A DNA stretch of 64,000 nucleotides, taken from positions 33,873,956 to 33,937,955 of the forward strand of contig CM049318.1 in NCBI GenBank assembly GCA_026874595.1. The letters run 5' to 3'. A model generated the notes under the pieces. That model had not been told where the DNA came from, ran no database searches, and saw only the letters and a list, made by a program, of their open reading frames with translations. Positions 1-64,000 of the stretch are shown here, in pieces (position 1 is the first letter of the stretch; the number at the start of each line of letters is the position of its first letter). The stretch is from Sipunculus nudus (Eukaryota > Annelida > Sipuncula > Golfingiida > Sipunculidae). Both the position numbers and the translations under genes were made by a program.

Positions 1-760
1 TAAACAGAGATAGGTATCAAGATAGCAGGGCTGTCTCAGTTGGATAGCTCTAACATTTGAACAGTGTCCACCGTTTCCTCTTGGCAGTGTATACCGGTTT
101 TTAATACATGTCATACATAAGAAGCTAACCATAGTGAATGCCTGGATTTTCATTACCTTTTCCTATAAATAATTTCATTGCATCACATTGTAATATATTA
201 TATATTCAGCATGAATATATTTATATGAATTATTCAAATTAAAGTTTGCATCAATGAGTTTAGTGAAATTACATTTGATTTAAAATCCAGTATTTATGAC
301 ATAACTTCTAATCAGCATCGATATTAAAGAAATTAGAATTTATGAGTTGATCTATGTGTAGAATTACTGTATAGGGTTAAGTTAGTTGCAAAAATGGTTT
401 TTCCATCATCAAAGGTTTGATCCAACAATTATTTCCACGTGTGATTTTATTGGCATATGCCAGTGTTTTAAGAAGACATTCTGTTTGATAAAGGATAATA
501 TGTGATAAAAGAATATTTAGATGACATTTTTTGCATATGTTAAGATAATATGTTTAAAATATAGTTTACCCATATGTGCTTTCAGATATTTCTATTTTGT
601 GTCAAAACACTAATTAAGCAAATGTTTCAATGCCTGATACTATAAACAATACAAGCAATGTTAATATATGATGATGACAGCCGGTTTTGATTTTCTAGAT
701 GAGAAAAGTGTAAATTTGAACATTATGCAATGATATATTAACATTAGTATAGCTATTGTG
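1..760. other. AT-rich sequence without recognisable gene
   Basis: No convincing splice-bounded exon, RNA gene or repeat was recognised. It may be intron of the plus-strand gene whose exon begins at 1692. Confidence 0.4.
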
Positions 761-761
761 C

Positions 762-1011
762 ACGGGTGACAGACAAAAGCCTACCCTGACAAAAGCCCAA
801 CGCTAAATGTGCAGACCTGGACAAAAGCCCACCCTTGACTAAGATATAAAATTAAATGATTTAATCATGTTTTTCTAATTTTTTTAAAATACTTCTGTAT
901 CATATTCTACATGTATGTAACATTTTTTATACTAATGACAAGTTTTATATATGTTTATGTGCTAATATATATGCATATATATCTGTTATATATCTGTCTG
1001 CAGCTTGCTAA

Positions 1012-1066
<55 letters not shown>

Positions 1067-1170
1067 AAGTGAACATATATGTGTTATATTTAAATTTTTC
1101 AGTGGGCTCTTGTCCGATGGGCCTCGGTCAGGGTTGGGTTTTGTCAGGGTGGGCCTTTGCCCTACACCCA
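762..1170. mobile_element. MITE-like inverted repeat around a TA microsatellite
   Basis: The left arm (about 765-835) carries repeated ACAAAAGCCCA/CCCTGAC words. The right arm (about 1099-1168) is its imperfect reverse complement (TTGTCAGGGTGGGCCTTTG). The roughly 400-bp unit encloses a pure (TA)n tract at 1014-1061. This is the look of a non-autonomous DNA transposon; exact ends and target duplication were not resolved. Confidence 0.5.
1014..1061. repeat. (TA)n microsatellite
   Basis: Uninterrupted TA dinucleotide run inside the inverted-repeat element. Confidence 0.95.
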
Positions 1171-1691
1171 TTCTGCACTTTAATATATTACACCAGATTG
1201 GATATGTTTTGTTTGCAGTTTTTACTTTTATAAAATTAATCAGTTGGCCTTTCTACCAATAATGATACTTTACATAAACCAAGCCCCTGTATATTATATT
1301 TTTTAAAAAGTAATTGAAAGTAATTAATTACTTTTCAAGAGTAATTGTATGGACGGAAGGGAGCCAACACTGGAATTCCAATACTTACTACAGACACTGA
1401 ATGGACCGTTAAGGAGTCCACACTGGAGGCCTTCATCGTTTGGGATTCAGTGTATATATTGTACTATTTTCCATACTATTTTTCAGAATTCTTTTAGGTC
1501 GAAAGGGTGGGGTGGGCTTGGAGAACGAGGTCGCCTCTAAAACCGCCCCTGAAAGGCTTATATTGAACCACAGTCTGTTGTCTCTTCGTAAAGTAATCAT
1601 CCGAAGTCTAGCATTAGTGTTATCCATTGTTTCGCAAAAAGAAGTTCCTAAAAAACTGTTAACGTTTAAATTTTAGTTCTTCTTTTTATAG

Positions 1692-1790
1692 GTGTTCCGG
1701 AAGAAACACAAGAGCGGAAGAAAATCTATGTTCGAGATAGTCGGGGCAAAGAAGGTCATATCAAAGGTCGCTTCCCATCTCAAATTAGAG
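1692..1790 (+). CDS. internal exon of a gene for a beta-rich protein
   Basis: A 99-nt exon bounded by a pyrimidine-rich acceptor ending TTTTTATAG and a GTAATG donor. Read in phase 0 it gives 33 residues (containing MFEIVGAKKVISKV) that run into the phase-0 exon at 5733. The pattern F-x-I-V-G-x-K-x-V upstream of a GDHIGFYFPG segment in the next exon looks like successive strands of one beta-sandwich domain, which is why this frame was chosen over a second open frame (VPEETQERKK...). No function is recognised. Upstream exons and any signal peptide lie left of the window. Confidence 0.5.
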
Positions 1791-2445
1791 GTAATGTGTT
1801 CGTTTCCACTAGTTACGCGCATGCGTGCATCTATGGAGCTACATCATAATCAGGTTAGAGTGACCTATTTCCGCGTCCGGTCAAGGTCAACCCATGCTGT
1901 GGCGTCTACAGTGAGCAAGCATCAAATATTGCAGGGCAGCATAAAATTTCAGGCAAAAAATATTTGAGGGTGCATCCAATTTTTGTAGCAGGTGGGAAAT
2001 AGAAGAAAATTTAATAAATAAAAAAATAACAGGAATGGCCTTATTTATGATGAGGGGACTGAAAGTTGGATATTTTTTTTCCATTTGTGTAAAAGCTTGG
2101 CAGGTGGCGACATCTAACGGCCGGTTTTAAAACCTGTCATATATTGCCTTATTTCCTGAACATGACAAATCCACGGTTTTCCTGGAACAAAATAGAAGTG
2201 CACGGGTTGAGCTTGTGTTTTTTTTATGTATCACATGATGCCAAAAACTGGATAGAAAAAAAAACCCTTTTCCAGTGCCCCCAGTATGTGCACCTTATAT
2301 GATATTATATAGGGCCTGGAAATACGTACTCTAGCAATTTTCAGTAGATGGTTATGACTAGTGCAATTTCGGTTCTCTAACATAGGAGTCCACGACCAGA
2401 GAATTAAGCGTCACCTGCTCAATATAAATTAATTGGAGGATCAAT

Positions 2446-2461
2446 GGGGGGGGGGGGGGGG
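2446..2461. repeat. poly-G tract
   Basis: Run of 16 G followed by further G-rich sequence. Next to it are CCTGGATCCG-type words also seen near 5310 and 17110. Confidence 0.9.
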
Positions 2462-3785
2462 TGGTGGGGGTTCAGGACCCCCTTGCGATGAGCCGCAACA
2501 ATCTTTTTCTAGGGTTTTAAACCATTTTATTATGGCCTGGATCCGTCCCTTTCTGGACCAGAGGACTTTTTTTTAGGTTTTCTCATTAATCTCCCGTGGT
2601 TGGTCCCTACCATTTCCAAAATCCTGGATCCGCCCCCTGAAATGCCTACTCAGCCATGTATTCACGCCTGGATTTTGACATGCAAGTCCTCTGAAAAAAA
2701 AATCAAACATTTTTAACGTTTACAAGGAAACAAACCTTTCCCACCGCACTAGCACAACGTGACGGTAACAACAGACAAAAAGAGTTTGGGTCTGTTATTC
2801 TGACAAGAGGAAGGATTATATGTTATTGTGTCTGCTGAAGTACTCGTCCAAATACACTGTACGTGGTCAGTTCGGGTGCAACGTTTTGGAACGGTTTCTA
2901 TTCAACTGCCCCGACGGAAAGTTTTTAAAAACGTTTCCTTTGTGTGAAAATGGTTTTACTTGCGTATCGTTCAGAGATACGACCCAAAACGCATGCGCAC
3001 AATGCGCACTTTTCAGAAAGATCATCCTTCATTGGAGCTGGAATGTTTTGTTGCAGTTAACACAATGTGGCAAGTTTGTTTTTCTATAAATATATGGTTA
3101 GATAGCATAATGAGATGAAATAAAACAAGACCGGGTAGCAGCATATTATCATTGCATAAATGTATATTAAAATATGCAAATTAGTCGCAAATGTGTTAAC
3201 TGCTTTATTAAATGAAGAACAGAATAAATAATAAGACTGAGGCAGTGAAAGGATCGATATTTTCTGTGTTGGAATGTTCTTGTAAAAAATAATGCATTTT
3301 TTAACCAAAACAACCTTGATTTCTATAATTTTTTCTGCAATTTATGCCTAAAAACCAAATTTCATATAGATTTGTTTTATTTGTTACAAACTGAATCAGT
3401 AGTACCAATTTTACATTACTCTCCCTATTTATAGCCAAAATACCAATATATTTATGCATAATTTATTATTTTTTTTGTAATTTATTCAATTTTGCAAAAT
3501 TATCTCGTTCAATATGCACGATAAAATGTCCCAAGCAGAAATCGATTCTTCAGGAAAAAAATACTATAAACAAAGAAAAGTTCTAATTAATGATTATAGA
3601 ATTGTCCTGGGGTTTGCCTGTCTAAATGTATAATTAAATCCAGGAAGGGAAATCATTTTAAACTTTATACAGATGGGAGTAGAATTTGTACTTTAAAGTA
3701 ACCCGCAGTTCCCACAAGCATACAACCGGAAAAGGAATTTACTCTTTTACTGTTACCATCCATTATAATTAAAAAGAAGGCCGTA

Positions 3786-3950
3786 TCCGCACTAGCAAAG
3801 AATCCAGATCGTAAATAGGATACTTATCCGCATCAGTTCGGTTAACTGTAGTGCGCTTGAAAGACGGTTTAAAGTAGTCCGGTTTACTGTAATCCGGTTT
3901 CTAGTGCGTAAAGGCAAATCCGCTTCTAGTCCGAAAAGGGACTCGTCCGC
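3786..3950. repeat. dispersed repeat shared with 54938-55106
   Basis: CACTAGCAAAGAATCCAGATC here corresponds to GCTAGCAAATAATCGAGATC at 54938. The similarity continues with many substitutions through the ACTGTAGT and CTTGAAA words for about 160 bp. Class unknown. Confidence 0.45.
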
Positions 3951-5069
3951 TACATTTGATGCTGAAGTGCCCCCCTCCCCCTTGTGCTGTAATATCTCTC
4001 ATTTTATATATATATTTTTCCAGTTATTCGTAATTAATTTTTATTTCACAGATATATTTTTCATTCCCTAGCAACTGAATTACTAAGTAATCTACAGTTT
4101 ATTACTTTTTCATTCATAAGTTGAGAATATTTATGAACTGATCTGTGATAAGGTTAATTCATTAAGATAGCTTCCAAATATTACTATATTATTATTAGGT
4201 AGAGCTAATCTTTAGCAAGTATATAAGATTGTATGGACCAGTATAAGTGACCTTGCTTTGTTATACAAAGCAGCTGAGACAGATAGTACATATAGAATGA
4301 GATTAACAGAACAGCTGCAGGTGTTCTGATGATGACCAGTGGGCTATTATTATTAGCCTATTAGCATCAAGGTGATTCTAAGTTATGGGCGGGACGTCAA
4401 TCGGTAGCAACCGGCACTCCTGGATACCAGGTACCATGGACACATAAATTTGCCCGTGGTCAAAGCTGAAGGTATTAGTGGACTAGTTTAACGAAGGGTT
4501 GCTAGCATCTTAATGAGAATAAGATTAAAGTATAGATCAAGATAAAAATAGAGAAAGGTTGTTGTAATTAGGAATTAAGGTACTTTTTTCATTGTGTAAT
4601 ATAAAGCAATTATGTATAAATATTGGTATATATACTGTAGGTATAGAGTAAACCTCTCACCCCTATTTCTTATAATGAGGTGAAGGTAACAGCTCGAGGA
4701 AGGCTACTGTAGCATTGCCTTTATTGTGAAGCTTCTTTAGTCCCCGGCCACTCTAATACAAATTTACATAAGCTATAGTAAGAAGCTGGTGAGCAAGATT
4801 TCCTGTGAGCTCCGAAGAGTTCCGGCGAGTCTCTCCACAGTTCTTTCAGCCGATTCAACAATAAACTGTGTGACCACCAAACTTCGTTCGGGATGGAATG
4901 TTAGAACGACTAAGAAGAGCGTGATGTGTGTCACCAGAGACTTTATCCCCGACCTGATGATATACTATACTGAGAGAGGCTGTCTTTTCGTTATTACACA
5001 CTGCTGGGTCATAACACTGAGACCCTAAGTTTGACAACGTAATGCAAAGACATTCAAGAGAATAGTAGT

Positions 5070-5330
5070 TGAGGAACTCAAAATGTCATCCATACATTGC
5101 ATATTTAAAATAAGTCTCAATATAGGAGGGGAAACCAACTACCGTACCCTCCCCGGTGTTCCCGTAAATAACTTTACAAAAAAATCTTGGCTCTAGATTT
5201 TTTTCTTATGGGTGAAATAGATGCACAGTTTAAGAACATGATTAGCAATAATGTTAATACCAATCAACCGTGAACTAACCCAGTATTAGAGCCCCCCTGT
5301 TCTCGAATTTCTGGATCCGCCACTGATGAT
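5070..5330. repeat. interspersed repeat, family with 16800-17165
   Basis: Both copies share the order CTCAAAATGTC, TTGCATATT, then CCGTACCCTCCCC/CTATACCCTCCCC, and end near a C-rich tract and a (G/C)TCCGCCACTGAT word. Probably a non-autonomous transposon with a poly-C/poly-G part. Boundaries uncertain. Confidence 0.45.
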
Positions 5331-5732
5331 GCCCATGCACCTGCCAGGGAGTACTCCGCCGCAGGCATGAATCTGATTGCGAATCAGGTGCGGACAGCAA
5401 ACCCATGATGAATTGAATAAACTGATTCAGGCTTTTGGAAAGCGAACTACAGTGTGGACGCATAGCGGACTACTTCGAGACTAACGTACCGGGAAGTTTA
5501 ATCCGCTTTACGGCCTATGCCATCTCATCACCTTAGCACTCCAGTCATAGTAACAACAATTTACCTGCCACCCCATCTGATTGCTGATGTGGGGATTACT
5601 TGATATTAGTTCAATTTATATTGCCATTTCTTGTAATATGCATCATATTTATTCGTTAAAAATTGGCTTTTCACAGAATTGCCAAAAAGGTTCATCAATA
5701 TTCATGTTTTACACCTCTTTTCAATATTTCAG

Positions 5733-5999
5733 ATGAGTGGACCAGACAGATTGCGAGTTCAAATGGGAGACCATATTGGATTTTATTTTCCGGGAAAAGC
5801 CATTATTCCATGGGAGTGTCACTATGAGAAAGGTGAAACCCTGTGGGGCCTTCTTCCCCTTAACAGGAAACGTATGAAAATGTCGAGGAAAAAATTGAAA
5901 CTTTTTGCTATAAGATATGTATTCGAATTCGATGACGAACTGGGGAAATTGTGTAGGGAAAATCCAATCAAAATAGACATTCAAGCAGATCCTAACTAA
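5733..5999 (+). CDS. terminal exon, beta-sandwich-like protein
   Basis: Begins right after a good acceptor (pyrimidine tract ending CAATATTTCAG) and runs 88 codons to TAA at 5997. The conceptual protein has VQMGDHIGFYFPGKAIIPWE, then a Cys, a basic stretch (NRKRMKMSRKKLK) and a final strand-like KLFAIRYVFEFDDEL segment. The GDxIGFYFPG...IPW pattern resembles repeated beta-domains of uncharacterised extracellular invertebrate proteins; this is resemblance only. The frame continues phase 0 from the exon at 1692. Transcript end is supported by AATAAA at 6214. Confidence 0.6.
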   Translation: MSGPDRLRVQMGDHIGFYFPGKAIIPWECHYEKGETLWGLLPLNRKRMKMSRKKLKLFAIRYVFEFDDELGKLCRENPIKIDIQADPN

Positions 6000-6213
6000 A
6001 CAGTTAAGGGGATTTTCGCACTTTGTGATTTTCACAAGGATATATATTTTATATACTAGTATGTGACAAGTTTAAGTTCCGCTAAAAAATGGCAATTATT
6101 AATAACATCAAAACGTTTATTTCATAGACTCAAATTTATAATAATGTATACTTGATTGGTACAGTGTAACACTCAAACAATGAGTCATTGTACAGAATCC
6201 TCTAGTTAATGTT

Positions 6214-6219
6214 AATAAA
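6214..6219 (+). terminator. poly(A) signal AATAAA
   Basis: Lies 215 nt downstream of the TAA of the plus-strand terminal exon. No other canonical signal is closer. Confidence 0.55.
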
Positions 6220-6299
6220 GTTATGGTGAAAGACATGTCGTTATTGTTTATTGTATCACAGGGGTTCTACATTTAATCCGAGTCAAAGATCGTTTATTT

Positions 6300-6650
6300 A
6301 GGCAAAAAAATAAGGATTGGGACTCGGGCACTTTTTATCAGAAATCAATGCGAGCGGGCGGTTATTTTTTTTATATTTTTTTTTGTATATTTCGATAAAC
6401 AAGTCAAATGATAAGGGAAAAGCATGATAATAACAGATTTAATTTTTTAAACAAGTAAAAGCACTACATAAAAAAGGATATTTATCCAAATTGTATGATT
6501 TTATCTGTTTTGAAAGAAATGTAAGAGAGACATGAGCTCAAAATAAGTAAGTTTCTATTGAAAATTTAAAAAAAAATTTTTTTGATGCGGGGGTTTAAAA
6601 ATAACGCGGGCGGTACCTGAGAACATTACTTTTTATTTTTGGTCTTAGAG
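6300..6650 (-). repeat. uninterrupted copy of a ~330-bp repeat (R330)
   Basis: Runs from a GAAATCAATGCGAGCGGGCG segment to TGATGCGGGGGTTTAAAAATA and GCGGGCGGTACCTGAGAAC. The same sequence in the opposite orientation occurs at about 55115-55329, where it is cut by a P1 element and resumes at 60232. This copy therefore acts as the empty-site version. Confidence 0.65.
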
Positions 6651-6742
6651 ATATTTTTTAGGAAAAAATGAGGTCCGTAAAGTAGGAAAAGACGGACACA
6701 TCGGTCGACGAACGTAAAGCATCTTAATCGCTTATATGATCA

Positions 6743-8788
6743 TTTTCAGCTCAGCTGACTGTAAGTCATTTGAGCTATAGCGATCACCCTTTGTCCGTCG
6801 ACTTCCCCGGCCGTGCGTTAACAGGGCACAAATCGTAACCGCTGGACCTGGAATCTTCTCACTTGACATCCAGGGAGGTCCATGAAAAATCTCCTTGGAA
6901 ACATGAAATTAGGTCGCTGTTACCCATATCCTTCGAGCTATGGGGCTCCAAAGTACCCCCCAGAATAATGCAAAATTTGATACAAAATCTCAAATATCTG
7001 AATAACTACTGCATTGATCACCATGATTCTTTGCATGAATATTGATCATGGGATGTTCCATCACTTCCTGCAGACTGGTGGCGCCACCTGTATTTTTTCC
7101 AATTGTTATGAATTTTTTTCTTTTTTTTTTCAGACCTGCAATGAAACTGTCATCTGTTTACAGGGCACAAATCGTAACCACTGGACCTGGAATCTTCAAA
7201 CTTAATATCCAGGGAGGTCCATGAAAAATCTCCTGAAATTAGGTCTCTGTTACCCGTATTCTCCGAGCTATAGGGCTCATAAATACCCCCAAGAATAATT
7301 GTATCCGCCAAAACAGAGTTTTGCGGATACTATGTTTTTCAGCCGGACGCCGCCGCGGCGTAGGTGTCCAGAGAACTAATTCGTAACCGCTGGGCGGAAT
7401 TTTACGAAAACGGATTATGTTCGGGTCACATGTGAACTGCTGCGCCCCGATTTTGTTTTGACCTCTGACGTTTCCTGTGCGCTCTGCATCCGTCTGTGCG
7501 TCTGTTATGACACATTAACCCACATATCTCGGGAGCCGTTTGACCGATCCGGAAAATTTTTTGCTCAAATGTAGCCCTTGGATAGCTTTATAACATACAT
7601 AAAAAATGGTGGCGCCACCTGCAACCATTTTTGCACAGTGTCCATCTGTTCATCTGCCTTTGGATAAAATCACTCATATCACTGAATGGGTTTGACTTAT
7701 CCACCTGAAATTTTGCATGTGTGTACATCCTGGACAGCTTTATTGATTTTATGACAGGTGGTACCACCTACATTCACCTTTATGCCGAAGACATCCAAGC
7801 TCATATCTCGGGAACCGTTTGACCGATTGGGCCAACATTTTGCATGTGTATCGATCTCACATAGCTCTTTATCATAGGCAAAACTGGTGGCGCCACCTGC
7901 AAACATTTTTGCACAGCGTCCGTCTGTTTGTCTGCCGTCGGATAAAATCACTCATATCTCTGCACTGGTTTGACTTATCTGCCTAAAATTTTGCAGGTTT
8001 ATACATCTTGGAGAGCTTTCTTGATTTTATGACAGGTGTCGCCACCTACATTTACATTTACGCTGCAGACATCGAAGCTCATATCTCGAGAACCGTTTGG
8101 CCAATTGGGCCAAAATTTTGCATGTGTATAGATCTCCCATAGCTTTTTATCATACGCAAAACTTTTGGCGCCACCTGCAACCATTTTTCCACAGGGTCCG
8201 TCTGTTTGTCTGCCGTGGGGTAAAATCACTCATATCTCACCAGTGGTTTGGCTTTTTGCGTTTGTATACAACTTTGATACCTTTCTGGATTTTGTGGTAG
8301 GCGGCACAATTACATACACATTTCGGCTGCATACATCCATGCTAATATGCAACACACCTCACTCTATTTCCCCTTGTTACTCAATCCATGCCGCACTTCA
8401 CCTGTCTCACTCGGATTTCGGCAGATACACGTAGTCGCTTGTCGACTAATCGTTTTCTAGTTAAAAATTTGATCCAAAAAAAAGCTCCAGTATCTGAATA
8501 ACTAATGCCTTGATATCCATGATTCTTGGGATATATATTGATCATGGAGTGTTTCATCAGTTCCTGCAGACTGGTGGCGCTACCTGTATTTTTTTCAGAT
8601 TTTTACGCATTTTTCTTTCTATTTATGAGACCTTCAAATGAAGTTGTCTTCTGCCCAAAAGCCCACTGAAACCCATTTCTAAGGACTCTTCACAACACTC
8701 ACGACTTGTTTGCACTCTGGCAGTCATTTTCCTCATTGTTCAACATTCCTTGAATTCAGCTGAGCGTCATGGCCCATGGGCCACTAGT
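6743..8788 (-). mobile_element. P1 element, type I, minus orientation
   Basis: On the minus strand the element starts at 8788 with a variant terminal palindrome GGCCCATGGGCC followed by ATGACGCTCAGCTGA. It then holds 280-bp core units (about 8330-7600), a spacer with a hairpin (7301-7330), 340-bp core units (about 7250-6860) and the 3' hairpin GCTCAAATGACTTACAGTCAGCTGAGC near 6745-6772. Each unit carries GGTGGCGCCACC. The layout matches Helentron/Pearl-like non-autonomous elements; no transposase is encoded. It is the only P1 copy in this orientation. Confidence 0.75.
7301..7330. repeat. internal hairpin of the P1 type I spacer
   Basis: GTATCCGCCAAAAC and GTTTTGCGGATAC are reverse complements apart from one bulged base, with a 3-nt loop. 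Diverged versions occur in the other type I copies at about 34853-34885 and 57804-57835. Confidence 0.7.
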
Positions 8789-8789
8789 T

Positions 8790-9118
8790 TTATTTTGTGG
8801 GAACAGAGAACAAATACAATGTGTCCAACGTTTACACATAGATGGCGCCACTAAAAGCTAAGTTTTGCATATTGATTACATGATCAATATACTGGCAAAA
8901 TATGTTGAAATAGGTGCGCAAACAGTCAGTTGTTCTTATATCCGATTCGAGGTGAACCCGGTTTGATTTCTTCAGTCGTGACATCCCTCCGCCCTCCTCA
9001 AACTTTGCATATTATACAAAGGTTAAACATTTTTGGGGTGGGGATATAAACAGATCAATTTTTATTGACTGGTTATGTTAGTATTTTGTACATATGCATA
9101 ATTCTATTAAGATTTCGG
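8790..9118. other. no recognisable feature
   Basis: Unique-looking AT-rich sequence between the P1 element and a SINE. No splice-bounded open frame was seen. Confidence 0.4.
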
Positions 9119-9119
9119 A

Positions 9120-9345
9120 CTTCGTGAGGGACACGAGGTTATCTTTGCATCAGCCAGACTGCCACTCTACAGGTCCTGGGTGTGTATCATTGCTCGGTCA
9201 TATCACGGGAGAATCCCCAAAAGGCGCACTGCAGAGCGCCCGAACGTGAAAAATCTCACCGCTCCTCAGATGAGATTTGAACTCACGACTTCTCGGCTTT
9301 GAGTCCTGTGCTCTACCCCTGAGCCACAGAATCCAGTTCCGAAGT
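9120..9345 (-). mobile_element. tRNA-derived SINE
   Basis: On the minus strand the head carries a polymerase III A-box-like TGGCTCAGGGGTAGAGC and, about 30 nt later, a B-box-like GAGTTCAAATC. A non-tRNA body of about 150 bp follows. The anticodon stem does not pair well, so this is a SINE head and not a functional tRNA gene. The 3' end is not sharply defined. Confidence 0.65.
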
Positions 9346-9833
9346 TAAACTTACCAGATACTTGGAAAATTATAGTATGAAGATAATTTTGAAACATGCA
9401 TGTTCACATCAGCCTCATTGAAGCCGTGCTGATGCCGTCTGATGTATTCGAGTACAATATACAGACATGTTTCCAATATATCTTATTACAATTAACCAGT
9501 TATTGCCAAACCTTGCCCAAACTGATACCCAGGACTTTTAAAGTCCCATCAACAGTTTTATTTTTGCTCGGCTGTTTAAATTACTTTGCACTGAAACATG
9601 AGAACCACAGTGCAATTGTGCACATATATAGGATCCAAATAAGGATACATAATTATATAGTCAAATCTGACCTGCCAAAGAGAAATGTCCGAAAAAAAGA
9701 GCAAAGGCTCTGGAAAAATAAAAAGAGTAGCCTAATTAAAAATAAAGAGTGAAAAAAAGAGTTAAAATAACGGCAATGCCCCATTTTGTTAACACAGACT
9801 GAATAGAAATGTGCATGGCATACTTCGTTTACT

Positions 9834-9858
9834 ACACACACACACATATATATGTATG

Positions 9859-9926
<68 letters not shown>
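9834..9926. repeat. compound (CA)n/(TATG)n/(TA)n microsatellite
   Basis: CA repeats pass into TATG and then a long pure TA tract, directly abutting the left end of the DNA transposon at 9927. Confidence 0.9.
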
Positions 9927-9929
<3 letters not shown>

Positions 9930-10810
9930 TGAAACTCCTAGACTTGCGGACAACTAAGTAAGGCGGACAACTCACTAATGCGGACAATCAATCTCAGTCC
10001 CTTCAATTTTGCCTCTATATTATGTTTAACGTAAACTCAGTAAAGCGGACAACTCACTCTCCCGGACAACGGACATACTTTTCCGTCCCGCCAACATATC
10101 TAGTATATATTACGACCCTCTAAAGCGGAAACATATCGCGAGTTCTATTTTGTTCATATATTTGCTGGGGGATGGCGCTCCGAGGTCATGACCTCGTATG
10201 ACCTGTTTTGGTCAAAGCGACAGCCCGGGGACAAGCGTAATTTGGTGACCTATTGCATGTTATATGCAAATATACAGTATCGAAATTGTTGTTTATTTCT
10301 GTAAATGTGTTGATAACAAAGTCATTATTAAATTAAGATTGAAACAGCTTTCCATTCCACAAGAGCGCTATCAAAGACTGCCGTTAGTGCTTTGTGATCG
10401 GCTTCTGGCTCGGGGAGCCGTAATTATAGTTTGTGACAGTTTGCACTGTGTTATGGTGAAAGGGTTGTGAAGACTTTTAACAAGAATCATGCTTTCCAGA
10501 TGCTGTCAATAATCATTCTTCAATATGCCTAGTGCAACCATCCATGAACTGCCGCTTGCTTAGCAGTTAATAGGCTTAGTTGTTTTTTTTAATAATTATT
10601 TTTATAAATTGCAACTGCATATTTAAGCTATTTTGAGAATGATTTAAATCAAATTTATGGAACCTATTTCAAATAAGGCGTAAATTTTATAAAAACATAG
10701 GATATTAGAAATATTCAATGAGAACTGATGCAATATGCCAAACTCCTCAACTCACAAATACGGACAAAATCCTCCAGTGCTTGAGTGTCCGGCTTAGGGG
10801 AGTTTCACTG
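9927..10810. mobile_element. pogo/Tigger-like MITE with TA target duplication
   Basis: Ends CAGTGAAACTCCTAG and its complement CTTAGGGGAGTTTCACTG, both bordered by TA, the target used by Tc1/mariner/pogo transposons. Subterminal sequence repeats GCGGACAACTC. No intact transposase was seen within the 884 bp, so it is non-autonomous. Confidence 0.75.
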
Positions 10811-11117
10811 TATATGTGTATGTTTGTTTTCCCATTTCTCGTAACAGCTGCTGATTATAGTGCCTTAACAGGTATAACAGGGACCAGGTATAATACACCT
10901 GTAGCAGTAAAAATAGAAAAAAATAGTTTTGCTCTTTTACTAAAATGATTGCACTGAACTCTATTGGAAACTTCTCCTTCGTCAAACAAAATGTTTTGAA
11001 GAATGAAAAGTAAACAAAATATGTGGCGTTCTGTGCTTTTCAAAGGAATCACAAACACTTAGTTAAGGTCAGTCAGTAAAGCATAGATCACCTGCCCCGA
11101 CACGTGAGTAAAATGTT

Positions 11118-11125
11118 TATAAAAG
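11118..11125 (+). promoter_or_regulatory. TATA box TATAAAAG
   Basis: Lies 60 bp upstream of the first ATG of a signal-peptide exon, so transcription should start near 11148 and leave a short 5' UTR. Confidence 0.65.
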
Positions 11126-11184
11126 TATAACCGGGTGTTCCTTGGTGCGTCCTCGTTGACTTGACAGGTGTGAAGCACGACACC

Positions 11185-11251
11185 ATGATGTCCACTCTCT
11201 CCCTGCTGTGCTTGCTTTTACTAAGCATCGCGCCTGCATCAAGCCACAACC
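11185..11251 (+). CDS. first exon, secreted protein signal peptide
   Basis: ATGATG starts a 22-residue segment with a hydrophobic core (LSLLCLLLLSIAPA) followed by SSHN, a textbook signal peptide with a cleavage site after the Ala-Pro-Ala-Ser run. The exon ends in phase 1 at a strong GTGAGT donor (11252) and is preceded by a TATA box. Function cannot be told from the signal peptide. The best downstream partner is the Cys-rich open exon at 13573, which is in a compatible phase, but the link is not proven. Confidence 0.65.
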
Positions 11252-11383
11252 GTGAGTATAATAAAATTTGAATAAAACAGGCCCGTCACCAGCCGGTCAT
11301 GCCAGGGGGTGCATCAGCTTCGGTGAGGGCACTGTATTATTATTATATTCGAGTTTTCCCCTCCTTTTTCCTATGTATTTTCA

Positions 11384-11469
11384 AGCCCCCCCCCCCCCAC
11401 ACACACACAGAGTAATGACAATATATATATATGCATACATTTATATATATGTATATACAATCCATTAGT
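11384..11469. repeat. poly-C, (CA)n and degenerate (TA)n tract
   Basis: A C run of about 13 is followed by ACACACACACA and broken TATATA/TACATA repeats, within the first intron of the signal-peptide gene. Confidence 0.8.
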
Positions 11470-11974
11470 AGAGTTTAGGTTAATAAAAATTTGCTCACCA
11501 TTTCGTGGTACATAATCATACAGATACATTTTTTTTAATCCGCAAAATGCTGTTGACACTTCATGGGAATCAACTGATTTTGTGTACTCTGGTAAAGAAA
11601 ACGACAGTATAAAATTGCTCATGGACAGGTCCGTATGTCACTGAATGTCTGTAAGGGGTAAGGATTCTTGTCAATGTAGAAAAAGTTGCCTCACAAATAG
11701 CAGTACTTTCTCAAGTTGTGACAGTAGAAGCATATTGAATTAATACAAAAATGAAATGGCGTATATATTGGATACAACCAAGCACTAATATCTCCCAGGT
11801 CCATGTAGATATCTGGATTAAGACTTCACGATATATGTACATTCTTCTTTTAAAGAAGAATCATGTGAGATTCCATCCAATGAGTTTGCTTAAGTCTGTG
11901 TTACCGAAGTATGTCCTGTTTTGTGACCAAAGTTTCAGAAGTGACTGCAACAGTTTCCAGTATCCCTCTCATAA

Positions 11975-12222
11975 TCATGCATCACTTTCCAGAATGGATG
12001 CAGCTGTCAAGAAAGTTAGTAACGAGGCATCTGAATTCTGTGGAAGCCAATCAAGCCATATCCTCCAATTTTGTACAACACCACCCTTTTTGTTGCCTTG
12101 TAGAAAGAAACATATTACATGACATGTGTCATCAAGGTAATGCGCATCAAAGTTTTCAAAGACTGGATCCTGTTTCTCCCATGCTAAAGCTTCATTAACA
12201 AGTGGTCTGCCAAGGGGTCAGG
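11975..12222 (-). pseudogene. possible broken protein-coding relic
   Basis: On the minus strand one frame stays open for about 80 codons and reads like protein (segments AWEKQDPVFENF and LLTFLTAASILESDA). It ends at TGA 11977, and reading beyond it meets another stop. There is no start codon in context and no splice sites were recognised. It could be a transposase remnant; no family was identified. Confidence 0.25.
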
Positions 12223-12695
12223 AAAACGGTCACTTGTACCAGCTACCCCTCACAACAGGAGGACACACTGTCCTTTAGAGGGTAATGTTATGATAGAAAG
12301 CAAGGCAGGAACTCTCTATGCCATGGGGTTCAAATAGCTTACAGTGTACAGTTATGCCACACATGATGAAAATATAATGCAGTGAATGTCTGGTGTTTAG
12401 GTCTGATAAAAAATGATAAATAATCTACTGATATTGATTGTAAATTGTGTCATTATTGCAGTTTAATTAATGTTTTGGGATGCCCTTGCAATGCATAATT
12501 TTAGCGGTCTCTCATTGTAACTATGACCATGTTGGTCCTGTCAGGTTGTCACGTTGTCCGTTTTGATTTTAATCAGTCTCACAGACAAAGTTAAACTAAA
12601 AAGTATGCTAATGCATGTTTAGCTGAAATCAGTTATAATTGAAGCATTGTTTCTCCATTTTACAATAAAAGGACTTGTACTTGTAACCTAAATAA
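12223..12695. other. intronic or intergenic sequence, nothing recognised
   Basis: AT-rich sequence with no open frame of interest, up to the start of the P2 element. Confidence 0.4.
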
Positions 12696-13160
12696 AAACT
12701 AGATGTGTCGGAACTGCCTGGGGCAAAGTAGAAACATTTGTTAAATTTTGTAATTTTTTTTAAGTTCAGGAGGTGTCGTATGGTCAAAAGTAGGTAAACG
12801 GGGACGAAACGCGAACTCGATCTGTAACTGGTCATTATTTGGCAACACATACAAAATCAGGGTGGTATCTGCAGGCCATTGCGGAAAAAAAGTCCATACA
12901 TATGCATTTGTTCTATTTTTCATGAAATTTTCTATGTTCAGGAGCCGTAAAATGGTCAAAAGTAGGTCAACCGGGACGAAACGCGAACTCGATCTGTAAC
13001 TGGTCATTATCTGCCCACACACCAAAAATCAGGCCAATATCTGCAGGCATTGCGAAAAAAAAGTCCGTACAACTGTTTGATTTCGGAATGACGGAATGAC
13101 GGAAGGATGGACATGGGTAAAACTATATGCCCCAGCCACTTTGTGGCGGGGGCATAAAAA
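12696..13160 (+). mobile_element. P2 element, short copy
   Basis: Starts ACTAGATGTGTCGGAAC and ends GTGGCGGGGGCATAAAAA. It has about two tandem units of 180 bp (each with AGTAGGTCAACCGGGACGAA or a close variant) and a short GACGGAATGACGGA region before the 3' hairpin (ATGCCCC...GGGGGCAT). The same ends bound a longer copy at 51315-52402. Non-coding. Confidence 0.75.
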
Positions 13161-13572
13161 ATTATTAGTGACTATCCAAGGACCATAATCTATAAGCCTG
13201 CCGCCCAGTCTGTTCAGTCTTGCTAACTAATACTAGTATGCCTGGGCACGTGCAGTCACGGCTGTATAATTAAACCGTTAGTATATATATACACCTTGCT
13301 TCACAGTCTGATGCTGATTTAATGCTTATTATAAGACACCTGTCTGATAAAATTAATTTATGGCTGCATGTATCTAGAATTAGGTGAATTGTCCATTGGT
13401 TTATGATATAGAAAACAAGACCAAACTATCTACTTTACCAATGATAAATGTTATATGCATGATAAAACTGTAAGAAGCAAGGAAAGATTAAACATTTGCT
13501 TTGACTACTAAATTTAATTTCATTTGCAAGACTGTGATGAACTTGATTAAAACTTCAGATTGACAAAATCAG
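13161..13572. other. intronic-looking sequence, nothing recognised
   Basis: No repeat termini or conserved frame recognised between the P2 element and the candidate exon. Confidence 0.35.
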
Positions 13573-13694
13573 GGCCCAGCTGCATGTTAACACACGATAA
13601 CACAGCCATACATTGTCCAGACCAATTGTACAAAACGGCTGACTTGTCCCCATGCAGTCCTGGTGTGTGTCCAGTACAGCAGGATGCTGCCTGA
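13573..13694 (+). CDS. candidate terminal exon, small Cys-rich secreted peptide
   Basis: Open frame of 39 codons ending at TGA 13692-13694, entered at an AG acceptor (13571-13572) in the phase left by the signal-peptide exon at 11185. It contains four cysteines spaced C-x10-C-x12-C-x4-C, enough for two disulfides, in a mature part of about 40 residues. Against it: the pyrimidine tract is weak, a better-looking acceptor 14 nt upstream (13557-13558) would need a different donor, and no clear AATAAA follows. Peptide hormone, defence peptide or protease inhibitor are all possible; nothing identifies which. Confidence 0.35.
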
Positions 13695-14035
13695 CAGCTA
13701 AAGCCTGTTAAAGCCCTAGTATATACCAGGTATTCTGGTATAAGTATGATCTTATTTTGGTTTTCGTATACCATACCGGTACACCATATGTTATTGGAAA
13801 TGCTTAATCGTCATTTCGAGACCAAGTTAGGGGCACCACTGATATTTTGGGTGCCCCCTTGGCTACGGGCCTGGATTAAAATATTTTAAAATTTTATCTT
13901 TGATCTGTAACTTTATTGTAACTGTCAGAACCAGATAGCTTTGAAATCCTACTCTGTCCGGTAAATCATCTGTCAGAAAAAGGTAACTTTAAGCTTTCCT
14001 TAGCATTCACAATTTATGAATAATTGTATGAGATC

Positions 14036-14038
<3 letters not shown>

Positions 14039-14130
<92 letters not shown>
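14039..14130. repeat. compound (TA)n(GA)n microsatellite
   Basis: About 21 TA units run directly into about 25 GA units. Confidence 0.95.
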
Positions 14131-14132
<2 letters not shown>

Positions 14133-14797
14133 CAGACAGACTGACAGAGATGTATATACTGAGCGAGATATTGAGATTATGTATATAGAAATATGTATAA
14201 CACCGGTTTTGATAACACCGTTTCTGGCACAGGGCCAAGATAAATAGGAGCTTGTGTCCGGGTGTAATCAAACCAACTAGTGCGGATGTCACGTGTTTAA
14301 AATTTAGGCAGGATGCATCATGGAGCACCACGCTCTCTTTGGGCGGATTACAATTCTTTGCTCTGTGCGCGCCTTTTTGTTAGCGCCACGCCAGACAAAG
14401 CAGCTCTCTCTCTCCTCTCCTCCTCCTCTCTCTCTCCTTCTCAACCTCTCTTGTGCCACTGAAGGCGAAACTCGCCCTGGCAACTTTCATACTTAAACAG
14501 CTGTCTCCAAATCTTTCATTAACTTAACAATTAATATATGTGGCGTTCTGAACTGCTGCTTCACAATAGTCCCGGTCCCATACCGTTACCGTCCACCAGT
14601 GAAGCGTGCATCACGTTCAATGATTCGTGACAAAGGTCATACGGTTGGTCTTTATACTGAGCGCTACCGAGCCCTACTTTTTGTCGAGCTTTACCTAAAG
14701 TTTGAGGGCTTTCAGCGCCTCGAACTAGCCTAGCTCACATATATACACCGGGCGCGTTACGGGTTTTTGAACCCGGCGGCTTGCCGTGGATCGTCGA

Positions 14798-14870
14798 GAC
14801 CGTACGGTCATCGCGTGGTTTTTCTTCCCACGTTGTTTGCACTCACATAAACTGCGGCGACCGTACGGTG
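14798..14870. repeat. pair of GACCGTACGGT palindromes
   Basis: GACCGTACGGTC (14798-14809) is a perfect 12-bp palindrome. A second copy, GACCGTACGGTG, is at 14859-14870. Each is two head-to-head copies of the ACGGT pentamer that fills the arrays to the right. Confidence 0.8.
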
Positions 14871-14896
14871 ACTTCCGAAACTATAGGTTGGTTTAA

Positions 14897-15023
14897 GGCC
14901 CAGTCACACCGACCAAAGGTGTTTCTACGATGTTTTATGTACCCCGGTTCGTCCAGGTTTTCAAACCGGAAGAACCGGGACGAAATTTCTTAAAATCCAC
15001 CGTGGAGGTCTCGACGATCGTCA
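14897..15023. mobile_element. possible left terminus of the ACGGT element
   Basis: GGCCCAGTCACACC follows TTTAA. Such a GGCCCAGTCACAC start next to TTAA/TTTAA resembles ends of some invertebrate cut-and-paste transposons. No matching GGTGTGACTGGGCC was found on the right, so the far end is missing, diverged or elsewhere. Confidence 0.35.
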
Positions 15024-15307
15024 ACGGTCATCGTCTTCCCCGGTGTCAGTACGGTATTGCACGGTATACTCACGGTTTGTCCCGGTGGCCCTAGGGTGTC
15101 AGTTAGGTGACGCTAGGGTGCCCACGGTGTCATTACGGTTCGGCACGGTATGACTCACGGTGAAGCTGTTTGACCTACGGTTCTATACGGTGCCACTACG
15201 GTATTGCTACGGTACTTACGGTGCTGTTACGGTGGAGTTACGGTGGACTTGCGGTGGTCACGGTGCCACTAAGGTCTTACTACGGTGTTACTACGGTTTA
15301 TTACGGT
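15024..15307 (+). promoter_or_regulatory. helically phased ACGGT array, plus orientation
   Basis: ACGGT or a one- to two-base variant occurs at 15024, 15040, 15051, 15061, 15072, 15082, 15093, 15104, 15115, 15124, 15135, 15145, 15157, (15167 lost), 15177, 15187, 15198, 15209, 15218, 15229, 15240, 15251, 15260, 15271, 15282, 15293 and 15303. From 15124 to 15303 the mean step is 10.5 bp, one turn of B-DNA, while the sequence between pentamers varies. The array ends 16 bp before a TATA box. Confidence 0.8.
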
Positions 15308-15322
15308 AGACACGCCTTGGGC

Positions 15323-15330
15323 TATAAAAG
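15323..15330 (+). promoter_or_regulatory. TATA box TATAAAAG at the inner end of the left array
   Basis: Directed rightward into the central segment. The open frame at 15462 lies about 130 bp downstream. Confidence 0.55.
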
Positions 15331-15461
15331 AGCGGTAGCACCAGCATTCCAGCACAGTTAAAAAAAAACACGAGAAAAATAAGCCGCTTATCCATGTCCA
15401 CTCAGTGTTTATTGACATTTTTTATTTATTTATTTTTGACAGCCATTAGTAGGCTATTATT

Positions 15462-15692
15462 ATGCCAAAAATGCGAAAGAGAAAAGCTAAGCCAACCAAA
15501 ACGGTTACAGATGAGGAAGAGGACACACAGGGACCTGATGATTAATTAGGAGCTTCAACGTCAAAATCAGCAACTAGATCTGCTCCAGGCGCAGCCAGGG
15601 ACGTTGGTGATGATAAAGATAACGACGATCAAGAACCAGAACAAGATGATGATGATGAAACTGCTGCTCCTGCCAAAAAACAGGCAGAGTGA
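15462..15692 (+). pseudogene. central open frame, basic then acidic protein, one stop
   Basis: ATG opens a frame starting MPKMRKRKAKPTK followed by an acidic stretch. After 27 codons a TAA interrupts it, then the same frame continues for another 48 codons (Ser/Ala-rich, then Asp/Glu-rich, ending PAKKQAE) to TGA at 15690. The composition on both sides of the stop is alike, so one longer disordered protein broken by a nonsense change is likely. No family recognised. It lies downstream of the TATA box at 15323. Confidence 0.45.
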
Positions 15693-15710
15693 AGAAGGTG
15701 TCCATGAACA

Positions 15711-15827
15711 TTAGTGGTTCAATTGGTATTCGTTCAGTTGCAATTGCCATTGCATCATTTGCAATCTTTTCTTCTGGTCAAGTTGTTGCGACATCTCTGC
15801 AGAATACATGCGGAAGAATGAAAGCAT
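15711..15827 (-). CDS. short convergent open frame, Gln-rich
   Basis: Thirty-eight codons from ATG (15827) to TAA (15711), with a Gln/Leu-rich helix-like segment (QKKRLQMMQWQLQLNEYQL). It starts 14 bp inside the minus-strand TATAAATAG, so transcription from that box would start near or past this ATG. It could be the 5' part of a once longer frame. Function unknown; short length keeps confidence low. Confidence 0.3.
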   Translation of the reverse strand: MLSFFRMYSAEMSQQLDQKKRLQMMQWQLQLNEYQLNH

Positions 15828-15840
15828 TGAAAAATCACCC

Positions 15841-15849
15841 CTATTTATA
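15841..15849 (-). promoter_or_regulatory. TATA box TATAAATAG at the inner end of the right array
   Basis: On the minus strand, directed leftward into the central segment, mirroring the box at 15323. It is directly followed, moving outward, by the inverted ACGGT array. Confidence 0.5.
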
Positions 15850-15855
15850 TGCAAG

Positions 15856-16118
15856 ACCGTGGTAAACGTGGCAAAGCGTGATACCAAAGTGCTAGTACTT
15901 TCTCACTCTTGTGGCGCCGTAGTCCTGCGTAACGGCACCTTGATATCCGTAGCCAAAACGTTGCTCGAACGTGACTCCACCGTCAATTTCCGTGAAGAAC
16001 CGTCCCTTTACCGTGAGAAAACCTTGGTATACCGTGAAAAACCGTGGTTAGTCGTAGCTGAACCTTGGACGCCATGAATACTCCGTGACAGCACAGTAAA
16101 AGGACCGTGGAGAACCGT
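15856..16118 (-). promoter_or_regulatory. helically phased ACGGT array, minus orientation
   Basis: On the plus strand ACCGT or a close variant occurs at 15856, 15865, 15875, 15886, 15916, 15926, 15946, 15957, 15968, 15979, 15989, 15999, 16010, 16021, 16031, 16041, 16051, 16062, 16071, 16082, 16093, 16104 and 16114. The step stays at 9-11 bp except for gaps of whole turns. This is the mirror of the left array. Confidence 0.75.
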
Positions 16119-16145
16119 GAGGCCATTGAAAGCCTCAAAAAGTCA

Positions 16146-16425
16146 CCGGTTGTCCCGCAAATGCTACGGACATTCACAGTGGCGTCAAGGTGTTGTTACG
16201 GTGTATGCCGTGTCACTACGCTTTTTCTACGATTTGACTTAGGTTTATCCTGGTATGACCTTTCCCCACGGTGTACCTTGACATGTCCCGGAAATTTTAA
16301 ACCGTTTAAAACTTCCGCGACTCAATCCCGGTGCCTCACGGTTTTCCACAGTTCTTCAAGGTACTCTTACGGTTCTTTAAGGTATGGCTAGGGTTCTGCA
16401 CGGTTCTTCAAGGTGTTACTACAGT
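16146..16425 (+). repeat. third ACGGT array, plus orientation
   Basis: Sites (exact or variant) at 16146, 16166, 16176, 16187, 16198, 16207, 16218, 16229, 16240, 16250, 16268, 16328, 16338, 16348, 16358, 16369, 16380, 16389, 16400, 16411 and 16421, again about 10.5 bp apart but more degenerate. It points away from the centre. Confidence 0.65.
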
Positions 16426-16799
16426 TTTATTACTTTCAAATTAATTAGTTGAGTATAAGGATATTTATGAACAGCTGAAGATCAACTGCAGAGCACCAGG
16501 CCCTGGTTGATACCGGTACTCGAATTCGCGATCTGTGCTCTTAGGAGTCATGTGTGCTGTCGAGACCACGAAACCCGATAAAATGCAAAGTTAAACATAA
16601 GACGTCAACATATCAGTTTTTTTTAACTCCGAGCAATACATTTAAAAGATAATATTTTGCAAGTTACAAACGTAAATGCGCCATTGACTTGTTTGAAAAC
16701 GATTGAAATTTTATATCATAATTTTCAAGAAGTATAAATATTAAATATTATACCTTTCTACAGTTTGACTACATAACACAAAGACATAAGGGAACAGTA

Positions 16800-17165
16800 T
16801 TTCAGGAACAGGAAATCCTCGTTTTCTATAGCCTCAAAATGTCCTTTTTTCATTGCATATTCAAAAAATCCGCAATATTGTAGGGCGGTATCGCCTCCTA
16901 TACCCTCCCCATATACCTGTACCTGACCTTAATGAAACCATGGTTCATAATTGAAAAAAAAATCATATTTTCATACACAAAAATATATAACGTATAGTAT
17001 TAATAATATTATTAAAAATATGTGCATATACATGTATATATAACTGTTTTCATAGTACCCATACATGCATATCAGCCCCACTACCACCCCCACCCCCCTG
17101 TTTTAGCATTCTGGCTCCGCCACTGATCATGGCCCCCTCCCATCCTCAGTCCTGGCTACGCCCCT
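16800..17165. repeat. interspersed repeat, family with 5070-5330
   Basis: Shares CTCAAAATGTC, TTCATTGCATATTCAAAA and CTATACCCTCCCC in order with the copy at 5070, followed by C-runs and CTCCGCCACTGATC. Boundaries uncertain. Confidence 0.45.
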
Positions 17166-17928
17166 GAAGTACGAAAAAGAGCAGTGCCCTGGTAAAAAAA
17201 AAAGACTCAGAGAGTAACCTACTTTGAAATGGAGAGTGAAGTAAAAGAGTTAAATTAACGGCAATATACTCCATTTTTTATCACAGACTGAATACAGCGT
17301 CATATCGACCCTCTGGCATTACGACCAGATTATAATATACTAGCGCCAGAGTGTCATGACATCTATGTCTGAGGAACGCATTAATGAAGATGCAAATATT
17401 TTCGTCATTTCTGACAATGCTTCATGGCCTACAGGTAAACTGTCAATCAACATAAACCAGCCCAATCATTAGCATTTTTTTGTGTACTTTCTAATAATAC
17501 CAAACATGAGCGAGAAAAATTCCGTTTTAACCCAGCACATTAGTAAATCCTTTGGCGTGTTTGTTGAATTTATGACCGCATGAACACAAGCATGGCTCGC
17601 ACGGGTTACAGGACGCAGGCAGCTTGCAGCCGATACAGGAAATGACCCGTGTCCATAGAGACGGTGTTTCATTTTGGGTTGTGAGCTCACATGCATACTA
17701 TTGTGTAGATTTGTTATTTTTAGCATAATATTGAGATTATGGACCGGTTACTACGATATGAATGCAACCTGATGCAAGACCACTGCGATACATTCCTAGA
17801 TATAACTTGTATCACGACTCGAGTAGGCTTACCAGCCCAATTATCCGATTGCCTACTGAGTCGGGTTGTCACGGCTAAGACTGAATAGAGATGTGTTTCG
17901 TACTACATACCCGGTATGTATGTATTTA
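17166..17928. other. intergenic sequence without clear features
   Basis: No exon, RNA gene or repeat terminus could be supported. Confidence 0.4.
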
Positions 17929-17984
<56 letters not shown>

Positions 17985-17990
17985 TACACA
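17929..17990. repeat. palindromic (TG)n(TA)n(CA)n microsatellite
   Basis: TG repeats, then about 15 TA units, then CA repeats: the flanks are reverse complements, so the whole tract can fold into one hairpin. Confidence 0.9.
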
Positions 17991-18266
17991 TTTCAAAAGT
18001 CAGAAACATACATGGTGCACATCCCCCTGCATGAAGGTAAGGGCATTTTTCACATGTTGTGCCATATGCTTGTCATTTGCACACACAAAAAATGTGTAAT
18101 GTCCCATTCTTGTTCCAACGGGACTGTTGTAGCAGGAGAGACATGGTATATACCGGAATTCTTTCACTGAAAAAAGAGGGGAAAACAGAGTGCTGCCAAA
18201 AAAAAAGGGAAAAAAGGAGTTATAAGCATCATTTTCAGTATATATAAAAAAGTGAATCTTTTAAAA

Positions 18267-20548
18267 ACAAGGGACCCATGGGTCACGTCGCTCAGCTGAT
18301 TTTTGGAAAATATTAGCAAATGCAAAATATTCTTATTTCTTTTGGTTTTTCATGCATATAAGCATTTCAAAAGCTAAGAGAAAATGGCCATGCTAAAATG
18401 AAACCCAGTAGATTATAGAATAATGGACATAAGCTAAAACATATGCACTGTGTAATAAACTTGTGGCCTGAATTAAACCATTTAATGATGCACCAAGGGG
18501 AAAATGGGCCAACGGTAAGTGTTATATGAAAGTCACATTTCATAAACAAAGAATGTGTGAAGAAATTAAATTTTCAATATTTAAATATATGGCCATATGA
18601 TTTACAAATTATTACCACAACGTTTGACCAATATTTCTGATTTTAAAACTAAGTTTAACAGTGTTATTCACACCTAGGCCCGGCCAACTTTAAGAGATAT
18701 GAATGAAATACTACAAAGTATTTATACCTTCTTAAATCTTGTCAATTGGCACTTACATTATAACCTAATATTTTATCACATTTTTATCTTGAAAAAAAAA
18801 AATAAAATGGTCAAAGTCTCAACAAAAAGAATTAATTTAACATTTAAATTATAAGATTCATCTTGTTTATGAGTCCTGTGTATTGAAGGGGTTGGTTTGG
18901 GAGGAGTCTCTGTTGTTACTGCTGGTTGCTGAAAAAAATATGAAATTATAAGATTCATCTTGTTTATAGTACAGGTCTGTCAACCGAACTGGGTGGGGGG
19001 GGGGGGGGAGAGAAAGGCTCCCTGTGGTATTAACTGCAGACAACCTGATCAAGCTCAACAAAGAGAGATGGCTTGCAAGAGTGAGGGGTTACATAACAAC
19101 AGCCTGGGCATAGAGAGCTGCACTGAATGACCTACATAGACCCCTAAGTGGGCTGCTTGACAATGTAAGGGAATACAACAAGAGCCTCCAAAAAAATTCA
19201 ATAACTAGCCTAATTTTTTAGCTTTTATTTTCAAATTTAAGATTTAAACATATTAAATCCTTATGATGCACCAAGGGAAAAAAAATGGGCCTACAGTAAG
19301 TGTTATGTAAAAGTTACATTTCATAAACAAATAATGTGTGAAGGTAATTAAGTTTTTCAAAAGTTAAATATATGGCCATATGAGTTAAAAATTAATCCCA
19401 CAAAGATTGACCAATATTCCTGATTTTAAGTTTAAAAGTGTTAATAAAACCTAGGCCCAGCCAGCTTTAAGAGATATGAATGAAATGCTACAAAGTATTT
19501 ATATCTTCTTAAATCTTGTAAGTAAGCACTTACATTAGATCCTAATATTTTATCACATTTGAATTTTAGGATAAAATTCCTGAAATTTTTTTCTTAAAAA
19601 AAATAAACTTGTCCAAGTCTTAACAAAAAAAATTATTAAACATTAAAATTGTGAGATTTGTCTTATTTATTAGTCCTGTGTATTAGATTAAGGGACAGGT
19701 AAGAGAAGGGGTCTCTGTTGTTACTGCTCGTTGCTGAAAAAAACGTGAAATTATAAGATTCCTTATTTAAAGTACAGGTCTGTCAACAGAATGGGGGGGG
19801 GGGGGGGGGGAGGCTCCTTGTGGTATTAACTGCAGACAGCCTGATCAAGCTCAACAAGAGAGAGGGCTTGCCTGAGTGATGGGATTACATAACAGCCCCA
19901 GGAGCATAGAGAGTTGCACTGAAAGACCTACAGTGACCAAAGTGGACTGCTTGACAATGTAAGGGAATACAACAAGAGCCTCCAAAAAACGATGGACCAC
20001 GACTTTAGCTCAGATGACTTATCTTACATTTGTGACAGCAGTGTTGCATCACTAATCAGTTCACCCAGGCAAGGCTGTAGGGACCAGACATGGCTGGCCT
20101 GTACATTCAAAATGTAAATATATTAGAGCCTCGAAAAACTTCAATAACTAGAAAAATTTTTAAGCTTTTACTTCAAATTTAAGAATTTAACAGATTAAAT
20201 CTATAAATATATATATATAGGTATACAATTAAATTTTGGTCAACTAAAGTTGTATTACTGAAAAAAAAGTCTCTAGGTTTAACATTTTTGGTCTTAAGTG
20301 ACCGAATATCTTCCCTGATTTTTTTACAAAGTCCATTATGTTTGGGCCTATAACTTTTTTAAATTATATAACACAGACTAAATTCCTAGCATGTACATAG
20401 GAATTATATAGAGGAATATATATGGTAAATATGAAGAAAACCAGATGAGTGGTTTTGATATTAGGCAGTCCTGAAGTATGAAAAGATTTTGAATAGAAAC
20501 ACAGATGTATTTATTTTTTTTTCAAATATATTTTTTTTAAATTTGCAA

Positions 20549-20622
<74 letters not shown>

Positions 20623-21572
20623 ATAATACTTGATTCAGGATTGGAAAAGTTGTATTCATTGGATCAAAAACAGCAATCGGTTAATGAATGTAATACAACA
20701 TATCTGGTTGGGGGGGGGGGGGGGAGGAGGGCAGGGTTGCCTCATGTGATTCTACATTTGTAAAAGCTGTGTTGCATCACTAATACGTTTACCCAGACAA
20801 GGCTGTAAGGACCAGACATGGCTGGTCTGGAGGTTCAAAATGTAAATACATTAGAGCCTCAGAAAAACTTCAATAACTAGAATAATTTATCAGCTTTTAC
20901 TTTCAAATTTCAGGATTTAACAGATTAAACCTATATATATACCGACTGTGAAAAGTAAATCAAATGTGCTTTCAAGAAAAAAAAGTGCCATGGTCAAATT
21001 TGGGCAAAATTTAAGGTACCAGATTTTATATTTTTGCCAATATTTAAAAAAACTTTAAAAATTTTGAACTTATTTTTGATATACAATTAAATTTTGATTA
21101 TTTAAAGTTGTATTACTGAAAAAAGTCCCTACCTTTAACACTTTTGGTCTTAAGTGACCAAATATCTTTCCTGATTTTTTACAGTCAATTATGTTTGGGC
21201 CCATAACTTTTTTTAAATTAAATAATACTGACTTAATTTCTGGCATGTACATAGGAACTATATAGAGAAATATTTAAGGTATATATGAAGAAAACCAGAT
21301 GAGTGGTTTTGATATTAGGCAGTCCTGAAGTGTAAAAATAGGTTTTTAGAAAAAATTGAGTTTAATTCTTAATTTCTCAAAGGAAAGAAGTCGCAAAGAC
21401 CCAGTTTTCGGGTTGGTAGGTCTTGGGGACATCTAACATGCCGAATTTTGGATTCCTAGGTCTTACGTTTTCAAAACGTGCCACATCTACGGACGGACGG
21501 CAAGACGGAAGGACGACGGACAATGGACCACGACTATAGCTCAGATGACTTTATAGTCAGCTGATTAAAAAA
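18267..21572 (+). mobile_element. P1 element, type II
   Basis: Begins ACAAGGGACCCATGGGTC and ends with a hairpin made from AGCTCAGATGAC and GTCAGCTGATTA, preceded by ACGGACGGACGGCAAGACGG. The body contains about three tandem units of 740-790 bp: TGATGCACCAAGGG recurs at 18486 and 19264, and AGAGCCTCGAAAAAC / AGAGCCTCAGAAAAAC at about 20110 and 20850. Each unit has a poly-G run. No coding capacity. Confidence 0.75.
20553..20618. repeat. (AT)n microsatellite
   Basis: Pure AT run inside the P1 type II element. Confidence 0.95.
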
Positions 21573-21836
21573 GAATGATTTGGAAGGCCTGCAAATAGTA
21601 TGATAATACATTTTAACATATTTCTTTTTCAAAGGAAGTTGTAAAATTAGCTAAATCCAGCACTTTCAAATGAAAATTGTCAATCATTCTTTTGTTTTGA
21701 AACCTTATCTTTGTGATGTTTTCTTCTGGATTAATACACACATTTAAAACGGTATGCTTGTCAGGTTTAAAGACTCGGGATGTGGTTACCGTAACTGGAC
21801 TGTAACTAATGTAGTGCGCATTCAGTAAAAATAGTA

Positions 21837-22853
21837 CCAGAATATCAGCAAAAGCTGACAAAAGTCCTCAGCCAAAAGAGCAGTATTTATGGGTGGTAAC
21901 AGTAACAAGTATTCAATATACTTATATTAAATATAATATATATATATATATTAAAAATATACAAAATATTTTTCTCACACGGATGTATATCTGTACATAT
22001 GTCTCTTGTTCAAGTTTTGAATTTGAACTAGATAGGCAAGTGGTAACTTTGTAATTCTGGCCCCAGTCTTTGCAAGTCATGCAGCACATCAAGGCAAATG
22101 ACCATTCCACATTCCAAAACAATCCATCCAGTATTTCCTGAGAAATAAACTCCTAATGTTTTTCTATTATAAGCTCTGTGACCTTAATAAGTAGGTCAAG
22201 GTCACCCATCTTCGACCTTGACCGAGATTTTGTTGATATGTATCAGCACCGAAGAAATGAAATTCCTGTGTTGAATACTTTCGGAGATATCCCGCTCACA
22301 AGGCCAAAATTGAAAAATCCGATAAAAATTCTTTGAAATCAGAAATTGGAGGTGGCGCCCCCAAACTCGTGCAGCAGTTACAGACCATCAGTGTCAATAA
22401 TCATAGCATGTTTTATAACAATCCGCCCAGTGATTCCTGAGAAATAAGCTTCTAAGTTTTTCTCAATAATTCCCTCTCCAACGTCGAAAATTAATGCAAG
22501 GTCATCCATCTTCGAACTTGACCGAGATTTTGTTAATATACATCAGCACCGAAGAATTAAAATTTCTATGGTTAATCCTTTTCTCGAGATTCTGTTCACA
22601 CGGTAAATGTTAACACACGCTTTTTTCTATAATTCGCTCTAAAACGTCGAAAAATAAGTCAAGGTCTCCCATCTTCGAACTTGACCGAGATTTTGTTGAT
22701 ATACATCAGCGCCGAAGAAATTAAATTCCTACGGTAAATCCTTTTCGAGATATCCCGCTCACAAGGTAAATGTTAACACACGCGGACGGACGGACGGACG
22801 GCTTGGGTGACGACAGTAGCACTTCAGCCTCTTAAGGCTGAGGGCTAATAAAA
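21837..22853 (+). mobile_element. P3 element, copy A
   Basis: Starts AGAATATCAGCAAAAGCTGA with CCTCAGCC close by. It holds about three core units containing CAAGGTCACCCATCTTCG or variants, then CGGACGGACGGACGG, CTTGGGTGACGACAGTAGC and the 3' hairpin GCCTCTTAAGGCTGAGGGCTAA. The 5' CCTCAGCC is the inverse of the 3' GGCTGAGG. Copy B is at 53128-54168. Confidence 0.75.
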
Positions 22854-22891
22854 GTACATGAACATAAACACCATGATGGAAATAAAATGTC

Positions 22892-22897
22892 TTTATT
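22892..22897 (-). terminator. candidate poly(A) signal of the NIK-like gene
   Basis: AATAAA on the minus strand, about 3 kb downstream of the stop codon at 25867, at the point where unique sequence gives way to a P3 element. Nearer unrecognised signals cannot be excluded. Confidence 0.4.
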
Positions 22898-23442
22898 ATC
22901 AAGGTTAACAAAGATTGCAAGCACCGAAGGATACATTGCCTCACCAAGGCACAAATGATGCACGGAATGGAGGTAAAAGATCCATTCTATATAAGCACAA
23001 GAAGTATTGAGTATAAAACCTACAGCATGTAAGGCACACAAGTACTGTATAGAAAATACAAGGAAAGCTACACATGATTTCATCCATAACAATCGAAACA
23101 TTTGCTCTTACTGATGCTGGGTAGACACAAAAAAAGTTAACATTCTTTCTGTGTTTACACAGCTGGCGAATCAATGACAGTTATTGCCACCGCCAGGAAG
23201 GTATACTTTAACCCCGTTCGTGTGTGTGATTGTTCAAAACATAAATCACGCAATCATGAACAGGATCTCATGAAGTTTTCAATGTGTTTCAGAAATTGGC
23301 CTTTGAATAATTGATTAGATTTTGGTGTACATCCAGATTCAGGAATGTCATCAGGAAATATTTACAAATGTGCAGTCACTTGTGCATGAATGAACCAAGA
23401 AGTATGGGCAAAAAAAGTGAATGCAAACACATGGTGGAGGCT

Positions 23443-23460
23443 TGCATTCCTTAGAATGCA
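23443..23460. repeat. conserved stem-loop, copy 1
   Basis: TGCATTC and GAATGCA pair perfectly around CTTA. The second copy at 24254-24271 is identical although the surrounding duplicated sequence has drifted. Confidence 0.7.
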
Positions 23461-24253
23461 GATTTCTAGTTTAATATTGGGGTTGCAAAGTGCAATATAT
23501 AGAAAGCAGCATCTGTACAGTCAGATACCCCTGTATTAATACACTTTTGATTTCTGTTTATCTGATGGAGAGGAAATGCAAAGTTGGAATTTGATAACAG
23601 TTAATATGGCACCCTATGATGCATGTTAGGTGAATGTTGTAGGTCTGAAAACCAGGTGAAAGGCCTCTGACTGGCTATTCACAGCATGGCTTTAGTGATA
23701 GGAAGGTAGGTTTAAGATGCATTCTGATTTATATGGGAAGCATACAGGCAATGTCAGAGAGTCATCATACCATGAACACGGAAGAACAATAGCTTTGATA
23801 TAAACTATAGACAGTATACCTTACACATATCACACTGTGTACCATAAGCAAAGTATCATAATGTTTACTGCCTCAGCCTGGAGTATATGCATTCATCCTT
23901 GTTCATATGTGAAGTTGTGTTTGTTCACAATATAACTCGCATCATGTTTATTCACAACATAAACAGAATCTCATGATATTTTCAGGGCATTTCGAAAAGT
24001 GGGCCAATGAAGAATCAATTAGATTTTGGTGTAGGTCCTGCTCATGATCAAGATCCCAGAAAGATTTCCAGGAATATTCACAAACGTGAAGTCACATATG
24101 CACAATTGTACATGGATTTATGGACCGAATAAGTGAATGCAAACACTTGGGGGTACTTATGCATAAATGAACCTTGGAATATGGGGTCAATAAGTGAATG
24201 AAAACATGGTTGCACAGTACCCTAAATTAAGGACCACCCACATGGCTAAGGCC

Positions 24254-24271
24254 TGCATTCCTTAGAATGCA
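24254..24271. repeat. conserved stem-loop, copy 2
   Basis: Identical 18-bp inverted repeat in the second half of the 3' UTR duplication. Confidence 0.7.
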
Positions 24272-25866
24272 TATTTTCAGTAATTTCATGAGAAAATGTA
24301 CTTTTACTTTTAAAGCCCTACTGACAACAGTGATGATTATCTGGGGCAAAGTTTAACTGTCTGATACATGTTCTTCATGACACTGCAGTGCACCAGTCTA
24401 GCACTAGGTTTTGGTCAAACAGATATATGAAATTCAATAATCTTAAACAACCTCTGCATAACACATATATATATAAAAGTCATAAAATTCAAATTCTTAA
24501 TTGTATGTATTTGCTATGTTCATAGTCATAAAACAAACAGATACAAAAATTTCAATAATCTTCAAATGCCTTCTGCATCACACAGATATATCAAAATTCA
24601 TCAAACATAAAATTCTTGGATACATGTATTAGCTATGTATGCTATGCACGCATGGTTATAAATCAACTATCAATAATATATAATAATCTACCAGTATGGG
24701 CCATTTCTGAGTTCAACTCCAAAATCCTGCTACTAGCAGAAAACAGCTAACAGAAAAAAGCAGTTACCAAAGACACAACAAGTGAAAATAAAACTAAAAA
24801 AAGTTCTAATTTCAAAATTTGTGACCCTTTTCAATTATAAAAGTATTAGATGAATCCTAGGTAAATATTATATCAATCACATATATTTGGACCAACACCA
24901 AAAGAAAATCCAATTATTGTTTCTTAATATGAACTTAAATATAACAAATGGTCCAACATTACAATAAAAACCTTTCAAGGACAATTAGAGTCTTTATATA
25001 ACTTTTTCAGTGTTGACATAAACAGTTCAGGGCTTTTTGTGGTGTTTGTTCCAAAGATAACGTCAGAAAAACAATGAAAGGTTGGAGGCAGTTAAATATA
25101 ACCCAAGCTATTTAATGGGCATCCAGAAAAGGGCTCAGGGTGGAGGGCCTCCATATTCTTCTGATTAAACAAGTTGTCAAAATAGCAAAACTGTGTCCTT
25201 GATGAAGTGACACAGATCAACTGCAAAATTATAACAACTAACAGAAATTCAAAATCACATCAGAATTTCAACACAAGCACTTGGTGCAAATTTAAATTTG
25301 ACAAACTCTTATTTTTCACCCTCTGGGTGTGTACTGGATTAAAGCAAGCTAGACACAACAATTCATTACTGTAATTCTTATATGCAAACCTATTACAATC
25401 AAAATTTCTAAATGGCCCAATAATACTGTAAGACAGTAATAAATTCATCAGATATTCAATCAGGGGTGCATTCGACTTCAGTCAGTTGGACACATTGCTT
25501 TTTCTAAAAAAGAAAGCCCAACAGAGCAGAAATTCCTGCATGGTACAAAAATACTGTAACACAGTAATAAATCAATCAGCTTTTCTATGTTTTGTGTATT
25601 CATTAGCTGGATAATTTGTTTTTGATACCTCTAACATAAACCTGTCATAGTAGAAATATATTCTCCATAATATATAATATCATAATGAAAAAGTAATTAC
25701 CTTTTCATCCTTCAGACTACAACAATATTCCATATATTTCCCTAGATATAAATATATCAAAAACTTCTGTAAGCATTCTTTGTGTGAAATAAAAGAAAAT
25801 GACTACATTTCTGTGAAATTGTTGCTGGGGGGGGGGGGGAGGCAGGGGGAGGGGTGTAGAATCTGA

Positions 25867-26076
25867 TTAACTGTCAAACTGGGGGCCAAAGTGCCCGTTA
25901 TAATTGTCGTGGAACTCGATGTTATTGTTGACCATTCTCCACTGCCAGGCGTTCCCCCCGTTCTCCGCATTCTTTATAACCACCACCGTGTTGTCACCGC
26001 CGACACTGTCCAGGAGAGACACAGGTCTTCCACTCTTGTGCTCGGCCGTAAACGCTTCAAATCCACACTCATGAAT
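25867..26076 (-). CDS. MAP3K14: NIK-like kinase, last exon (C-terminal domain)
   Basis: Starts after a TTTTTGTTTCCAG acceptor in phase 0 and gives 69 residues to TAA. It contains FEAFTAEHKSGRPVS and then NAWQWRMVNN, which line up with the FSLVTKDGQPVR and FAWSWRVKHG segments near the C terminus of vertebrate NIK. In vertebrates this C-terminal region binds IKKalpha and TRAF-family partners. It extends about 15 residues past the vertebrate end. This match is the strongest evidence for calling the gene NIK and not another MAP3K. Confidence 0.8.
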   Translation of the reverse strand: MHECGFEAFTAEHKSGRPVSLLDSVGGDNTVVVIKNAENGGNAWQWRMVNNNIEFHDNYNGHFGPQFDS

Positions 26077-26179
26077 CTGGAAACAAAAACAAGCTTGTGT
26101 TCTAATTCCATATTTCAAAATGTCCTGTACAGCCTTATGAAAACATAGGTCAACACAGACTGCTAATGCACAATATGAG

Positions 26180-26270
26180 GATCAGCCGAGAGAACAGCGT
26201 GTATGGGTGGTAACAGTCACAAGCAATTAAGAAACATCTGTTTTCACATTAATGTACATAATGAATATTC
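26180..26270 (+). repeat. fragment of a P3 element 5' end
   Basis: Contains GTATGGGTGGTAACAGTCAC and ACATCTGTTTTCACA, as in the left flank of the complete P3 copies. No core or 3' end follows. Confidence 0.5.
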
Positions 26271-27016
26271 AAGGCTCCAAGAGAGTAGATCTTTGTGCTC
26301 CATTTTTTTGGTACGAAAAATAGAACCGAGACAAAAAAGTAGGAATTGCTTCACATCCTGATATTTGCTGGTTTTAACATCACAATATCTCTCTTTACTG
26401 GCAGCACAACAAAACTTAATTAAAGGATTAAATAATCCTTCAGCAAACCATCAGAAACTTGATGCATATGTACTGGGTCTAAATGAAAAACTGTAGATTC
26501 AGAAAATATTGTAGGCTTTAAATTTTGTGGAATTTGTACAAAAAATGCATATCATGGGGCATTTGAATTTGCGGAAAGACTATGAAAATATCAGGATATT
26601 TGGTTTATTAATATCTCCATATGCGCAATGAAATCAAAAAGTTATATACAGGAAATACACTGGTGGCTCAACTGAGATGCTTATCACACAGTCCGCCTGT
26701 ATTGTGGTTCATCAGGTCAGTGTTGAGCAAACAAGCTTTCTCCCAGCCTGAGCCTAAAAAAAGGGATTAATCAGCTGTGACTGACACAAGCCAGACGATA
26801 CATCCGCTATTAGTTATGACACCCGATTACACTATGTTCACAGAAAATGTAAACCCTCACTAAATCTGAGGTAAAATGAAAAGGGATTGACCACAAGAAG
26901 GTTTCTAAATTTCTTTTTTTATTAATCATGGTGGTAGTCACATGTGGCAAATGTAAATCCCAAACAGGGCTGAGAGACAGGAGGTTTGATCGGCATACAA
27001 AATGTTGGAGTTTTAA

Positions 27017-27591
27017 ACAAGGGACCCATGGGTCATGGCGCTCAGCTGTTATATGTGATAAAAAAATATAATTTTGAAATGAGGCACATGCTGGTTTTGT
27101 GTGGAAATAAATATAAGCTGTATTATGAGTTGTTGGTGTTTAGCTTATGTATGATTTTGATAGTTTCTTTGGAGACAGGGAATAGATTGATTTCATTTAT
27201 TTTATTAACAAATGGAGTGCTAGTGTTATACAGATTTTGACTTGGCCATATAACTGATAAGCAGCACATATAAGATTTAACTATTTATTAAAATTTAATA
27301 ACAAATATTGTGGCAAATATAATTTTTATTAAAAATAATAAGAGAATCATATGATTTTTTTAAATAAAATATAACTGAAATGATTATTAAAATAATATTA
27401 TAGAATATATTCATGAATGCATTGGTATTCAAATACTTTCATTTTTACCTGATTTCCCATTCTTATGCAAAAAATTTTATAATGGAGTACATATTCATAT
27501 TCGTATTCAAATACATTTGCAAAGCATTCGCACCATATCTGGTATTTATTCCGTTTTAGCCAAACAATGATGTTGAGAATCCAGAAAATAA
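27017..27591 (+). mobile_element. P1 5' end with truncated body
   Basis: ACAAGGGACCCATGGGTC followed by CATGGCGCTCAGCTGTTATA. No 3' hairpin is present before the next P1 5' end at 27592. The first bases after the terminus match the element at 31242. Confidence 0.65.
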
Positions 27592-29393
27592 ACAAAGGAC
27601 CCATGGGTCACGTCACCCAGCTTAATTAAGTTTGAAATTTTTGGAAATGCAAAATATGAAAAATATTCTATTGTAATGTTTTTCATTTATATAAGCATAT
27701 GAGAAGCTAAGAGGAAAGGGGCCCTCCTGCTTGGTTATACTTAAGTTCTAAATATATGATTGCAAACAAATACTCTGACAAGACTGCCATGAAGAAAAAC
27801 AGTAAAACTTTTGAGATACTGTGATGCATATGAAAAATTTACAGATGGACAGGCAAGTGGACAGAATGGACTAATACCTTTATTTCACTTTCAAGGGAAT
27901 AATGCATTTAAGTTTATATATAAGCCTTTTTTTAGCATATCCACTTTTTCCATTAATAGTTTTTATCTGATTCATTTTTTTTATTTACAAGTGTTATAAA
28001 TTTGTAACAAAAAAACTGAAAATATAAGTTAAAATATTAGAATTCTAAGTTTCAATCATTATATATCCAGATTGTAGCTCATATTGGGTCATATTATGCA
28101 TCCACATATATTTTATTATTTTTAAATCAAATGTCTAAACTGAATTTAAAAGAAAATAATGCCACAACAGTTTTTCACATTGGAGTTTTCAGTACATGCT
28201 TAATTTTATTCACCAAAATAAAATAAAAGATTCAGTAAATTTGATAAAATAAAAACATCTTTTCAAATGAAGTATACACACTGTTAGTTGAATGAGGGAC
28301 AAACAATATCATTATGCTAATTACAATCTCAGCTATAATTAATTACTGGAATTAATAGTCAATTTCACACCTGATGAAGTTTTACTCTTCTGAAGTAAAG
28401 CATTACTTATCTGATGAACATCCACACTTTCACAGCAATACATCACTTTGTGGACACAATTAAATGTGTACTTTAATCATTGTAACCCTGGTGGTATAAT
28501 ACAAAATCTAAAATATAGCATAGCCAAGAATAAAATAAAATACAGAAAATTATAACATTCATCTAGTTTATGCACCAGCTGGGGGGGGGGGGAGTGAAGG
28601 GCAGAGGGGAGGCCTGCTAGTAGTGGCCAAGCTGAGCCAAGGCAAGATGCCTGGGGTGGGTTACATAATGCAAGTGAAGGCTGTACTACTAAGTGGGCTA
28701 GATGTAAACAACACTTGACATGGTGTGTGAAAACTTGAATAAAAGCTACTCTTTTCAAACAATTCCTTTGAAATTTCAGATTAAATCCTTATGTATATAT
28801 GCTGTGAAAATTAAATCAACAGTGCTTACAGGGAAAAAACGTGACATTGCCAAAGTTGGACAAAATTTAAGGTATTGATTTTTTATTTATGCTAATAACT
28901 TGAAAATTTTGCAAAATTCAGATCTAATTTTGGGTAAACAATTGAATCTTGATTAAATAAAGTTATATTCCTGAAAAAAAGTCTCCAGCTTCAGCAATTC
29001 TCATATTAAGTGAGCAAATATATTTCCTGATTTTTTAAAAATTGCATTATATTTGGGCCCATAACTTAAAAAAAATACCCAATTCTGACCTAATTTTTGG
29101 TATGTGCACAGAAAATGTATGGAAGAATATGAATACTAAATATGATCAAAACAGATCAGTGGTTTTGATATGAGGCGCCGAAGTTTTTTCACTAATATCT
29201 CGAAGGAAAGAAGTCCTAATGACCCAATTTTCGGTATGGTAGGAGATTTTGGGGACATCTAATGGTATGCAGAATTTTGGAATTGTAAGTCCAACGGTTT
29301 TAAAACGTGCCCTGTTGACGGCCGGCCGGACGGACGACGGACAAAGGACCAAGACTATAGCTCAGATGACTTAAAAGTCAGCTGAGCTAAAAA
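27592..29393 (+). mobile_element. P1 element, type II, 1.8 kb
   Basis: Starts ACAAAGGACCCATGGGTC. The body has one poly-G unit (about 28580) and ends with CCGGACGGACGACGGACA, then the AGCTCAGATGAC...GTCAGCTGAGCTAAAAA hairpin. The segment 27660-29330 is strongly similar to 38100-39760. Located in the last intron of the kinase gene, antisense to it. Confidence 0.75.
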
Positions 29394-30162
29394 TAGAAAT
29401 AGGCTTAATGGGTCCACTAGCGATAGACAGGAATTTAACTCATCTGAAAATTAGTGGGGCATTATTTGCATACTAGTATTCTGTGATGCTTACTTATGCT
29501 AACATTTATGTACAACTATTGGCAATATTCGGAAGAAGTACCACTTATATTATTAATGGCTTACTTTTATCCATGCAACTGAAGTCTGCAATGTTCGGAA
29601 TAGGTGTTCTTTACATTCGCCTCCTGCGGTCATGCAAAAGAGTTTATATGGCCCTTTTCTTTTAAGCCGGTAACAGTGGTTACCAACATTGGAATGTGTA
29701 TACTGTTCTTGTCATGTCAAAAATACCGCTTTGCGCTACAGATATGTGGTATTGTTCTTGAATATTTTATCTGATACGTTGATAAACAGAGACATGGGAA
29801 TTAAAGTTTTATATCATTTATTGTAAACATTTCAGGGGCAATGTTTGTGCGATATTAGGGGGAATAATGGAATTGACAACAAAACATTTTTAAATCCTGT
29901 AAATTGTTACAGCAATTTTCAGTAAAATAAATCAGCACATTTATAATATGTATCAATGGCAATCATAAAATAGTAATAAACAATTTTTGTACCTTTATTG
30001 ATAACTCAACCAGCAATAAAATCTTTCGATGAAGTCGACCACCAGCTGCCGTCAAGATATTCTCAGACTGTTTGAATTTTTATTGTTGGTATTATGAATT
30101 CATGGATTACCTTGATCCATAAAAACCACGAAAATAAATCCCAACTAATATTTCTAAATCTA

Positions 30163-30335
30163 CAGTATGTATAAAATGAAACCTGACTTTTGAGAGCAAC
30201 CACAGAACTGGCCACAAGTGGTCTTAAATCACAGGTGGTCTTATTAGACAGGTAATTTTTAACCAATGTGAATGATTTTGGTTCACCAGAGGGGGTCTTA
30301 ATAAACAGGTGGTCATTTAGGACCGGGTTCCACTG
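30163..30335. mobile_element. short pogo-like MITE
   Basis: Right end GGACCGGGTTCCACTG followed by TA. Left end CAGT then, after a 12-nt insertion, AAACCTGAC. Internal words GGTGGTC match the larger element at 61882. Similar in size and content to 43067-43244. Confidence 0.55.
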
Positions 30336-30418
30336 TACATGCTGGTTATTACAATGTCCATTTTTTTTTTCAAAATCCAAGTTGGACCAGGTTCCATCTA
30401 ATTCCCTTGTCTACTGAC

Positions 30419-30525
30419 CGTGTGGCTCGATGTCTTGATAATCTCCTCCCACTGCGTGGTTGGCATGGTGATTCTGAACGTCATCAGCTCTCTGCCGTTC
30501 TCATCCAGGAACCTGACATGATTCC
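30419..30525 (-). CDS. MAP3K14: NIK-like kinase exon (C-terminal domain, first half)
   Basis: A 107-nt exon, entered in phase 1 after GGTTTTTCAG and left in phase 0 at GTCAGT. It encodes NHVRFLDENGRELMTFRITM and then PTTQWEEIIKTSSHT. The strand pattern V-x-F-L-D-x-x-G-x-x-L corresponds to the VQIQSLDGEHL part of the vertebrate NIK C-terminal domain. It joins in phase to the exons on both sides. Confidence 0.8.
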
Positions 30526-31119
30526 CTGAAAAACCAAGACTGACCATCCTAATGTACTATTACAACTGTAACATTCTTTTTTTCAATTTGTTAGCCATAC
30601 ATGTGATAGATAAAGCTCCTGTTAACAGAATTAAAGACTGACACACTGAGTGATTAGTCTTTCCCACAAAGGGGTGCCCACTGGTTTTTGGCAATAATTA
30701 GGACATGCTGAAAGTTCTGTACAGGGTGTAACAAAGATAGAAAATTGTGTGAACTCTGGAAATTCAAAAAAAAATTTGCTCAAACTTATAAATGTATCCT
30801 TTAAAGTTTGCAACTTTCTAGATGTTTCCTTGTGATGTAGCTGCACACAGTAAATGCCTAAGATCGGCGCAGAACAGGACAAACAGCACTTATCTAGCCG
30901 TGTCAGACTAAAGTACATCAGCTTCCTAATTTATTATCGCTATAATCACGTACCTAAATGTATCTTATATATGAACCTTAACGTTCCTGCATTTAAATGT
31001 AGGTTCTCTATTCATCTATAATCATAAAATACCCATTACCATCTTTCATATTCCTGTATGTTCTGTAAAATTACAGTATTTACTAATATGGTATTTATCA
31101 ATCATACTACTGTACTTAC

Positions 31120-31231
31120 CCGTGACATTATTGTTTCCGCTGGACAGGATGGAAGTTAGAGCATATTTTAGCTCATCTGGGGTGAAATTAGAACTACTCA
31201 AACTGCTGTTGCGAGTCAGAGAATTATCCTG
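31120..31231 (-). CDS. MAP3K14: NIK-like kinase exon before the C-terminal domain
   Basis: A 112-nt exon between a TATGTTTCAG acceptor and a GTAAGT donor. Phase 0 in, phase 1 out. It encodes a Ser/Asn-rich stretch and FTPDELKYALTSILS, likely an amphipathic helix. A P1 element begins 10 bp beyond the exon edge (31242), so only GTTATGTTTCAG of the acceptor region is native. Confidence 0.8.
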
Positions 31232-31241
31232 CTGAAACATA

Positions 31242-33246
31242 ACAAGGGACCCATGGGTCACGGCGCTCAGCTGTTATATATGATAAACAAGGCCTACAGG
31301 CCTAATGCGAACCTGTGCATTGGGAAATACACCAGGTAAAATGCTTCAACGCTGGACCATGACTTCTCATGTATATGAACAATGCAGGTACTAAACATTT
31401 TGAATAAGAAACAATTACACAAACATCAGTGCTGAAATTCTGGCATGGGTGCACCAACCCATGGGTCTCAACACTCAGTTGAATTTGTCTATACGGATAT
31501 TTTGAAAGAAATTTTTCAGAATGACAGTCCTATGACCTTAACCAATGACCTTCTAACCAAAAAATCTTAGAACTTAATATCCTTGAACTTGCAGCATTAG
31601 GATTATTGTAACAATCTTTTAAAAAGTGACCTTGACCTCTGACCAGATAACCTCAAATTCTACAGGATTCCTCACTTTGGGCAAGTTAGCCATGTGTGAA
31701 CGTTGGAAAGTTCAGGATGAAAAGTTTGATTTACAGTGCATCCACAATCTTTTTAAAGATGGGGCTTCTGTGACCTTCAACTTAGACCGCTGGACCCTGA
31801 AAATCAAAATGAATTTACATATGTGGTTGGTCATTATTAAATCAAGTTTGAAGCCAGTCTGTCCATCCAAAGCAGAATTATCATCCATAAACTAATTTAT
31901 GAATAGATGGGCCCTTTGACCTTGACCTATGACCCAAAAATCAAATGTCATTGTAGGTGATGACACCTGTCTTGTGAACGAGAAACCCACCAAAGACACA
32001 TAGACAGGTCAAAAATATTAGGCCAATACATCAAACTTACCTAAAGTCTGATGCATTGGACTGACCATGCTTAGGTGAGAAAGGCAGTTGCCCCGAGTGA
32101 ACTGTGACATATTTGCTAGCTCAGGCTACTGCACTGAGTGAACTCATGACCTGCACCTGGCTAGACTGGGTGAACTTTTGACCTGTACCTGGCTGCACTG
32201 AGTGAACTCTTGACCTGTTGCCTAATTTGATACAGTTGGCAGTCTGCCAAAGCTATAAATAGATTGGCTCCACATGCAGCCCTGAGGGGCATGACACCCA
32301 TGAGGTGATCACATGGTGCCCAAGAGGTGTTCACATGTCACCCATGAGGGGATCACATGCCTTGTGCTTGGCTGCACTGACTGAACTCTTGACCTATATC
32401 TGGCTGCACTGAATGAACTCTTGATCTATGGCCAAATCTGAAACAGTTGGCAGTTTCTTAATCTTTGTAAATATACAGACACAATCTTGGCCTTTTGGCA
32501 AATCTGTTTACACATACTGAAAGAATTTGGCTAAAATGCTTTTTTTCAAGCTGAAATTTTCATAAACTTTTTATCAAAATATCTAGAAAAATAAAAGATG
32601 CAGTTCTTTCATTGTTAAAGGTCCAATAATTCTGCCAAAAATCATTCAAGTAAACTTGAACAAAGGCCACCTAGAATAATTTTTATGCCATGTAAAAGAA
32701 GTTATAATTGAAACAATAATTTTGTAGAAGAACAGTTTTGCAGTCCCCAGTTTCAGTTAGACATAATAATGGCCATAAGACCAACTTAAGTTTTTCTGAT
32801 ATTATTGAAAGAACCATGTCCTACGATAATTCTTTTGAAAAATTGAACGATTCAACTTGACAGTTTCATCATAAACATTTTAAGCTGAAAGAAGCTAAAA
32901 TTATGAGGTTTTTGCCCATAAAAAACAGGTCAATGTAGGTGGCACATCAAAATCTGCAACTTCAAATATGAGTCATGTGACCAACATTTGCACAATACTT
33001 GGTAATGCTAGCTTCTGTCATTTCTGAGATAACTATGTCAGTATGCTTACTTGGCCAAATGACCGTTCAAATTCATTTAACTCCACTAAAATTCATCAAA
33101 TGCAAACCATTTGAACAAACTTGAGAGTGCTTGCCTCTGGGATCATTTCTGTAAAATATTAAACAATTTGGCTGGACCATATACAAGAAGACTTTTAAAG
33201 GTTTTTCAGATTTTCCCCTATAAAATCTAAGTAAATGCAGATAGCA
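31242..33246 (+). mobile_element. P1 5' end with a third kind of body
   Basis: Starts ACAAGGGACCCATGGGTC. The body has TGACCTTGACCTCTGACC words, a run of GTGAACTCTTGACCTG-type repeats of about 45 bp (32105-32430) and short CACCCATGAGG repeats (32285-32352). No 3' hairpin is present before the next P1 start at 33247. Confidence 0.6.
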
Positions 33247-36200
33247 ACAAGTGACCCATGGGTCATGACGCTCATCTGACTGGGAAGAGATTTGCAAAAG
33301 GAAATTTTATCATCTGAATGGTAGTATATACAATTCAACTGAAGCATCAAACAGATTAACCAACAGGCTGAGATTTAGACTGTATTTATATATCTAAAAA
33401 ATAGAGAAAAAATGTGTAAACTTTAAAAACTAGAATACAGGTAACCGACAAGTGACTACATGTATCAGCCAAAATCAGAGTGGAATGGGTGAAGTGAGGC
33501 ATGGATTGAGTGGCAAGGGGAAATAGAGTGAGGTATGTTGCATATTAGCATGGATGTCTGCAGCCTTAATGTGTATGTAGGTTGTGCCACCTACCACAAA
33601 TCCAGAAAGCTGTCCAAGTTGTAAACACCTGCAAAATTTTAGGCAGAAAAGTCAAACAACTACATGTATATGAACGATTTTTGCCCATGGCAGACAAACA
33701 GACAAACACTGTGCAAAAATCTTTGCAGGTGACCCCTCCAGTTTTGTGTATGATAAAGACCTATGTGAGATCTAAACACATGCACAATTTTGGCCCAATC
33801 GGTCAAATGGTTCCTGAGATATGAGCTTGGATGTGTGCAGTGTTAACTAGAATGTAGGTGGCGCCACCTGTCATAAATCAAGAAAGCTGTCCATGATGTA
33901 TAAACCTGCAAAATTTTAGGCAGTTATGTCGAACCACTGCAGAGAAATGAGTGATTTTAGGCCACGGCAGACTAACAGACAGACGCTGTGCAAAAAAGGT
34001 TGCAGGTGGCGCCATCAGTTTTGCGTATGATAAAGAGCTATGTGAGATCTATACACATGCAAAATTTTGGCCCAATCGGTCAAACGGTTCCCGAGATATG
34101 AGCTTGGATGTCATCAGCGTGAATGTGAATGTAGGTGGCGCCCCGTCATAAAATCAAGAAAGCTATCCAGGATGTATAGGCATGACGAATTTCAGGTGAA
34201 TTAGTCAATTCACTGCAGAGATATGAGTGATTTTAACCCAAGGCAGATGAACAGATGGACACTGTGCAAACATGGTTACAGGTGGCGCCACCATTTTTGT
34301 GTATGTTACAGAGCTATCAAAGGGCTACATTTGTATAAATTTTATTTCCTGATCGGTCAAACGGTTCCAGAGATATGAGCTTGGATGTCATCAGTGTGAA
34401 CGTGAATGTAGGTGGCGCCAACTGTCATAAAATCAAGACAGCTATCCAGGATGTATACGCATGACAAATTTCAGGTGAATTAGTCAATTCACTGCAGAGA
34501 TATGAGTGATTTTAACCCAAGGCAGATGAACAGATGGACACTGTGCAAACATGGTTACAGGTGGAGCCACCATTTTTTGTGTATGTTGTAAAGCAATCCA
34601 AGGGCTACATTTGTATAAATTTTATTTCCTGATCGGTCAAACGGTTCCAGAGATATGAGGGTTTATATGTGGAAACAGACCCACAAATGGACACTGGATA
34701 GAGAGGAAAGGTCAGAGGTCAACGCAAACTGGTTAGGCACCAGTTCACATGTGACCCGATAATTGGTGTAAGTTTCAAAAAATTGGTCCATTTGTCTCCG
34801 AGGAGCTCTCTGGAAACGAACGCCACGGCGGCGGAGGAACCCGGTCAAAAACATAGTATCCACATAACTTCGTTTTGGCGGATACAAAAATACAGGTGGC
34901 TCCAGCAGTCTGCAGAAACTAATAAAAAAACTTAATGGTCAATATCTATGCAAAGAATTATGGTGATCTCTGCATTAGTTGTTCCAATACTTCAGCTTTT
35001 GTATCAAATTGTCCATTATTCTGAGGGATACTTCGGAGTCCTATAGCTTGAAGGATATGGGTAACAGAGACCTAATTTCAAGTTTCCACAGGCACTTTTC
35101 ATGGGCCTCCTTGCATGACAAGAATGAAGATTCTAGGTCCAGTTGTTGCGATTTGTACCCTGTTGACAGATAACCACATCTTTATAGGTCTCAAAAAAAG
35201 AGAAAAAATTCGTAAAAATTTAAAAAAAAATAGAGATGGCGCACCCAGTCTGCAGAAACTGATTGAACAGCTCATGATCAATATGTATGCTGAAAATCAT
35301 GACCATTAGTGTTGTAGTTATTGAGATAATGTATCAAATTTTCCATTATTCTGGGGGGGGGGGGGTATTTTGGAGCCATACAGCTTAAAGAATATGGGTA
35401 ACAGAGACCTAATTTCAGGTTTCCATGGAGACTTTTCATAGGTCTCCCTGTCTGTCAAGAATGAAATTCTTGGTCCAGTTTTTATTATTTGTGCCCTGTT
35501 AACAGATGTTCATATCTTTAAAGGTCTCAAAAATAGAGAAAAATTTCGTAAATAAAAAACGAACAAATACAGATGGTGCCACCAGTCTGCAGAAACTGAT
35601 GAAACACTCCATGATCAATATCCATGCAAACAATTATGGTTATCTCTGCATTAGTTGTTCAGATACTTTAGCTTTTGCATCAAATTTTCCATTATTCTGA
35701 GCTGTACTTTGGAGTGCCATAGCTCAAAGGATATGGGTAACAGAGACCAAATTTCAGGTTTCCATGGAGGCTTATCATGGGTCTCCCTGTGTGTAAAGAA
35801 TGAAGATTCTAGGTCCAGTCGTTACAATTTGTACCCTGTTGACAGATAACTACATCCTTAAAGGTCTCAAAAATAGAGAAAACAATTCGTAAAATTGAAA
35901 AAATACAGGTGGCGCCACCAGTCTGCAGAAACTGATGAAACATCTCATGATCAATATGTATGCCGAAAATCATGACCATCAGTGATGTAGTTAATGAGAT
36001 ATTGAAGTTTTTGTATGAAATTTTTGACTATTCTGGGGGGGTAATTTTGGGCCCCATAGCTCGAAGGATATGGGTAACAGAGACCTAATTATGGTTTCCA
36101 TAGAGACTTTTCATAGGTCTCTCAGTGTGTCGAAAATGAAGATTCTAGGTCCAGTCGTTACGATTTGTGCCACGCTAACAGATGACAGCATCCTCAAAGG

Positions 36201-36930
36201 TCTCAAAAATAGAAGAAAAAATCGTAAAAAATCAAACAATACAGGTGGCGCCACCAGTCTGCAGGAACTGATAGAACATCTCATGATCAATATGTATGCC
36301 AAAATCATGACCATCAGTGATGTAGTTATTGAGATATTGAAGTTTTTGTATGAAATTTTTGACTATTCTGGGGGGTACTTTGGGGCCCCATAGCTCGAAG
36401 GATATGGGTAACAGAGACCTAATTTCTGGTTTCCAAGGAGATTTTTCATAGACCACTGAGTGTGTCAAGAATTAAGATTCTAAGTCCAGTCTTTATGATT
36501 TGTGCCTTGTTAACAGATGTTCACATTTTTAAAAGTCTCAAAAATAGAGAAAAAAATTCGTAAAAAATCGAAAAATACAGGTGGCAACACCAGTCTGCAG
36601 GAAGTGATGAAACATCTCATGATCAATATGTATGCCATAAATCATGACCATCAGTCAAGTAGTTAATGAGATATTGAAGTTTTTGTATGAAATTTTTTAC
36701 TTTTCTGGGGGGTACTTTTGGGCCACATAGCTCAAAGGATATGGGTAACAGAGACCTATTTTCTGGTTTCCAAGGAGATTTTTTATGGACCTCTCAGAAT
36801 CCCAAGTTACAAACTTCTAGGTCCAACGGTTACGATTTGTGCCTGGTAAACGGACGGACAGACGGACGGACGACGGACAAAGAGTGATCGCTATAGCTCA
36901 GATGACTTTCAGTCAGCTGAGCTAAAAAAA
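33247..36930 (+). mobile_element. P1 element, type I, complete
   Basis: Starts ACAAGTGACCCATGGGTC. About four 280-bp units (33560-34660, with AAATCAAGAAAGCT and GGTCAAACGGTTCC), a spacer with a hairpin (34660-34890), six 335-345-bp units (about 34890-36880, marked by CAGTCTGCAGAAACTGAT), then GGACGGACAGACGGACGG and the 3' hairpin ending GCTGAGCTAAAAAAA. GGTGGCGCCACC recurs at unit junctions. In the 12-kb intron, antisense to the kinase gene. Confidence 0.8.
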
Positions 36931-37465
36931 TGTGCCAAGGTCAAAGTTGGGCAAAATTTAAGGTACCAATTTTTTATTTTTGCTAATATTTTAAAAAATT
37001 TAACAGATTTTGATCTAATTTTGGGTATACAATTTTATTTTGTTTAATAAAAGGAACATTACTTGGAGAAAAGTGCTTAGCTTTAACAAGTTTTGTGTTA
37101 AGTGATCAAATTTCTTTCCTGATTATTTACAAAATGTATTATGTTTGGGCCCATAACTTTTTTTAAATATATAATACAGACCAAATTTCTGGCATGTACA
37201 TAGGAACTATATAGAGAATTATTTATGGTAAATATGAGGAAAAACAGATGAGTGGTTTTGATATTAGGCAGTCCTGAAGTGTGAAAATAGGTTTTTTTAT
37301 AAAAATTATGGTTTTTCCTTAATTCCTCAAAGGAATGAAGTCGCAAAGACCCAGTTTTCGGCTTGGTAGGAGATCTTGGGGACATCTAACATTATTCCGA
37401 ATTTTGGATTCCTAGGTCTTACAGTTTTAGAACGTGCCACATCTACGGACGGACGGACGAACGGC
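36931..37465 (+). mobile_element. P1 type II 3' part lacking its hairpin
   Basis: AAGTTGGGCAAAATTTAAGG through ATCTACGGACGGACGGACG is type II sequence, but the AGCTCAGATGAC hairpin is missing: the ACGG tract runs straight into the next P1 5' end at 37466. Confidence 0.65.
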
Positions 37466-40400
37466 CCATGGGTCACGGCACTCAGCTGATCGTGATTGGA
37501 CTATAAATGTTTCTCCACTGTGATACTATATCCAGTCGATAAAGCTTATGAATATCATGGACATGTTGGGCTATTATAAAGGAATGTTATGTAATATGTG
37601 AGTAAATGATAAATGAAATAACCTGACTGATGGATTTATAGAGTCAAATATAGTGGCTTATTTTTTATTTATTTAGGAGGGGTTGAAATTTGTGATATAT
37701 TTAAGCAAATATGAATGCAATGACAGCAGTAATAAGCAGTAGTAGAATGATAATAGGGCTATTTGTTGAAGGATCTAAAGTGTATGGTAGTCTGCAAACT
37801 TTCAATTTGACGGATATGATGTTATGATTAACTATGCTGATGAAGTGATTTATGAATTTGTGACTGTATGACACAATATCTCTTTAGTCTTGACAAGGTA
37901 CATTATTGTGATGCCCACTATGTCTACATTTTACACAATATTGACATAATTTCTGGCATGTACATAGGTACCTATGGATGAATAGTTATACAAAATATTA
38001 AAGTATGAATATATCTGATTCATCTTGTTCTTGCTTACTGAGGCTGACTTTGGGATGGGGTTCGGAGAAGGGAAAAGTGAGGGCAGCACGAAGGTGGATG
38101 TAGAAATATTCTATTGTAATGTTTTTCATTTATATAAGAATATGAAAAGCTAAGAGAAAAGGGGCCCTCCTACTTGGTTATAGTAAAGTTCTAAATATAT
38201 GATTGCAAACTAATACTCTGACAAGACTGTCATGAAGAAAAACAGTAAAAGTTTTGAGATACTGTGATGCATATGAAAATTTACAGATGGACAGAATGGA
38301 CTTATACCTTTATTTCACTTTCAAGGGAATAATGCATTGAAGTTTATATATAATCCTATTTTTTTAAGCATATCCACTTTTTCCATTAAGAAGTTTTTAT
38401 CAAAATCATTTTTTTATTTACAGGTTTTATAAATTTTTAATACAAAAACCTGAAATTATAAGTTAAAATATTAGAATTGTTGCAAAAGTTGCAATCATCA
38501 TATATCAAGTGTAGCTCATATTGGGTCATATTATGCATACACATATATTTTATTATTTTTAAATCATAAATGTTTAAACTGAATTTTAAAGAACATAATG
38601 CCACAACATGGCATCTACAAGAATATTCCTTGAATCACTATTAAAAAGTTTTGCACATTTGAGTTTTCAGTACATGCTTAATTTTATTCACCAAAATAAA
38701 ATAAAAGATTCAGTAAATTTGATAAAATAAAACATCTTTTCAAATAAAGTATACACACTGTTGGTTGAATGAGGGACAAACAATATCATTGTGCTAATTA
38801 CTATCCCAGTTTTAATTTATTACTGGAATTAATAGTCAATTTCACACCTGGTGAAGTTTTTACTCTTCTGAAGTAAGGAATTACTTATCTCATGAACATC
38901 CACACTTTCATAGCAAATACACCACTTTGTGAACACAATTAAATGTACACTTTAACCATTGTAACAATGGTGGTACAATACAAAATCTAAAATGTAGCAC
39001 AGCCTAGAATAAGAATGAATCAAATACAGAAAATAATAACATGCCTCTAGTTTATGCACAATCTGGGGGGGGGGGAGTGCAGGGCAGAGGGGAAGCCTGC
39101 TGGTAGTGGCCAAGCTGACCCAAGGCAAGCTGCCTGGGGTTGGGTTACATAATGCAAGTGAAGGTTGTACTACTAGGTGGGCTAGATGTAAACAACACTT
39201 GACATGGTGTATGAAAACATAAATAAAAGCTATTCTTTCCAATCAATTTCTTTGATATTTCAGATTTTCTAATGTATATATGCTGTGAAAATTAAATCAA
39301 CAGTGCCAAAGTTGGACAAAATTTAAGGTATTGATTTTTTATTTATGCTAATAACTTGAAAAATTTGCAAAATTCAGATCTAATTTTGGGTAAACAATTG
39401 AATCTTGATTAAATAAAGTTATATTCCTGAAAAAAAGTCTCTAGGTTCAGCAATTCTCATGTTAAGTGAGTAAATATATTTCCTGATTTTTTTTTAAAAA
39501 TTGCATTATGTTTTGGCCCATAACTTCAAAATAATACCCAATACTGACCTAATTTTTGGTATGTTCATAGAAAATGTATGAAAGAATGTGAATACTAAAT
39601 ACGATCAAAAACAGATCAGTGGTTTTGATATTAGGCAGCCTTGAAGTGTAACAATGGCTTTTTTTAATGGAAAACAGAGTTTTTTTTTCCTTAATATCTC
39701 GAAGGAACGAAGTCCTAATGACCCAATTTTCGGTATGGTAGGAGATTTTGGGGACATCTAAAATTATGCCAACAGCCTGGGGAGCATAGAGATGTGCACT
39801 GAATGACCTACAGTCATCAAAGTGGACTGCTCGACAATGCAAGGGAATACAATGAGAGCCTCCAAAAAAATTCAATAACTAGCCTAATTTTGCAGCTTTA
39901 ATTTTCAAATTTCAGATTTTAACAGATTTAATCCTTATGTATACATGCTGTGAAAATTAAATCCACAGTACTTACAGAAAAAAAAGTGCCGTGGCCACAG
40001 TTGGGCAAAATTTAAGGTACCAATTTTATATTTTTGCCAATATTTAAAAAAATTAAATAGATTTTGATCTAATTTTTGGTATACAATTAAATTTTGATCA
40101 ATTAAAGTTGTATTACTGAAAAAAAGTCCCTACCTTTAACACTTTTGGTCTTAAGTGACCAAATATCTTTCCTGATTTTTTTACAAAGTCCATTATGTTT
40201 GGGCCCATGACTTTTTTAAATTTTATAATACTGACTTAATATCTGGCATGTACATAGGAACTATATAGAGAAATATTGATGGTAAATATGAAGAAAACCA
40301 GATGAGTGGTTTTGATATTAGGCAGTCCTGAAGTATGAAAATAGATTTCTAAAAAAATTGAGGTTTTTCCTTAATATCTCGAAGGAACGAAGTCCTATTG

Positions 40401-40595
40401 ACCCAATTTTCGGCATGGTAGGAGATTTTTGGGACATCTAACAGTATGGCAAATTTCAGATTCATAGGTCCAACGGTGTCGAAACATGCCAGTCTTACGG
40501 ATGGACATCCGGATGGACGGACGGACGGAGGGACAGATGATGGACAATGGACCACGACTATAGCTCAGATGACTTACAGTCAGCTGAGCTAAAAA
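37466..40595 (+). mobile_element. P1 element, type II, 3.1 kb
   Basis: Begins GGCCCATGGGTCACGG at the ACGG tract of the preceding piece. The first 500 bp match 60300-60830, and 38100-39760 matches 27660-29330. It ends GGACGGACGGACGGAGG, then the AGCTCAGATGAC...GTCAGCTGAGCTAAAAA hairpin. Confidence 0.7.
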
Positions 40596-42000
40596 TTAAA
40601 ATGATTCCTGAATACCACAAAGGTAAAATGGTTCTTCAATATCACAAGTTTACTGATTGTTGAATATCACCCGTTTGTCATAAGAATTTCAGAAAATTTA
40701 CTTTGTATTAACATACTAACAGATACACTGGTGTGTCTTTAATTATGAGCAAATATTCACATATTTATTCACATACAATCATTTAGCTAAGCTAAATTGG
40801 CTACCATTATAAGCTGCATGATAAAACAATACTCTAGCATTGGCATCATATGGTATTACTTTTGTTCATCAGATGCAGGCCTGGACAAATTAGTAATTGG
40901 TGTAACCTAATTTTTTCGGGTTACGCGAATTCCAGTTTGCGTAACCCATTCAACTTGCCATAACCCATGTTATTTTTTCTATCTAAAACATGCGAGTTTA
41001 AGCTTGTATAAATATATACCGGTAATATATATATACAGAGAGAAAGAGAGAGAGAGAGAGAGAGAATTTAGAATGATAGGATTATTTATTATTTGATGCC
41101 ATTATATTGTATACTGTTTCTGTATTTTCCATTTAATAAATTCACTTCTGATAACCTTATGCTTGTGTTTTTGTTGGGGGGGGGGGGGGGAGAAATTGCA
41201 GCAGTTGCAAGACAAAGAAAAGAATAAAGCACAATAAATAAACACTTTTAATTTGCAGTAGTATGCCAGTCAGACACCATTATAGCTATGACAATAAAAC
41301 TGTAGTTTACAGGAATATGTTAATTGGGGGTTGCTTAATGATAAAAATAACATATATTCATGTAAGTTTTAGGGAACTTTGGCCCCCTGTAATGGCACCA
41401 ACAATATATCTAACATCTTTGACGTCATCTTGACGTCAATCTGTTTTTAATTGCTTCTGTAGTTTAGATAAATGAAATTAGAACTATCCAGAGAATATTA
41501 AATAAACTGAATAACAATGAAAAAATCATCATATCAGTAAACTGATTTAAAACCAGTCTATATTCCTCACTACCAGCATCATGATTTTTTTTTTTGCACC
41601 CGGCATCCTAAAATAGGCTTCCGTAACCTTTGACTGAACCCACCAGCTAATTAATATCACGACTAGTATTGCTGAGACTATTGGCTGAGAGATTCTGTAC
41701 GCAAAATACAGCTGTGTGGTCCAGTTACGGTATGCATATTTGTCACTGCTGAACCACGAGATGGAATTCTTACATTAAGAACACCTATGGTCTAAGCCTC
41801 AAACCAAAGAAACGCAATTAAAACACAGATTTATTGAAGCCTCATTGTAAGGGAAGTCTGAGATATTAACAAAGTTTCTAGTTGGTCCGACTTCCCTTTT
41901 TTGGAAATCCCTTTTGCGGCGCCATCTATCAGCAGTTAATGAAAGATGTTCTGGCCCAGGAGGATTAATGGTACCATGCACAGACTATAACTAATTTCTA
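40596..42000. other. intronic sequence with simple repeats
   Basis: Contains (GA)n at about 41036-41066 and poly-G at about 41175-41191. No exon was recognised. ATAACTTC-type words and a palindromic GACGTCATCTTGACGTCA (about 41420) are present but unexplained. Confidence 0.4.
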
Positions 42001-42739
42001 ACAAGGGCACCGCAAAGTGAAGCATCCCCTCGCATGGGAGCATAATGATATGGGGTTTATTATGCAAGTGTTAAAATGAGGTGGGGAGATGTGTGAGCTT
42101 GAGCTTTGATGTCAAACTCAATAAGTTGCACGTGTATCGGTGTGAGGCATATGTGCGAGATGAAAGGTTTAGGTCAAATGGTTTGGCTTGAAATTGATCT
42201 ACAAGCTTTTTCAAGAAGTGGGTGCTGTGGCTGTGACCTTTGACCCTGTGACCTCAAAATCAATAGGTTTCTTCATCAATAGGTGGGAAAGCCATATGAG
42301 CAAGATGAAAGGTTTAGGTCAAACGGTTTGGCTTGAAATCGATCCACAAGCTTTTTCAAGAAGTGGGTGCTGTGGCCGTAACTTTTGAATCCGTGACCTC
42401 AAAATTGACAGGTTTCTTCATCAATGGGTGGGTAAGCCATATGTGCAAGATGAAAGGTTAAGGTCAAACGGTTTGGCTTGAAATCGATCCACAAGCTTTT
42501 TCAAGAAGTGGGTGCTGTGGCCATGACCTTTGACCCTGTGACCTCAAAATCTATAGGTTTCTTCATCCATTGGTGGGTAAGCCATATGTGTGAGATGAAA
42601 GGTTTAGGGCAAACGGTTTGGCTTAAAATTGATCCACAAAGCAATTTTGGACGGACAGACGGAAGGACATGCAGACAGACAGACAGACGCACTAACGAAG
42701 GCGTTACTATATCCCTTTCGCAACGAGGGGATAATAATT
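42001..42739 (+). mobile_element. P4 element
   Basis: Starts ACAAGGGCACCGCAAAG with AGCATCCCCTCGC. Four tandem units of about 140 bp follow (AAGTGGGTGCTGTGGC ... GGTTTGGCTTGAAAT), then GACGGACAGACGGAAGG and (CAGA)n, ending CTTTCGCAACGAGGGGATAA. The 5' TCCCCTCGC is the near inverse of the 3' GCAACGAGGGGA. In the 12-kb intron, antisense to the gene. Confidence 0.7.
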
Positions 42740-43066
42740 GAAAGACGTATTCTAAATAGCAGACATGGATGCCATAGTCCATTTTAGGATAAAAGTGATC
42801 AATCCACACAAAAGAGTGGATTGGTTCACAATGACTCTCCACTTGAATCTGACTTGAATTTTTATTTTTTCTGTCAACTGGTTTGCGCGAATGAAAATCT
42901 GTTTGCGCCAATTTCATTTTTTCATAACCCAAACAATCTTTCCCGCAATTTGTCCAGGCCTGAAATGCTAGTGATACCTCAAACCATGACTAGTGGCAAC
43001 CTGGTAAATTTTTTTGTAATATGATTTAACGAACCAACATGACTGACACCAATGCTGAGTTAAATA

Positions 43067-43244
43067 CAGAGAAACCCTAAAATTAAAACAACCAAGAGGA
43101 CCTAGATTTAGTGGACACATTTTCAAGGTGGTCATCTAAGCAAGGTGTGATGTAAAGAGCAAATTTGAATTCTGACTTTGAAAAAGTGGTTATTGTTTTA
43201 ATGTGGTCACTACACCAAGGTGGTCATTAGGTGCGGACTTACTG
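43067..43244. mobile_element. short pogo-like MITE
   Basis: Left end TA then CAGAGAAACCC. Right end GTGGTCATTAGGTGCGGAC and TTACTG then TA. About 178 bp, similar to 30163-30335. Confidence 0.5.
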
Positions 43245-43323
43245 TAGTTTCTCAATTAAGAATTACTGACAGCATTGAATGGCCGTGAATAGTTTTCTTG
43301 CTTAGTAATAACAGTTTAGTTAC

Positions 43324-43421
43324 CTGTCCAAAATGGTCCAGGAGATCATCCTCCGCTTCTCGCAGTCCCTCGAAGTTAGACCCGTCATCAGAGTGGGCCA
43401 CAGTCTCTTTGGCAAACAGGT
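43324..43421 (-). CDS. MAP3K14: NIK-like kinase exon, acidic linker
   Basis: A 98-nt exon between CCCTTTGTAG and GTAACT. Entered in phase 1, left in phase 0. It encodes LFAKETVAHSDDGSNFEGLR and EAEDDLLDHFGQ, an acidic, probably helical segment. It joins in phase to the long linker exon at 48092 and the exon at 31231. The flanking introns are 4.7 and 12.1 kb, both filled with transposable elements. Confidence 0.75.
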
Positions 43422-44624
43422 CTACAAAGGGAATGACAAAGTATACTGGAATCTACACTAAGTAATACCAACATGCTATCCTGATGAAGAGCTATGATGC
43501 AGGGACTTTATACCACAGTACTTAGAAGTAAATAGCCTTGACATTTCAAAGCTGTGATCATTAGAATGACAGTTAATACGGAAACTAATTTTTCCTTCAT
43601 ATAATCTGCATGCTGAATCATTAATTAGCATATTAATTAGCATATTCTGTTGATGTGTAGTCTTAGTATGTACTTTTAATACTTTTTACTGACAGATGTT
43701 ATCTTAAGATTTCTGAAGGTATAAAGGTATTAAGATGTGTTGCTGTTTACTGAACATAACAAAGATTTGTCTATAACCTTGAGTCAAATGTCTGTATAAG
43801 GTTGAAACAATTGTATGGCAAAATGAAGCTTTATTTACTTACTTTGTAACATTCTAGATTATATATTACACAGAAAATATCCATAACCTACAACCTGTAG
43901 TAAAGAACACTGGAACAATCTATTAATGTTAAAATTGACAGTGCAGGCCAAATTCCCATTACTTTCAAGTAGCACAGGGGCAACAACTAAAATTTTAAGG
44001 ACTTTCAAGACCTTGCTTTAAAAACGTATTAAAACGATAAAAGTTTGACCTGTCACACCTACGACTTGTCAAACACCACGTGCATGGACTTCAGTATGCA
44101 GAGCTTACAGTTTTGGCCGAGTGCCATGGTGCGCTGAGCACCCGACAACCAGGACCCGCGGCTGAACAGATGCATAGCCGGGGCCTAATAGGTAACCGCG
44201 TGTTTACACAGGAACAAGGGGAACGGGATCTATGGCCATTCAAGGAGAACAAAGATTGATTTTCTTTCACGGTTTACATACATTATACGTATTTGGGAGT
44301 TGACAAGAGAGACAAGTTTATAACGATCATACAAATCTCGCATACACATACAAGTCATATGTGAAATCTGGACTTATTGTTTATTGGAGAGTTGAATAGG
44401 AAGACGTTGGTTTGTAACATTCATACATCATGCACACACATTCAAGTCACAGAAGGAGCCCGATTATCTTATAAGAAGGTTTATTTACATGGAATCTACA
44501 AATGGCAACAAATTAAACAATCAACGTAGTGATAACTGACCTTGTGATAACTGTAAGTAATTAGTGTCCATTAGTAATAAGTCACTAGATCCTTCTGGTT
44601 GAATGCACATATCCGAAGGTGCAT

Positions 44625-44876
44625 CTAAATGAAATGGTATGTAGTTACAACAGCGGCTGACAATAGCTCGTTTAGTTGATAACACTGCCAAAGTCGATAG
44701 GTGTCGGCCTCCGGTTTTCCTTCATGCGTAAATGTAGAGATGCCGTCATCTGACGATTCATCGTCGCTGGCCATCAGTTTGATCACGGAAGTAGGTTCGG
44801 CCCGCTGAGACTTCTTGATATCATTCAACTGCTGCAGTTTTTCAAGTGGCATTCGGGATTTGCGTCCTCGGCCCAT
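44625..44876 (-). CDS. hypothetical small protein inside a kinase intron
   Basis: ATG in context GTAGTTTCGTCT/CGATGGGC opens 83 codons: a basic start MGRGRKSRMPLEKL with an AT-hook-like GRGRK, a charged middle with SDDESSDDG, and a C-terminal half with Trp and Cys. A longer frame begins at 44939. Surrounding sequence (43900-45400) is richer in GC than its neighbours, lacks P-family repeats and has an AGCCAAT box on the minus strand at about 45250. It could be a nested gene, an alternative first exon of the kinase gene, or a transposon N terminus. Confidence 0.4.
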   Translation of the reverse strand: MGRGRKSRMPLEKLQQLNDIKKSQRAEPTSVIKLMASDDESSDDGISTFTHEGKPEADTYRLWQCYQLNELLSAAVVTTYHFI

Positions 44877-45457
44877 CGTAGTTTCGTCTGGTATTGGTGT
44901 AATATTTATTTGTTGCGGTGTTGACAGTATGAATATCATAGACGTTATAGTTGGGATATGAAGCAGCTTATTATAAAGTAATTTTACGTATCTGTCGATA
45001 GGCTCAGGATATAGCAGAATAACATGATGTCAAGTGAAAATTTGTGTTTCGGCGTAACATGGCCGAAAAAAAAGACAGAAAGGCCAATGACAATAACAGA
45101 TCATTCACAAGGACGGGTTTGTTTGCACACTAATTAGTTGTATTCTCAGCTTATTAGATTGGGCTATCAAACGTCGACCGTCGGTTCTTGCCACCTCGTG
45201 CACGGAGGTACTTGGCCCATGCATTAATTAAACACTTGCACCTCGCGATTGGCTGAATGACCCAGGTTAGGGCTAGGGCAGAGTGATTGACAGGCCTGTG
45301 GCAGGGCTGGAGTTAGTTTACAAACACCCTGTCAACACATCTTGGTGTTTACTGAATAGAAATGACCCTTTTCCACAAAATGTAACCGGCGACCCAAAAT
45401 GGGCTCAGCTGCATTAGATCCGCCCAGTATTCAATATTATGTAAACCTTTTATTGAA

Positions 45458-47901
45458 ACAAGTGACCCATGGGTCATGACGCTCAGCTGCCAAGCATGAC
45501 CTGTGACATCATGGACTGAGATTCACAACTTCCAGTCAAATTTTGAAGAACCAATTTGCCAATTTGTTGAAAATTTTCTATGACAACAGAAATATATATC
45601 ACCTATGTCTGGTTAAAACACAGAGAATTGATGGTCTGAGGAAAATGCATGATTGTTAAGCTATCAGGAACTATTCAAACAGCTTGCTTGAAACCTGTCA
45701 GTCTCAAAAGGAACACCAAAAAGGGCAAATATAAGATCAAAATATATAGCAAAAATCAAGGAAATACATGCAAGAATTATTGAGAAACTGGTGCTTCTGT
45801 ATGAATTTTTATTCAATACAAGACAACTGTACTGCACTTTTATAAATGATGGTAATATTTATTCAGAAATATTTGACCCAATCCTTTACAAGATTACATA
45901 AATATACATCCAACTGCATTCACTTTAACTGTTCTTGAGATAATATGATCAAAGGGAATTAAAAGATGGTTGCCTGGTGGCCATATTGGACTTCTGACAA
46001 GTCTGAAATCAGACAACAAACATTCTGTAAATCGTGTCAAACATTAAAGAAAAATTACTGAAACTGCACTGAAGAAAGAATTTCTAAGGTGGCTAACTGG
46101 CAGACATAATGGATTTCTGACAAGTATGACATTTGATATCCCACATTCTCCAATAAGAGACCAAACTTGGGGCAAATTATCCAGTAATGAATGCCCAAAA
46201 TAATTCAAAAGGCATGTCCAGGCCCTCATATCAGATTTAAAGATATGCAATTGTAAAAAGTGTAAGTCCAATATTTTTTATTATCACTCTGCTTTTCAAT
46301 GGGGTCAGCAGGGTAGGTAAACTGCCAAACCTGAAAGAAAAGAAATGCAGAAAGCATGACTAAGAGTCTTGAAATAAAACAAAAAGCCATCCTAAATCAA
46401 GGTACACATCCACATATTATGAGAACAAACACTTGCTTTTATATTTGGTGATATATAATAAAATATTCAGATATCTAGTAAACTAAGTTTATTGCTAGGA
46501 TTCCATAAAATAAACTGCAAAATGTTCCCATCATCTTATAAATCAGTGGCTAAACCTTAATACTATACTCTCATAGTCTTAATGCCTGGCTGAAGCATTC
46601 CGACAACAGTGTTTTTGTTATGAAGTAACGAGGTACTTATCACTGAGCCTTATCACTTAATAGGCTGATCAAAAGGGAGTCATATGTCACCAGTGTCACT
46701 CGCAATTACAGCCACACAGGGATATATACCAGCTGGAGTGGGATGGTTATATATACAAGAAAAATAGAGATGGTCTATAAAATAAGTAATTGTGAACATC
46801 CCTGACCTATGACCTTGGCCTTTTGCCCACATATCAACTGGATTCTTTCTAAATGATGGGTAACTACTAACCACTTAAATCTGGTGTAATTACTTGGCAA
46901 CCAATGGGTGAATAACTTTGACCTGCAACCTTTAACCTGCTGACCAGCTGACCCCAAAATCAATAAGTTATTTATTCAAGCAAAAAGACCCTTAAATATA
47001 AAGTTTGAGTCAAACTGAGTGATGCATAGATGTGGCATATGTGAAAGACTGAAGGTTTGGGTTGAACAGTTACACTTGAAATATGCTCACAAGCATTTAG
47101 AACAATTAAATATTGTGACCTTGACCTTTGACTTTTTGACCTCAACATCAATAGGCTTCATCCCTTATTGGTAGGTAAGCCATATATGACAGATGGAAGG
47201 TACAAATTGAAAAGTTTGCCTGAAAATGACTCCACGCAAGAAGTGGGTGCTGTGAACTTGACCTTTGACCTCAAAATCAACAGGTCATTCCCCTGTTGGC
47301 AGAAAGCAATATCAGTGCTGGAAGGTTTGGAATGAAAAGTCTAGCTTGAAATGTGTCCACAACCTTTTCAAAGAAGTGGATCCTGTGACCCTGACCTTTG
47401 ACCTTGTGACCTCAAAATCTATAGGATTCTTCTCCAACTTAGTAGGTGAGCTATATGTGAAAGATCAAAGAATTGGGATGAAAGGGTTGGCTCAAAATGC
47501 ATCCACAGGCTTTTCAAAGAAGAGGCTCCTGTGACCTTGACCTTTGACCTTTTGACTTCAAAAAAATTATGGTTCTTTCCCTGTTGGTAGGTGAGCTGTA
47601 TGTGAAAGATGAAAGGTTTGGGATGAAAATTTTGTCTCAAAGAGTTATTTCTGGGGGATGCAAACACACCCCATAACTTCGAAAATATAGGTCGCAGTGA
47701 CCTAATTTGAGGTTTGCAAGGAGATCTTTTTATAACCTTTAAGACTGCATAGGGTTCATGGCCCTAGCCCCTACGGTTACAATTTGTGCCCTGCTAATGG
47801 ACGGACGGCTGGCCGGACGGCCGGACGGACAGACGGAAGGACGACGGACAAAGACCCATCGCTATAAGCCCAGCATGACTGAAAGTCAGCTGAGCTAAAA
47901 A
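45458..47901 (+). mobile_element. P1 element with TGACCT-rich body
   Basis: Starts ACAAGTGACCCATGGGTC and ends GACGGACAAAGACCC then GAAAGTCAGCTGAGCTAAAAA. The 3' half has about five units of 100-140 bp with GTGACCTTGACCTTTGACCT, AAAATCAATAGG and TTGGTAGGTAAGC. Three exact TGACCTTTGACCT sites are at 47269, 47392 and 47538. Antisense to the kinase gene. Confidence 0.75.
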
Positions 47902-48091
47902 CACCGATTTTTAGGATTTTGACCAGTCCTGCTACCTTAAATTCCATGACCTGCCATGTTTTTTAGGCAACTGCATAACCCCTATAATGATGAACAATGA
48001 GAATCATGATGTTACTATCTAAATATGTAACTAGCTCACTTTATCCTATCTTGTTAATGTGATGCTATCAGAAGTATCATTCAATACTCAC

Positions 48092-49531
48092 CGATTCTAT
48101 TCATGATGAAGTCTCTTTCACTCTTGGATGACACTTGACGGTTCAGTCTTGCATACCCTGAGCCCCTGCTCTCATCTGAGGGACCACCAGTGGTTGCCGG
48201 AGAATAATTATACATCCAAGATGGACGAGTATTTAGCGTTGGTTCCGAGGATCTCTTGTGGATCTGCCTCTGATTGGTTCCCTCGCTAACTGGGGCTGTC
48301 GAGCTCCTGTTCTTCTGCTGTTGCGCTTTCTCAATTTCTTTCTGCGTGGGCATGTTCACATGAAGTGTTTTCCCAGTATGGTGCTTGTTTGTCCTATAAG
48401 GAGACGTCGGTGAAGGTCCAAAGGCAACGTGCTGGTTACCTCCTATATTGTGGTGAGTGAGGTACCCTGGGATACCTCTGTGGTCGTTCTCGCAAGGGTT
48501 TCTGGTTTTGGGTCTGGCACCTCCCATGGCACTAATGCTAGCTTCGGCTGGGGGCAGCACTGCCTGCTGCTGCTCCGGGCGTGGGCATTCTATTACTGTG
48601 TGCAACGTACTGAGAAACTCTGGTAGCTGTGGAATACGGAAATTCACTCCAGAGGGGTTGTTGCAGACAAGAGGTGCCTCGGTATTACTGTGCTGGAAAT
48701 CCACGATGTTTCTGGTCAGTGGTCCAAACTCCCTAAGGGGTCTTGTGGGATCAACATATATGGATCTTTCAGGGTCAAACCTGTGACTGATTGAAGTTTG
48801 CGAGTGATCTTGGTCCACGTTAACAGGTAAAATTAAACTTGCAGTTTCACCATCTTCATCATCCTCGTAAATTTCTTGACCTGCAGTACCTTGCTCATGA
48901 TTATTCACTCCGTCAGATGGATCTCCAGCTGCTTGCACATCAAGTTTTTCATTGTTACCAACAATAATTTCTTGAGATGATGTTCCTGGGCCGTACATTT
49001 CAGAATCATCAACGTCAGGGTCGTTCCATGGCAAACCTGTTGAGTTGCGCTCCATATTATGCACGGGGCTGCGCTCACTGGTTCTACATCCTGGCACCTC
49101 TTGAGCAAGATCAAGCACGGTCAGTGGCACTTTCGGTGAAGTGAGCGGTCTATTAATCTGATCATTTGTAGGGATGGTGAGCTTCACCTGTTGTGAGGCT
49201 GACATTTGTCTTGAGAGCGCTGGGACTGCACGGCCTGAATTTGTGCCTGACATTCCTTCTCTTAAGCTCCCAGTTGTTTCTTCTGTTTGGTGACTATGCA
49301 CAGGTGCCCCTGTTGACTGGTACCTGCTCAATCTTGATTCATATCCAGTGGTAACAGACTGGTTTTCCATGGCAACAGACTGTGTTCCAATAGCAACAGG
49401 CTGGCTTACCATGGCATGTGACTGAGGTCCTATGGAAACTGAAGGGGGTCCCATGGTTATAGACTGTACCATGTCTAGATGTTGCTGAACAGATTCCACA
49501 ATTCCTGAGTGTATATTACAATTATCCTGAT
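48092..49531 (-). CDS. MAP3K14: NIK-like kinase, long Ser/Thr/Gln-rich linker exon
   Basis: A single exon of 1440 nt (479 whole codons plus split codons), entered after TTTGCATATGCAG and left at GTGAGT, both phase 1. It lies between the kinase C-lobe and the C-terminal domain. Near its start, about six tandem heptapeptides follow the pattern G-x-Q-S-V-A-M (49344-49469). It also has acidic runs (IYEDDEDGET) and basic, Ser-rich segments (RNSTGLPW, HKRSSEPT) that could be phosphorylated. No TRAF-binding motif is claimed. The linker is probably disordered. Confidence 0.8.
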
Positions 49532-50047
49532 CTGCATATGCAAAAGATAAAATAAATCAAAATTAAGTTGTTACTGTTGACTGATTTTATGAATTATTAC
49601 TCAAATGAAAAATCCAAATTTCCAAGACATTTCCAGACATTTCCTTAAACTGTCAAAGCCTTAAATGTTTAAATTCACTCAAAACGGATATTATTCACTT
49701 ATCTGAGAAAAATAAATCTGTTCAAACTGACTAAATCTATGCATATTGGCATCTTTATTACGACAAAAGAACTAGGAATATACACTTTTTATTATTTACT
49801 TATGACACTTCACAAGATAGCCTGCTCCAAAATTTAAAAGACAAAGGCAAACCGCAATCAATATAAAGAGATGTATGGCAGATCAATAATATAAATACAA
49901 TGTATACAACTTATAGGATCATGTGCATGAAATACTCAGATACATAATATTACATGATTACAAGAAGTGCTAATGTATTTTAAGATTAAACTGATCACTT
50001 TATATGAATGGACCAGAAGCTGTAAAAGATTAACATGCAGTCCTTAC
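49532..50047 (-). other. kinase intron, nothing recognised
   Basis: AT-rich, no repeat termini seen. Confidence 0.5.
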
Positions 50048-50192
50048 TTGTGGTTTGAAAACAAGGATCCAACAGAAGGTCAGCAGGTAATGGACGCTCA
50101 GCCTGAGGAACGAGTCCTCTCTCAATCAGGAGACGTAATCCAGGGGGTACCCAATTAGGGATGTCACAAATGGGAGGAGGGTTGATCCCAAT
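50048..50192 (-). CDS. MAP3K14: NIK-like kinase, end of kinase domain
   Basis: A 145-nt exon, phase 0 in after TGTTTACAG, phase 1 out at GTAAGG. It encodes IGINPPPICDIPNWVPPGLR and then LLIERGLVPQAERPLPADLL. In vertebrate NIK the matching part is SEPPPVREIPPSCAP followed by GLRKEPIHRVSAAEL: the same PPP, IP and R-x-x-A-x-x-L positions. This is the last helical part of the C-lobe, including the conserved Arg. Confidence 0.85.
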
Positions 50193-50735
50193 CTGTAAAC
50201 ACCAGGGAAACTGCATGAGAGCAATCCCTATTTTTTTCCTTAACATTGCAACTTTGACCACTGTTTCCCACTCATATTTTCTCAAGTCATATCTCCTCAA
50301 TTAATACACTACTGATTAGCTTTAAACACCAGTTTTGCCTTTTAAAATAATTCTTTAAAATTTGCTCCCTTGATTTATGTTTATTTGCTAATTCTATTTG
50401 TTTACAGACCAACTTTCCCTGAGATGATGCCTAAAAACCAATATATATACACTATTTTTCTCTAGGCACTTGCCTTCTGACTGACAATCATAGCTGCACT
50501 TCTCAAACTCTCATTCTCACTTCTGAGTAATAAACAAAACTTTACACAATATTAATAAGCACATTTTCATGATTAAATATTAGTCATAATTTTTACTTCC
50601 ATGCGATCTGAAAAAACACTAATTTCAATTAATTGTATGCTGTGGGAATCTCAACAAACATCATTCCTCCTATATAATGAGGACATCTCCCTTAATGAAC
50701 ATTCCTAGAATTTATGTCACAGAAACAGAACTTAC
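50193..50735 (-). other. kinase intron, nothing recognised
   Basis: AT-rich, no repeat termini or open frame of interest. Confidence 0.5.
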
Positions 50736-51007
50736 CACAAAATGTAGGTTATTCAGGGTTTGTCCGTATCTCTGTACCCACGGAGGAGAGCCTGACAACA
50801 TGTGGATGGCCAGGCACATGACTGCCCACACCTCCGAGCGGATATCATATTTTTCACTCCTGGCCTTTTCAGGACTCCATGCAATCTGTGCTCCCATCGG
50901 GGACGCCCCTCCTGGGGTTGTTGCCTGGTTCTCCGGTATTCGAGTTGCCACATTGTAGTCTATGACCATCAGCTGTATTGTCCCTGCTCTTACGATGATG
51001 TTGTCGG
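50736..51007 (-). CDS. MAP3K14: NIK-like kinase, activation segment and C-lobe
   Basis: A 272-nt exon, acceptor GTTACTTTCAG (phase 1), donor GTAAGT (phase 0). The split codon restores ADN after the catalytic loop, as in NIK. The metal-binding motif reads VIDYN, so Asp is kept but DFG is DYN. The APE position reads SPE. EVWAVMCLAIHMLSGSPPW matches the DVWSSCCMMLHMLNGCHPW helix of NIK closely. The activation segment is Gly/Pro-rich with two adjacent Thr. Likely a cytosolic Ser/Thr kinase; activity is uncertain given the altered motifs. Confidence 0.85.
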
Positions 51008-51314
51008 CTGAAAGTAACAAGTGGCCAGTTGGTTAAGCCTCTAAGTCGATGGACTCTCATATTTTATTGGTAGCCATTTTCATTCCTGAGGTCCTATAAT
51101 TATGGAACAAACCATGTAATGTAATATAATATAAAGCTTAATTTGGTGAAACTTAAATTTTCAGCTAATTATTATAGAAATAAGTGAAATCTAGTGAAAA
51201 TTAGCTCTGGTTACAGAAGTTTCTCTTGGTGTACCCAAAAGAAAATGAAATAATTGGCATTAAATAATTTTTGTTTAAATTTTTTTTTAAATGTTTCTTT
51301 CTGATTCATCAAGG

Positions 51315-52402
51315 AAACTAGATGTGTCAGAACAACATGAATGCCCCTGCTTGGAGCAAATTAGAAATATTTGTTAAAGTGGTGGGGTATAAATGTGGTA
51401 ATACCATAGGATCAAGAATTTTATCATTATCTCTTAATGATATAACAATGTACAGTTAATGAAGACCAAGTATGATGATGATTGGAAATTCCATGATATA
51501 TTCAGGAGCTGTGATACTGTCATTAATAGGTCAACTGGGACAAAATGCAAATTTGATCTCTAACTGGTCATTATCTATACATATAAAAAATTGGGCATAT
51601 ATCTGCATGCACTGCGAAAAAAAGTCCATACAAGTGCATTTTTCATGAAATTTTCTATGTTCAGGAGCTGTCATACCATCAAAAGTAGGTCAACCGCAAT
51701 GAAACAGGAACTAGATCTGTAAGTGGTCATGATGCGGCCACACACCAAAAATCAGGCCAATTTTTGTTGGCATGGCGAAAAAAGTGTGTACATGTGTATT
51801 TATCATGAAAATTCCAATTTTCATGAATTTTTATATGTTCAAGAGCCCTCATACAGTCAAAAGTAGGTCAACCAAGACAAATGTGAACCTAATCTGTAAG
51901 TAGTCATTATGTGCTCATACACCAAAAATTGGGCTAATTTCTGTAAGTGTTGTGAAAAAAGTCTGTACAATGTGCATTTATCATGAAAATTTATATTTTT
52001 TATAAACTTTTCTCTGTTCAGGAGCCATCATCCCATCAAATGTAGGTCAGCCAGAACTCAATCTGAAAGGGGTCATTATGCACCAATACACCGAAAATCA
52101 ATCCAATTTCTGCAAGCACTGTGAAAAAAAGCAATTATCATGAAAATTTCTATTTTTCAGGGAATTTTCTTTGATCAGGTGCAATCATATGGTCAAAAGT
52201 AGGTCAACTGTGACCAGACACAAACTAGATGTGTAACTGGTCATTATCTGCCCGCACACCAAAAATCAGGCAAATATCTGCAGGCACTGCAAAAATTTCT
52301 GTACAACTGTTTGATTTTAGAATGATGGAATGATCGAAGGTCGGAATGGTGGACATGGGTAGAACTATATGCCCTGGCTAATTTGTGGCGGGGGCATAAA
52401 AA
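51315..52402 (+). mobile_element. P2 element, long copy
   Basis: Starts AAACTAGATGTGTCAGAAC and ends TTTGTGGCGGGGGCATAAAAA, with about six tandem units of 150-180 bp (AGTAGGTCAACC, TCATGAAATTTTCTATGTTC). It fills most of the 1.6-kb kinase intron and is antisense to the gene. The 5' ATGCCCCTGC is the near inverse of the 3' GGGGGCAT. Confidence 0.8.
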
Positions 52403-52624
52403 GGATAACAAATATGACACTATGTAAAGCTTAATTTGTTCTACTGTCAAATGACCAAAAAAAGTATAAAATTTGCAGCTGATAGCTGAAACCATTCTGA
52501 AGCATCTAGTGGCAAAAAACACACATTTGTAGTAGAAGAATACATTAAACTGCAAAATGTTGAGATCTGCAGTCATAAAAAGTTTTGACCAAAATTCTAA
52601 AGCTTAAAATGATTCTTAACCTAC

Positions 52625-52756
52625 CTTTGAGGTCCTCATGGAGCACCCTCTTCTCCTGCAGGTAAACCAAGAACTGTAGCAGCTGCTGTATATAAACTGT
52701 TGTAGTTCTTGCGTTCAGGTGTTCATGTCTCTCTATAAGCTGGGTCAACGTCTCAC
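52625..52756 (-). CDS. MAP3K14: NIK-like kinase, catalytic loop exon
   Basis: A 132-nt exon, acceptor GTACTGAAG (phase 1), donor GTAGGT (phase 1). It encodes ETLTQLIERHEHL, a helix ending FLVYLQEKRVLHEDLK and the first base of the next Ala codon. The catalytic motif is HED-LK-ADN: the base Asp and following Lys and Asn are kept, and the usual Arg of HRD is Glu (NIK of vertebrates has Gly here). The glycine loop and ATP-binding Lys must lie in exons further right. None was found up to 64,000, so the upstream intron is at least 11.2 kb. Confidence 0.8.
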
Positions 52757-52883
52757 CTTCAGTACAAAAACAATAATGATCAACTGAAAAAAAAATTGCC
52801 CAAAATGTTAAAACAGCTTTCACTATTTACCTCTGAAACTCTTATAAATTTATATTAAATTGTAAAAGCCTTCAATTCATATA

Positions 52884-52888
<5 letters not shown>

Positions 52889-52950
<62 letters not shown>
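52889..52950. repeat. (AT)n microsatellite
   Basis: Long pure AT run in the kinase intron. Confidence 0.95.
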
Positions 52951-52956
<6 letters not shown>

Positions 52957-53127
52957 CCAGAAAACTTCAACTTGATAAAACTACAAACTGAAATTTATAA
53001 ATTCACAAGTTTTGCTAATACATCTGGAATCAGCTGCCTGTTTATGTATTTACACAAACATGTTAATCAAACATATTATATTAAGGGTAGGAGCTTTAAA
53101 TTTAAAAATATATAAATGTAATCCCAG

Positions 53128-54168
53128 ACTAGAATATCAGCAGAAGCTGACAAAAGCCCTCAGCCCAAAGAACAGTGTTTAGAGGTTGTAACAGTGACAA
53201 GTACTAAATATCTGTTCTCACATGGATGTATATCTGTACATGTCTCAGTTATAAATTTAAAATGGAGAGGTATGTACCATGACTCATAACAATCCATCAA
53301 ATGCTTCCTGAAAATAAGCTTCTAAGTTTTATTCTATTATAAGCTCTGTGACCTTGAAAAGCAGGTCAAGGTCACCCATCTTCGAAATTGACTGAGATTT
53401 TGTTGATATGCATCTTCACCAAAGAAATAAAATTCCTATTGTGAATCCTTTTAGAGATATCCTGCCCACAAGGCCAAAATTGAAAAATCCAAGAAAAATT
53501 CATTAAAAATCAGAAATTGCAGGTGGCGCCCCCAAACTTGTGCAGCAGTTACAGACCATCAGTCCCTATGACAATAGTAAGTATTGTGAAAATCCACCCA
53601 ATGGTTCCTGAGAAATAAGCTTCTAAATGTTTTTTCTATAATCAGCTCTAAAACGTAGAAAAAAAGGGTCAAGTTCACCCATCTTCGAACTTGACCAAGA
53701 TTTTGTCAATATACATCTTCACCGAAAAAATAAAATTCCTACGGTGAATCCTTTTGGAGATATCCCGCTCACAAGCCCAAAGTTGAAAAATCCGATAAAA
53801 ATTCATTAAAAATCAGAAATTGTAGGTGGCGCCACCAAACTTGTGTAGCAGGTACAGATTATCAGTCCCAATAATCATAGTAAGTTTTGTGAAAATCCAC
53901 CAAATGGTTCCTGAGTAATAAGCATCTAAGTGTTTTTCTATAATAAGCTCTAAAATGTAGAAAAATAGGTCAAGGTCACCCATCTTCGAACTTGACCGAG
54001 ATTTTGTCGATATACATCTTTACCCAGGAAATAAAATTCTGACGGTGAATCCTTTTCAAGATATCCCGCTCACAAGGTAAAAGTTAACGGACGCCGGACG
54101 GACGGACGGACGGACGGACAGCTTGGGTGACGACAATAGCCCATCAGCCTAAGGGCTGAGGGCTAAAA
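53128..54168 (+). mobile_element. P3 element, copy B
   Basis: Starts ACTAGAATATCAGCAGAAGC with GCCCTCAGCC. About three core units of 300 bp follow (TCAAGGTCACCCATCTTCG at 53366 and 53970), then CGGACGGACGGACGGACGG, CTTGGGTGACGACAATAGC and the hairpin CAGCCTAAGGGCTGAGGGCTA. Core units carry GGTGGCGCC(A/C)CC, a word also found in P1. Antisense to the kinase gene. Confidence 0.8.
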
Positions 54169-54937
54169 GTGTCACCTTGATAAAAATACAAACTGACATT
54201 TATAAATTCAAATTATTGGAATTAGCTGCATGTTCATGTATTTTATACAAACATATTAATCTGTGAATATATTAAAACCTTATGAACAACCAGTTCAGTG
54301 AAAGGTTAATTACTGATATTGTGCATATAAGAAATTCTAGTTAACACTCAAGGGTAAGACAAGCCATTAAATTCTGCAAAACGTAGGTCATGTAATTGTT
54401 CCATGCATTAGAATGTTAGCGTAGTGGCAACTCTGCACTATATGGAAACATACGGATATTCAGTAGAAAGCACTCTGTGTTGAGCTCTTCACACAGTCTT
54501 TATATGCACAAAGTGTTTTGTTTTGTTTGGGCTTAGTTTCTGGGGGCAAGGACAGGACAGGCTGGGATACACTGCTGCCAATCAGACTGCAATGCAATGC
54601 ACTACATGCTCTTGGATTGGCCGATCTGGTCAGCTGAGATGAAGTAAATATGGCTGCAACCAAGTGCTAGGTTTTGTTGAAAAGTGGGGAATGATTAGGT
54701 AGGCGAGCATCAGCATCTTATCACAGAGAGATGCTATGCCTTCTTTTGTTGCCAACAGGAATTACAACCACAAAAGAATTGGCAAGGTATTGTATTTTGC
54801 ATGTTGTTGACAAAGCACTATGTACAAGCAGTTGCATCATACATAAGTTGTGTATTACAGTGCCACCAGGTGCCAAAATACAACAATAACCATAAAATCT
54901 GGCAGCAGTCAGGCAACAATGTAATAGGCCACTTCCA
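54169..54937. other. kinase intron, unique sequence
   Basis: No kinase N-lobe exon was found on the minus strand. An open frame at 54460-54663 has no splice context. Confidence 0.4.
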
Positions 54938-55106
54938 TGCTAGCAAATAATCGAGATCATGAACTGGATCACTGTCCACATTAGGTCACTAATCTACATC
55001 TGTTTAGCCCACTGTAGTCTGCTTGAAATATGGTCGACAGTAGTTTGGTTAACTTATGTCCAGTTCACAGTAAACCAATGAGTACAGATAAATCAATTTC
55101 TAGTTT
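54938..55106. repeat. dispersed repeat shared with 3786-3950
   Basis: GCTAGCAAATAATCGAGATC and following sequence parallel the left copy. Diverged. Confidence 0.45.
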
Positions 55107-55114
55107 GCATAAGC

Positions 55115-55329
55115 CAAAAAAATAAAAGGTATGGTTCTCAGGCACCGCCCGCGTCAGTTTTAACCCCCCGCATCAAACAGTTTTATTTAGATTAACATCT
55201 TTCAAGAATATAAATTAATACAATTTTGATCAGATTACCTTTGAAATGTAGTGCTTTTACCTGTTTAGCAAAATAAATCTGTAATTTTCATGCTTTTCCC
55301 TGATCATATATTTTTATCGAAACATACAA
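55115..55329 (+). repeat. R330 repeat, left part, cut by a P1 insertion
   Basis: GGCACCGCCCGCGTCAGTTT through CGAAACATACAA is the reverse complement of most of 6300-6650. It stops where the P1 terminus ACAAGTGACCC begins and resumes at 60232. Confidence 0.7.
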
Positions 55330-56481
55330 ACAAGTGACCCATGGGTCATGAGGCTCAGCTGAATGGGAAGAGATTCGCAAAAAGGAAATTTTATCATCTG
55401 AATGGTAGTATATACCCATTCAACTGAAGCATCAAACAGATTAACCAACAGGCTGAGATTGTGTCTGTATTAATATATCTAAAAAAAAGAGAAAAAAAAA
55501 AAAAAATACAGGTGGCTCCACCAGTCTGCAGAAACTAATAAAAACACTTAATGGTCAATATCCATGCAAAGAAGCATGGTGGTCTCTGGATTAGTTGTTC
55601 AGATACTTCAGCATTTGTATCAAATTGTCCATTATCCTGAGGGATACTTATAGCTTGAGTCCTATAGCTTGAAGGATATGGGAAACAGAGACCTAATTTC
55701 AGGTTTCCACAGAAACATTTCATGGGCCTCCTTGCATGACAAGAATGAAGATTCTAGGTCCAGTTGTTACGATTTGTACCCTGTTGACAGATAACCTATT
55801 CTTTAAAGGTCTCAAAAATAGAGAAAAAAATTTGTAAAAATTTGAAAAAAAATAGAGGTGGCTCACCCAGTCTGCAGAAACTGATGGAACACCTCATGAT
55901 CAATATGTATGCCAAAGATCATGACCATCAGTGTTGTAGTTATTGAGATACTGCAGTTTTTGTATCAAATTTTTCATTATTATGGGGGGTATTTTGAAGC
56001 CATACAGCTTAAAGGATATGGGTAACAGAGACCTAATTTCAGGTTTCCATGGAGGCTTTTCATGGATCCCCCTGTTTGTCAAGAATGAAGATTCTAGGTC
56101 AAGTTGTTATGATTTGGGCCCTGTTCATATCTTTAAAGGACTCAAAAATAGAGAAAAAAATTCATAAAAAAAAGCTGAACAAATACAGGTGGTGCCACCA
56201 GTCTGCAGAAACTGATGAAACACTCCATGATCAATATCCATGCATACAATTATAGTTGTTCAGATACTTGTTTTGTATCAAATTTTCCATTATTCTAAAG
56301 CTTTACTTTGGAGCGCCATAGCTCAAAGGATATGGGTAACAGAGACCTAATTTCAGGTTTCCATGGAGACTTTTCATGGGTTTCCGTGTGTGTCAAGAAT
56401 GGAGATTCTAGGTCCAGTCATTACGATTTGTACCATTTTGACAGATAACTACATCCTTAAAGGTCTCCAAAATAGAGAAAA
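55330..56481 (+). mobile_element. P1 element, type I, 5' part of a head-to-tail pair
   Basis: Starts ACAAGTGACCCATGGGTC, lacks the 280-bp cores, and has about three 340-bp units (CAGTCTGCAGAAACT at 55523, 55871 and 56202). It stops inside a unit at AAAATAGAGAAAA, where a second P1 5' end begins (56482). Confidence 0.75.
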
Positions 56482-59400
56482 ACAAGTGACCCATGGGTCA
56501 TGACGCTCAGCTGACTGGGAAGAGATTCGCAAAAGGAAATTTTATCATCAGAATGGTAGTATATACCCATTCAACTGAAGCATCAAACAGATTAACCAAC
56601 AGGCCAAGATTTAGTCTGTATTTATATATCTAAAAAATAGAGAAAAATGTCTAAACTTTTAAAACTAGAATACGGGTAACCGACAAGTGACTACATGTAT
56701 CTGCCAAAATCGGATAGTGAGGCATGGATTGAGTGGCAAGGGGAAATAGAGTGAGGTATGTTGCATATTAGCATGGATGTCTGCAGCCTAAATGTGTATG
56801 TAGGTTGTGCCACCTACCACAAATCCAGAAAGCTGTCCAAGTTGTATACACCTGCAAAATTTTAGGCAGATAAGTCAAACCACTACATGTATATGAGCGA
56901 TTTTTGCCCATGGCAGACAAACAGACAAACACTGTGCAAAAATCTTTGCAGGTAACCCCTCCAGTTTTGTGTATGATAAAGACCTATGTGAGATCTAAAC
57001 ACATGCACAATTTTGGCCCAATCGGTCAAATGGTTCCTGCGATATGAGCTTGGATGTGTCCAGAGTTAACTAGAATGTAGGTGGCGCCACCTGTCATAAA
57101 ATCAAGAAAGCTGTCCACAATGTATAAACCTGCAAAATTTTAGGCAGTTATGTCGAACCACTACAGAGAAATGAGTAATTTTAGGCCACGGCAGACTAAC
57201 AGACAGACGCTGTGCAAACATTGTTACAGGTGGCGCCACCATTTTTTGTGTATGTTACAGAGCTATCAAAGGGCTACATTTGTATTAATTTTATTTCCTG
57301 ATCGGTCAAACGGTTCCCGAGATATAAGCTTGGATGTCATCAGCGTGAACGTGAACGTAGGTGGCGCCACCTGTCATAAAATCAAGAAAGCTATCCTGGA
57401 TGTATACACATGACGAATTTCAGGTGAATTAGTCAATTCACTGCAGAGATATGAGTGATTTTAACCCAAGGCAGATGAACAGATGGACACTGTGCAAACA
57501 TGGTTACAGGTGGCGCCACCATTTTTTGTGTATGTTATAAAGCAATCCAAGGGCTACATTTGTATCAATTTTATTTCCTGATCGGTCAAACGGTTCCGAG
57601 ATATGAGGGTTTATGAGTGGAAACAGACCCACAAATGGACACTGGATAGAGAGGAAAGGTCAGAGGTCAATGCAAATTGGTTAGGCACCAGTTCACATGT
57701 GACCCGATAATAGGTGTAAGTTTGGGAAAAATCGGTCCATTAGTCTCCAAGGAGCTCTCTGGAAACGAACGCCGCGGCGGCGGAGGAACTCGGTCAAAAA
57801 CATAGTATCCGCAAAACTTCATTTTGGTGGATACAAAAATACAGGCGGCTCCACCAGTCTGCAGAAACTAATAAAAACACTTAATGGTCAATATCCATGC
57901 AAAAAATCATGGTGATCTCTGCATTAGTTGTTCAGATACTTCAGTTTTTGTATCAAATTGTCCATTATTCTGAGGGATAATTTCGGAGTCCTATAGCTTG
58001 AAGGATATGGGTAACAGAGACCTAATTTCAAGTTTCCACAGGCACCTTTCATGGGCCTCCTTGCATGACAAGAATGAAGATTCTAGGTCCAGTTGTTGCG
58101 ATATGTACCCTGTTGACAGATAACCACATCTTTAAAGGTCTCAAAAAAAAGAAAAAAATTCGTAAAAATTTGAAAAAAATAGAGGTGGCACACCCAGTCT
58201 GCAGAAACTGATGGAACAGCTCATGATCAATATGTATGCCGAAAATCATGACCATCAGTGTTGTAGTTATTGAAATACTGCAGTTTTTGTATCAAATTTT
58301 CCATTATTCTGGGAGGGGGGGGGGGTATTTTGGACCCATACAGGTTAAAGAATATGGGTAACAGAGACCTAATTTCAAGTTTCCATGGAGACTTTTCATG
58401 GGTCTCCCTGTGTGTCAAGAATGGAGATTCTTGGTCCAGTTTTTATGATTTGTGCCCTGTTAACAGATGTTCATATCTTTAAAGGTCTCAAAAATACAGA
58501 AAAATTTCGTAAAAAAAAACGAACAAATACAGGTGGTGCCACCAGTCTGCAGAAACTTATGAAACACTCCATGATCAATATCCATGCAAACAAATATGGT
58601 TATCTCTGCATTAGTTGTTCAGTTACTTTAGCTTTTGTATCAAATTTTCCATTATTCTGAGCTGTACTTTGGAGTGCCATAGCTCAAAGGATATGGGTAA
58701 CAGAGACCAAATTTCAGGTTTCCATGGAGACTTATCATGGGTCTCCCTGTGTGTCAAGAACGAAGATTCTAGGTCCAGTTGTTACGATTTGTACCCTGTT
58801 GACAGATAACTACATCCTTAAAGGTCTCAAAAATGGAGAAAACAATTCGTGAACATTGAAAAATACAGGTGGCGCCACCAGTCTGCACAAACTGATGAAA
58901 CATCTCATGATCAATATGTATGTCGAAAATCATGACCATCAGTGATGTAGTTAATGAGATATTGAAGTTTTTGTATGAAATTTTTGACTATTCTGGGGGG
59001 TAATTTTGGGCCCCATAGCTCGAAGGATATGGGTAACAGAGACCTAATTTCTGGTTTCCATGGAGACTTTTCATAGGTCTCTCAGTGTGTCAAAAATGAA
59101 GATTCTAGGTCCAGTCGTTACGATTTGTGCCACGCTAACAGATGACAGCATCCTCAAAGGTCTCAAAAATAGAGTAAAAAATCGTAAAAAATCAAACAGT
59201 ACAGGTGGCGCCACCAGTCTGCAGGAACTGATCGAACATCTCATGATCAATATGTATGCCAAAAATGAAGACCATCAGTGATGTAGTTATTGAGATATTG
59301 AAGTTTTTGTATGAAATTTTTTACTATTCTGGGGGGTACTTTGGGGCCCCATAGCTCGAAGGATATGGGTAACAGAGACCTAATTTCAGGTTTCCATGGA

Positions 59401-60231
59401 GAATTATCATGGGTCTCCCTGTGTGTCAAGAACAAAGATTCTAGGTCCAGTCGTTACGATTTGTACCCTGTTGACAGATAACTACATCCTTAAAGGTCTC
59501 AAAAATGGAGAAAACAATTCGTGAACATTGAAAAATACAGGTGGCGCCACCAGTCTGCACAAACTGATGAAACATCTCATGATCAATATGTATGTCGAAA
59601 ATCATGACCATCAGTGATGTAGTTAATGAGATATTGAAGTTTTTGTATGAAATTTTTGACTATTCTGGGGGGTAATTTTGGGCCCCATAGCTCGAAGGAT
59701 ATGGGTAACAGAGACCTAATTTCTGGTTTCCATGGAGACTTTTTATAGGTCACTCACTGTGTCAAGAATGAAGATTCTAGGTCCAGTCTTTACGATTTGT
59801 GCCGTGTTAACAGTTGTTCACATTTTTAAAGGTCTCAAAAATAGAGAAAAAAATTCGTAAAAAATCTAAAAATACAGGTGGCGCCACCAGTCTGCAGGAA
59901 CTGATGGAACATCTCATGATAAATATGTATGCCAAAAATCATAACCATCAGTGATGTAGTTAATGAGATATTAAAGTTTTTGTATGAAATTTTTTACTAT
60001 TCTGGGGGGTACTTTGGGGCCCCATAGCTCAAAGGATATGGGTAACAGAGACCTAATCTCTGGTTTCCAAGGAGATTTTTCATGGACCTCTCAGAATGTA
60101 AAGTTACAAGATTCTAAGTCCAGCGGTTATGATTTGTGCCAGGTTAACGGACAGACAGACGGACAGACAGACAACGGACAAAGAGTGATCGCTATAGCTC
60201 AGCATTACTGAAAGTCAGCTGAGCTAAAAAT
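56482..60231 (+). mobile_element. P1 element, type I, complete
   Basis: Starts ACAAGTGACCCATGGGTC. It has 280-bp units (about 56780-57590), the hairpin spacer (57600-57840), seven 340-bp units (57842, 58187, 58530, 58868, 59207, 59539 and 59877), then GACAGACGGACAGACAGAC and the hairpin ending GCTGAGCTAAAAA. The right flank is R330 sequence. Two neighbouring 340-bp units (58868 and 59539) are almost identical, suggesting recent array expansion. Confidence 0.8.
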
Positions 60232-60272
60232 GGTCAAAAATAAAATACCGCCCGCACGCAGTGATTTCTGAA
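60232..60272 (+). repeat. R330 repeat, right part after the P1 insertion
   Basis: ATACCGCCCGCACGCAGTGA and TTTCTGA continue the R330 copy interrupted at 55329. Confidence 0.65.
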
Positions 60273-60880
60273 ACAAGGGACCCATGGGTCAGGGCGCTCA
60301 GCTGATCCTGATTGGACTATAAATGTATCACCATTGTGATACTATATTGAGTAGATAAAGCTTAGAATATCATGGTCATGTTGGGTTTTATAAAGGAATA
60401 TAATGTAATATGTGAGTAAATGATATATGAAATAACCTGACTGATGGATTAATATGGAGTAAAATATAGTGGTTTATTTTTTATTTATTTGGGAGGGGTC
60501 GAAAAAAGCAATTTATTTGAGCAAATATGAATGCAATGACAGTATGCTAAGCAGTGGTATAATGATGATAAGGCTATTTGTTGAAGGATCTATAGTGTAT
60601 GGAAAACTGCAAGAGTTCAATTTGACAGATAAAAGGTTATGATTAACTTTGTTGATGAGGGGATTTATGAATTTGTGACTGTATGACATAATATCTTGAC
60701 AAGATCGGTCTTGACAAGGTGCATTATTTTGATGCCCCTCACGTCTACATATTACACAATATTGACATAATTTCTGGTATGTACATAGGTACCTATGGAC
60801 AAATGGTCAACAGTACTGAACCACCTGGAAGGTTAAAATCTTAAAAATATGATGAAATGTAGATAGGTAGTGTGACTTGA

Positions 60881-60918
60881 TAGGGGGGTGGGGGGGGGGG
60901 GTGGGGGGAGGGGTGTTG
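60881..60918. repeat. poly-G rich tract
   Basis: Several G runs broken by T or A within the type II unit; could form a G-quadruplex. Confidence 0.8.
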
Positions 60919-61426
60919 TGTTATGATCAGAGTTACAATGCCTCTGTCTCTCTGTAGATATTTTCTTTAATTATTAAATTTTATGCTATAGCCATAGAAC
61001 TATTGTTCACAGTGCCAAGGAGCAAAGCCTCAGTGGGATGAAGAAGGGGATGGTGAGAGTTACAACACCCTTGCATATACATACAGGATATGAAATTTAA
61101 TTCAACAGTGCTTATAAAAAAAAGTTTATTCATGAACATTAAATATTTGAAACAGAAAGAAAGATGGAGAAACAAAGCAAATAATTTTTTCCCCCATTCT
61201 ACTGAGCCAAGAAAAAATTAACAATATTTGCATTTATTCCTTTTTTTCATTACATAATTTTAATCCAAGTTTCCGAATGTTACTATAAATTTACAGTATA
61301 ACATACATATGATTGTGAATATTTCAGTTGATTCACATTTCTAAATTGCATCAACATTTATAGCTAATGTATCTAGTTTATAGTACCTGTCAACAGAATG
61401 GGATGGAGGGAGCAAGGGAGGCAATT

Positions 61427-61430
<4 letters not shown>

Positions 61431-61477
<47 letters not shown>
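61431..61477. repeat. (GA)n microsatellite
   Basis: Pure GA run followed by a degenerate GA-rich stretch to about 61565. Confidence 0.95.
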
Positions 61478-61481
<4 letters not shown>

Positions 61482-61881
61482 AAGATGGAGAAAGAAAGAG
61501 AAAAAGCAGAGGAGAGAAAGAGAGAGAAAGAGAGACCTAGACTGCCAGAGAGAGAGAAAGAGAGGCTCTCTGGTAATTACTGCCTGACCCAGCCTGACCC
61601 AGACACTCACAGTCAGACCTGAAGGTGTTATGTAACTGCCCAGTACACTGCATTTATACTGATCTGATGCAAACAATGAAGACATGGTACCTGGAAACTT
61701 GAATAAAATCTACAGTTTTTGATCAATTGGTTTCAAATTTCAGATTTTAACAGATGAAATGTTAATGTGTACATGCTGTGAAAATTATATCCACAGCACT
61801 AACAGGAAAAATTTGAATATTTATATTTTTTTAAATGGTATCAGGAAAAAAAGAAAAGTATTCTCAGCTATAAAACTAATA

Positions 61882-63112
61882 CAGTGGAACCCCACAATTA
61901 CGACCACCCTGGGGACTGAGCAAAGTGGTCGTAATTTGGGGGTGGTCGTATTTGTGAAAATCTTACCTTGGTCGCATATATCACGGCGATGTTTAATGTG
62001 TATCAGTTTGTATATATTGCATATTTTTAATGTGAATTATAACAAAATATTTTACTAAGCGGAGAACCCTTATTAGAAATGTTTAATTTTGTGTAGCTGA
62101 AAAGAAAACAAAATTGTTTTATATATTTATTCATGATAAAAATATATATACATGTACACTGATGATTAACACATAATTACACTAGAGACAATACGAAGAT
62201 AACCTATTTGAACATACTGAATATAATATGTGGTTGTCATATATTTAGCCCTCAGCCTGAGTATATATTGCGTGCACTTGAGTTTTACCGACGCTTGACT
62301 GCTGAGCCAGTTGGCGCTGACTGCATCCTGGTGTTTCCGCCTTGATTAACACCACTTTCTCCTTCAAGGAGCGCTCTTTCCAAGGCATGGTCGCACAACA
62401 GCAAGCAATTTAAACGCAAACTGAACCAGTAGAGAAATAAACTGACAGCGATTTATCTGATAAGGCAAGACAACGGATTTGCCCCATGCAAGCTTTGTAT
62501 TTATACATTTGACTGACTGCTCAATACTCAGTGTGAGTAAGGTATGAGCACATTTAGGATTAACTAGATCATTAATTTGACCAATGAGGATCGAACATTA
62601 TGTGATGAGTAAAAATATTAAGCTCTCACCCCCGATCTTTTGGTAGCTGTAATACAGGTGATCACTGAGGGGCAATTAGCATCGCTAGCCCAAGACCCCA
62701 GGGCAGTTAGCCAGGCAGACTGGCTTATTAAGTAATCAGGCCGATAGTTACCCTCTTTGATCTATAACTTTGCCTCAACGAGTCCCAGTGCGGACACCGA
62801 GTCAGGAAGGGTTACACTAGGGTTTAGAACCCTTGTTACCCTCTTTGATCTTTCGTTAAGGCGCCTGTGACAAGGCGCAGCCATTGACTCGTGACAAAAG
62901 TTGTTTCAGTACTTCTCGGCGGTGGTCGCATTAGCGGGGTCGCATTAGCGCTGGGGCCAGGATTTCTGGTCGTAATTCTGAATTTAGGGGTGGTCGTAAT
63001 TTTGAGTCATTTTTAAACATAAATAAACTAATGAAAATTCTGGACCCAGCAAAGTGGTCGTAATTGTGGGGTGGTCGCAATTGTGGGGTGGTCGCAAGGC
63101 GGGGTTCCGCTG
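61882..63112. mobile_element. pogo/Tigger-like transposon with transposase remnant
   Basis: Ends CAGTGGAACCCC and GGGGTTCCGCTG, each flanked by TA. Subterminal GTGGTCGTAATT(G/T) words repeat at both ends in inverted order. The 1231-bp interior holds the N-terminal helix-turn-helix of a CENP-B/Tigger-type transposase (62245-62388, minus). The catalytic DDE part is absent. Inserted in the P1 element that starts at 60273. Confidence 0.8.
62245..62388 (-). pseudogene. Tigger/pogo transposase N-terminal helix-turn-helix remnant
   Basis: ATG opens 47 codons to TAA. The product begins MPWKERSLKEKVVLIKAE and continues through SQRQLAQQSSVGKTQV, the spacing of the CENP-B N-terminal DNA-binding helix-turn-helix (LKEKVxxI...SQRxLAxxxxVxKxxV). 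The rest of the transposase (second HTH and DDE domain) is not found, so the gene is a truncated relic. Confidence 0.65.
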
Positions 63113-63995
63113 TACATATGTTAAAATTAATCCAAGGATCAAAACACCCAATATATCATACCAGGAGCAAACTGGAGTTGGGAATGTTTAATTTTATGAA
63201 CTGAAATAAAGGACCAGCAATATAAATTTTGATTATTTAGCCAGTCTCATGTAACAACTGATACAACCATAAGTTATAAGTCAAACAAATTAAAATCTTT
63301 AATGAACACTTGTTTGAGTAATATTTTAAATTTTTGACATATTTATTTATTATTTTAATTTTGTAATAAATATAAACCAACAAGTTAAAGACCTGGAAAA
63401 GACCTGGAAATTTAGATTAATTTAATATAATCAACTGCATCCTTGTCTATCATTATCTTGCTTCATATAATCCCTAATAGTAAACAACAATTTATTTTAA
63501 TTATTTATTTTTCATTTTTATGGTTGAAATATAAAATACCCAATGGTGACTGCATGGTGTTATTTGAAATACAATTTTGGCCATCCATGGAAGATCCATA
63601 AATGATCAGTAATTGCAAGGTAATCCCCTGTAACTCATTAACTATAAATTCCTTTTCCATTTATTTTTTTAAGTTCTTATCATAAACCAAATATTAAAAA
63701 AAAAGTTTATTGTTATGTTTATGGCCTAAACAAAACTAGTGAAGGGGGTTGGACAGTTAGATCCAATTGAAGCCACCCAAGAGCTGGCTGGCTGCAGAGT
63801 GCCTCGCTTCAAGCATGCATAATTGGCCTGAAAGGTCAATGTGGGGACATAAAAGAGGGGCTTCAGTACAGCCAAGGTGTGATATGGTCTCATAAAAACT
63901 TTCATAAAAGCTAGTTTTTGACCAATTCCTTTTATAACTTCAGAATTTAGAAGCTTAAATCCTTACCAGTGCAAGATATGAAAATTAAATCAACA
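63113..63995. other. type II P1 body, AT-rich, no exon seen
   Basis: Continuation of the P1 type II element past the inserted transposon. No kinase N-lobe exon was recognised on the minus strand. Confidence 0.4.
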
Positions 63996-64000
63996 GTGCT

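Follow-up and report, generated by a model that had tools for sequence, protein, structure and literature searches.

Harbinger3_DR of zebrafish and Ping/mPing/Pong of rice combine a DDE transposase with a Myb/SANT/MADF gene, inverted ends and a 3-bp target duplication, and the element analysed here (family 1) has the same organization. The Myb-like protein of Harbinger3_DR is described as binding a 9-bp subterminal motif (PMC9710019) or the inverted repeats (PMC2836001), and the two-protein mechanism of PIF/Harbinger is said to be in want of thorough characterization (PMC9710019). Unlike these systems as they are described in the same sources (PMC9710019, PMC2836001), family 1 carries long helix-phased arrays at both promoters and at the ends. 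Judged by titles and abstract openings, helix-phased arrays in Harbinger elements are not described in the open-licence PMC papers that our literature searches listed.

Many short subterminal words are also present in the hAT element Ac/Ds of maize, where AAACGG words are reported to be bound cooperatively; however, Ac/Ds has a transposase of another superfamily, its words are bound by the transposase, and helical phasing is unmentioned in the available part of that account (PMC3260210). Spm/En (CACTA) again belongs to another superfamily than family 1. Its second protein, TnpA, acts at the promoter, and the TnpA sites are 12 bp long and irregularly spaced. TnpA is described as binding multiple inverted-repeat sites and is thought to join the ends (PMC9921582). 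Among MADF proteins, the domesticated fish protein ADF-1L, derived from PIF/Harbinger, has been reported from ChIP to bind its own promoter region, which contains terminal inverted repeat sequence; unlike the arrays considered here, this is a domesticated host gene, and the authors report no specific motif there (PMC11893794).

Here we analyse a stretch of 64,000 nucleotides from Sipunculus nudus (the window; contig CM049318.1, positions 33,873,956 to 33,937,955). It contains a PIF/Harbinger element with arrays at both promoters and at the ends, in 10.5-bp phase and with one word per element; in three of four related families examined at both ends the word is swapped and the phase is kept.

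The host element and its copies

Whole-genome searches were run across 1.43 Gb in 153 contigs, and fetched loci are denoted by L-numbers. The left array yielded at least 28 matches and the right array at least 30, the window copy included in each case; the first 22 of the former are 83–100% identical and cover most of the array. In the sample of 20 fetched copies that represents family 1, seven (L010, L011, L013, L014, L017, L024 and L027; about 5 kb at full length) retain the middle of the element, with 3.3–4.2 kb between the two halves that is absent from the window copy (Table 1). By ORF reading of L010, L011 and L013, the middle encodes the transposase, and the MADF protein is encoded near the other end on the opposite strand; the first exon of the transposase gene is small and, as read from the sequence, is followed by an apparent GT-AG intron. 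The 407-aa protein of L010 matches DDE_Tnp_4 in Pfam (PF13359; E 1.9e-29, 102.8 bits, cutoff 24.8), and L013 matches the Myb-like MADF_DNA_bdg (PF10545; E 2.6e-7, 31.3 bits, cutoff 22); Pfam gave no match for the MADF pieces of L010 and L011. Judged from these sequences, the element that carries all three arrays is a PIF/Harbinger DNA transposon. An hAT (Ac/Ds) or CACTA (Spm) identity was dropped, given that Pfam returned only DDE_Tnp_4 and Plant_tran for the 407-aa protein. For the C-terminal portion of the MADF protein, BESS and other known domains were considered and dropped as well: there was one weak match in L011, below the cutoff, none in L059 and one weak match for a piece of L060.

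The terminal inverted repeats, taken from aligned copy ends, are GGCCCCAGTCACACC at the 5' end and GGTGTGACTGGGGTC at the 3' end, with one mismatch between them. By eye, a 3-bp target duplication (TTA, TAA or ATA), identical on both sides, is present in 8 of 12 copies; among the other four, three differ and one is without a 5' end. The window copy lacks both the middle and the 3' inverted repeat (the last about 39 bp of its relatives) and is therefore a non-autonomous relic. Several transposase matches in the genome search carry stops.

Full-length copies have the MADF gene and the transposase gene in convergent orientation. The order on the MADF side is inverted repeat, ACGGT lattice, TATA box and gene, with TATAAA beginning 20 bp past the start of the last ACGGT word. 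The transposase side is the mirror image, with the addition of an outer lattice whose words are directed at the element end; in L011, the TATA box on this side is 11 bp from the nearest ACG word. The left and inverted arrays, each upstream of the TATA box of one gene, therefore represent the two promoter regions. The right array is subterminal at the 3' end, and array positions are thus both promoter-proximal and subterminal.

Table 1. Features of the family 1 copy, in window coordinates.
Feature	Position	Strand	Basis or remark
Internally deleted, decayed PIF/Harbinger transposon copy (family 1), judged from sequence	14893..16427	+	blastn of window 13001-18000 against 20 fetched copies
5' end: TTA (likely target duplication), then terminal inverted repeat AGGCCCAGTCACACC	14893..14910	+	aligned ends of copies
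Left ACGGT lattice, upstream of MADF gene	15024..15307	+	19 exact words, period 10.50
Putative MADF-gene TATA box, TATAAA	15323..15328	+	sequence; kept in most aligned copies
MADF-protein gene start, early stop in window copy	15462..15545	+	longer frame here in L010, L011, L013
Internal deletion junction	15715..15716	.	3.3-4.2 kb here in 7 of 20 fetched copies
Putative transposase-gene TATA box, TATAAATA	15842..15849	-	sequence; same place in L011, L010
Inverted array, ACGGT lattice directed at transposase gene	15856..16118	-	period 10.45, at most one mismatch
Right array (outer 3'-end lattice); words largely degenerate, directed at 3' end	16176..16425	+	period 10.10, at most one mismatch
AT-cored imperfect palindrome within right array	16285..16321	.	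same place in L011

The palindrome of L011 lies on the transposase side, 154–191 bp from the end, between the outer and inner lattices (arms 18), and scores 15 against a shuffle maximum of 9. A scan of 16 ends showed similar AT-cored palindromes about 140–190 bp from the end in five of them (family 1, L033, L034, L038 and L031); only in family 1 and L038 is the score above the shuffle maximum.

Several further observations concern the copies and their surroundings. In the 300 bp before the insertion, the 5' flanks of 17 family 1 copies contain 1.41 ACGGT/ACCGT words, as compared with 0.35 per 300 bp further away, with at least one word in 11 of the 17; over the same span, CpG numbers 14.5 versus 8.7. 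Family 1 perhaps inserts into similar sequence. The left flank of the window copy (14728–14893) matches the left flank of L016, and 14758–14878 matches the right flank of L018, i.e., a shared repeat or a preferred target. In L020 (4690–6500), the middle part is present in three tandem copies, window 15503–15669 and 15771–16182 each matching three times. In L029 (about 1–850), a MADF-like frame, on the strand opposite to the transposase, seemingly lies upstream of it; by eye, inverted-repeat-like sequence separates the two, perhaps reflecting two adjacent elements. Elsewhere in the window (33542–36783 and 53291–60148), there are large tandem arrays with units of about 277–336 bp that bear GGTGGCGCCACC.

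Period and phase of the arrays in the window

The arrays of ACGGT-like words at 15024–16425, with a period near 10.5 bp, are confirmed as real. The left array (15024–15312) contains 19 exact ACGGT words and 26 with at most one mismatch, whereas dinucleotide shuffles average 1.7 and 11.1, respectively; the inverted array (15900–16140) contains 7 exact ACCGT words and 17 with at most one mismatch, and the right array (16170–16432) 5 and 17. The about 27, 23 and 20 sites of the first-pass annotation are therefore roughly right for degenerate words but overstate the exact ones. ACGGT occurs 20 times in the 15-kb bin of the window, and outside 14–17 kb there are 0–3 ACGGT and 0–2 ACCGT per kb. The periodicity that had been noticed in the sequence persists under a Fourier-type test: with at most one mismatch allowed, the periodogram peaks at 10.50, 10.45 and 10.10 bp in the left, inverted and right arrays, with a power not reached in any of 2000 trials per array in which equally many sites were placed at random. 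The near-10-bp period of the right array depends on degenerate words, because its exact words alone (n=5) peak at 7.75 bp; its regular run (16328–16425) has a step of 10.35 bp.

The lattice was fitted to the core of the left array (15124–15307), where 17 sites give a step of 10.50 bp with a residual SD of 0.53 bp, in agreement with the average step of 10.5 bp previously given for 15124–15303. Over the left array as a whole the lattice fits poorly, since a single 16-bp step was counted as two turns; that fit also includes a weak site at 15104 placed by eye, and we rely on the core result only. The spacers of the left array are indeed nearly free, as had been proposed, with 2.2 of the possible 20 bits across 10 flanking positions. 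On this ground, an ordinary satellite was dropped, L053 looking like an exception.

The arrays might instead be degenerate minisatellites, in which a unit of 10–11 bp slipped and subsequently mutated, so that the phase is unselected and the period is the unit length. The mark of slippage is present, given that, of the 9 array indels that exceed 5 bp, 6 measure 10, 11 or 22 bp, and the unit of L053, nearly clean, is 11 bp. Moreover, words and spacers diverge alike between family 1 copies (4.3%, 116 of 2675 letters, versus 5.2%, 181 of 3489), with no significant support for selection on words within the family (Fisher p=0.13); common descent has preserved the spacers nearly as well as the words. 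In 4 of 5 families, the two ends of one element also resemble each other in their spacers, beyond the words (0 of 60 shuffles); a word could thus spread via end-to-end exchange rather than by selection, a result at odds with the simplest co-evolution story. Residual similarity is also seen when family 1 is compared with L030, in 2 of 4 comparisons and again at 0 of 60 shuffles. However, independent slippage of units would let the phase wander, and the observed steps compensate: across 16 chains of ACG sites (155 sites), the residual SD from an even lattice is 0.51 bp, compared with 0.67 bp for permuted steps (P=0.0007), the chains having been built to keep steps near 10.5 bp and the permutation having been subject to the same limit. 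In the same comparison, the left core of the window reaches significance by itself (P=0.007), whereas the inverted array (0.13) and the right array (0.27) do not. Also against minisatellites stand the retention of words among family 1 spacers of low information (0.4–3.7 bits across the sets measured), the equal pitch of unlike words across families, and the presence of promoter-directed arrays at both genes. Altogether, we consider it unlikely that slippage and mutation account for the arrays.

Word and pitch in the sister families

Searching the genome with the transposase yielded 108 matches, 102 of 819 candidates having been scored. The 5' region was sampled for 30 of these, 28 of which match from residue 22–29, near the start of exon 2, and the loci were sorted by hand into about 15 families from blastn; the segments tested for period include transposase exon 1 and the intron. 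Because the matches of L035 and L036 begin at residues 62 and 95, the stretch fetched may miss the promoter, and these two are not clean negatives. The best period of repeated 4-mers, a measure that presupposes no word, is 10–11 bp in 23 of 30 sisters versus 12 of 65 control segments from the window, and periodicity is stronger in the sisters (Mann-Whitney p=1.3e-8; p=5.1e-6 for the 15 family means), the 95th percentile of controls being exceeded by 16 of the 30 sisters and 8 of the 15 family means. The median best period is 10–11 bp in 13 of 15 families, L031/L032 (12.7 and 7.8, averaged) not being counted; a clear lattice was not found in L031/L032 by this test, and some families are without one. 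When the period is fixed at 10.5 bp, 15 of 23 promoters contain a 4-mer phased more strongly than in shuffles (P<0.05, uncorrected), and 8 do not. A TATA-like box is present in the expected stretch of 21 of 30 sisters, and the offset from word to TATA varies; this variation, like the families without a clear lattice, counts against a protein platform.

For four sisters with a transposase identity of 51–58%, the other end was fetched as well, and each contains a MADF-like frame preceded by a phased lattice. The frame of L062 is above the Pfam cutoff (E 2.9e-7, 31.2 bits), and those of L059 (4.8e-4), L061 (5.1e-4) and L060 (0.043) are below it. The word is ACGGT in family 1 and L030, ACGAC/ACGAT (ACGAY) in L034, ACGTT/ACGTC (ACGTY) in L037 and ACGCT in L033; all four sister families keep the phase of about 10.5 bp, three of them with a word other than ACGGT. 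The two ends of an element prefer one and the same word: out of 120 permutations of the ends, the real pairing ranks best. In the phase test, every one of the ten ends reaches 0 of 300 shuffles on one strand or both, and 17 of 20 end-strands are at P<=0.02, with 3 above. These words were named after inspection of the data, a weakness from which the word-free 4-mer test is exempt; of 32 three-letter words at the ten ends, 28 have their peak at 10–11 bp. Further words are ACGGA in L051 and CACGTT in L049. By eye, L053 (about 780–1341) repeats an 11-bp unit in tandem, CCGGTGTTGTC-like and nearly clean. This unit takes the place of the degenerate lattices of other families and is perhaps a young stage of the same array. 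Across genomic copies, the check set by the first-pass annotation has a divided outcome: sister families keep the phase with other words, but between family 1 copies the spacers diverge little more than the words, and L053 is satellite-like by eye.

The words are also oriented. Exact words run both ways in 8 of the ten ends of family 1 and the four sisters, and in all 8 the end-directed words sit closer to the end (p<0.05 in 4).

A mechanical explanation would have a CG step at each turn bend the DNA or fix a nucleosome, opening promoters or joining ends without any protein that reads the word. The period equals the helical repeat, the named words of five families have ACG in common, and nucleosome effects of internal sequence have been proposed for mPing in the account available (PMC9921582). 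Since an ACG or CG core is common to the words, DNA mechanics or curvature is retained among the candidate explanations; nevertheless, a mechanical role needs neither a private family word, nor the same word at both ends, nor oriented words, and we consider it quite improbable.

The probable reader of the words

It is probable, in our view, that these are two-gene PIF/Harbinger elements with arrays of ACG-core words, one per turn, that are read by the element's own MADF protein stacking head-to-tail. The MADF protein would read the family word, with contacts beyond ACG being family-specific, and adjacent molecules might stack head-to-tail along successive major grooves, as reported for the DNA-binding domain of fission-yeast Sap1. 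Sap1, whose DNA-binding domain has a four-helix Myb-type fold, is a host replication protein, unlike the element-encoded MADF protein; the structural alignment gives about 10% identity, and there is no sequence match. Words next to the TATA boxes would set the expression of both genes, i.e., autoregulation, whereas those closer to the ends could help to join the ends and to recruit the transposase. Slippage by 10–11 bp would make the arrays grow and shrink, with the spacers drifting afterwards and the word and phase retained.

The proposal that the sites are held on one helix face for an element-encoded binder is partly supported: it gains from the sister families, three of four of which keep the phase with other words, and from a phase tighter than independent steps would give; its candidate of a transposase gives way to the MADF protein, which appears to be the likeliest binder. 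Reading by the transposase or by a host factor is a poor prospect: although Ac transposase is reported to bind subterminal AAACGG repeats cooperatively (PMC3260210), the studied PIF/Harbinger transposases are described as having no obvious binding domain, with the Myb-like protein binding DNA (PMC2836001, PMC9710019), and one host factor would not account for unlike words among families of one genome.

Tentatively, and with doubt outweighing confidence to some extent, we propose for this animal PIF/Harbinger lineage a helix-locked track at promoters and ends, with a private word for the MADF protein of each family and a conserved geometry. A head-to-tail filament on this track may set the expression of both genes and build the transposition complex, and protein and word may change together, keeping the families apart. 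Subterminal sites are already known in transposons, but regulatory DNA that keeps its spacing while exchanging the word would be unusual. The natural series of word and MADF-protein pairs in one genome would make a MADF recognition code directly readable, and would offer a testable model of how the second protein of PIF/Harbinger elements could mark the ends and control dose.
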